Below, piece after piece: positions 1 to 35,292 of a stretch of 35,292 nt of DNA. The notes below the pieces were generated by a model. The model was not told the DNA's origin. It worked only from the letters and a program-made list of their open reading frames with translations, and made no database searches. The stretch comes from an uncultured Lachnospiraceae bacterium. Lineage in GTDB: Bacteria; Bacillota; Clostridia; Lachnospirales; Lachnospiraceae. The stretch's first letter is position 1. Every line of letters begins with the position of its first letter. Made by a program: the position numbers and the translations under genes. The stretch is taken from assembly GCA_947631985.1 (NCBI GenBank), contig CANRNK010000009.1, forward strand, positions 1-35,292, written 5' to 3'.

Positions 1-363
1 GGATATGATACGCTTAATAAGGCAATCATACTCGGTGGATTTGGTTTTAATAGATGGAAACAAGATCAGGATACCGTACCCTCTTCTATCAGAAGCGTTT
101 CTAAGGAAGAAATTACGCAGGCAGATAAAAACGGCTTTGTGATAAAACATATTTTTGAGCTGACAAATGAATCGAATGGAATTCGCTGTGTTGTAGAAAA
201 TAGAAAAATTTCTAAAAAACATCTTTTATCTAATGTACATGGCACAAACAACATGATTATAATTGAAACAGACGAAAGTGGAGAACGCGCATTTTTTGGA
301 CATGGTGCAGGAGCTAAGCCAACGGCCTGCGCTATGTTTGATGATTTGATAAGCGTATTATAA
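1..363 (+). CDS. hom: Homoserine dehydrogenase-like protein, C-terminal part (5' end outside window)
   Basis: The reading frame is open from base 1, so the ATG used in the ORF track is internal and the gene begins upstream of the window. The visible 120 residues fit the C-terminal half of homoserine dehydrogenase, which reduces aspartate semialdehyde to homoserine for threonine and methionine synthesis. A GYDTLNKAIILGGF stretch resembles the helix after the catalytic lysine region. The end, FFGHGAGAKPTACAMFDDL, matches the family signature GPGAGxxPTAxAVxxDL, with His where Pro is usual. A HAD phosphatase follows 12 bases later and is probably co-transcribed. The N-terminal NAD(P)-binding domain cannot be checked, so a homoserine dehydrogenase-like paralogue of other function remains possible. 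Confidence 0.7.
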   Translation, partial: GYDTLNKAIILGGFGFNRWKQDQDTVPSSIRSVSKEEITQADKNGFVIKHIFELTNESNGIRCVVENRKISKKHLLSNVHGTNNMIIIETDESGERAFFGHGAGAKPTACAMFDDLISVL

Positions 364-375
364 GGAGGAATTTTT

Positions 376-1089
376 GTGGGAGTAGATGCAATTATATGGG
401 ACTATGATGGAACACTTGTCGACAGTGCAAGAAAGAATATGGCGGTTACAGTAGAGGTGCTGCGACACTTTGATCAAGAGATTGAGCTGCATTTGCCTGA
501 CGCATTAAAGAGCTATGAGAATTATAGTTTAGCAAATCATACCTATAAAAACTGGCGCGATCTTTACAAAAACAGTTTCAATATTAGAGAGGAAGATTTG
601 GACGAAGCCGGCAAGCTCTGGACACCAGAACAATGCAAAAATAAAATAATACCCGATTTCTTCTCGGGGATGGAGGATTTGCTCCACAAGATGAAACCAA
701 TTAAAATGGGAATCTGTTCTCAAAATAGCAGCAAGAATATTGAAGATACGCTAAGACACTACGGTGTCGAAGATTGCTTTGAAATGCTGATTGGGGTTGA
801 CGAAGTGTCAGGAAAAGAGCAAAAACCGCATCCTGCGGGTTTTATCAAATGCCTGCAGGGACTTCGCGTACCAACTGGAGAAGCCAATGTGATTTATATT
901 GGGGATCATAGTGAAGATGTTGTCTTTGGAAAGAATGCACAGGAACAATTTAGGGAGGATGGATTACGTGTAATTTGTATTGCAGTAGATTTTTTGCAAC
1001 AAGAGCATCTTGGGGTATGGAAAGTGGAACCGGATTATCGTGCAAAAAGCGTGGGTGAACTTCATACTATTTTATTTTCCCTTATTTAA
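376..1089 (+). CDS. HAD-family hydrolase (phosphoglycolate phosphatase-like)
   Basis: A 237-residue cytosolic phosphatase of the haloacid dehalogenase superfamily. Motif I is DYDGTLVDS near residues 9-17 (nucleophile and acid/base aspartates). Motif II is the Ser of GICSQNS. Motif III is probably the Lys of EQKPHP, and motif IV is GDHSEDV near residue 176. A helical cap domain lies between motifs I and II, as in the phosphoglycolate phosphatase/beta-phosphoglucomutase group. The GTG start at 376 follows a strong AAGGAGG. The gene sits 12 bases after the homoserine dehydrogenase-like gene and probably belongs to its operon. The substrate cannot be read from the sequence; a small phosphorylated metabolite is the family norm. 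Confidence 0.8.
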   Translation: MGVDAIIWDYDGTLVDSARKNMAVTVEVLRHFDQEIELHLPDALKSYENYSLANHTYKNWRDLYKNSFNIREEDLDEAGKLWTPEQCKNKIIPDFFSGMEDLLHKMKPIKMGICSQNSSKNIEDTLRHYGVEDCFEMLIGVDEVSGKEQKPHPAGFIKCLQGLRVPTGEANVIYIGDHSEDVVFGKNAQEQFREDGLRVICIAVDFLQQEHLGVWKVEPDYRAKSVGELHTILFSLI

Positions 1090-1170
1090 GTAGAAGTTTG
1101 CATATTGCATTCGAAAGCATTCATGGAATATAATCAGACTAATGAAAAAATTATGAGAGGAATTACAAAC

Positions 1171-1812
1171 ATGAAAATTGCTCTTACTTTTGATGATGGT
1201 CCCAATTTAGGAACTACAGTTGATGTCCTTGCCCTTTTAAAAAAGTACAAAATAAAAGCATCTTTTTTTATAATTGGAAATCTGATAAATGACAGTACAA
1301 TTAAAATATTAAAGCAGATTACAGAGTCTGGATGTGAGATTGAAAATCATTCTTTTACACATTCGTTTATGACACATCTGACGAAACAAGAAATGTGGTA
1401 TGAAACTGACAAAACAAGTAATCTGATTGAGGAAATAACAGGGAGGAGACCACGATTTTTCAGACCTCCTTATATAGATGTGAATCAGGAAATGTTTGAT
1501 TCCATTCCACTCGTCTTTATCAGCGGAGAAGGAGTAGAGGATTGGAATGATGAAATAAAAGCAGAAGAACGGGTAAGCCGGCTTTTAACGAAGATAAGGG
1601 ATGGAGATATTGTGTTACTACATGACCTGGAAGGAAACATGGAAACAGTGAAAGCACTGGAAGTAGTGATACCAGAATGGATTGCCGAGGGATATGAGTT
1701 TTTAACGGTCGCGGAATTGTTTGATCAGGCAAATAAAACACCAAAAGCCCAGGATGGAATTCTGTATTCTAACATAAATGATGCAGAGGAAAAAGGAGGA
1801 GAGCAGATTTGA
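1171..1812 (+). CDS. Polysaccharide deacetylase (NodB/CE4 family)
   Basis: A 213-residue CE4-type deacetylase, a family that removes N-acetyl groups from chitin-like oligomers, peptidoglycan or xylan in a metal-dependent way. Visible motifs are TFDDGPN (MT1) right at the N-terminus, HSFTH (MT2, metal-binding histidines), RPPY (MT3) and LLHD (MT5). The track start is a TTG at 1105 with no good ribosome site. The ATG at 1171 is preferred because GAGAGG lies just upstream and the catalytic core begins immediately after it. There is no signal peptide from this start, which is unusual for cell-wall enzymes and suggests a cytoplasmic substrate. The stop overlaps the next gene's TTG start, so the two are translationally coupled. 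Confidence 0.85.
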   Translation: MKIALTFDDGPNLGTTVDVLALLKKYKIKASFFIIGNLINDSTIKILKQITESGCEIENHSFTHSFMTHLTKQEMWYETDKTSNLIEEITGRRPRFFRPPYIDVNQEMFDSIPLVFISGEGVEDWNDEIKAEERVSRLLTKIRDGDIVLLHDLEGNMETVKALEVVIPEWIAEGYEFLTVAELFDQANKTPKAQDGILYSNINDAEEKGGEQI

Positions 1813-2324
1813 AGAAAGAAGAATATAAGAAGACAAATGAGATCGTCTTGAAACAGGAAGCAAGATTGCTGTTTCAAAAATTCGATCATAATCTGGCATT
1901 TGAGCTTAGCAATTATATAATCGAAAAGGCGAAGAAAGAAAACAAAGTCATTGCAGTGTCAATCAGACAATTAAATGGAGCAATCATATTTCAATATTTG
2001 ATGGAGGGCACTAATAAAAAGAACCAAAACTGGATGAATAGAAAGTTTAATACAGTCTGCTTCACCAGGAGAAGCTCATTTGGTGCCTGGCTTACCGGTC
2101 AGATTACAGGGGAGAGAGCAGGTACACCAGATTTAAAGGAAGAGGAATATGCATTTTGTGGAGGTGGATTTCCAATCTGTCTGGTGACAGGTGAGTTAGT
2201 AGGTGTAATTACGATTTCTAACTTACCACATGAAATGGATCATCATTTTCTGGTTCAGACCATTGCAGAATGGATGAAAATTGAGATTCCTTCTATAGAT
2301 TTAAGCTATGATTATGCATTATAA
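1809..2324 (+). CDS. UPF0303 / GlcG-HbpS-like protein
   Basis: A 171-residue protein that fits the UPF0303 family, related to the GlcG/HbpS fold, some members of which bind haem or flavin-like ligands. Typical features are the N-terminal helix, the segment GAIIFQYLMEGTNKKNQNW followed by a helix with RKFNTVCFTRRSS, and a C-terminal GGGFPICL / LVGVITISNLPHEMDHHFLV block. The TTG start at 1809 overlaps the preceding stop by 4 bases and follows GGAGGAG, so translation is coupled to the deacetylase. The family has no firm biochemical function. The gene ends inside the first copy of the hairpin repeat described below. Confidence 0.75.
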   Translation: MKKEEYKKTNEIVLKQEARLLFQKFDHNLAFELSNYIIEKAKKENKVIAVSIRQLNGAIIFQYLMEGTNKKNQNWMNRKFNTVCFTRRSSFGAWLTGQITGERAGTPDLKEEEYAFCGGGFPICLVTGELVGVITISNLPHEMDHHFLVQTIAEWMKIEIPSIDLSYDYAL

Positions 2325-2345
2325 AGCATGCTAAAGCATGCAGAT
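2318..2345 (+). repeat. Hairpin-forming repeat, copy 1 (AGCATGC-TAAA-GCATGC)
   Basis: A 28-base unit that recurs exactly at 2385-2412. Its core is two GCATGC palindromes separated by TAAA, which can fold into a 6-bp stem with a four-base loop. The last codons and stop of the UPF0303 gene lie in its 5' part. A purine-rich GGGGAGATA follows it, much as the second copy is followed by GGAGGAGATATG, so the leader of the next gene looks duplicated. Confidence 0.8.
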
Positions 2346-2356
2346 AGGGGAGATAC

Positions 2357-2379
2357 GTTGAACGTAAGACATGTTCAAC
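2357..2379 (+). other. Small stem-loop between the two repeat copies
   Basis: GTTGAAC at 2357-2363 and GTTCAAC at 2373-2379 form a perfect 7-bp stem with a 9-base loop in the 39-base spacer between the hairpin repeats. There is no U-run, so it is not an obvious terminator. It could be part of a structured leader for the Dabb-domain gene. Confidence 0.4.
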
Positions 2380-2384
2380 TTTTG

Positions 2385-2412
2385 ATTATAAAGCATGCTA
2401 AAGCATGCAGAT
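2385..2412 (+). repeat. Hairpin-forming repeat, copy 2
   Basis: Identical over 28 bases to 2318-2345. Immediately downstream is TGGAGGAG and the ATG at 2423, so the hairpin would sit just 5' of the Shine-Dalgarno sequence. A related 20-base copy with a CAAA loop occurs in the same position ahead of ndh2 at 16657-16676. Confidence 0.8.
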
Positions 2413-2422
2413 TGGAGGAGAT

Positions 2423-2728
2423 ATGATAAAACATATTGTAATGTTTAAGCTTCTTGAGGAAGTAAATGGAAAAAGGAAAGAGGAGAATTTATTAGAAATT
2501 TGTGAAAAAGCCAAGAAACTAAAAGATTTGATTCCAGCGATTCTATCATTAGAAGTTCAGATAAATTCTAGTGAAGCTCCAGAAAGTAACTATGAGTTTG
2601 CTTTGATTTGTGACTTTGCTTCAATTGAGAAACTAAACGAATATCAGGTGCATCCTGAGCATATTGCATTTGGTAAGTTTATTACGCAGCTAAGAGAATT
2701 AAGAGCTTGTATTGATTACGAGTACTAA
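2423..2728 (+). CDS. Dabb-domain (stress-responsive alpha/beta barrel) protein
   Basis: A 101-residue protein beginning MIKHIVMFKL, the characteristic opening of the Dabb ferredoxin-like fold. Later landmarks are LIPAILSLEVQIN, the strand YEFALICDFAS and the helix ending in HPEHIAFGKFI. Members dimerise; some are stress-induced and others act in small-molecule cyclisation, so the role is open. The track begins at an ATG inside the repeat (2405). The ATG at 2423 is preferred because GGAGGAG lies directly ahead and it gives the family's normal N-terminus. It is followed by a terminator, so it is the last gene of this group. Confidence 0.8.
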   Translation: MIKHIVMFKLLEEVNGKRKEENLLEICEKAKKLKDLIPAILSLEVQINSSEAPESNYEFALICDFASIEKLNEYQVHPEHIAFGKFITQLRELRACIDYEY

Positions 2729-2827
2729 AGAGGGAAATGATTTTACAATTATTTCACATTAGTTTTGATTTTATGCTGAAAAGAAACACAGATGGAAATG
2801 AAAATGAAATAGAAGTCAGGATATTTA

Positions 2828-2864
2828 AATGGCATCTTCCTAAAAAAGGAGGATGTCATTTTTT
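2828..2864 (+). terminator. Intrinsic terminator after the Dabb gene
   Basis: ATGGCATCTTCC and GGAGGATGTCAT pair with G-U wobbles into a 12-bp stem around a short A-rich loop, followed by a run of T. It lies about 100 bases after the Dabb stop. The rest of 2729-3070 is very A+T rich and holds only the candidate promoter below; no further gene was seen. Confidence 0.75.
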
Positions 2865-2951
2865 ATAATAGTCATAAAAATTCAAATTAATTGATATATC
2901 AAAATATAAAAAAGAATACATATATAACTAGAGGATTTTTGTAGAAATATT

Positions 2952-2980
2952 TAGACAATTATATTATGATAGATTAAAAT
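2952..2980 (+). promoter_or_regulatory. Candidate sigma-A promoter for pap
   Basis: TAGACA, a 17-base spacer and TAAAAT lie about 90 bases upstream of the pap start. The surrounding sequence is so A+T rich that a chance match is possible. Confidence 0.4.
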
Positions 2981-3070
2981 AGAAACATAAATAAAATATA
3001 AATAGAAAACGCGTTAAGCACCAAAAACAGGATGATTATGAAATAATCCAATAGAAAGGAGGCAAATAAT

Positions 3071-4648
3071 ATGTTGGAAAAAATAGATCTAAATAAGAAG
3101 TTAAGCAAAAAGGAATATGAGATAGCCATGGATGAACTGGCACCTAAATTAGCACTATTACAGAGAGAATGCAAGGCGGCAGAAATTCCTATTATGGTGT
3201 TATTCGAAGGATGGGGTGCATCCGGAAAAGGTACTTTAATTAATAAATTGATTGCCCCGCTTGATCCAAGAGGATTCAAAGTCTTTACCATACAAAAAGT
3301 ATCAGAAGAAGAGGCAATGCGACCATTTTTGTGGCGCTTTTGGACAAAACTTCCAGCGAAAGGAAGAATTCATATCTTTGACAGAAGCTGGTACCGAAGT
3401 GTTGTTGCAAATAGTATAGACACATCAGGAAAAGAGAATGAAAAGGCAAGGTGGTTGTCTGAAATCAATCAGTTTGAGCAGGAGTTGGTAGAAGATGGAA
3501 TGATTATCATAAAATTTTTCCTTCACATTTCGCAGAAGGTACAAAAGTCAAGGTTTAAAGGGTTGGAAAAAACAAAAAAGACATCATGGAGAGTTACCAG
3601 CCAGGATTGGAAGCAAAATGAATCCTATGACAAGTATAGAAATTTATTTGACGAGATGATTGCAAAAACAGACACAGAGTATGCACCATGGACCATTATT
3701 GAAGCAACGGATAAGGAGTTTGCAACAAGTAAAATCATAGCAACCATGGTGGAAAAGCTACAAGATGCAAAAAAGAAAAAGGAAGAAGCATTATATCAAA
3801 AAGAGATTAGCAAACAGGATGACCAGGTAGAAAGCAATGAAAAAAAGCAGAACAACGAAAAAGAAGTTCCAATCATAAGAACAGAAAGTAAGGCTTACCT
3901 TGAGATTGAAAAGGCACTTAAGCTAGACGTTCTTAGTGGGGTTGATCTTAGCCTGACTTTAGGAAAAGAGAATTATAAGAAAAGAGTAATTGAATTACAG
4001 GAAAAGCTTGCAATTCTTCATTATGAAATGTATCGAAATCGGATTCCAGTGGTTCTAGCTTTTGAAGGTTGGGATGCAGGAGGAAAAGGCGGAGCAATTA
4101 AGCGGCTTACAGAAAATATTGATCCTAGAGGCTATGAAGTTGTTCCAGTCTCCGCACCGAACGATATTGAGAGAGCACATCACTATCTTTGGAGATTTTG
4201 GAATGCGATTCCAAAGGCAGGTCATCTGACCATTTTTGACAGAACCTGGTATGGAAGAGTCATGGTGGAGCGGATTGAAGGGTTTTGCAGTGAAAAAGAG
4301 TGGCAAAGGGCTTATAATGAGATCAATCACATGGAAGAACATCTGACAAATTTTGGTTGCATTGTGATTAAGTTTTGGCTTCATATAGATAAGGAAGAGC
4401 AGGCAAGGAGATTTAAGGAGCGACAGGAAACACCTGAAAAACAATGGAAGATTACAGAGGAAGACTGGCGAAACCGGGAACAGTGGGAACAATATGAGGA
4501 GGCGGTCAACGAAATGATTATTAGAACCTCCACCACAAATGCACCTTGGATTATTGTGGAAGCCAATGATAAATATTTTGCAAGAATAAAGGTGCTTGAA
4601 ACAGTTGTGAATGCATTAGAAGAAAGGATGGGCAAGAAGGCAAAATGA
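3071..4648 (+). CDS. pap: Polyphosphate:AMP phosphotransferase (two PPK2 domains)
   Basis: A 525-residue cytosolic kinase made of two PPK2 domains, the arrangement of class II polyphosphate:AMP phosphotransferases that make ADP from AMP with polyphosphate as donor. Domain 1 has Walker A GWGASGKGT (about residues 47-55) and DRSWY (about 104). Domain 2 has GWDAGGKGG (about 332-340) and DRTWY (about 390). A charged linker rich in Lys, Glu and Gln (about 235-265) joins them. Domain 1 has Gly where PPK2 usually has Asp in the Walker A loop, and domain 2 is closer to consensus. In characterised Pap enzymes the C-terminal domain carries the activity. The start is set by AAAGGAGG. The stop overlaps the next ATG as ATGA, coupling it to the VIT1 locus. 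Confidence 0.92.
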   Translation: MLEKIDLNKKLSKKEYEIAMDELAPKLALLQRECKAAEIPIMVLFEGWGASGKGTLINKLIAPLDPRGFKVFTIQKVSEEEAMRPFLWRFWTKLPAKGRIHIFDRSWYRSVVANSIDTSGKENEKARWLSEINQFEQELVEDGMIIIKFFLHISQKVQKSRFKGLEKTKKTSWRVTSQDWKQNESYDKYRNLFDEMIAKTDTEYAPWTIIEATDKEFATSKIIATMVEKLQDAKKKKEEALYQKEISKQDDQVESNEKKQNNEKEVPIIRTESKAYLEIEKALKLDVLSGVDLSLTLGKENYKKRVIELQEKLAILHYEMYRNRIPVVLAFEGWDAGGKGGAIKRLTENIDPRGYEVVPVSAPNDIERAHHYLWRFWNAIPKAGHLTIFDRTWYGRVMVERIEGFCSEKEWQRAYNEINHMEEHLTNFGCIVIKFWLHIDKEEQARRFKERQETPEKQWKITEEDWRNREQWEQYEEAVNEMIIRTSTTNAPWIIVEANDKYFARIKVLETVVNALEERMGKKAK

Positions 4649-4881
4649 GGAACATTCAGGATGTTCATGGGAATAATAAGCTAACAGAAAAGGAACGCTT
4701 GATTCTTCTTAAAATGCAGCAGGATGAGATTGACGGGCATTTCACCTATCAACACTTGGCAAGGTATGCAAAAGGGGAGGACAATAAAAAAGTTTTAATT
4801 CAGATGTCAAATGATGAAAAACAGCATTATCTGAATTGGAAGAAATATTGCAATACGTTGGATCTATGGTACTGGGATTAA
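4645..4881 (+). pseudogene. Rubrerythrin-like half of a broken rubrerythrin-VIT1 gene
   Basis: The 78-residue frame starts with the typical ferritin-like helix of fused rubrerythrin-VIT1 proteins (LTEKERLILLKMQQDEIDGHF then NDEKQHYLNWKKY) and keeps the first Glu and the ExxH di-iron ligands. After WKKY the frame runs into CNTLDLWYWD and stops. Those bases, in another frame, encode YVGSMVLGLND, the start of the VIT1 membrane domain. From family knowledge roughly 60 residues (second helical hairpin of the ferritin-like domain) should lie between. This implies an internal deletion of a length not divisible by three. It overlaps the pap stop by four bases. Confidence 0.75.
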
Positions 4882-5327
4882 ATGATGCATTGGTCGAATT
4901 GACAGGAACAATAGCAGGCTTAACCTTTGCATTACAAAGTACCAGACTGGTTGCCCTTTCAGGACTGATTACTGGAATCTCGGCAACGCTTTCCATGGCT
5001 TCGTCGGAATATTTATCGGCAAAAAGCAATGGGGAAGAGAACGCTTTGAAATCTTCAATTTATACTGGAATTGCATACTTGGTAACAGTTGCTTTTTTAA
5101 CGCTTCCTTACTTATTATTGCCTGACAACGCCTATGCCTGGGCGCTCGGAATTATGCTTGTGATTGTAATTTTAATTATTTTCTTTTTTAATTATTATAT
5201 TTCAGTGGCAAAATCGCTTCCTTTTAAGAAAAGATTTATGGAAATGGCAGGCATTAGTTTATCCGTTGCACTCATTTCTTTTGCAATTGGGTTGTTAGTC
5301 AAGAAATTTTTAGGAGTTACTATTTAG
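4836..5327 (+). CDS. VIT1/CCC1-family iron/manganese transporter domain
   Basis: This frame holds the membrane part of the rubrerythrin-VIT1 fusion. VIT1/CCC1 proteins export or sequester Fe2+ or Mn2+. Five membrane segments are visible, beginning at LGLNDALVELTGTIAGLTFAL, LVALSGLITGISATLSMASS, GIAYLVTVAFLTLPYLLL, WALGIMLVIVILIIFFF and MAGISLSVALISFAIGLLV. The GLNDALVELTG and SMASSEYLS signatures are intact. The TTG at 4836 has no clear ribosome site. The ATG at 4866 is an alternative, and either would depend on coupling to the upstream broken frame. The membrane domain is probably still expressible, but without an intact ferritin-like sensor domain. The expected single gene is therefore split. 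Confidence 0.75.
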   Translation: MEEILQYVGSMVLGLNDALVELTGTIAGLTFALQSTRLVALSGLITGISATLSMASSEYLSAKSNGEENALKSSIYTGIAYLVTVAFLTLPYLLLPDNAYAWALGIMLVIVILIIFFFNYYISVAKSLPFKKRFMEMAGISLSVALISFAIGLLVKKFLGVTI

Positions 5328-5407
5328 TACAGAAAGAACAATAAAGGCAGTAATATTTATGGGAAACACGTGATTAAATCATTAGTTATAAGAATAGGAG
5401 TGAGACA

Positions 5408-6700
5408 ATGGATTTTGGACTATTACATCCTGCAGAGCAAATTGTCATGATTATGGAAAGAATCTACGGATATGGCATGACGACAACATCCGGTGGAAAC
5501 CTGTCTATTAAAGACGAAGACGGAAATATTTGGATTTCACCAGCCGGAGTAGACAAAGGGTCTCTTGGAATGAGAGACATTGTGTGTGTAAAAAAAGACG
5601 GAACGGTTGAAGGAATTCACAAACCTTCCAGTGAGTATCCATTTCACAAAAGTATTTATGAAGCAAGACCGGATTTACAAGCGATTGTACATGCGCATCC
5701 ACCAGCACTGGTAGCCTTTTCCATAGTCAGAAAGTTGCCAGATACACAATTGATTCCGAATATAAAACTTGTATGTGGTGGAATCGGATTAGCCAGATAT
5801 GGATTACCTGGAAGCAATGATTTGGGAGAGAAAATAGCAAGAGAATTTATAAAAGGGAATAATTCGGTTATTTTGGAGAACCATGGTGTTGTTGTAGGTG
5901 GGAAAACTCTTTTTGAAACGTTTATGGCCTTTGAAACGCTTGATTTTTGTGCCAGATTGGAAATCAGGGCAAGAAGCATTGGAAATACGATTCCTTTATC
6001 AAATATTGAGATTGAATTATCTAAAAACAAAAATCATGAGGAATTGGAGGAGTATTGTGAGGAAACCTATAGCACCCGTGAAAAAGAATTACGCAGAGAG
6101 ATGTGTCAGCTTATACACAGATCCTATGACCAGCAATTATTCACGAGTTCACAAGGGACCTTTTCACAAAGATTAAATGCGGATTCTTTCATCATTACAC
6201 CCTATGGAAAAGACAGGAAATACATGGAAGTAGGAGACCTGGTTAAAGTATGCCAGAAAGGAAAAGAAAAGGGGAAATTGCCTAGCCGGTCTGTAACGAT
6301 GCACCAGGAGATTTATAAGCAACATCCTCATGTGAATGCAGTAATTATTGCGCATCCACCTAATATTATGGCCTTTGCAATTACGGATGAAAAGTTTGAT
6401 TCAAGAACGATTCCGGAAAGTTATATTATGCTAAGAGAGATACCAAAGCTTCCGTTCGGAGCAAATTTTATGGAACCGAGAAAGACAGCAGAAATATTTG
6501 AAGAAAAAACACCGATTGCGATGGTGAGAAATGACTGTGTCATTGTAACAGGAAGCAGTTTGCTGAATGCTTTTGACAGGCTTGAGGTGTTAGAATATAG
6601 CGCAAAAGCAGTTTTGGATGCAAAGATGATAGGAGAACTTGTCAAAATTGAGAATTCAGCGGTAGAAGAACTGATTGAAGCATTTCATCTGAAAAAATAA
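5408..6700 (+). CDS. Tandem class II aldolase/adducin-domain protein
   Basis: A 430-residue protein with two class II aldolase domains, the fold of fuculose- and ribulose-phosphate aldolases/epimerases that use Zn2+. Domain 1 (about 1-200) looks catalytic: GNLS near the substrate loop, SSEYPFH with the catalytic Glu, HAHPP with two zinc histidines, and ENHGVVV with the third. Domain 2 (about 220-430) keeps the fold markers but is degenerate: SVTMHQEIY replaces SSExxxH, IAHPP has one His, and NDCVIVTG replaces NHG. It may be structural or regulatory. The start is supported by GGAGTGAG upstream. The gene is monocistronic, convergent with hydA across a strong terminator. The substrate is unknown. 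Confidence 0.85.
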   Translation: MDFGLLHPAEQIVMIMERIYGYGMTTTSGGNLSIKDEDGNIWISPAGVDKGSLGMRDIVCVKKDGTVEGIHKPSSEYPFHKSIYEARPDLQAIVHAHPPALVAFSIVRKLPDTQLIPNIKLVCGGIGLARYGLPGSNDLGEKIAREFIKGNNSVILENHGVVVGGKTLFETFMAFETLDFCARLEIRARSIGNTIPLSNIEIELSKNKNHEELEEYCEETYSTREKELRREMCQLIHRSYDQQLFTSSQGTFSQRLNADSFIITPYGKDRKYMEVGDLVKVCQKGKEKGKLPSRSVTMHQEIYKQHPHVNAVIIAHPPNIMAFAITDEKFDSRTIPESYIMLREIPKLPFGANFMEPRKTAEIFEEKTPIAMVRNDCVIVTGSSLLNAFDRLEVLEYSAKAVLDAKMIGELVKIENSAVEELIEAFHLKK

Positions 6701-6702
6701 TA

Positions 6703-6745
6703 AAAATCCTGCGTTGTGTCACCTAAAACCACAACGCAGGATTTT
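6703..6745. terminator. Bidirectional terminator between aldolase gene and hydA
   Basis: AAAATCCTGCGTTGTG and CACAACGCAGGATTTT form a perfect 16-bp stem with an 11-base loop. A and T runs on both sides let it serve the aldolase gene on the plus strand and hydCBA on the minus strand. Confidence 0.92.
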
Positions 6746-6748
6746 GTA

Positions 6749-8440
6749 TTAGTGCTCCATATTTCTGTGGAATAACTTATGTTCTTTTCCTTTGAACAAA
6801 GTATCATACATTTGTAATAAGACTGGGTTCTCATCAGGATATCTAATATTTGAGGTGGTATCTACTTTATAAATACCATCCATACGACTTTTTCTGGTTC
6901 TTGCACCAGCAAAAGGAGGTTGTCCACCACCCATGATACATCCGCGGCGACAGGCCATTACTTCAACAAAATCATATTGTACTTCTCCGGACTTGATTCG
7001 ATCAAGTAATTTTGCAGTTGCAGCAAGTCCATGAACAACAGCAATTTTCACTTCGCGGTCTCCCAACATAAGGGAAGCTTCCTTTAAGGTATCTTCACCA
7101 CGAACACCGGTAAAACTGATTTCTTCTAATGTTTTGTAATTTTTTTCTTTTGCAAGCTTTCTAAGGACGGCTTCTGTTACACCACCAGTTGTTCCAAAAA
7201 TTTTTCCGCCACCAGAAGCGACTGCAAATGGCATATCCGCGGCTTCATCTTCCAGCTGATCAAACCGGATTCCAACCTGTTTAATCATCCGAATAATTTC
7301 TTGTGTTGTAAGAACAAAGTCAGTGTCTTGTTTTCCGTCTGTGAAGTTATCAGGACGTAGAATTTCGGCCTTTTTTGCGGTACAGGGCATGATAGATACA
7401 ACGATGGTCTTCTTACCTTCTGACGCATCTTTTTCTTTGAAGTATTCCTTTAACAGTGGTGAAAACATACCCTGTGGAGAACGACAAGATGAAATATTAT
7501 TTGCAAACTCTGGGTATCTACTTTCACAGAACTTGACCCATCCAGGGCAGCATGATGTGAAAAGTGGCAGGTTCGTATTCTGCTCAAGACGTTGTGCCAA
7601 TTCTTTCGACTCTTCCATTACAGTCAGGTCCGCTGCAAAACTGGTATCATATACAGCATCAAAGCCCATCATACGAAGTGAGTTTACTAGTTTTCCAAAG
7701 CTATTTTCCCCTTTGGGAAGATTAAAGCTATCGCCAACTGCAATTCGAACAGCAGGTGCAATCTGTGCTACAACTCTGACATTTGGGTCGTCAATTGCAT
7801 TCCAGATTTGAGTTACATTGGTACGTACTGTAATTGCAGCAGTGGGACAGACAACTGCACACTGTCCACAGCCAACACAGTCCGTCTCGGCTAAAGTCTT
7901 GTTAAAAGCTGGCATTACCTGAGTTTCAGATCCACGATAAGCAAAGTCAATTGCGCCGACTGCCTGAATTTCATCGCAAGTTCTGACACAGTCTCCGCAA
8001 AGGATACATTTATTGGGATCACGAACGATAGAAGGAGAACTCATATCCAAAGGAAGCTGTTTTTTGTTATTTAAAAATCTGACAGCATGGACACCAACTC
8101 GGAAGGCAAGGTCTTGCAAAGAGCAGCTTCCGTTTTTTTGGCATGTGGTACAATCTCTACAGTGAGAAGAAAGTAGCAATTCAATAATCATCTTTCGATA
8201 AGCCTGAACGCGCTTCGTATTTGTTTGAATGACCATGCCTGGTCTTGGCTGTTCCGAACAAGAGGCAAAAATATTGCCACGTTCATCTTCAACAACACAC
8301 ATTCTGCAGGCGCCATAGATTGACAGCTCAGAATGATAACAAAAAGTTGGAAGATCGATTCCTATTTTTCTGATGAGAGATAATACATTTTTCTCGTCCT
8401 CAATGGGAACTCTTTTTGAATCTATTGTTATATAATTCAT
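6749..8440 (-). CDS. hydA: [FeFe]-hydrogenase catalytic subunit HydA (HndD-like)
   Basis: A 563-residue catalytic subunit of a multimeric [FeFe]-hydrogenase. In order: N-terminal [2Fe-2S] domain (CYHSELSIYGACRMC), His-Cys3 cluster site (HCRDCTTCQKNGSC), two [4Fe-4S] motifs (CILCGDCVRTC and CVGCGQCAVVC), then the H-cluster domain with L1 TSCCPGW, L2 MPCTAKKAE and L3 MACRRGCIMGGGQP. Iron hydrogenases of this trimeric type couple H2 formation to oxidation of NADH and reduced ferredoxin. The L3 variable positions are Arg-Arg where Pro-Gly is common. A GGAGGAG lies before the start, 12 bases after hydB. HydE, HydF and HydG maturases are not in the window and must be elsewhere. Confidence 0.93.
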   Translation of the reverse strand: MNYITIDSKRVPIEDEKNVLSLIRKIGIDLPTFCYHSELSIYGACRMCVVEDERGNIFASCSEQPRPGMVIQTNTKRVQAYRKMIIELLLSSHCRDCTTCQKNGSCSLQDLAFRVGVHAVRFLNNKKQLPLDMSSPSIVRDPNKCILCGDCVRTCDEIQAVGAIDFAYRGSETQVMPAFNKTLAETDCVGCGQCAVVCPTAAITVRTNVTQIWNAIDDPNVRVVAQIAPAVRIAVGDSFNLPKGENSFGKLVNSLRMMGFDAVYDTSFAADLTVMEESKELAQRLEQNTNLPLFTSCCPGWVKFCESRYPEFANNISSCRSPQGMFSPLLKEYFKEKDASEGKKTIVVSIMPCTAKKAEILRPDNFTDGKQDTDFVLTTQEIIRMIKQVGIRFDQLEDEAADMPFAVASGGGKIFGTTGGVTEAVLRKLAKEKNYKTLEEISFTGVRGEDTLKEASLMLGDREVKIAVVHGLAATAKLLDRIKSGEVQYDFVEVMACRRGCIMGGGQPPFAGARTRKSRMDGIYKVDTTSNIRYPDENPVLLQMYDTLFKGKEHKLFHRNMEH

Positions 8441-8452
8441 TTTGTACTCCTC

Positions 8453-10324
8453 CTAGCCTGCTATGTAGATTGCATCAAACGGACAATTATCAATACATGC
8501 CCCACATTTGATACAGGTATCCTGATCAATAAGATAAGGGGTTTTCACCTGTCCGCTGATTGCATTGACAGGGCAGTTTCTTGCACATTTTGAACATCCT
8601 TTGCATAAATCTGGATTAATAATATAGCTACGCATGGCCTGACAGGTTCCTGTCTGACATTTCTTTGCCTCAACATGTTCTACGTACTCTTCATGAAAAT
8701 TCTTCAAAGTACTTAGGACTGGAAGTGCTGCACTTTTGCCAAGCCCGCATAGAGCCGTAGCACTGATAACGTCACCTAATTCTTCCAACAAAGCAAGATC
8801 GTCTAAAGATCCGTTTCCGGATACGATGCGTTCCAGAATTTCCAACATTCTTTTGGTACCTTCACGACAAGGAACACATTTACCACAACTTTCATTTTGG
8901 GTAAAATTCATGAAGAATCTTGCGACTTCTACCATGCAGGTATCTTCGTCCATAACAACTAATCCACCAGATCCAATCATTGCACCTAGTTTTTTTAAGG
9001 AATCAAAATCAAGATGAACATCAAGATCTTTTGTTACAAGACAACCACCCGAAGGACCACCAATCTGAACTGCTTTAAAAGCAGCATCATTTTGTAGACC
9101 ACCGCCAATATCAAATACAATTTCTTTTAAGGAAGTGCCCATGGGAACTTCGATCAGCCCGGTATTTTTTACGCTACCAGTTAACGCGAAAGCCTTTGTG
9201 CCTGGACTTCCGGGGGTGCCAATCTGAAGATACCAGGCAGCTCCATTTTTAATAATTAACGGAACATTAGCGTAGGTTTCAACGTTATTTAATACGGTAG
9301 GCTTTGCAAACAGACCCTGCTCCACAGTTCTTGGTGGTTTGGTTCTAGGCATGCCACGTTCACCCTCAATAGAGGCTGTCAAGGCACTTCCTTCTCCGCA
9401 TACAAAAGCACCCGCTCCACGATTGATATTTAACTTGAAGCTATAGCCAGAACCTAAAATATTATCTCCTAAAAGGCCAGCTTCTTCAGCTTGCAAAATT
9501 GCTAATTTAAGACGCTTGATTGCAAGTGGGTATTCTGCCCGGACATAAATATACCCTTCCTGGGCACCAACAGCATAACCTGCAATAATCATCCCTTCCA
9601 GCATTTTATGGGGATCGCCTTCCATAACGCTTCGATCCATGAAAGCTCCTGGATCTCCCTCGTCGCCGTTGCATACAATGTATCTGGTTAATTCTGGCTG
9701 CCTTGCAACCTGCTTCCATTTATAACCGGTCTGAAAACCGCCGCCACCACGTCCACGGAGATTTGACTCGAGTATTTCATCTACAACATCAGAAGAGGTC
9801 ATTTCAAATAGAACCTTTTCAAGTGCTTCATATCCACCACAGGCAACATATTCATCGATATCTTCTGCGTTAATATGACCACAGTTTTTAAGTACAAGGC
9901 GTGTTTGCTTTGCATAAAAAGGAATTGTTTCCTGCTGTGGATAAATCTTACCTTCCTGTTGGTACATCAGGCGTTCAACTGGTTCCCCTTTCAGGATTGT
10001 TTTCTGAAAGATTTCTTCACAGTCTTCTTCTTTTACTTTTATATAGAGGTAATTCCAGGGTTCGATTCTGACAAGTGGTCCCATTTCACAAAATCCATGA
10101 CAACCACTTTGGTGAACCCCTATATGTGCAGCCTCAGGACCAAATTCCAGAGAGACCCCTTCTATTTCAGAAGACATTTCACTTAATGTTTTATATATTT
10201 TACCGGAACCACCTGCAAGACAGCCAGTTCCTGCACAAATCAGTATTCTGCAGTCTTCTTTTTTCATTTTATTCTGAGACTGTGTTCTATAAAGTTTTAA
10301 ATCATCTCTTGTCTTTAACATCAT
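8453..10324 (-). CDS. hydB: Electron-bifurcating hydrogenase subunit HydB (NuoF-like, NADH-binding)
   Basis: A 623-residue flavoprotein subunit. It has an N-terminal thioredoxin-like [2Fe-2S] domain (CAGTGCLAGG and QSGCHGFC) and an NADH/FMN-binding NuoF core (GRGGGGFQTGYKW and CNGDEGDPGAFMDR). A [4Fe-4S] site follows (SCGKCVPCREGTKRM), then a C-terminal 2x[4Fe-4S] ferredoxin-like tail (CKGCSKCARNCP and CIKCGACIDNCP). This is the classic HydB layout in which FMN is the site of electron bifurcation or confurcation between NAD(H), ferredoxin and the hydrogenase. The start overlaps the hydC stop by four bases. NADP-specific HndC proteins look alike, so the nucleotide used is inferred. Confidence 0.93.
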   Translation of the reverse strand: MMLKTRDDLKLYRTQSQNKMKKEDCRILICAGTGCLAGGSGKIYKTLSEMSSEIEGVSLEFGPEAAHIGVHQSGCHGFCEMGPLVRIEPWNYLYIKVKEEDCEEIFQKTILKGEPVERLMYQQEGKIYPQQETIPFYAKQTRLVLKNCGHINAEDIDEYVACGGYEALEKVLFEMTSSDVVDEILESNLRGRGGGGFQTGYKWKQVARQPELTRYIVCNGDEGDPGAFMDRSVMEGDPHKMLEGMIIAGYAVGAQEGYIYVRAEYPLAIKRLKLAILQAEEAGLLGDNILGSGYSFKLNINRGAGAFVCGEGSALTASIEGERGMPRTKPPRTVEQGLFAKPTVLNNVETYANVPLIIKNGAAWYLQIGTPGSPGTKAFALTGSVKNTGLIEVPMGTSLKEIVFDIGGGLQNDAAFKAVQIGGPSGGCLVTKDLDVHLDFDSLKKLGAMIGSGGLVVMDEDTCMVEVARFFMNFTQNESCGKCVPCREGTKRMLEILERIVSGNGSLDDLALLEELGDVISATALCGLGKSAALPVLSTLKNFHEEYVEHVEAKKCQTGTCQAMRSYIINPDLCKGCSKCARNCPVNAISGQVKTPYLIDQDTCIKCGACIDNCPFDAIYIAG

Positions 10325-10818
10325 GCTTCATTACCCCTCAATTCTGCTAATAAAGTATTGACTTTTTCTGGTGTCATCGAAGGATGAACTTCATCATTTA
10401 CGGTCAGAACTGGCGCAAGCCCACACGCACCAAGACAGGACACCGTTTCCAACGTGAATAACATGTCTTCCGTTGTATGTTTTTCCTTCGATAATCCTAA
10501 TTCTTTATAGAGTTTATCTAATATAACGGTTGATTTTCGCACGTGACAAGCGGTACCATCACACACTCTGATTACATATTTTCCCTTTGGTTCAAAAGAG
10601 AAATTCTCATAAAAAGTTGCAACGCTATAAGCTTTTGATTCATTAATCCCCAATTGTGTTGCTACATACGTTAATAGTTCAGCGGGTAAATATCTGTAAT
10701 GCGCCTGAATATCCTGAATAATAGGAATCAGAGACTTTTGAGTCTTACCGTGTTCCGCTATAATTTCATCAGCTTTCATGTAATACGATTGATCTACCAT
10801 AATTAACCTTCCTTTCAC
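10321..10818 (-). CDS. hydC: Hydrogenase subunit HydC (NuoE-like, [2Fe-2S])
   Basis: A 165-residue thioredoxin-like [2Fe-2S] subunit of the NuoE family. Cluster ligands are the cysteines of VCDGTAC and of SCLGACG near the C-terminus. It passes electrons between the HydB flavin site and the rest of the complex. It is the first gene of hydCBA: the start follows AAAGGAAGG, and the stop overlaps hydB. On the minus strand a TATAAT (plus 10841-10846) lies about 25 bases upstream of the start, with no convincing -35 element, so the promoter is only tentative. Confidence 0.92.
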   Translation of the reverse strand: MKGRLIMVDQSYYMKADEIIAEHGKTQKSLIPIIQDIQAHYRYLPAELLTYVATQLGINESKAYSVATFYENFSFEPKGKYVIRVCDGTACHVRKSTVILDKLYKELGLSKEKHTTEDMLFTLETVSCLGACGLAPVLTVNDEVHPSMTPEKVNTLLAELRGNEA

Positions 10819-11036
10819 AAACTCTTACCATTCTACTATAATTATATAGGGAAAGGAATAGCTTCATATATAGAATAAATTGATAGATGCAATGGTTTCG
10901 TATAACTTGTGATTATTTTAACAGACTCTTGAAAGGCAGGAATCAATCAATTAGCAAGAGAAAATTCATATTTGAAATAATATTTGTGTCATAATATTTA
11001 TTTCCCTGAATTTTGCAGGATTCATTGCAAAAAATA

Positions 11037-11096
11037 AGAGAATAAGAACGAAGAGAATAGGAACGAAGAGAATAGGAACGAAGAGAATAGGAACAG
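11037..11096. repeat. Four tandem copies of a 15-bp repeat
   Basis: Unit AGAGAATAGGAACGA repeats at 11037, 11052, 11067 and 11082, with single-base changes in the first copy and an altered end in the last. It lies just upstream of the TTGACA promoter of the ABC transporter in the 436-base gap between hydC and the binding-protein gene. The minus-strand ORF across it (repeated VPILF) is a by-product. Apart from these repeats and the two promoters, nothing else is apparent in this gap. Confidence 0.85.
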
Positions 11097-11114
11097 TAAA
11101 AGAATAAGCAAACC

Positions 11115-11144
11115 TTGACAATAAAATAATGAATGGCATATAAT
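11115..11144 (+). promoter_or_regulatory. Sigma-A promoter of the amino-acid ABC transporter operon
   Basis: A perfect TTGACA, an 18-base spacer and a perfect TATAAT lie about 110 bases upstream of the binding-protein start. The resulting leader is about 100 bases. No recognisable riboswitch or T-box was seen in it. Confidence 0.75.
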
Positions 11145-11254
11145 AACCCATAGAATAAATAAGAGTAGAAGACAATGGTGTCGAACGTAGGATTACAATC
11201 AAATCATGCCTTTTGCTCTTTTTGTATCTAAAAACAAATATGGAGGAGATAACA

Positions 11255-12019
11255 ATGAAAAAAGGAATCGCATTATTATTAGGTACGATGCTTGCAATCG
11301 GAACACTTACGGGTTGTGGCTCAAAAGACGCATCATCAAGTGACAAAGAATGGGTTATTGTAACGGATACTGTATTCAAACCATTTGAATACACGAATGA
11401 AAACAATGAATTTGTTGGAATTGATGTAGATATCATTGCAGCAATTGCAGAAGATCAGGGGTTCAAGTATGATTTACAGAGCCTTGGATGGGATGCGGCA
11501 GTGGCAGCCGTTCAGGCAGGACAGGCAGATGGTCTGATTGCAGGAGCGACAATTAAACAGGAAAGAATTGATTCTGGCTGGATTTTTTCAGAAGGCTATT
11601 ATGATGCAACACAAACATTTGTTGTTGGAAAAGATAGTAGCATTGCAAGTTTAGAAGATTTAAGTGGACAAAATGTGGCAGTGAAAAATGGAACAGCAGG
11701 CGCTGATTTTGCAAACAGCCTGAAAGACCAGTATGGTTTTACAGTAACCGTTTTTGAAGATTCACCAACGATGTATCAGGACGTTGTCCTTGGTAACAGC
11801 GTTGCGTGTGTAGAAGACACACCAATCATGGCAGCTTCAATTAAAGAAGGAGATCTTGCACTTAAAATTCCAGAAGGAATGGAAAGTGAAGGAGCACCTT
11901 ATGGATTTGCAATTATGGATGAAGCAGACCAGGAATTGCTTGACATGTTCAATGCAGGGCTTGCAAATATCAAAGAAAACGGAACTTATGATAAAATCCT
12001 TGATAAATATTTAAAATAA
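11255..12019 (+). CDS. Polar amino-acid ABC transporter substrate-binding lipoprotein
   Basis: A 254-residue family 3 solute-binding protein. The N-terminus MKKGIALLLGTMLAIGTLTGC is a lipoprotein signal with lipobox LTGC, so the mature protein is anchored outside the membrane. The core shows the family markers WVIVTDTVFKPFEY, FVGIDVDIIAAIAE, GLIAGATIKQERI and VAVKNGTAGADF, and ends with NIKENGTYDKILDKYL. It captures a polar or charged amino acid; which one cannot be told. The track start is 14 codons upstream, but the ATG at 11255 follows TGGAGGAG and gives the proper signal peptide. A terminator separates it from the permease, which would keep the binding protein in excess. Confidence 0.92.
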   Translation: MKKGIALLLGTMLAIGTLTGCGSKDASSSDKEWVIVTDTVFKPFEYTNENNEFVGIDVDIIAAIAEDQGFKYDLQSLGWDAAVAAVQAGQADGLIAGATIKQERIDSGWIFSEGYYDATQTFVVGKDSSIASLEDLSGQNVAVKNGTAGADFANSLKDQYGFTVTVFEDSPTMYQDVVLGNSVACVEDTPIMAASIKEGDLALKIPEGMESEGAPYGFAIMDEADQELLDMFNAGLANIKENGTYDKILDKYLK

Positions 12020-12044
12020 TATTATATTAATGGTAATGTTGGCG

Positions 12045-12076
12045 TGGGAGACCTGTTACAGGTTTCCCATTTTTTT
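12045..12076 (+). terminator. Attenuating terminator between binding protein and permease
   Basis: TGGGAGACCTGT and ACAGGTTTCCCA form a 12-bp stem (one G-U pair), tightly looped and followed by seven T. Placed inside an ABC operon, it probably gives partial termination so that the binding protein is made in excess over membrane parts. Confidence 0.88.
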
Positions 12077-12128
12077 ATCTTAAAATCATTCATGTAAAGA
12101 AATATAGTATGGATAAAGGAGAAAATCA

Positions 12129-12797
12129 ATGATTGCAATTGTTCAAACGTATGGCTCCATGCTACTTGGAGCGTTAGGCAAGACTTTGCTACTTACACTA
12201 CTATCACTAGTGTTTGCCATGATTGTCGGAATGATATTTGCACTGATGAATGTCGGGAAGAACAGGGCATTTAATCTGATGGGAACAGTCTATGTTGATG
12301 CCGTAAGAGGCGTTCCTTTGATTGTACTTGCTTATTTTATATACTTTGGAATTCCAGCAGGGATTAAAATGATTGGAATTCAGGATTTCAGACTTACAGC
12401 GCTTCAGGCAGGTACGATAGCACTTGCTATGAACTGTGGTGCCTATATGGCAGAAATTATCCGCGCAGGAATAGAAAGCGTTGATAAAGGCCAGATGGAG
12501 GCGAGTAGAAGTCTTGGGTTAACCTATGGGAAAAGTATGCTCCTGGTAGTATTGCCTCAGGCAATCAGAACGATGATTCCTTCAATTATTAACCAGTTCA
12601 TTATCACGCTGAAAGATACTTCAATCCTTTCGGTAATTGGGTTCCCAGAGCTTACCAATATGGGAAAGACGATTAGTGGGAATACGTTTAAGAGTCTTGA
12701 AACCTGGGCGGTAGTTGGCGTTATGTATATGGTTGTCATTGTCACTCTTAGTAAAGTGGCAAAAAGAGTTGAAAGGAGGGTGAACCGTGGTAGATAA
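12129..12797 (+). CDS. Amino-acid ABC transporter permease (HisM/GlnP type)
   Basis: A 222-residue membrane protein with about five transmembrane segments. The cytoplasmic EAA loop that contacts the ATPase reads [39 protein letters not shown] and [11 protein letters not shown] are typical of HisM/GlnP/GlnM permeases. It would form the channel, most likely as a homodimer because only one permease gene is present. The start has GGATAAAGGAG upstream. Its last 11 bases overlap the ATPase gene. Confidence 0.93.
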
Positions 12798-13527
12798 CAG
12801 AACCATTATCCATGTTGAAAATCTAAAAAAAGATTTTGGAAAACTTGAAGTATTGAAAGGTATGAGCATTGATATTGAAGAAGGGGAAGTGGTTGTGTTG
12901 CTTGGTCCTTCGGGAAGCGGTAAATCAACCTTTCTCAGATGTCTGAATCAATTAGAGCATGCAACAGCGGGAACGATTGTAATAGATGGGAATACAGTTA
13001 CGGATAAACACACAGATATTAACAAGGTAAGAGAAGAAATAGGAATGGTTTTCCAACATTTCAATTTATTCCCACATAAGACAGTATTGGAAAATATCAT
13101 GCTGGCACCAGTTGAATTGAAACGTATGAAAAAAGAGGAAGCAAAAGAAAAAGGCATGAAGCTCCTAAAAAGAGTTGGACTGGAAGCAAAGGCAGATGCT
13201 TATCCCTCTCAATTATCGGGTGGACAAAAGCAACGTGTTGCAATTGCGAGAGCATTAGCGATGAATCCGGCAATCATGTTATTTGATGAACCTACATCAG
13301 CACTTGACCCAGAGATGGTTGGAGAAGTTTTGAACGTTATGCAAGAGCTTGTATCTGATGGAATGACAATGGTTATTGTCACCCATGAAATCGGCTTTGC
13401 AAGAGAAGTCTCAGACAGGGTAGTTTTTATGGATGACGGAGCTATTGTGGAACAGGGCAGACCTGATGAAATTTTCAACAATCCAAAGGAAACCAGAACA
13501 ATAGACTTTCTAAAAAAAGTATTATAA
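12787..13527 (+). CDS. Amino-acid ABC transporter ATPase (GlnQ type)
   Basis: A 246-residue ABC ATPase with Walker [11 protein letters not shown]-loop [11 protein letters not shown], signature LSGGQKQR, Walker [15 protein letters not shown] and H-loop VTHEIGFA. The sequence closely follows the GlnQ/HisP polar amino-acid group. The GTG start at 12787 is preceded by AAAGGAGGG and overlaps the permease by 11 bases. It powers import by the binding protein and permease encoded upstream. Confidence 0.95.
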
Positions 13528-13547
13528 TTACCTTGGAGGTTTTATTT

Positions 13548-14129
13548 ATGAAAAAGATCATTACAATCAGCAGAGAGTTTGGTGCAGGTGGTGGCGAAAT
13601 TGGACGCAAAGTTGCCAAAGCATTAAACTATGATTATTACGATAAAGAGATAATTTTAAAAACGGCAAAGGAATCTAAAGTTGATGTGGAAAGCTTGCTA
13701 AAATGGGATGAAAAAGTCCCAATGAACTTTGGATTTGCACAAAGTTTATTCGATTTTTACAATAAACCATTAAGCGAAAAATTATTTGAAGCGCAGCAAC
13801 AGGTAATTAGAAAAATCGGAGAAAAGGGAAACTGTATCATTGTAGGAAGAAACGCAAATACAATTTTAAAAGAATTCGATTATGGACTTCATGTTTTTGT
13901 GCATGCGGATGCCTGCTGGAGAATTGAACGCATGAAGGAGAAAATGCCAGACGCATCAGAAACGAAGATAAGTGAAGAAATCCGTGCGATTGACAGAACC
14001 CGTAAGAAATATTGTTCTTATTATACGAATACAGAGTTTGGTGTTGCAGATTATTATGACATTTGTCTGAATACCTCAAACCTTGGGATAGATACCTGCG
14101 TAGAAATTTTGATTGAGCTTGCAAAATAA
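13548..14129 (+). CDS. Cytidylate kinase-like family protein
   Basis: A 193-residue P-loop protein of the cytidylate kinase-like family common in Clostridia. It begins MKKIITISREFGAGGGEIG, where the GAGGGEIG loop replaces the usual Walker A of Cmk. Later landmarks are NYDYYDKEI, KGNCIIVGRNAN, the Arg-rich lid AIDRTRKKYCSYYT and the DICLNTSNLGID end. True CMP kinases are usually encoded near rpsA, so the substrate here is uncertain. The ATG at 13548 is chosen over 13533 because TTGGAGG sits at the right distance. It is only 20 bases after the ABC ATPase and followed by a terminator, so it is the last gene of that operon. Confidence 0.8.
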   Translation: MKKIITISREFGAGGGEIGRKVAKALNYDYYDKEIILKTAKESKVDVESLLKWDEKVPMNFGFAQSLFDFYNKPLSEKLFEAQQQVIRKIGEKGNCIIVGRNANTILKEFDYGLHVFVHADACWRIERMKEKMPDASETKISEEIRAIDRTRKKYCSYYTNTEFGVADYYDICLNTSNLGIDTCVEILIELAK

Positions 14130-14136
14130 ATGAAAT

Positions 14137-14161
14137 GCATCCGTTAAAGCGGGTGCTTTTT
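14137..14161 (+). terminator. Terminator after the cytidylate kinase-like gene
   Basis: GCATCCG and CGGGTGC pair (one G-U) around a 6-base loop and are followed by five T. It ends the ABC transporter operon just before uppP. Confidence 0.78.
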
Positions 14162-14190
14162 ATAAGTGAAAAACAGAATGGAGATAGAAA

Positions 14191-15033
14191 ATGTTAGAAA
14201 TTATAAAAGCAATTTTATTTGGTGTTGTTGAGGGAATTACGGAGTGGCTGCCGATCAGTAGTACTGGACACATGATTTTACTGGATTCCATTATGCCACT
14301 GAAGGTGGAGCCTGCTTTTTGGGATATGTTTCTGGTTGTGATTCAACTGGGTGCAATTTTTGCAGTAGTTATATTATTCTGGAATATGATATGGCCACTT
14401 GGAATAAGTCGGAAAGAAGAAGTCAGAGGTTTTTCTTTGGGAAAAGTATCTATAAAAACAGAAATTATGATGCTTTGGCTTAAGGTTGTGGTTGCCTGCT
14501 TACCCGCAATTCTTTTCAAGGTGCTTGGTCTGGATGCTGTCTGTGATGTCTATTTTTACAATCCCATCAGTGTTGCAATGGCTTTGATTCTATTTGGAAT
14601 TGCATTCATTCTAATCGAGAATCGTAAAAAAGAAGCAACGACAGTACGGATTGAGGATATTACCTTTAAGATGGCAGCACTGATAGGCGTATTTCAGCTT
14701 ATTGCAGCAGCATTTCCGGGAACATCCAGGTCGGGAGCAACAATTGTAGGGGCATTACTGATAGGCATTTCAAGAACAGCGGCAAGTGAGTTTACATTTA
14801 TTCTTGCAATTCCAGTTATGTTTGGAGCGAGTCTATTAGAACTATTGGATTTTGGCTGGAGTTTTACCTCTCTTGAGGGAGTTATTTTGGTGGTGGGAAT
14901 GATTACAGCATTTCTGGTATCAATGGCGGCAATCAGATTTTTGTTAAGCTATGTAAAAAAACATGATTTTAAGGTGTTTGGATGGTATCGGATTGTGCTT
15001 GGAATTGTTGTGTTGCTCTATTTTATGATCTGA
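14191..15033 (+). CDS. uppP: Undecaprenyl-diphosphate phosphatase (UppP/BacA)
   Basis: A 280-residue integral membrane phosphatase that converts undecaprenyl diphosphate to the monophosphate carrier used in peptidoglycan and wall polymer synthesis; extra copies give bacitracin tolerance. The two active-site signatures are EGITEWLPISSTGH (about residues 14-27) and FPGTSRSGAT (about 176-185). Several hydrophobic helices flank them and the protein ends in a final helix (IVLGIVVLLYFMI). Length is normal. The start follows ATGGAGATAG. Confidence 0.95.
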   Translation: MLEIIKAILFGVVEGITEWLPISSTGHMILLDSIMPLKVEPAFWDMFLVVIQLGAIFAVVILFWNMIWPLGISRKEEVRGFSLGKVSIKTEIMMLWLKVVVACLPAILFKVLGLDAVCDVYFYNPISVAMALILFGIAFILIENRKKEATTVRIEDITFKMAALIGVFQLIAAAFPGTSRSGATIVGALLIGISRTAASEFTFILAIPVMFGASLLELLDFGWSFTSLEGVILVVGMITAFLVSMAAIRFLLSYVKKHDFKVFGWYRIVLGIVVLLYFMI

Positions 15034-15038
15034 TTTTG

Positions 15039-15047
15039 TGGTATAAT
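15039..15047 (+). promoter_or_regulatory. Candidate extended -10 promoter for the mgtC-like gene
   Basis: TGGTATAAT is a perfect extended -10 element about 90 bases upstream of the MgtC-family gene. No good -35 is visible, which is tolerated by extended -10 promoters. Confidence 0.45.
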
Positions 15048-15134
15048 TAATCGTATATTACGAATGCAAAACAAACATTTTTTAGAAGATATGAGTATTC
15101 ATAACTCAAAACGATATCACATGAGGTAAGAGCT

Positions 15135-15821
15135 ATGAGAATCTGGAGTATCATTTATTCCCAGGAATTTATCATGACGATGAAACTTCTACTTGCGCTG
15201 CTGTGCGGTGGAATTCTTGGTATGGAAAGAGAGCAGAAAAAAAGACCAGCAGGCTTTCGAACCTATATGCTGGTCTGTGTTGGCGCTGCATTAGTTATGA
15301 TCACGAATCAATTTCTAGGGGAAATCTATCCTGACGTTGACCCTACAAGAATGGGGGCGCAGGTAATCAGCGGAATTGGTTTTCTTGGCGTTGGAACGAT
15401 TATTGTAACGGGAGACAACCGCGTCAGAGGATTGACAACTGCTGCAGGACTTTGGGCAACTGCATGTGTGGGACTTGCCATTGGAGCGGGTATTTATTAT
15501 GCGGCATTTCTTGTTACCATTTTGACTTTTATTACAATGAGTTTTCTGCAAATTTTAGATAATAAAATCAGTAAAAAAACAAGAGTGATTAACGTATATT
15601 TGGAATTCGAAGAAATCACGGATGTGGGAAAATTCATCAGAAGACTTCGGAGTGAAAATGTAAAGATTTATGATATGGAAATAAAATCCTCCAAGAAAAC
15701 AATTGATGTATGTACTACAGTAATCTTTTCGCTTTCCTTTCCAACAAATCGAAACCATAAAACTATTCTTGACCAATTTCATGAAATGGAAGGGGTTTTA
15801 TATGCAGAAGAAATAGGCTGA
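15135..15821 (+). CDS. MgtC/SapB-family membrane protein
   Basis: A 228-residue protein with an N-terminal MgtC membrane domain. Landmarks are KLLLALLCGGILGMEREQKKRPAGFRT split over TM1 and its loop, MLVCVGAALVMITN, QVISGIGFLGVGTIIV and GLTTAAGLWATACVGLAIG. The C-terminal 75 residues form a cytoplasmic ACT-like domain. MgtC proteins are linked to Mg2+ limitation and membrane energetics; they are not proven Mg2+ transporters. The ATG at 15135 has AGGTAAGAG upstream. The gene ends 16 bases from the convergent HxlR gene with no terminator between them, so the transcripts may overlap. Confidence 0.88.
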   Translation: MRIWSIIYSQEFIMTMKLLLALLCGGILGMEREQKKRPAGFRTYMLVCVGAALVMITNQFLGEIYPDVDPTRMGAQVISGIGFLGVGTIIVTGDNRVRGLTTAAGLWATACVGLAIGAGIYYAAFLVTILTFITMSFLQILDNKISKKTRVINVYLEFEEITDVGKFIRRLRSENVKIYDMEIKSSKKTIDVCTTVIFSLSFPTNRNHKTILDQFHEMEGVLYAEEIG

Positions 15822-15837
15822 GTGAGGAATCTGAGAA

Positions 15838-16368
15838 TCAACTACAGATTTCACCGTCACCCATTTTTGCGTCTAAGCCCCAGTCTTTTTTTGTATAATG
15901 ATCTAAATAAATTGCACCGAAATGATGCATCATTTCTAAAATTGGAATAATCTGACGTCCTAGAGAAGTTAACTCGTATTCCACCTTAGGTGGAACGGTT
16001 GGATATACATGCCGAGAGATTAAATGATCCTCTTCAAGGCTTCGAAGCTGCGTTGTCAGCATTTTCTGTGTCACATCAGGCATCTTGCGCTTAATCTCAT
16101 TAAATCGAAGTACTTTATTACTTAAAAACCACAATATTAGTATCTTTCTTTTACCTGACAAGATTTTTTGAACCAGAACCATCGGACAAACATCAGTCTG
16201 AAGGCAGGTATCTCTCATAAAACAGTCCTGGTGTTTTTTTGTTTTATCAAGGAGTCCATCGCAACCCGTACCCGATAATCCGGCCGATGTTTCGGTCGAA
16301 ATTGCCCTATTCTGTAGGGTTGCATCAAGAATTGAGTTATCGTAATCTGTATTTTCTTTCTTTTCCAT
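15838..16368 (-). CDS. HxlR-family regulator with Cys-rich N-terminal extension
   Basis: The C-terminal 110 residues are a HxlR (DUF24) winged helix: GKRKILILWFLSNKVLRFNEI, the recognition region MPDVTQKMLTTQLRSLEEDHLI, and the hallmark VPPKVEYELTSLG. HxlR proteins bind palindromes as dimers, and several (YodB, QorR, HypR) sense quinones or oxidants by cysteine. The ATG at 16368 is preferred over 16479 because AAGAAGGA lies ahead of it and none is found at the longer start. It still leaves about 60 residues before the core, holding Cys in GTGCDG and in the cluster QDCFMRDTCLQTDVCP. It is divergent from the FLEET genes and is the obvious candidate to control them, perhaps by redox. Confidence 0.85.
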   Translation of the reverse strand: MEKKENTDYDNSILDATLQNRAISTETSAGLSGTGCDGLLDKTKKHQDCFMRDTCLQTDVCPMVLVQKILSGKRKILILWFLSNKVLRFNEIKRKMPDVTQKMLTTQLRSLEEDHLISRHVYPTVPPKVEYELTSLGRQIIPILEMMHHFGAIYLDHYTKKDWGLDAKMGDGEICS

Positions 16369-16425
16369 TTTTATAACCATTCCTTCTTTACATGTACATG
16401 AATCACCTTTAACTACTAATACAAG

Positions 16426-16441
16426 GTATCTTTTTAGATAC
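16426..16441. promoter_or_regulatory. Candidate HxlR operator palindrome
   Basis: GTATCT-TTTT-AGATAC is a perfect 6-bp inverted repeat with a four-base centre, located about 58 bases upstream of the preferred hxlR start. The shape (GTAnC near a T-run, then GnTAC) resembles published HxlR/DUF24 operators. Half-site-like AGATACC and GTATCTT also occur at 16519 and 16563 in the divergent region. Confidence 0.5.
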
Positions 16442-16555
16442 TGAGGATATAAAAAGTACCTTCTTGCACTTAGTTGCATCTAACTATAATATAAAAACAT
16501 ATGAGTTTACTAGGAAATTAGATACCAACATTATAACACACATAATTATAGTTCG

Positions 16556-16625
16556 CAAAATGCGTATCTTGTTAAGAAAATAACAAAATGCGCTTACTTG
16601 TAACCTCTTAATTTCACGATAAGAT
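16556..16625 (+). promoter_or_regulatory. Divergent control region: direct repeat and candidate ndh2 promoter
   Basis: CAAAATGCG occurs at 16556-16564 and again at 16584-16592, with the inverted repeat GTTAAGAAAATAAC between them (16571-16584). Immediately downstream are TTGTAA (16598-16603), a 16-base spacer and TAAGAT (16620-16625), a plausible promoter reading into ndh2. The repeats would sit at or upstream of the -35 region, as expected for an operator or activator site. Confidence 0.4.
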
Positions 16626-16656
16626 TCGTTATATTGTAAACATCTAAAAAAGGCGT

Positions 16657-16676
16657 AGCATGCCAAAGCATGCAGA
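16657..16676 (+). repeat. Hairpin-forming repeat, copy 3, in the ndh2 leader
   Basis: AGCATGC-CAAA-GCATGCAGA differs by one loop base from the core of the copies at 2325-2344 and 2392-2411. It again lies immediately upstream of a ribosome binding site (AGGAAAAGG), here that of ndh2. Confidence 0.78.
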
Positions 16677-16688
16677 ATAGGAAAAGGT

Positions 16689-18704
16689 ATGAAAAAAAAC
16701 ATTGTAATTATTGGGGCAGGATATGCAGGGATTCTGATCGCGAAAAAACTTGCAAAAAAATTAAAGAAAAACCAGGAAGTAGAGATTACGATTATTGATA
16801 AAAATCCATTCCACACGATGCTTACCGAGCTACATGAGGTTGCGGCAGGCCGTGTTGATGAGGATAGTATCAAAATCAGTCTACAGAAAGTTTTTGCCGG
16901 AAGAAAAGTAGCGGTCAAACTTGATACAATTGAAACAATTGATTATGATACAAAAACTGTAGTGGGCAAAGTTGCTAGTTATCAGTATGATTATCTGGTT
17001 CTTGCCGCTGGTTCGAAGCCAACTTTTTATGGGGTACCTGGAGCTGCAGAATTCACTTTCAAACTATGGTCTTATGACGACGCAATCCTTTTGAAAAATA
17101 GAATATTAGATGTATTTAGAAAAGCTTCCTGTGAAAAAAATCTGGAAGAAAAAAAGAAACTCCTTACTTTTTATGTTGTTGGTGCCGGCTTTACCGGAGT
17201 GGAAATGGTTGGTGAGTTAGCAGAATACGTCCCATTTTTATGTGAGAAATATGAAATTGACAGGAGCGACGTAACCATTGTCAATGTAGATGGTCTGAGC
17301 CGTCCTATTCCGAATCTTCCAGAAAAATTGTCCGCAAAGGTAGCAAAAAGATTAACTAAAATGGGTGTCGCATTAAGAATGAGCACCTCTGTTGCCAGCG
17401 TGGGACCTGATTACATTGAACTCAAAACTGGGGATAAGACAGAGCAATTTCCAGCCGGCACGGTTGTATGGGGAGCTGGAATCGAAAGTAGTGATATTAC
17501 TGCAAAAGCTGGGACAAATCATGAAATGCAGCGTGGCGGCAGAATTCAGGTTGATTCAAATCTGCGCTCGGTAAAAGATGAAAGTGTTTACGTAATTGGG
17601 GATAATATGTTCTATATTCCAGAAGGCGAAAAAAATGCAGTTCCTCAAATGGTTGAAAACTGTGAGCAATGTTCTGAAGTAGCAGCACATAATATCACAT
17701 CTTCTATTTTAGGAAAGAATGATCTTGAAGTTTATAAACCGTCCTTCCACGGTGTTATGGTTTGCATTGGTGGGCGCTATGGTGTAGCGCATGTTGGATT
17801 ACCGGGTCACTTTTTCAGCATGCCATCATTTTTTGCAATGCTTGCAAAACATTTTATAAATGTAATTTATTTTATTCAGGTATTGGGTTGGAATAAAGTG
17901 TTTAGTTATATCAAACATGAATTTTTTACAATAAGAAATAATAGAAGTTTTCTTGGTGGACACTTCTCTAATAAAACACCAAGTTTTCTTCTTGTTCCAC
18001 TTCGTGTCTGGCTTGGCGCGGTTTGGCTGTTTGAAGGAGTGATGAAGATTCTGGAAGGCTGGATGAACACACCGAAATTAACTGGATTCTTTGGAGGGGC
18101 AAAAAGCTGGTATGATATGATTTTATATCCCGCAGTTGCAGGTACTACGGATGCAGTTTCGGCTGCAACAACAGAGGTTGCAGTAGCGGCTACGGATGCA
18201 GTTTCCTCATCGACAGCAGTAGCTGATACAGCGGCTGGGGTTCCAGCAGTTGTAGGAGAGGCGTTGATCAACTTTGATTTCCTTGGACTGATTAGATTCA
18301 TCTTTGTAACTGGGACAGATCTTGCAAGCGCTACTTTGAGTGATCTCGCGTTTAAACTTGATATTCCGGTGATGAATTGGTTTGTTGATACACTTATTCT
18401 TCCAAATGATAGCATTCAGATTATGATGCAGATTTTTATTGTTGTAGCAGAAATACTGATAGGACTTGCTCTCATGGGAGGGTTATTTACAGCTCCGGCA
18501 GCAGCAGTATCCCTTGTTTTGCAGTTCATGTTTGTATGTACGACGGGATTGTATCTCGGAACGTTCTGGATGATTTTTGCCGGAATAGCTGTCTTAATTG
18601 GAGCAGGAAGAACATTGGGACTTGACTATTATGCAATGCCTCAATTAAAGAAACTATGGAAGAAAATACCTTTTGTAAAAAAATGGTATCTCTACCATGA
18701 CTAA
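16689..18704 (+). CDS. ndh2: Type II NADH dehydrogenase fused to DoxX-like membrane domain (Ndh2 of FLEET)
   Basis: A 671-residue protein. Residues 1 to about 400 are a type II NADH dehydrogenase: FAD site IVIIGAGYAGI at the N-terminus, NAD site VVGAGFTGVEM (about 161-171), VWGAGI, and the second FAD motif SVYVIGDN. From about 440 a DoxX-like membrane domain follows (RVWLGAVWLFEGVMKILEGW, then helices starting IMMQIFIVVAEILIGLALMG and AVSLVLQFMFVCTTGLYLG). This two-part form matches the dedicated Ndh2 of Listeria-type extracellular electron transfer, which passes NADH electrons to a separate quinone pool. Between membrane helices sits a 40-residue Ala/Val/Thr-rich stretch (about 485-523) that is unusual. 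It begins the FLEET operon and overlaps the next track ORF. Confidence 0.92.
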   Translation: MKKNIVIIGAGYAGILIAKKLAKKLKKNQEVEITIIDKNPFHTMLTELHEVAAGRVDEDSIKISLQKVFAGRKVAVKLDTIETIDYDTKTVVGKVASYQYDYLVLAAGSKPTFYGVPGAAEFTFKLWSYDDAILLKNRILDVFRKASCEKNLEEKKKLLTFYVVGAGFTGVEMVGELAEYVPFLCEKYEIDRSDVTIVNVDGLSRPIPNLPEKLSAKVAKRLTKMGVALRMSTSVASVGPDYIELKTGDKTEQFPAGTVVWGAGIESSDITAKAGTNHEMQRGGRIQVDSNLRSVKDESVYVIGDNMFYIPEGEKNAVPQMVENCEQCSEVAAHNITSSILGKNDLEVYKPSFHGVMVCIGGRYGVAHVGLPGHFFSMPSFFAMLAKHFINVIYFIQVLGWNKVFSYIKHEFFTIRNNRSFLGGHFSNKTPSFLLVPLRVWLGAVWLFEGVMKILEGWMNTPKLTGFFGGAKSWYDMILYPAVAGTTDAVSAATTEVAVAATDAVSSSTAVADTAAGVPAVVGEALINFDFLGLIRFIFVTGTDLASATLSDLAFKLDIPVMNWFVDTLILPNDSIQIMMQIFIVVAEILIGLALMGGLFTAPAAAVSLVLQFMFVCTTGLYLGTFWMIFAGIAVLIGAGRTLGLDYYAMPQLKKLWKKIPFVKKWYLYHD

Positions 18705-18732
18705 GAATGGGAAAACAGGTGAAAACATTACG

Positions 18733-19677
18733 ATGTTCTTATTTGATCAGGCATTTTTACAAGTAAAGATAGAAATAGAGAAGGCACTAACAGGCTCACC
18801 GCTTATAATAAGAGAGTATTTGTCGCATTTGTCGCACTCGCAAGGTAAGCTTATCAGAGCCAGATCTGTTCTGGTTGTAGCACAGGATGCAGAAGGATTG
18901 ATTCCTGAGGCGGCAGTGTTAGCAGCTGTAGCAATAGAAATTCTTCATTTGGCATCCCTGGTTCATGATGATGTGATAGATGATGCAGATTTAAGAAGAG
19001 GCAATACGACAGTACAAAAAAAATATGGCAAAAGAACAGCGGTCATTTGTGGAGATTATTTATTAGCACTTTCTCTTAAGATGTTATCAAGGATAGAAGA
19101 TAAAAAGGAATTTCACACCTCGAAGTTTCCTGATTATGTAGGTAGATTATGCCTTGGAGAGTTAAACCAGTATTTAAATAATCATAATACAGGTCTTTCG
19201 GTATATGGTTATCTTAAAATCATCTCTGGGAAAACAGCTGCTCTATTTGAGGCGGCATTCTTCGCTGGAGCGGTTGCAAGTGAAAAAAATAGCATGGAGA
19301 TAGCTTGCTATCAAAAAATCGGACATTGCGTAGGCATGATGTTTCAACTGATGGACGATTGCCTGGATTTTGATAACACAATAGAACAGGCAAGGAAGCC
19401 GGTGCAGTCTGATTATGAAAATGGCGTAATCACACTTCCGTTAATCCATACATTTCAACAGGATGCAAAATTGAAATTACAGGCAGATCAGGGAAAGCTT
19501 ACTCGGGAAGAAATTAATAAATCAGTAGAAAAATCAAATGGACTTGGATTTACCAGGTTTTTGATGGAGCGATTTAATACGAAAGCGATGAGACAGATTG
19601 AAAAGCTTAATCCAAGTGATCAACAACGAAGTGATCTGACTAGAATTTTAGAGCTTGCTTCGGGAAAAGCTATTTAG
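18733..19677 (+). CDS. dmkB: Polyprenyl diphosphate synthase (DmkB-like)
   Basis: A trans-polyprenyl diphosphate synthase of about 314 residues that would make the isoprenoid tail for the FLEET quinone. The two Asp-rich motifs are LVHDDVIDDAD (first, about residue 77) and LMDDCLDFDN (second, about 206), with GKLIRARSVLV and GNTTVQKKYGKR as substrate-binding regions. The track start at 18697 overlaps ndh2 by eight bases and has no clear ribosome site. The ATG at 18733 gives a normal N-terminus and is preferred, though neither site is strong. The next gene is the UbiA prenyltransferase, so tail synthesis and attachment are encoded together. Confidence 0.88.
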   Translation: MFLFDQAFLQVKIEIEKALTGSPLIIREYLSHLSHSQGKLIRARSVLVVAQDAEGLIPEAAVLAAVAIEILHLASLVHDDVIDDADLRRGNTTVQKKYGKRTAVICGDYLLALSLKMLSRIEDKKEFHTSKFPDYVGRLCLGELNQYLNNHNTGLSVYGYLKIISGKTAALFEAAFFAGAVASEKNSMEIACYQKIGHCVGMMFQLMDDCLDFDNTIEQARKPVQSDYENGVITLPLIHTFQQDAKLKLQADQGKLTREEINKSVEKSNGLGFTRFLMERFNTKAMRQIEKLNPSDQQRSDLTRILELASGKAI

Positions 19678-19698
19678 AAGAAAGCGGGAGGATCAAAA

Positions 19699-20601
19699 GT
19701 GCTCAATAATTTTTTTCAGTATACGGAAATTAAAACAAAAATCACCAGCACTTTTACATTTGCGCTAACACTTGCTTTTTTACTGTATTGGGATCAAAAA
19801 ATGGATTGGAAGAGAACGCTCGTTTTCTTTTTGGCAATGCTGTTATTTGACCTGACAACAACAGCAATTAATAATTATATTGATTCAAAAGACAATGGAC
19901 AGACGCTTGCATTTAAAAGAAAAACTTCACTCGCTGTAATTTTTGTGCTGTTTGCACTGAGCACAGTGTTAGGACTATACCTTGCATACTTATCAGACTT
20001 GGTAATACTTTTAGCAGGAGCAGTGTGTTTTGCCTGTGGGGTGTTTTATACCTATGGACCAATTCCGATTTCAAGGCAGCCTCTTGGAGAAGTTTTCTCG
20101 GGATTCTTTTATGGATTTATGATTCCGTTTATTTTGGTATATCTGAATACGCCTAAGGGTACGTATCTATGGTATGAACTTAGTTCAAAGAGTGTTTCAG
20201 TAGAAATTATGTTTATTCCGTTTTTGATCTTGATTCTGCTTTCGCTCATCCCGTTTGCGACGACTGCAAATATTATGCTGGCAAATAATATATGTGATTT
20301 GGAAAAAGATATCACAGTAAAAAGATATACGCTTCCCTTTTATATTGGAAAAGCTGCACTTCCCCTGTTTGCGGGATTATACGGAATCACGTATCTGGCG
20401 ACAATCGTTATGGTGGTGCTTGGTATTTTTCCGGTAATTAGTTTGCTGGCATTAATTACGCTAATACCGGTCATTAGAAATATTCGGATTTTCTTTAAAA
20501 AGCAGATAAAAGAAGAAACCTTTATCTGCTCCATCAAGAACTTTATGTGGATTATGGGAGCAAATACCGTGCTACTTGCCATAGGAAGTTATTTAAAATA
20601 G
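19699..20601 (+). CDS. dmkA: UbiA-family prenyltransferase (DmkA/MenA-like)
   Basis: A 300-residue membrane prenyltransferase with about eight or nine hydrophobic helices. The two polyprenyl-diphosphate binding Asp motifs are NNYIDSKDNG (about 55-65) and NNICDLEKDI (about 196-205), the usual positions in MenA/UbiA enzymes. It would attach the DmkB product to dihydroxynaphthoate to give the demethylmenaquinone used by Ndh2. The GTG start at 19699 follows GGGAGG. No methyltransferase follows, which agrees with a demethylated quinone. Whether the cell also makes the naphthoate head group cannot be seen here. Confidence 0.88.
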   Translation: MLNNFFQYTEIKTKITSTFTFALTLAFLLYWDQKMDWKRTLVFFLAMLLFDLTTTAINNYIDSKDNGQTLAFKRKTSLAVIFVLFALSTVLGLYLAYLSDLVILLAGAVCFACGVFYTYGPIPISRQPLGEVFSGFFYGFMIPFILVYLNTPKGTYLWYELSSKSVSVEIMFIPFLILILLSLIPFATTANIMLANNICDLEKDITVKRYTLPFYIGKAALPLFAGLYGITYLATIVMVVLGIFPVISLLALITLIPVIRNIRIFFKKQIKEETFICSIKNFMWIMGANTVLLAIGSYLK

Positions 20602-20680
20602 GTTTATTCTTCCGTGAAACCGGATTGTAATAAAGATAAATGAATGATTTAGCCGTATTACGGCGGAATGGAGGACAATT

Positions 20681-21730
20681 ATGAAAAAAGCGATTACCAT
20701 TTTACTTGGAATCACTATGACAGCTGCACTTCTTGTAGGATGTGGAAGCACAGCGGAGACAACACCTGCAGCAGAAACAGCTGTAGAAGAAACAACAGAA
20801 GCAGGTGGCGTGAAAACCGGTCTTGCAGTAGTTAGTTCAGTTGCAAAATCAACCAATCCAGCTGAAGAAGATGGATTAGGACAGGTTGACTCTACAGTTG
20901 TAGCAGTGCTTGTAGGGGAAGACGGAAAAATAATTGATTGTAAAATCGATGCAATCCAGACAAAAATCAATTTCTCAGCAGAAGGTAAAATCACTTCAGA
21001 TCTTGCAGCAGAAATCAAGACAAAACAGGAACTTGGAGCAGACTATGGACTTGGAAAAGCTTCAGGAATCAAAAAAGAATGGAATGAGCAGGCAAATGCA
21101 TTAGCTGATTATGTTGTTGGCAAAACAGTAGAAGAAGTGAAAGGCATTGCAGTTGCAGAAGGCGTTCCTACAGATGCAGACCTTACTTCATCAGTAACAA
21201 TTAAAATTGGTGATTATATCACTGCAATTGAGAAGGCAGTAGCTGGAGCGGAAGCACTTGGCGCTGGAAACGAAGATAAGCTTGGCCTTGCAATTGAAAC
21301 ATCAGCTAGTAAATCAACGGATGCAACAGCAGAAGAAGAAGGATTGATTCAAGCTTATACATTCTACTCAGCTGTTACAACAGATGCTGATGGTAAAGTG
21401 ACAAGCTGCTTAATTGATGCTTCCCAGGGAAGTGTTAACTTTGATGCAACAGGCTCAATTACAACTGATTTAGCGGTAGCACCATTGACAAAACAGGAAT
21501 TAAAAGATGAATATGGTATGAAATCTGCTTCTGCAATTGGTGCAGAATGGTATACACAGGCTGATTCATTTGCAACTTATGTAACTGGAAAAACAGCAGC
21601 AGAAGTAACTGGAATTGCTGTTTCAGAAGAAGGACTTGCAGCAGATGCAGACTTGATTAGTTCAGTTACTGTTCATATTGGATCTTTTATTTCAATCGTT
21701 GAGAAAGCAATTGCAAATACTGCAAACTAA
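20681..21730 (+). CDS. pplA: Double FMN-binding-domain lipoprotein (PplA-like)
   Basis: A 349-residue surface lipoprotein: signal MKKAITILLGITMTAALLVGC with lipobox LVGC, a Thr/Glu/Ala-rich linker (about 22-45), then two homologous FMN-binding domains (about 45-195 and 200-349). Each ends in a matching block, DLTSSVTIKIG and DLISSVTVHIG. The Thr of SSVT aligns with the flavinylated Thr of the classical SGAT motif. In Listeria the two-domain PplA carries covalent FMN and is the terminal extracellular reductase. The start follows TGGAGG. The odd palindrome GCCGTATTACGGC lies just upstream (20652-20664). A hairpin follows the gene and would raise its expression relative to fmnB. Confidence 0.9.
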   Translation: MKKAITILLGITMTAALLVGCGSTAETTPAAETAVEETTEAGGVKTGLAVVSSVAKSTNPAEEDGLGQVDSTVVAVLVGEDGKIIDCKIDAIQTKINFSAEGKITSDLAAEIKTKQELGADYGLGKASGIKKEWNEQANALADYVVGKTVEEVKGIAVAEGVPTDADLTSSVTIKIGDYITAIEKAVAGAEALGAGNEDKLGLAIETSASKSTDATAEEEGLIQAYTFYSAVTTDADGKVTSCLIDASQGSVNFDATGSITTDLAVAPLTKQELKDEYGMKSASAIGAEWYTQADSFATYVTGKTAAEVTGIAVSEEGLAADADLISSVTVHIGSFISIVEKAIANTAN

Positions 21731-21764
21731 TGGCAATATAAGTAATATCAGAACACTTTAATTG

Positions 21765-21804
21765 AGGGGATGCATCTACTATTTATAATAGTGTCGCATC
21801 CCCT
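21765..21804 (+). terminator. Terminator/attenuator between pplA and fmnB
   Basis: AGGGGATGC and GCATCCCCT enclose an inner pairing ACTATT / AATAGT, giving a 40-base hairpin followed by T-rich TGTTTCTTCT. As in the ABC operon, it lies after a lipoprotein gene and would favour high expression of that protein. Confidence 0.75.
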
Positions 21805-21841
21805 GTTTCTTCTATGACAGATGTGCATGAGGTAGTAGTAA

Positions 21842-22894
21842 GTGAGAAAGAAAATTGGTACAATTGCATTAGTGGTGAGTTTAATATTAAGTATGACGGC
21901 CTGTGCACCGAGCGAAAAAAGATATGAAGCTTCTTTTTTGGAGCTGTTTGATACCGTGACTACAGTTGTTGGGTATGCAAAGGATGAAGAGACCTTTACT
22001 GAATATACACAAATGATTTATGATTATATGGAGGAATATCATCAGCTTTATGATATTTATCATGATTATGAAGGAATCAACAACATAAAAACAATTAATG
22101 ATAATGCTGGAATTCTGCCAGTTAAGGTGGATCAAAAAATAATTGATTTATTACTTGAATCCAAAGAAATCGAGAAAATAACCAATCATAAAATGAACGT
22201 AGCCTATGGCGCTGTGCTGAAAGTCTGGCATGATTATAGAACGGAAGGTATTGAATCCCCTGAGATGGCGAAGCTTCCACCACTTGAAATGCTGCGTGAG
22301 ATGTCAGAGCATACGAATATGAATGAAATTGTAATTAATGAGGAAGAATCGACTGTTTTTTTGTCAGATCCCGAAATGAGCCTTGATGTTGGAGCGATTG
22401 CAAAGGGATATGCAACAGAAATGACAGCTAACTATATAGAAGAGCAAGGTTTTGAAAATGGAATGATTTCGGTCGGTGGAAATGTCAGAACGATTGGCCA
22501 TAAAGTGGGAGAAGGCGGAGAAGCACTTGCCTGGAATGTTGGAATCCAGAATCCGGAAGTAGAAAGTGAAATGACAACGATTCACATTTTGGAGCTTCAA
22601 GATATGTCGCTTGTAACGAGTGGAGTCTATGAGCGTTATTATACAGTCGATGGAAAGCAGTATCATCATATCATCGATCCGTCGACACTGCTTCCATCAG
22701 AAGAATACCAGTCTGTTTCGATTGTATGCCAAGATAGTGGAAGGGCAGATGCGTTCTCGACCGCAGTTTTTAATATGTCGTTAGAGGAAGGAAAACAACT
22801 GATCGAGTCACAGAAAGATACGGAAGCATTTTGGATTTTAAATGACGGAAGCTTCGTATACAGCTCTGGTTTTGAACAGTTTATTAAGGAGTAA
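21842..22894 (+). CDS. fmnB: ApbE-family FAD:protein FMN transferase (FmnB)
   Basis: A 350-residue extracellular flavin transferase with lipoprotein signal MRKKIGTIALVVSLILSMTAC. ApbE proteins move FMN from FAD to a Thr of target proteins with Mg2+. The signatures are DVGAIAKGYATEM (about 182-194), ISVGGNVRTIG, TSGVYERYYTVDGKQYHH and IIDPSTLLPS (about 277). Within this locus it should flavinylate PplA, whose two candidate sites are encoded just upstream, as FmnB does in Listeria. The GTG start at 21842 follows TGAGGTAG. It is 8 bases ahead of eetA. Confidence 0.94.
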   Translation: MRKKIGTIALVVSLILSMTACAPSEKRYEASFLELFDTVTTVVGYAKDEETFTEYTQMIYDYMEEYHQLYDIYHDYEGINNIKTINDNAGILPVKVDQKIIDLLLESKEIEKITNHKMNVAYGAVLKVWHDYRTEGIESPEMAKLPPLEMLREMSEHTNMNEIVINEEESTVFLSDPEMSLDVGAIAKGYATEMTANYIEEQGFENGMISVGGNVRTIGHKVGEGGEALAWNVGIQNPEVESEMTTIHILELQDMSLVTSGVYERYYTVDGKQYHHIIDPSTLLPSEEYQSVSIVCQDSGRADAFSTAVFNMSLEEGKQLIESQKDTEAFWILNDGSFVYSSGFEQFIKE

Positions 22895-22902
22895 AGTTAA
22901 GA

Positions 22903-23271
22903 ATGATAAAACGGAATGATATCATCCTAGGTGTAGTAGCACTTCTGGTAGCGCTTGCATTTTATCTTTTCTTCTCGCTCACCAAAAGTGATGGAAGCAA
23001 AGTTGAAATTACGGTACAAGGTGAAGTCTATGAAACACTAGAGCTTAGTCAGGACCAGTCCTTCTTGATTACATTGGAGAATGGAGAATACAATACAGTT
23101 GTGATAGAAGATGGCTATGTGAGGATGTCGGAGGCCGATTGTCCAGATAAGCTATGTGTCAAGCACAACAAGATACATTACAACCATGAGACCATTGTCT
23201 GCCTTCCGCATAAGGTAGTGGTTGAAATTGTGAATGGTGAGGCCAATACGGTTGACCTCATTGCAAAATAA
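22903..23271 (+). CDS. eetA: EetA: NusG domain II membrane protein
   Basis: A 122-residue protein with one N-terminal transmembrane helix (DIILGVVALLVALAFYLFFSL) and an extracellular NusG domain II (YETLELS... DCPDKLCVKHNKI... IVCLPHKVVVEI). The two-Cys DCPDKLC and the IVCLPHK strand are family hallmarks. In the FLEET system EetA partners with EetB in the membrane to take electrons from quinol towards flavinylated proteins; the exact mechanism is unresolved. It lies between fmnB and eetB with short gaps, as in other FLEET loci. Confidence 0.9.
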   Translation: MIKRNDIILGVVALLVALAFYLFFSLTKSDGSKVEITVQGEVYETLELSQDQSFLITLENGEYNTVVIEDGYVRMSEADCPDKLCVKHNKIHYNHETIVCLPHKVVVEIVNGEANTVDLIAK

Positions 23272-23286
23272 TCGGGAGTTTATAGA

Positions 23287-23799
23287 ATGAAAACAAAAAA
23301 AATTGCAGTTTTCGGTGTATTAATTGCATTGGCATTTGTACTTAGTTATATTGAAAGTCTGATTCCGATTCCGGTTCCTATTCCGGGAATTAAGCTTGGA
23401 CTGGCCAATCTTGTTGTGATGACTGGACTTTATCTCGTTGGGGAAAAAGAAGCTTTTGTTCTATCTCTTGTACGAATTTTGCTCGTAAGTTTTACTTTTG
23501 GGAGTCCCTCTACGTTTCTTTTTAGCTTCGCAGGAGGAGTACTGAGCTGTTTATGCATGATACTGTTAAAAAGGAGCAATCTGTTTGGGATGACGGGTGT
23601 TAGTATTGCTGGTGGGATTGCACATAACGTTGGTCAGATTTTAATTGCTATGCTGATTGTACATAACGTAATGATGGTTTATTATCTTCCGTTTTTGTTA
23701 ATTTCAGGCGTTCTGACAGGTTTCGCAATAGGGTTGGTAGGCTCGCTTATTATTGGCAACTTGAAGAAGTATCATGTTATGCAGGGAAAAGGCAGGTGA
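23287..23799 (+). CDS. eetB: EetB: Gx transporter family membrane protein
   Basis: A 170-residue integral membrane protein, often annotated heptaprenyl diphosphate synthase component I (Gx_transp, ECF S-component-like fold). About five helices are visible; hallmarks are the Pro-rich SLIPIPVPIPGIKLGLANL and the helices beginning LVRILLVSFTFGSPSTFLFS and AGGIAHNVGQILIAMLI. In Listeria EetB is required with EetA for electron flow from the quinone pool to the cell surface. The older prenyl-synthase name is not supported by sequence. RBS GGGAG precedes the ATG, 15 bases after eetA. Confidence 0.9.
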   Translation: MKTKKIAVFGVLIALAFVLSYIESLIPIPVPIPGIKLGLANLVVMTGLYLVGEKEAFVLSLVRILLVSFTFGSPSTFLFSFAGGVLSCLCMILLKRSNLFGMTGVSIAGGIAHNVGQILIAMLIVHNVMMVYYLPFLLISGVLTGFAIGLVGSLIIGNLKKYHVMQGKGR

Positions 23800-23803
23800 C
23801 GGA

Positions 23804-24478
23804 ATGATCAGAGAGGTAGATTTGGATGAAATATCAGATGGAAAAAGATATCATGCCAATGATCTGGTAAAAGCAGATTGTAATGATTGCATCAATTGTA
23901 ATGAATGTTGCACTGGCATGGGCAATTCGATTATACTGGACCCCTATGATATTGCACTGCTTTCAAGTGGACTAGAGCTAAGCTTTGAGCATTTAATGAA
24001 TGGGAAGATAGAATTGAATCTTGTGGATGGTCTTATCCTTCCGAACCTTGTCATGGATTCGGAGAGAGAACAATGCCTGTTTTTAAACCAACAGGGAAGA
24101 TGTAGCATTCATGCTTTCAGACCTGGCATTTGCAGACTGTTTCCTCTGGGGCGAGTGTATGAAAATAATTCGTTTCAGTATTTTTTGCAGACAAAAGAGT
24201 GTCGAAAGACAAACAGGACAAAAATCAAAGTAAAAAAATGGATTGGACTGCCGAATTTTAGGGACTATGAAAGTTTTGTTTTGCACTGGCATGATTTTTT
24301 ACTGGAGGTACAGCGCATAATCAGAGAGCATGCAGAAGCAGCATATGTAAAAAACCTCAATCTATACCTGTTAAAATTATTTTATCAGACAAGATATGAA
24401 GCAGATTCTGACTTCTTTTCTCAATTTGACCAGAGACTATCTATGGCAAAGGATTATGTGGGTTCACTTTCAGAATGA
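23804..24478 (+). CDS. YkgJ-family Cys-cluster protein
   Basis: A 224-residue cytosolic protein with the YkgJ/CxxCxxCC zinc- or iron-chelating signature: CNDCINCNECCTGMG near residue 25, followed by CLFLNQQGRCSIHAFRPGICRLFPLG and a last Cys in KECRK. The function of the family is not known; the cysteines suggest a metal or Fe-S site. The ATG at 23804, four bases after the eetB stop, gives the normal N-terminus; the track start lies inside eetB. This tight spacing suggests co-transcription with the FLEET genes, although it is not a core member of the system. Confidence 0.85.
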   Translation: MIREVDLDEISDGKRYHANDLVKADCNDCINCNECCTGMGNSIILDPYDIALLSSGLELSFEHLMNGKIELNLVDGLILPNLVMDSEREQCLFLNQQGRCSIHAFRPGICRLFPLGRVYENNSFQYFLQTKECRKTNRTKIKVKKWIGLPNFRDYESFVLHWHDFLLEVQRIIREHAEAAYVKNLNLYLLKLFYQTRYEADSDFFSQFDQRLSMAKDYVGSLSE

Positions 24479-24490
24479 CAGGAGGATGTT

Positions 24491-25549
24491 ATGTTTGTTA
24501 AAGTTTTTGTTATGACACACAAAGAATTTCCAATCCCACCTGACCCGGTTTACATTCCCTTGCAGGTTGGACGTAGTCTGTCGAATGATCTGGGCTTTTT
24601 GGGAGATCATACCGGAGACAATATTTCGGATAAAAACCGATCTTTTTGCGAATTGACTGGCATGTACTGGATTTGGAAGAACTTAAAAACAGAAGGGTAT
24701 GTTGGAGTGTGTCATTATAGAAGATATCCAGTTAATGAAAAGAACCTTATTATGACTGAAGAAGAGTATCTGTCCATTCTGAAAGAATATGAGTTTATCA
24801 CGACCAAAAAACTGACCCTCAATTTTTCTTATTACGATGGTTATGCAGCAAATCATAATATACGGGATTTAGATGTGACGGGTGAGGTGATTAGGGAGAA
24901 ATTTCCAGAGTATTATCCTGCGTTTCTAAGACTTGTGCATCAAAATCAGACCTATTTTGGGAACATTATCATCACATCGAAAGAAAATTTTGACGCATAT
25001 GCGTCCTGGGTCTTTGCTATTTTATTTGAGACAGAGGAAAGAATAGATATTTCAGAATATGATGATTATCACAAAAGAGTATTTGGATTTTTATCGGAAT
25101 TTCTTCTTACGGTATGGCTGGATGTGAATAGACTTTCCGTGTATGAAATTATGGTTGGGATGACTTCTGAAAAGTATGAAACCATGGATGTGAAAGACGC
25201 GATAGCTGCATACTTTGCAAAGAAGGACCTTGTGGGTGCAAAGAAATATTTACAGGACACGTTACAAAAAAGACCTGATATTTTAATGGAAGCATCGGAT
25301 ATAACGGGTGAGTTAAAACTTGCCATGCAAATGATAGCAACGTTTGAACGCGAATATCAGGAATCGAAAAGCGCATTATTAGATTCTGTACAGGATTTCA
25401 AAGAACTGGTAAAACATTTTGAAAAAGTGAATGCGATTGTCCGGAGGCAAAAAAATCTCACTTTTCAAACAGAAGATCTTGCATATTTACAGAGCAGATG
25501 CATTTCGAAGACGATGCTTCAAATTGCAATGGAACTAATGGTAAAATGA
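24491..25549 (+). CDS. DUF4422-domain protein (putative glycosyltransferase)
   Basis: A 352-residue protein whose first 230 residues fit DUF4422, a domain found in capsule and exopolysaccharide loci and thought to be a glycosyltransferase. Landmarks are VFVMTHKEF at the N-terminus, DNISDKNRSFCELTGMYWIWKN, VGVCHYRRYP, and FGFLSEFLLTVWLD. The last 110 residues form a helical, charged extension (coiled-coil-like, EREYQESKSALLDSVQDFKE) not usual in short members. No other sugar-polymer genes are nearby, so its target is unclear. RBS AGGAGG precedes the ATG, 12 bases after the YkgJ gene, so it may be the tail of the FLEET operon. Confidence 0.75.
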   Translation: MFVKVFVMTHKEFPIPPDPVYIPLQVGRSLSNDLGFLGDHTGDNISDKNRSFCELTGMYWIWKNLKTEGYVGVCHYRRYPVNEKNLIMTEEEYLSILKEYEFITTKKLTLNFSYYDGYAANHNIRDLDVTGEVIREKFPEYYPAFLRLVHQNQTYFGNIIITSKENFDAYASWVFAILFETEERIDISEYDDYHKRVFGFLSEFLLTVWLDVNRLSVYEIMVGMTSEKYETMDVKDAIAAYFAKKDLVGAKKYLQDTLQKRPDILMEASDITGELKLAMQMIATFEREYQESKSALLDSVQDFKELVKHFEKVNAIVRRQKNLTFQTEDLAYLQSRCISKTMLQIAMELMVK

Positions 25550-25607
25550 TACAAATTATTCTAAAGTGCGGTGGTTTTCTTGTATCTCGTCAGGAAAGGA
25601 GATTTGG

Positions 25608-26126
25608 ATGTTTGAAAAAGGGGAATATGTTTTTTATGGAAACAAGGGTGTCTGTGAAGTAATGGATATAGCAACCATGAATTTGACGGGAGTACCAAAA
25701 GACCGTCTTTTTTACGTGTTACATCCATATTTTTCAAAAGATGATAAAATCTTCACACCAATTGATAATGAAAAAATTGTAATCAGACGTCTCATCTCAA
25801 AGAAAAATGCAGAAAGCCTGATTGGAGAGATTGCAGAGATAGAGGAACTGCAAATTGCGGATGAGAAAATGAGAGAAGAGACCTATAAAGAATGTCTTAG
25901 AAGCTGTGAATGCAGAGAATGGGTTCGTATGATTAAAACTTTGCGAAGCAGGAAGAGTATAAGGATTCAAGATGGAAAAAAAACAACAGCTTCTGAAGAC
26001 AGATATCTCAAAATTGTAGAGGATTATCTTTACTCGGAACTTTCTATTCTTCTGGAAATGACAAAACAGGAAATTGCAGCATTGTTTGGAAGTAAGTTAG
26101 ATTGTAACGAAAAGAGGAGGCAATAA
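25608..26126 (+). CDS. CarD-like transcriptional regulator, copy 1
   Basis: A 172-residue protein with an N-terminal CarD/CdnL Tudor-like RNA polymerase interaction domain (MFEKGEYVFYGNKGVCEVMDI, then LFYVLHPYFSKDDKIFTPIDN and IVIRRLISKKNAESLI), followed by an all-helical C-terminal region that in CarD proteins contacts promoter DNA. Such proteins modulate open-complex stability rather than bind operators. The ATG at 25608 follows AAAGGAG and starts exactly at the domain; the track start at 25566 adds an unsupported tail. A diverged second copy follows at 26299. Confidence 0.85.
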   Translation: MFEKGEYVFYGNKGVCEVMDIATMNLTGVPKDRLFYVLHPYFSKDDKIFTPIDNEKIVIRRLISKKNAESLIGEIAEIEELQIADEKMREETYKECLRSCECREWVRMIKTLRSRKSIRIQDGKKTTASEDRYLKIVEDYLYSELSILLEMTKQEIAALFGSKLDCNEKRRQ

Positions 26127-26182
26127 GAATTGTCACTATAAAAAAGCAATGTTTTCCTATAAACTTCTGCGAAATGACGAAA

Positions 26183-26224
26183 ATGGGAATCTATCCCCAT
26201 TTAGTGGCGAAAATGTGCTATAAT
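26183..26224 (+). promoter_or_regulatory. Promoter and inverted repeat ahead of CarD copy 2
   Basis: TGCTATAAT (ending 26224) is an extended -10 element about 75 bases upstream of the second CarD gene. Where the -35 would be lies the inverted repeat ATGGG (26183-26187) / CCCAT (26196-26200). GCGAAA also recurs nearby. The second copy therefore probably has its own, regulated promoter. Confidence 0.5.
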
Positions 26225-26298
26225 AGGTTTAGTTCCTGTATACGATAGGAATTTTGTTCGGGATTCTATTCAAAGGCACAGAAAGTCAGGGTAGTAAT

Positions 26299-26793
26299 AT
26301 GTACAGGATTGATGATATTGTCGTTTACAAAAGCAATGGAGTTTGCAAAATAGAAGATATCTGCGTTCCGGAGTTTATTTCAAGCCAGGAAGTATATTAT
26401 AGAATACGTCCTTTTTATGAAAATGGTGGCAAGATTTATGTGAAGATAACCAATGGAGATACCGTTCTAAGACCAACCATCAGTAAGGAAGAAGCACAGG
26501 ATGACCTGATGAATATAAAAGATGAAGAGGGTATTTACCAAAGCAATGATAAAGTCCGTGAACGTGAATTTAGTGAGATTTTGAAGTCCTGTGATTTTTG
26601 GAGATGTCTTTTGATGATGAAGGGTATTGTCGGAGAAGCAGAGAGAAGAGAAGAAAAAGGAAAACGTCTTAACATGACTGATGAAAGATGTCTGCAAAGA
26701 GTTGAGAAATTCTTAAACGCAGAATATTCAGTTGCCTGTGAAGTTTCCATTGATGAAGCACGAACAGCACTGGAGCAGGCTTTTGCAGTCTGA
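26299..26793 (+). CDS. CarD-like transcriptional regulator, copy 2
   Basis: A 164-residue paralogue of the preceding gene with the same order of parts: MYRIDDIVVYKSNGVCKIEDI, YYRIRPFYENGGKIYVKITNGD, VLRPTISKEEAQDDLM, then a helical region with FSEILKSCDFWRCLLMMKGI, aligning with the YKECLRSCECREWVRMIKTL region of copy 1. Similarity is clear but low, so this is an old duplication. The ATG at 26299 is chosen because it starts at the domain; the ribosome site (CAGGGTAG) is moderate. It has its own promoter region and may be controlled separately from copy 1. Confidence 0.83.
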   Translation: MYRIDDIVVYKSNGVCKIEDICVPEFISSQEVYYRIRPFYENGGKIYVKITNGDTVLRPTISKEEAQDDLMNIKDEEGIYQSNDKVREREFSEILKSCDFWRCLLMMKGIVGEAERREEKGKRLNMTDERCLQRVEKFLNAEYSVACEVSIDEARTALEQAFAV

Positions 26794-26826
26794 TTGAAAA
26801 TAGATATAAAATAAAAATGAAATAGC

Positions 26827-26860
26827 TTGACAACTGTTAACATAGGTGTTATTGTTAACA
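26827..26860 (+). promoter_or_regulatory. cspA promoter overlapped by a GTTAAC inverted repeat
   Basis: TTGACA (26827-26832), a 17-base spacer and TATTGT (26850-26855). The spacer and -10 are covered by TGTTAAC (26835-26841) and GTTAAC(A) (26854-26860), which could be an operator. Transcription from here would give the cold-shock gene an untranslated leader of about 115 bases. Confidence 0.6.
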
Positions 26861-26976
26861 AGTATTCAATCTGAAATTGAGCTGGCCGTAGTTGCAAGTA
26901 GTTTGAGGATTTGCAATTGTGACTGGTTTTTTTTATTAGATAATTGATACAAAAATATTATAATGGAGGTACTAAA

Positions 26977-27189
26977 ATGAATAACGGTACAGTAAAGTGG
27001 TTTAACTCACAAAAAGGATTTGGATTTATCACAAACGATAATGGCGGAGAAGATGTATTTGTACATTTTTCAGCAATCGTTTCAGACGGCTTTAAAAGCC
27101 TTGAAGATGGACAGAGAGTAACATTTGATGTTGAAACTGATCCTAAAGACAGCAGAAAATTAAAAGCTGTTAATGTTTGCAGAGCATAA
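26977..27189 (+). CDS. cspA: Cold-shock protein (CspA family)
   Basis: A 70-residue single cold-shock domain with both RNA-binding motifs, KGFGFIT (RNP1) and DVFVHFSAI (RNP2), starting [17 protein letters not shown]. It acts as an RNA chaperone that melts structured mRNA. The ATG at 26977 follows TGGAGGT; the track's longer start is unsupported. The long A/T-rich leader is typical of csp genes, whose 5' UTRs are often temperature-responsive. A UUCG-type terminator follows about 100 bases downstream. Confidence 0.95.
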
Positions 27190-27287
27190 TTCTGTAAAAA
27201 AAAATACCTTGATTTATTGATGTTAGAATTATTCTTTTGTAAGACCATCCATTGAATATTTGTATCAATTTGTTGTAGACATTTTTT

Positions 27288-27312
27288 GACAGCCTTCGGG
27301 CTGTCTTTTTTT
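27288..27312 (+). terminator. cspA terminator with TTCG tetraloop
   Basis: GACAGCC-TTCG-GGCTGTC followed by seven T: a perfect 7-bp stem closed by the stable UUCG loop. It faces the plus strand; the T-run is lacking on the other side. Confidence 0.9.
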
Positions 27313-27328
27313 GCGTAAAATTATTAAA

Positions 27329-28111
27329 TTAATTAGAGGATAAACTTTCAAGTTCAGCTTTTGTAAGTTCGCGATATTTTCCTGGTTGAAGTGTTTCGTC
27401 AAGCGCAACACCACCTATAGAGATACGCTTAAGATAAAAAATATGACAACCACAAGCTTTTAACATGCGTTTAACCTGATGCTTTCTCCCCTCTGAAATT
27501 GTAATGAAACCTGCTAAAACAGACTGAAACGAATTGTTTCTCTTTGACTTTTCGTCGATAAAAGAATCTATTTCTTGCTTGAATTCTGAAAAAAACCCCT
27601 CTTTAGAGATTCTTATTTTAGCGGGTCTGGTTATTGGCGCTTCAGGCTGAATCAAAATTCCTGTCTCTAGAGTGTGAATCTGAGCACTATTTAGAGTGCC
27701 AAAGGCCCAAAAAAAATATGTTTTTTCAACGTGCTTGTCGGGATACATGAGCTGGTGGTTGAACATCCCATCGTTCGTAATCAATAGGAGGCCTTCCGTA
27801 TCCTTATCTAATCTTCCGACAGGAAATAGACCTTTGTAATCAATATTCTGGAGGTAATCAAATACTGTGATATCTTTCTTGTCGCTTCGCGCAGTCACGC
27901 AACCGGACGGCTTGTGAAACATATAATAGACATTTTCTTTGTATGGAATTGCTTCGTTTAAATATTCAATCACATCACGATGTTCATTGATTTCCGAAGC
28001 CGGAATGGTTTCTGTTTGCCCGTTCACCTTAACGTGTCCTTCTTTAATTAAGATACGAATCGCTTTTCGTCTTTCTATTGAAGACTCTGATAGAAATTTA
28101 TCTAATCTCAT
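27329..28111 (-). CDS. rsuA: RsuA-family rRNA pseudouridine synthase
   Basis: A 260-residue pseudouridine synthase with an N-terminal S4 RNA-binding domain (MRLDKFLSE, KEGHVKVNGQ) and a catalytic domain containing PVGRLDKDTEGLLLITND, where the Asp after GRL is the nucleophile, and the family block ISEGRKHQVKRML. Length and order fit RsuA, which modifies U516 of 16S rRNA, although RluB/RluE relatives are similar. It is a single gene on the minus strand. It has AGGATA upstream of the start and no other minus-strand gene beside it. Confidence 0.88.
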   Translation of the reverse strand: MRLDKFLSESSIERRKAIRILIKEGHVKVNGQTETIPASEINEHRDVIEYLNEAIPYKENVYYMFHKPSGCVTARSDKKDITVFDYLQNIDYKGLFPVGRLDKDTEGLLLITNDGMFNHQLMYPDKHVEKTYFFWAFGTLNSAQIHTLETGILIQPEAPITRPAKIRISKEGFFSEFKQEIDSFIDEKSKRNNSFQSVLAGFITISEGRKHQVKRMLKACGCHIFYLKRISIGGVALDETLQPGKYRELTKAELESLSSN

Positions 28112-28288
28112 AGTTATCCTATTTTATGAAGATGAGATACCCCAAAATCCATTTTAGGAATGAATTCTTTTGGCGTACTCAATCAAACAACTCTTTCATC
28201 AGTATTTTACTAAGGGGTAATGTCTGTTTCTATTGTTAATCATACTTTATTTTTCGCAATTAAGATAGGTTGTGTATCTTTTTTCTAA

Positions 28289-28318
28289 TTGCTTTGGAAA
28301 GAGAGAATGTGATAACAT
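28289..28318 (+). promoter_or_regulatory. Candidate promoter for the LCMT-like methyltransferase
   Basis: TTGCTT, an 18-base spacer and TAACAT lie about 40 bases upstream of the start in the divergent gap between rsuA and the methyltransferase gene. Confidence 0.45.
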
Positions 28319-28357
28319 AGAGCCGTACAGAAGGCTTTACAAGAAGGGATGGTCATA

Positions 28358-29164
28358 TTGAAAGAAAAGATACATTTGGAAAAAGAAATGGAGACTTTGT
28401 TGATTCCCCTGTATGGCAGAGCAAAAATGTCTGAGGAGGGATTGTGTAAAGATATATATGCGAAGCAGACTCTCCGAGCAATTGATTATGATTTTGATAA
28501 ATTAAAGATAGCGAAAAAACTGCAGATTTTTATGGCTATTCGAAGTAGTATACTTGATGATTACATAAAAGACTTTCTTGAAACACGCGAGAACTCTTTG
28601 GTTATAAGCCTTGGAAGTGGGCTGGATGCAAGATATGCCAGGATGAGGGGGTATCGGGAATGGATTGACCTTGATTATCCCGAAGTTGCCCTGCTTCGAG
28701 AAAAAGTACTACCGGAGCATGAAAATCATAGAACTATCGCATCTTCTGTCACTGATGGGGAATGGATTGCTAACCTAGCTTATGAGGAGAGGGAAGTTCT
28801 AGTGATTGCAGAAGGTCTTCTTATGTATCTGGCGGAGGATGAAATTGACCGGATTTTAGATGCCCTAATAGTAAAGTTTCCGAATACAACCTTCATTTTT
28901 GATGCTTATTCTAAGCTTACTGTTCGTAAAATCAAAGGACAGTCTACTTTGAAGAAAACAGGGGCTACAATTCGGTGGGGGATTGATAACCCGCAAGAGA
29001 TAGAAAGCCGACATAAAAATTTGTGCTATATAAAAACATTATATTTGACTGATGAAAAACATATTAGGAAACTAAGGTATCTATACCGGGTGATGTTTCG
29101 CCTGGCCGGAAAGTTTGAAATGGCGAAAGAGGCGCATCGCATCCTAATTTATCAAACAAAATAA
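28358..29164 (+). CDS. Class I SAM methyltransferase, leucine carboxyl methyltransferase (LCMT/PPM) family
   Basis: A 268-residue SAM-dependent O-methyltransferase of the COG3315 group. The SAM-binding block is VISLGSGLDARYARM, followed by WIDLDYPEVALLREKVL and the family motif VLVIAEGLLMYLAEDEI. Members methylate carboxyl groups of proteins or small molecules such as polyketides; the substrate here is unknown. Two starts are possible: the ATG at 28349, which touches the ribosome site AAGAAGGG, and the TTG at 28358, which has proper spacing and is preferred. It stands alone, transcribed away from rsuA. Confidence 0.8.
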   Translation: MKEKIHLEKEMETLLIPLYGRAKMSEEGLCKDIYAKQTLRAIDYDFDKLKIAKKLQIFMAIRSSILDDYIKDFLETRENSLVISLGSGLDARYARMRGYREWIDLDYPEVALLREKVLPEHENHRTIASSVTDGEWIANLAYEEREVLVIAEGLLMYLAEDEIDRILDALIVKFPNTTFIFDAYSKLTVRKIKGQSTLKKTGATIRWGIDNPQEIESRHKNLCYIKTLYLTDEKHIRKLRYLYRVMFRLAGKFEMAKEAHRILIYQTK

Positions 29165-29200
29165 ATAGAAAATACGGTAAAATCAGAAAGGAAACATACG

Positions 29201-29320
29201 ATGATAAAAATACTTTTCGTCTGCCATGGCAACATCCGAGACTAGTGATGAAACCCGCATAAATACTGGATTTGTAGTGATGAGAAGACTGAATTTACAC
29301 CTTTTTTATACCGAATGGTG
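29201..29320 (+). pseudogene. Remnant of a low-molecular-weight protein tyrosine phosphatase
   Basis: After a ribosome site (AGAAAGGAAA), the frame starts MIKILFVCHGNIR and then stops at 29245. LFVCHGNI is the P-loop start of low-molecular-weight phosphatases (CxxxxxRS), but the second Cys and the Ser-Pro are lost by a small deletion. Further codons in the same frame past the stop (TSDET, then VVMRRLNL) faintly recall the next conserved region, seen as GEETGNP and VAILKKHGI in the intact paralogue at 32506. It cannot encode an active enzyme. The exact 3' limit is uncertain. Confidence 0.6.
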
Positions 29321-29361
29321 GATGTTACCTAGAATATATTTATGTAATAGAGAAAAAATGA

Positions 29362-29427
29362 ATAGTTAATTTGACCATCACAGATAGCCAATTTGATCAT
29401 TTGAAGAAAGATGATTAAATTGGCTAT
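29362..29427. promoter_or_regulatory. Three-copy operator-like array ahead of the Fic gene
   Basis: A 17-base motif ATAGYYAATTTRAYCAT appears at 29362-29378 (ATAGTTAATTTGACCAT), at 29384-29400 (ATAGCCAATTTGATCAT) and inverted at 29411-29427. The last two form a 17-bp near-perfect hairpin with a 10-base loop. There is no useful T-run, so a DNA-binding array is likelier than a terminator. A weaker inverted copy starts near 29478. The rest of 29165-29512 holds the phosphatase remnant and otherwise nothing recognised. Confidence 0.6.
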
Positions 29428-29512
29428 TTACAATGGTAAAAATGAATCATATAATTCAATTAGATCAAAATTGCAAAAATGATAAAATTAAAATTTGAAT
29501 GAGGTAATTAAA

Positions 29513-30574
29513 ATGCGTGATTACGATTATAGTAAAAAATGGAAAGATTTGCTGACGCCGGATATTGTGTCATTGCTTTCTAAAATACATGAATTCAAAG
29601 GTGAACAGACTTTATTTATTGAGTCGTATGCTGATGAATTAACAGAATTAGTTGAAATAGCTAAGATACAGAGTGTCGAAGCTTCTAATAGAATAGAAGG
29701 TATTTATACTTCAGATGAACGATTGAAAAAAATCGTCCAGGCAAAAACTACGCCAACAACCAGGAATGAATTAGAAATAGCTGGATATAGGGATGTACTC
29801 AATACAATCCACGATAGCTATGAGCATATACCGATCAAGCCTGCTATCATCTTACAATTGCATAGAGATTTATATAAGTTCAGTGGAATAGAAAGTGGAG
29901 GGCGTTATAAAAATGCTGATAATGTCATTGCTGAAATGGACAGTCAGGGAAATAAAAAAGTAAGGTTTGAACCGGTTGCTTCATGGGAAACACCAGAATC
30001 TATAGAAAAACTTTGCCAGGCATTTAATGATGTGATAAAGAATAATGATTTGGTCGATCCTTTACTTATTATACCAATGTTTGTAATTGATTTTTTATGT
30101 ATTCATCCATTTAATGATGGAAATGGACGAATGAGCCGCTTACTTACATTATTACTTTTATATCGTTCTGGATATATTGTTGGAAAATATATCAGTATCG
30201 AAAAACTGGTTGAATTATCAAAAGAGACATATTATGAAGCTTTACAGGCTAGTTCTATAGCTTGGCATGAAAATGAAAGCGATTATGCTCCATTTGTAAG
30301 ATATACATTAGGAACCATTGTAAATGCGTATCGAGATTTCTCTTCCAGAGTAAAATTACTTACAACAAGCGGTTTGTCTAAACCGGGCAGAATAAGAGAA
30401 GTTATTAAAGAAACAATGGGGAAGATAACAAAGACAGAGATTATGACAAAATGTCCTGATATTAGTCAGGTGACAGTACAAAGAGCATTAAATGATTTAG
30501 TAAAAAGTGGTGAAATCATAAAAATAGGTGGCGGACGCTACACTTCCTATACATGGAACAGAGAGGACGAATAA
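29513..30574 (+). CDS. Fic-family protein with N-terminal inhibitory motif and C-terminal winged helix
   Basis: A 353-residue Fic protein, a family that AMPylates or otherwise nucleotidylates hydroxyl side chains. The catalytic loop HPFNDGNGRMSR matches HPFxxGNGRxxR in full. An inhibitory helix motif of the (S/T)xxxE(G/N) type is present near the N-terminus (SNRIEG, residues about 61-66), so activity should be self-restrained. The C-terminal 60 residues look like a winged helix (KTEIMTKCPDISQVTVQRALNDLVKSG), as in DNA-binding Fic proteins. The ATG at 29513 follows GAGGT; the track TTG at 29495 is less likely. An hsdM relic follows directly, consistent with the common link of such Fic genes to type I restriction loci. 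Confidence 0.9.
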   Translation: MRDYDYSKKWKDLLTPDIVSLLSKIHEFKGEQTLFIESYADELTELVEIAKIQSVEASNRIEGIYTSDERLKKIVQAKTTPTTRNELEIAGYRDVLNTIHDSYEHIPIKPAIILQLHRDLYKFSGIESGGRYKNADNVIAEMDSQGNKKVRFEPVASWETPESIEKLCQAFNDVIKNNDLVDPLLIIPMFVIDFLCIHPFNDGNGRMSRLLTLLLLYRSGYIVGKYISIEKLVELSKETYYEALQASSIAWHENESDYAPFVRYTLGTIVNAYRDFSSRVKLLTTSGLSKPGRIREVIKETMGKITKTEIMTKCPDISQVTVQRALNDLVKSGEIIKIGGGRYTSYTWNREDE

Positions 30575-30575
30575 A

Positions 30576-30626
30576 ATGATAACTGGTGATTTGAAAAATA
30601 AAATTGATAGTTTATGGGATGTTTAA
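30576..30626 (+). pseudogene. hsdM relic: first 16 codons of a type I restriction methylase
   Basis: One base after the Fic stop, a frame reads MITGDLKNKIDSLWDV and stops. This matches the usual start of HsdM (MxTGExxxKxDxxWD, then FW). Nothing further of hsdM, hsdS or hsdR was recognised before the integrase remnant 90 bases on, so the rest of the system has been deleted. The match is short but the placement after a Fic gene supports it. Confidence 0.65.
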
Positions 30627-30715
30627 AAAGATACTGAAGTATACTGATTTATGAAAAAAAATCATAGCAAGTAAAACGTGGAATGAATTACTTACATGTT
30701 GATGTGAACTATTAA

Positions 30716-31039
30716 GTTTGTATAGGAATATATAAAACAGACAATGTGGAGGTTGGCAGGTACAATTATATTTATAAGGTGCAGATGCCGAATATTACGC
30801 CGCATGTATGCAAGCACACCTATTGCAGCAATCAAGCCAAGGCTGGCATGAACACCAAGACATTACAATACCTTATGGGACATTCAGAAATTTCGGTTAC
30901 GATGAATGTGTACACACACATTAATTATGATGATGCGGAGAAAGAACTTAGGCGAATGGAGGAGTTCAGAAAGGCACAGGCGGAAATAGAGAAGACAGAT
31001 TCCAAACCAGTATCGCAGAAACTATTCAAAGCAATTTAA
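30716..31039 (+). pseudogene. 3' remnant of a tyrosine recombinase (integrase)
   Basis: About 105 open codons encode only the C-terminal catalytic end: TPHVCKHTYCSNQAKAGM, LQYLMGHSEISVTMNVYTH and a charged tail. GHSEISVTMNVYTH supplies the second His and the Tyr nucleophile. HxxRH has become HVCKH, losing an essential Arg, and the N-terminal and first catalytic Arg regions are missing. It resembles integrases of Clostridia conjugative elements or those beside type I restriction loci. The upstream frame is closed by TAA at 30713, so no full protein can be made. It is followed by a good terminator. Confidence 0.8.
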
Positions 31040-31051
31040 TACAGCTTGACG

Positions 31052-31082
31052 AGGTGTTCTGCATTGCGGGACACCTTTTTTT
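31052..31082 (+). terminator. Terminator after the integrase remnant
   Basis: AGGTGTTC and GGACACCT pair (one G-U) around a 9-base loop, followed by seven or more T. It isolates the decayed island from the GGDEF gene. Confidence 0.8.
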
Positions 31083-31157
31083 ATTGTATGATGAAATGGT
31101 AATTTGTGCTTAAAAAGTGCAGGATTATAAAAAATATAAAAATAAGGATAGAATAAA

Positions 31158-32327
31158 ATGCTGGGAACAATAATAAATAATATAGGGATTTATGGTGCAA
31201 TGACTTATTACAATATCAAGCTGGGTTCCGTTACAGGTAAAAAGGAAATCCAACAGAATATTAACGGTATGATTTTATTTTTTATTACTGTCATTTTATG
31301 CCTGGAATATATAATGCCAATTAGTAAAGGAATGTGTTCTATATTATCAATTTTATTCTATTTATTAATTATGAAAGTAATGGTAAAAAGAAATGTGTTT
31401 TTTTCTTTGTTTGAGTATATTTACTTTATGCTAAATAGCATATTAGCACAGATAGCTTTTTTTGGATTATATATGATGCCAAAGCATATGACATTGGATC
31501 AATTTGAGCAAAGCATATTTTCACAGGTTGTCTTATCGGTGTTTAGCGTACTGACATACATTGTTGTTTCGAAGTTAATTGGGAAAAAATTATTTAACTT
31601 CAGAGATACTATTTGGAATAAGTATAATAAGGGAACCAAGTACTTTACCTTTTGTTTGGGGTTGTTCTTGATTTGGTTTACATTGATCGATGTAGTGACA
31701 TCCATATTAAAAAAAGGTCCAATGAAAGATAGTTTAATAATTCTGTGGGAGGTAATTACAATTTCTTTTATTATAATCGCTATTGGTGCATTTCTTGTCG
31801 CAAAAACCATTCTGCAAAAGAAAGAAATTCTTGATCTGGAAGATTTTGCCAACAAAGATGAAATGACAGGGGTCCTCAACCGTAGAGCAGGTCTACTACA
31901 TTTACAAAATGAACTAAAAAATCATAGAAAAGCAAACACGCGCCTGATCGTAGGTTATGTTGATATCAATCATTTAAAACAAGTGAATGACACGATGGGT
32001 CATGCGGTTGGAGACCAGTTGATCTGTCATGTTGCGAATCATCTGCGACAACACATCGATACTGTTCATAGAATGATCAGAATGGGTGGAGATGAGTTCC
32101 TAATTGTATATAAGGATGTCATACTGGAGGATGTTAAGGAATTAATGACTTCCTTATTAGCACATGTTAATGATGAGAAACCGGAAGCACTGCAGTATTT
32201 TGAGATCAGTTTTAGTTTTGGTTTTTCAGAATATGACAGGGAGCAGCTTTCGCATGAAGAACTGATTCGCAAAGCAGACGAGGAAATGTATCAGCACAAG
32301 ATGCTCTATAAACAGAACTTGGGATAA
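31158..32327 (+). CDS. Membrane-bound GGDEF diguanylate cyclase
   Basis: A 389-residue protein. Residues 1 to about 220 hold six or seven hydrophobic helices forming a membrane sensor region of unknown ligand. A short helical linker (QKKEILDLEDFANKDEMTG) leads into a GGDEF domain with DEMTGVLNRRAG, VDINHLKQVNDTMGHAVGD and the intact active site RMGGDEF. It should make cyclic di-GMP from GTP. The RxxD product-inhibition site five residues before GGDEF is not seen, so feedback control may be absent. No EAL or HD-GYP partner is in the window. RBS AAGGATAG is modest. Confidence 0.9.
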   Translation: MLGTIINNIGIYGAMTYYNIKLGSVTGKKEIQQNINGMILFFITVILCLEYIMPISKGMCSILSILFYLLIMKVMVKRNVFFSLFEYIYFMLNSILAQIAFFGLYMMPKHMTLDQFEQSIFSQVVLSVFSVLTYIVVSKLIGKKLFNFRDTIWNKYNKGTKYFTFCLGLFLIWFTLIDVVTSILKKGPMKDSLIILWEVITISFIIIAIGAFLVAKTILQKKEILDLEDFANKDEMTGVLNRRAGLLHLQNELKNHRKANTRLIVGYVDINHLKQVNDTMGHAVGDQLICHVANHLRQHIDTVHRMIRMGGDEFLIVYKDVILEDVKELMTSLLAHVNDEKPEALQYFEISFSFGFSEYDREQLSHEELIRKADEEMYQHKMLYKQNLG

Positions 32328-32341
32328 GATGACCAAAATCC

Positions 32342-32384
32342 TTAGTAGTAGGATTTTTCGTTTTACTACTAATTTTACTACTAA
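32342..32384. repeat. Three copies of TACTACTAA (two tandem, one inverted)
   Basis: TTTTACTACTAA is repeated in tandem at 32361-32372 and 32373-32384, and TTAGTAGTA at 32342-32350 is the inverse of TACTACTAA, giving a 9-bp hairpin with a 13-base loop. It follows the GGDEF stop and could act as a weak terminator. Alternatively it may be recombinase arm or attachment DNA left by the integrase island. A short frame here reads FTTNFTTN. Confidence 0.6.
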
Positions 32385-32505
32385 CAGGTAGCCGTATCTT
32401 GCTGAATTCTGCTATGATTTGCAGCGTTCCTGCTGAAATCACAAAATGAGAAACCGCCAGGACACCTTACAAAACAGGGCGTTTCAAGGCATAAAGGAGA
32501 AAATT

Positions 32506-32979
32506 ATGAGACCAATTAGCGTGCTTTTCGTTTGCTATGGCAATATTTGCCGGTCGCCAATGGCTGAGTTCTTATTTAAAGAATACGTTAAGCGAAGGGG
32601 AATGCAAAACGACTTCTTGATTAACTCCGCAGCAACAAGTGGTGAAGAGACAGGGAACCCTGTTCATTACGGGACGGTTGCAATTCTGAAGAAGCACGGT
32701 ATTTCAACTGAGGGGAAATACGCGATTAGATTAAAAAAAGAGGACTACACAAAATATGATTATTTTATAGGGATGGATGATGCGAATATTCGAAATATGG
32801 AGCAAATATTCGGAGGAGATCCTGGGCAAAAGATATTTAGGCTGCTTGACTTTACGGATCGGGGAGGAGCAATTGCAGACCCGTGGTACAGCGGAGACTT
32901 TGAAGCTACGTATCGTGATGTAACAGAAGGGATTGATGGTTTGTTCGTTCATATTATGGCTCACAATGCTGAGTTATAA
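32506..32979 (+). CDS. Low-molecular-weight protein tyrosine phosphatase
   Basis: A 157-residue phosphatase with the P-loop VLFVCYGNICRSPMAEF (Cys nucleophile about residue 10, Arg about 16) and the general-acid loop DPWYSGDF near residue 126. The family dephosphorylates protein tyrosines, or arginines in some Firmicutes. The ATG at 32506 follows AAAGGAG; the track start at 32446 adds an unlikely tail. A broken relative of this gene lies at 29201, on the other side of the decayed island. The next gene, a coiled-coil membrane protein, may be co-transcribed. Confidence 0.92.
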   Translation: MRPISVLFVCYGNICRSPMAEFLFKEYVKRRGMQNDFLINSAATSGEETGNPVHYGTVAILKKHGISTEGKYAIRLKKEDYTKYDYFIGMDDANIRNMEQIFGGDPGQKIFRLLDFTDRGGAIADPWYSGDFEATYRDVTEGIDGLFVHIMAHNAEL

Positions 32980-33052
32980 GGACTGTATCGAAAGGCTGAA
33001 ATCAGAACCCGTAATTCGCTGTTTCTGAAGGGAAAAGGAGAGTGTGTATAAT

Positions 33053-33511
33053 ATGGAAGAAAATAAAGTAGAAACGAATAATATGGGAGCAAATAAAATA
33101 GAAGAAATAAAAGAAGAAGAAATAAAAGAAGATGAAAACAAATTGGAAGCGCTTTTACGAGAAAATAATAGGCTTTTAAAGCAGCAAATTAATTTGACCA
33201 GAATACTACTGTTTGCTGTGATTCTATTTGTAGTGGGGTTGTTCGCGGGAGGGAGCTATATTGGTGGCAAGTTAAAGGATTTTGATCTTGTAGTGTCTGG
33301 AATTGAAGATATGACGGATCAAATTGCAGAGCTGGACGTAGAATCATTTAATGCAACAATGAAAGAATTTGGAGAAAAGGTATCAAAGTTAAATATCGAT
33401 GGTTTGAATGATACAATTGATACGCTGAATGAGATGGCGTTAAAGGTTGATCAGGTGAATGATCAACTTGAGCAGTTTAAAGAGAAGTTCGGATTTATGT
33501 TCGGAAGCTGA
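33053..33511 (+). CDS. Single-pass membrane protein with coiled-coil regions, function unknown
   Basis: About 152 residues, not recognised as a named family. Order: acidic, Lys/Glu-rich low-complexity head (EEIKEEEIKEDENK), a short coiled coil (LEALLRENNRLLKQQ), one transmembrane helix (ILLFAVILFVVGLFAGGSYIGG), and a C-terminal outer segment of about 85 residues with Leu/Ile/Val heptads typical of a long amphipathic helix (DMTDQIAELD, DTIDTLNEMALKVDQVNDQL). It resembles a membrane-anchored oligomeric stalk. The GTG at 33044 is too near the AAAAGGAG site, so the ATG at 33053 is taken. It lies between the phosphatase and a LysR gene. Confidence 0.7.
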   Translation: MEENKVETNNMGANKIEEIKEEEIKEDENKLEALLRENNRLLKQQINLTRILLFAVILFVVGLFAGGSYIGGKLKDFDLVVSGIEDMTDQIAELDVESFNATMKEFGEKVSKLNIDGLNDTIDTLNEMALKVDQVNDQLEQFKEKFGFMFGS

Positions 33512-33635
33512 TCATTGCTTGCCATATCAAAAATGATATGTTATTATTCAAAATTAATCATTTCATTTTTCAAGAACTGTTGCTATAATGTCAGCGATAC
33601 ATAAAAGTGTAGTAAGAGTAGGCAGGCGGTGTTAT

Positions 33636-34577
33636 ATGAATACGTTATATTTTAAATATGCTGTTGAAGTTGAAAAAGCAGCTTCTATTACCAGAGCAGC
33701 AGAGAACATGTATATGGCTCAGCCAAATCTGAGTAAGGCAATTAAGGAATTGGAAGAAACATTAGGATACACTATTTTTGATAGAACCAAAAGAGGGATG
33801 GTACCAACAGAAAAAGGTGCAGATTTTCTAACCTATGCAAGACGAATCGTTGAGCAGTTAAACGAGATGGAGATGCTATCCCAAAATGGAGGGAATTGTG
33901 AACAGAATTTCAAGGTATCAATTCCGCGTGGAAGCTATGTTGCAAGTGGGTTCACAAGATTTCTTGCAGAACTTAATCAAAAAGAAGAGATGGATCTGAC
34001 AATAAGCGAGACAAACTCTATGGAAGCAATTGGGGATGTGGTGGACTCGAAGTGTAATATTGGTGTTATCCGATATCAGAATATATATGAGAATTATTTC
34101 CTGGAGTACTTAAAGAACAAAGGGCTGAAGTACAGGAAAATCTGGGAGTTTGAATATGTTTTGGTTATGTCGGAACAAAACCCACTAGCAAAACTAAAAA
34201 ACATTACACCGGAAGATTTGGAAAAATATATTGAAATAGCACACGGAGACACAGAAATTCCCTATATCAGCAACAGAACAGCAACTGGAGATAAAAAGCA
34301 GGGAAAGAAAATATTAGTGTATGACAGGGGAAGTCAATTTGATATTTTGACCAATATTCAAAATTCTTATATGTGGGTATCTCCAATTCCCGAAAGTTAT
34401 CTCGAAAAATATGGCTTGGTACAGCGGGCTTGTAATGTAGAGCATAACAAATATAAAGATGTTCTTATTTATAGAGAGGGGTACAAGTTCAGCGATTTTG
34501 ACCTGTTGTTTGAAGAAAAGCTGAATGAATCGAAAGAAGAAGTTTCATCCAAACCATATCTATGGCGCACGGTTTAA
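33636..34577 (+). CDS. LysR-family transcriptional regulator
   Basis: A 313-residue regulator with an N-terminal LysR winged helix (YFKYAVEVEKAASITRAAENMYMAQPNLSKAIKELEETLGYTIFDR) and a periplasmic-binding-like effector domain from about residue 90. The ATG at 33636 starts at the domain; the track start at 33588 is unsupported. LysR regulators commonly control the neighbouring gene, here a formate/nitrite transporter transcribed in the same direction 167 bases downstream. A hairpin and a perfect palindrome lie between the two. The effector is unknown. Confidence 0.9.
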   Translation: MNTLYFKYAVEVEKAASITRAAENMYMAQPNLSKAIKELEETLGYTIFDRTKRGMVPTEKGADFLTYARRIVEQLNEMEMLSQNGGNCEQNFKVSIPRGSYVASGFTRFLAELNQKEEMDLTISETNSMEAIGDVVDSKCNIGVIRYQNIYENYFLEYLKNKGLKYRKIWEFEYVLVMSEQNPLAKLKNITPEDLEKYIEIAHGDTEIPYISNRTATGDKKQGKKILVYDRGSQFDILTNIQNSYMWVSPIPESYLEKYGLVQRACNVEHNKYKDVLIYREGYKFSDFDLLFEEKLNESKEEVSSKPYLWRTV

Positions 34578-34603
34578 CAAAATTTCGTAAAAAGGTTTCT
34601 AAC

Positions 34604-34649
34604 ATAGGGTATGTCTGTATATTTATTGTTATATGCAGGCATGCCCTAT
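34604..34649 (+). terminator. Hairpin after the LysR gene
   Basis: ATAGGGTATGTCTGTATA pairs with TATGCAGGCATGCCCTAT over 18 bp with three G-U pairs and a 10-base loop, then T-rich TTATATTT. Probably an intrinsic terminator, though its T-run is interrupted. Confidence 0.65.
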
Positions 34650-34676
34650 TTATATTTCCAAAAAAAATCAATGATT

Positions 34677-34690
34677 GTTATCATGATAAC
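34677..34690. promoter_or_regulatory. Perfect 14-bp palindrome upstream of the FNT gene
   Basis: GTTATCATGATAAC is its own reverse complement and lies 55 bases before the transporter start. It could be an operator for the adjacent LysR protein (it contains the T-N11-A pattern) or for another dimeric regulator. Confidence 0.45.
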
Positions 34691-34744
34691 TGTAAAAAGA
34701 CTGATTTTGCAACCATACTTTGATTGTTTTAGTTAGGAGCTATC

Positions 34745-35292
34745 ATGAAAAATTATTTTTTTACTCCATCACAAGTAATGGAGAATACAATTGTTGCAAG
34801 TGTATTGAAAACAAAAATGCCATTTGTTAAGGTTTTAATTCTTGGAGTATTTGCAGGTATGTTTGTTGCATTTGGTGCCTCTGCAAGTACAGCTGCTATG
34901 TACGGGATTGAAGATCCGGGTCTGGCCAGGAGCTTGGCAGGAGTTATCTTTCCAGTAGGACTTATGATGATTTTATTTGTGGGAGGAGAACTTTTTACTG
35001 GAAATTGCATGATGATAACTGGTGTAGTAGATCGTAAAATTAGCATAAGTCATTTTATAAAAAATTTAATTTTGGTGTATTTGAGTAATTTTATCGGCTC
35101 CCTGTTCGTTGCAATCCTTCAATTTTCAGGTGGATCAGAAGGGTTATTTCGTGATGAGATTGGTGCCTATGCAATAAAAGTAGCTTATGGGAAAATTTCA
35201 CTAGACGGGTGGAGCGCATTTCAGTCAGGAATCTGTTGCAACATTCTGGTTTGTGTTGCTGTACTGATGGCAGCATGTGCAACAGATATTAT
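34745..35292 (+). CDS. Formate/nitrite transporter (FNT) family channel, N-terminal part
   Basis: The gene is absent from the ORF track because it runs off the window's 3' edge. From ATG 34745, after TTAGGAGC, 182 codons read MKNYFFTPSQVMENTIVAS followed by helices of the FNT fold: VLILGVFAGMFVAFGASAST, the loop-forming AGVIFPVGLMMILFVGGELFTGNCM, and YLSNFIGSLFVAIL. GGELFTGNCM is a family signature. FNT pentamers move formate, nitrite or hydrosulfide. Formate export would suit a fermentative anaerobe, but the substrate cannot be assigned from this part. Confidence 0.88.
   Translation, partial: MKNYFFTPSQVMENTIVASVLKTKMPFVKVLILGVFAGMFVAFGASASTAAMYGIEDPGLARSLAGVIFPVGLMMILFVGGELFTGNCMMITGVVDRKISISHFIKNLILVYLSNFIGSLFVAILQFSGGSEGLFRDEIGAYAIKVAYGKISLDGWSAFQSGICCNILVCVAVLMAACATDI

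Follow-up and report, generated by a model that had tools for sequence, protein, structure and literature searches.

Organization and identity of the locus

Does a gene run in an uncultured Lachnospiraceae bacterium encode the flavin-based extracellular electron transfer (FLEET) system known from Listeria, and from where would it draw its flavin and quinone cofactors in a host that also contains Rnf? The window analysed here is a whole contig of 35,292 nucleotides from a metagenome-assembled genome (MAG) of 2.6 Mb in 233 contigs, 96% complete and 4% contaminated. Absences reported for the genome as a whole rest on family searches of this incomplete MAG and are not absolute. An earlier note on this DNA had described the region as the full part list of the Listeria system. 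The genes it named are open reading frames lying in one direction at, or very near, the places where it had put them, and most have Pfam or NCBIfam support.

The order ndh2-dmkB-dmkA-pplA-fmnB-eetA-eetB spans positions 16689-23799, with hxlR divergent. On the + strand the type II NADH dehydrogenase gene ndh2 (16689..18704; Pyr_redox_2, 6e-40), whose product has a C-terminal membrane extension, is followed by genes for a DmkB-like polyprenyl diphosphate synthase of the HepT/HexT component type (18697..19677; PF00348, polyprenyl_synt, 9e-55), a DmkA-like DHNA polyprenyltransferase of the UbiA family (19699..20601; PF01040, 5e-19) and a PplA-like lipoprotein with two repeats (20681..21730). Further along the same strand are fmnB, for a lipoprotein FAD:protein FMN transferase of the ApbE family (21842..22894; PF02424, 2e-68), eetA, for a NusG domain II protein (22903..23271; PF07009, 4e-33), and eetB, for an ECF-S-type flavin export subunit (23287..23799; PF07456, Hpre_diP_synt_I, 2e-43; ECF_trnsprt, 4e-5). 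The run ends with the gene of a YkgJ-type CxxCxxCC protein (23804..24478; PF03692, 5e-10), for which a start at 23804 is more likely than one at 23774. The gaps between these co-oriented genes are tight, at -8, 21, 79, 111, 8, 15 and 4 bp in order from ndh2 onwards. A single transcript reaching from ndh2 to ykgJ is therefore likely, and the run shows no convincing internal terminator. Consensus scans of the locus were no richer than those of shuffled sequence. The gene order is repeated in G196 and, across two contigs, in G198, two members of the same genus, and is therefore not due to chance.

An operational definition of FLEET places K03885 with a transmembrane helix within five genes of ApbE/FMN_bind (PMC8238504). 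Here Ndh2, with transmembrane helices as judged from sequence, is clustered with the ApbE lipoprotein. Ndh2 is present in single copy in the genome and matches NDH-2 structures in the PDB down to 2e-57. It had been described as an NDH-2/DoxX fusion, of which the NDH-2 with a C-terminal extension stands; the last third is membrane-like and the extension is present in all close relatives, but its similarity to DoxD (0.003) and DoxX (0.04) is weak and falls under the Pfam cut-offs. The FLEET identification itself was supported, as the best match of FmnB among solved structures is Listeria FmnB (7ESA, 2e-37) and the module recurs across Clostridia. The full part list was not: Listeria FLEET consists of eight proteins, FmnA included (PMC8906456), and no ECF-T gene (FmnA) was found in this locus. 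Compared by gene content and not by order, seven of the eight protein types are shared with Listeria (PMC8906456, PMC9973259), among them a lipoprotein FmnB with a Ser-His-Asp triad, a PplA lipoprotein with two predicted sites and a PF07456 EetB. In contrast to Listeria there is no fmnA in the locus, PplA carries SSVT in place of the SGAT reported for Listeria-type orthologues, FmnB has TLxP in place of TGYP, hxlR is divergent and the host also has Rnf. Judged by its genes, the locus is FLEET-type and of a known kind, and it is filed as a clostridial variant and not as the Listeria form because FmnA is absent from it. That the core genes function in FLEET is highly probable.

The explanation that we favor, with good though not full confidence, is a clostridial FLEET variant that would use imported DHNA and housekeeping ECF parts, and would share FmnB and EetB with Rnf. 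NADH would be oxidised by Ndh2 with reduction of a demethylmenaquinone-type quinone to the quinol, for which DmkB would make the polyprenyl chain and DmkA would join that chain to DHNA taken up from outside. The quinol would then hand its electrons to PplA, a lipoprotein of the membrane, by way of two covalent FMNs, and PplA would reduce small acceptors such as Fe(III), free flavins or other shuttles, so that NAD+ would be regenerated in a fermenter producing butyrate and H2. Gene content, single copies, a synteny swap in sister species and motif differences were read from the sequence, and from these we infer the enzymatic and regulatory steps.

Outside the locus, on the - strand of the window, a HydABC-type [FeFe] hydrogenase was found at 6749..10818 (Fe_hyd_lg_C, 3e-92; Complex1_51K, 2e-45; 2Fe-2S_thioredx, 6e-51), as the earlier note had reported; it would give NADH and ferredoxin another outlet. 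The note's suggestion that the cell may choose between H2 and an extracellular acceptor for NADH disposal is reasonable, but leaves out of account that the genome also contains Rnf and the Bcd/Etf route to butyrate.

Distribution of the locus

Of 196 genomes sampled from the order, 35 contain relatives of Ndh2 (E<=1e-40), and within the family these are patchy, with 2 among about 22 listed. A scan across GTDB genomes returned 253 Ndh2 relatives. Among the best 80 of these 253 loci, neighboring genes encoded DmkB in 78, DmkA in 64, PplA in 62, ApbE in 60, EetB in 46 and EetA in 44, counts that are lower bounds since some contigs stop within the locus. FLEET loci among the best 80 include those of Anaerocolumna, Kineothrix, Muricomes, Butyrivibrio, Ruminiclostridium and Caproiciproducens. 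With 253 relatives and recurrent neighbors, the FLEET locus as such is widespread and ordinary for Clostridia. The genus itself, of which we know of no cultured member, was sampled with five genomes: three carry FLEET (this genome, G000, with G196 and G198) and two lack it (G197 and G199).

Flavin export, FmnB and a proposed link to Rnf

EetB has FmnA as its ECF-T partner. In Listeria, flavinylation of PplA requires FmnA, for which EcfT is unable to stand in during export (PMC9973259). No ECF-T gene was found by HMM inside the FLEET run in the best 80 of the 253 related loci. Three CbiQ/EcfT genes are located elsewhere in the genome, one of them the housekeeping copy beside truA/rplM/rpsI, and we infer that this housekeeping EcfT serves EetB. 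FAD would thus be exported by EetB together with housekeeping EcfT, EcfA and EcfA', with no dedicated FmnA. Apart from EetB, no PF07456 protein was found in the genome. EetA is not necessarily essential, by analogy with Listeria, since deletion of eetA there gave no phenotype (PMC9973259).

An rnfCDGEAB operon is located on another contig. RnfG is the only recognised FMN_bind (PF04205) protein in the genome, and no recognised extracellular flavinylated reductase was found there. The RnfG (DAISGAT) and RnfD (DGYSGAT) motifs are intact, and in motifs of this type the threonine takes FMN (PMC12052999). Because both motifs are kept, Rnf should still need a transferase, and as no ApbE besides FmnB and no second EetB were found in the genome, these two should also mature Rnf. 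FmnB is probably the sole transferase and would serve Rnf as well as PplA.

Comparison within the genus points the same way. In the two species lacking FLEET, apbE is located directly after rnfB and eetB directly before ruvA, in one of them with eetA. This is the arrangement of clostridial Rnf-associated ApbE/EetAB systems, in which EetB and ApbE supply FMN to RnfG and RnfD (PMC9973259, PMC8238504). In the three species with FLEET, by contrast, the same neighbors are present on contigs that are contiguous at both places, but the ruv site reads TPR-DUF4037-ruvA and lacks eetAB. At the rnf site a kinase gene comes after rnfB and apbE is missing, and no remnants of apbE or eetAB were found at either site. 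In the present genome, the FLEET locus is the only place where ApbE and EetB functions were found. Concatenated Rnf and RuvB proteins split the species with FLEET from those lacking it with full support, so the swap of apbE and eetAB is taken as one clade-level event. A sister genus has neither apbE nor eetAB at the rnf and ruv places, so that the swap may have gone either way. The EetB of FLEET may be a relocated resident gene or one acquired with FLEET, between which its tree did not decide.

A plain Listeria-type system, in which FmnB would serve PplA only and Rnf would be flavinylated by another ApbE lost from the MAG, is the strongest of the alternatives, and we regard it as unlikely. The gene content fits it, the MAG is incomplete, and G196 does have a further, divergent apbE next to a NapH-like gene. 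However, three MAGs whose contigs run through these sites lack apbE at rnf and eetAB at ruv, only one ApbE in total was found in two of these MAGs and one EetB in all three, and the motifs of FmnB and PplA are unlike the Listeria-type ones. For the shared machinery, then, Rnf maturation may depend on the FLEET locus. If so, extracellular electron transfer and Rnf, which are usually treated apart, would have one common maturation point.

According to a survey from 2019, pplA(cad)-apbE pairs are confined to genomes lacking rnf (PMC7074142). Anaerocolumna sedimenticola CBA3638 and Anaerocolumna sp. MB42-C2 carry ndh2-dmkB-dmkA-pplA-fmnB and, about 250 bp further on, rnfCDGEAB. These operons and the present genome contradict that exclusion, and the operons lend the proposed sharing of the flavinylation machinery independent support.

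Quinone supply and regulation

Both quinone genes of the locus were assigned by family matches. The best NCBIfam matches of DmkA are all DHNA polyprenyltransferases (NF004752, 2.5e-74, below the curated cut-off), and DmkB matches the hexaprenyl and heptaprenyl components (2e-56 and 2e-54, below cut-off). Searches of the genome found no PF02621 protein (MqnA/MqnD). The only MenB-like match scored 132 bits against a cut-off of 343 bits and was rejected as evidence of a DHNA pathway, being the crotonase (Crt) of a thl-crt-hbd-bcd-etfBA butyrate operon. Family searches of the genome thus detected no DHNA source, an outcome that had been named beforehand as a possible refutation of FLEET. It is read here as a dependency, because a precedent exists: Lactiplantibacillus plantarum is likewise a fermentative host with an incomplete DHNA pathway, and its FLEET system works with exogenous DHNA (PMC8837199). 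The present locus differs in belonging to an anaerobic butyrate-type host with Rnf and a HydABC hydrogenase. On these grounds the locus likely needs an exogenous naphthoquinone, and the absent pathway predicts quinone cross-feeding.

The divergent hxlR (15838..16479, - strand; PF01638, 1e-30), whose true start is probably downstream of its first ATG, encodes an HxlR-family regulator. It is separated from ndh2 by a 209 bp divergent promoter region (16480..16688), which contains no perfect inverted repeat of at least 7 bp with a short spacer; an operator palindrome upstream of ndh2 was accordingly rejected. In 9 of the 80 best loci, including those of K. alysoides and M. intestini, ndh2 is likewise directly preceded by a homologous divergent hxlR. 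HxlR and YkgJ had both been set outside the classical list, which for HxlR overlooks a recurrent Lachnospiraceae partner and for YkgJ agrees with what was found. The latter was seen only in the genus, with another gene between eetB and ykgJ in G198, so that YkgJ was rejected as a new FLEET component and is probably outside FLEET.

HxlR probably controls the locus, and we found no published case of HxlR control of FLEET. It has three conserved cysteines (C-x5-C-x5-CP) ahead of the HTH, and its NCBIfam neighbors are the redox regulators RrpA/RrpB, a weak similarity far below cut-off. That HxlR senses thiols or quinones is conjecture, under which it would switch the locus through thiol/quinone chemistry. 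The cysteines, the RrpA/RrpB similarity and the lack of detected DHNA synthesis would also suit a locus acting mainly as a quinone-linked NADH oxidase, an outlet for redox stress from oxygen or toxic quinones under a thiol-sensing HxlR. Such an outlet would have no need for PplA, FmnB and EetB, yet these are kept together in most loci, which makes this reading improbable next to extracellular electron transfer.

The PplA acceptor motif and the FmnB loop

PplA has a lipobox (Cys21) and two homologous repeats, with predicted FMN acceptors at T173 (DLTSSVT) and T330 (DLISSVT), and its structure model has a mean pLDDT of 89. FMN would be attached by FmnB at both DLxSSVT sites, and the FmnB/EetB pair would also flavinylate RnfG and RnfD. 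The earlier description of PplA as a double FMN-binding lipoprotein holds for the two repeats and the lipobox, but PF04205 gave no match, either with the complete protein or with 23 first-repeat relatives, and homology to FMN_bind is seen through intermediates only. Fold searches of the PDB with the whole protein and with a single repeat gave no significant match, with low top TM-scores, and profile comparison with RnfG gave no match. The PplA profile does match 2KZX, with SSVT aligned on SGAT (E 1e-3), and PF04205-positive NDH2-linked lipoproteins carrying SGVT/SGVS (hhalign 94.8%, E 5e-8), again with the motif aligned. Because of these matches, the clostridial SSVT sites are taken as the canonical acceptor sites. 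Domain searches with PF04205 overlook such clostridial lipoproteins.

Across 62 clostridial FLEET PplAs, both predicted sites follow D-L-x-[SA]-S-V-[TS]. Valine precedes the acceptor in 60/62 first and 59/59 second sites, and the acceptor Thr/Ser is kept in 62/62 and 58/59, respectively. The canonical ApbE motif is D-x-x-[ST]-G-A-[ST], from which SSVT differs at two positions; in Klebsiella, G-to-A and A-to-V changes lowered flavinylation to about half (PMC12052999). Listeria-type PplA orthologues are reported with SGAT (PMC7074142), and we found no published SSVT motif. The least probable alternative is that clostridial PplA is unflavinylated and binds flavin or a shuttle non-covalently while FmnB serves Rnf only, a reading that SSVT in place of SGAT, the absence of PF04205 matches and of significant fold matches and the FLEET-rnf operons of Anaerocolumna would allow, but against which stand the near-invariant acceptor residue, the aligned profile link to PF04205-positive lipoproteins and the position of pplA directly before fmnB in most loci.

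For covalent flavinylation of PplA, the transferase offers a counterpart to the altered motif. The FmnB triad S260-H276-D303 aligns with Listeria S257, H273 and D301, and its loop reads TLLP. T-L-x-P is found in 58 of 60 FmnBs of clostridial FLEET loci, and T-G-Y-P in Listeria FmnB, in Rnf-linked ApbEs and in ApbEs beside SG-type lipoproteins. In the tree, the clostridial FmnBs group in a single clade (100/100), with Listeria FmnB outside it among canonical ApbEs; with the partial Listeria sequence used, a tree joining Listeria FmnB to the clostridial clade was not rejected (AU p = 0.19). Whether SSVT acceptors and TLxP FmnBs are functionally paired is an evenly balanced proposition, the sequences behind it coming largely from one clade. 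More tentatively, it is possible that clostridial FLEET uses a flavinylation code of its own, in which TLxP-type FmnB evolved together with SSVT-type PplA acceptors, apart from the TGYP/SGAT pairing of Listeria and Rnf systems, and that in this clade the divergent FmnB and the FLEET EetB replaced the housekeeping flavinylation genes, read both codes and tie energy conservation by Rnf to the locus. The SSVT/TLxP pair lends itself to testing how ApbE chooses its targets.

Further genes in the window and in other FLEET-bearing genomes

Three conserved cysteines, arranged as C-x5-C-x5-CP, mark the HxlR subfamily encoded 5' of FLEET, which is found in the window (15838-16479) as well as in loci L133, L136, L139, L142, L149, L151 and L170 of other genomes. 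This subfamily may act as a redox or metal sensor. The contig bearing the EET locus also encodes an HbpS-like haem-degrading family protein (1809-2324) and a VIT-family transporter homologue (4836-5327), which together possibly indicate an iron context. For a 155-aa ORF (33044-33511), a credible family match was not found; one of the genes flanking it encodes a low-molecular-weight phosphatase, the other a LysR regulator.

In two Anaerocolumna genomes, the FLEET operon is directly continued by rnfCDGEAB (L141 15602-18314; L143 15509-18259). In G187, a related FLEET-positive genome, rnfB is followed by a gene for a 589-aa protein (L116 11755-13524) containing the FMN-attachment-like motif DVIAGAT.

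A second, divergent apbE is located in G196, a FLEET-positive relative of the same genus, where it adjoins a gene for a NapH-like iron-sulfur membrane protein (contig C68; L078 3311-5840); the pair probably constitutes a separate flavinylation system.
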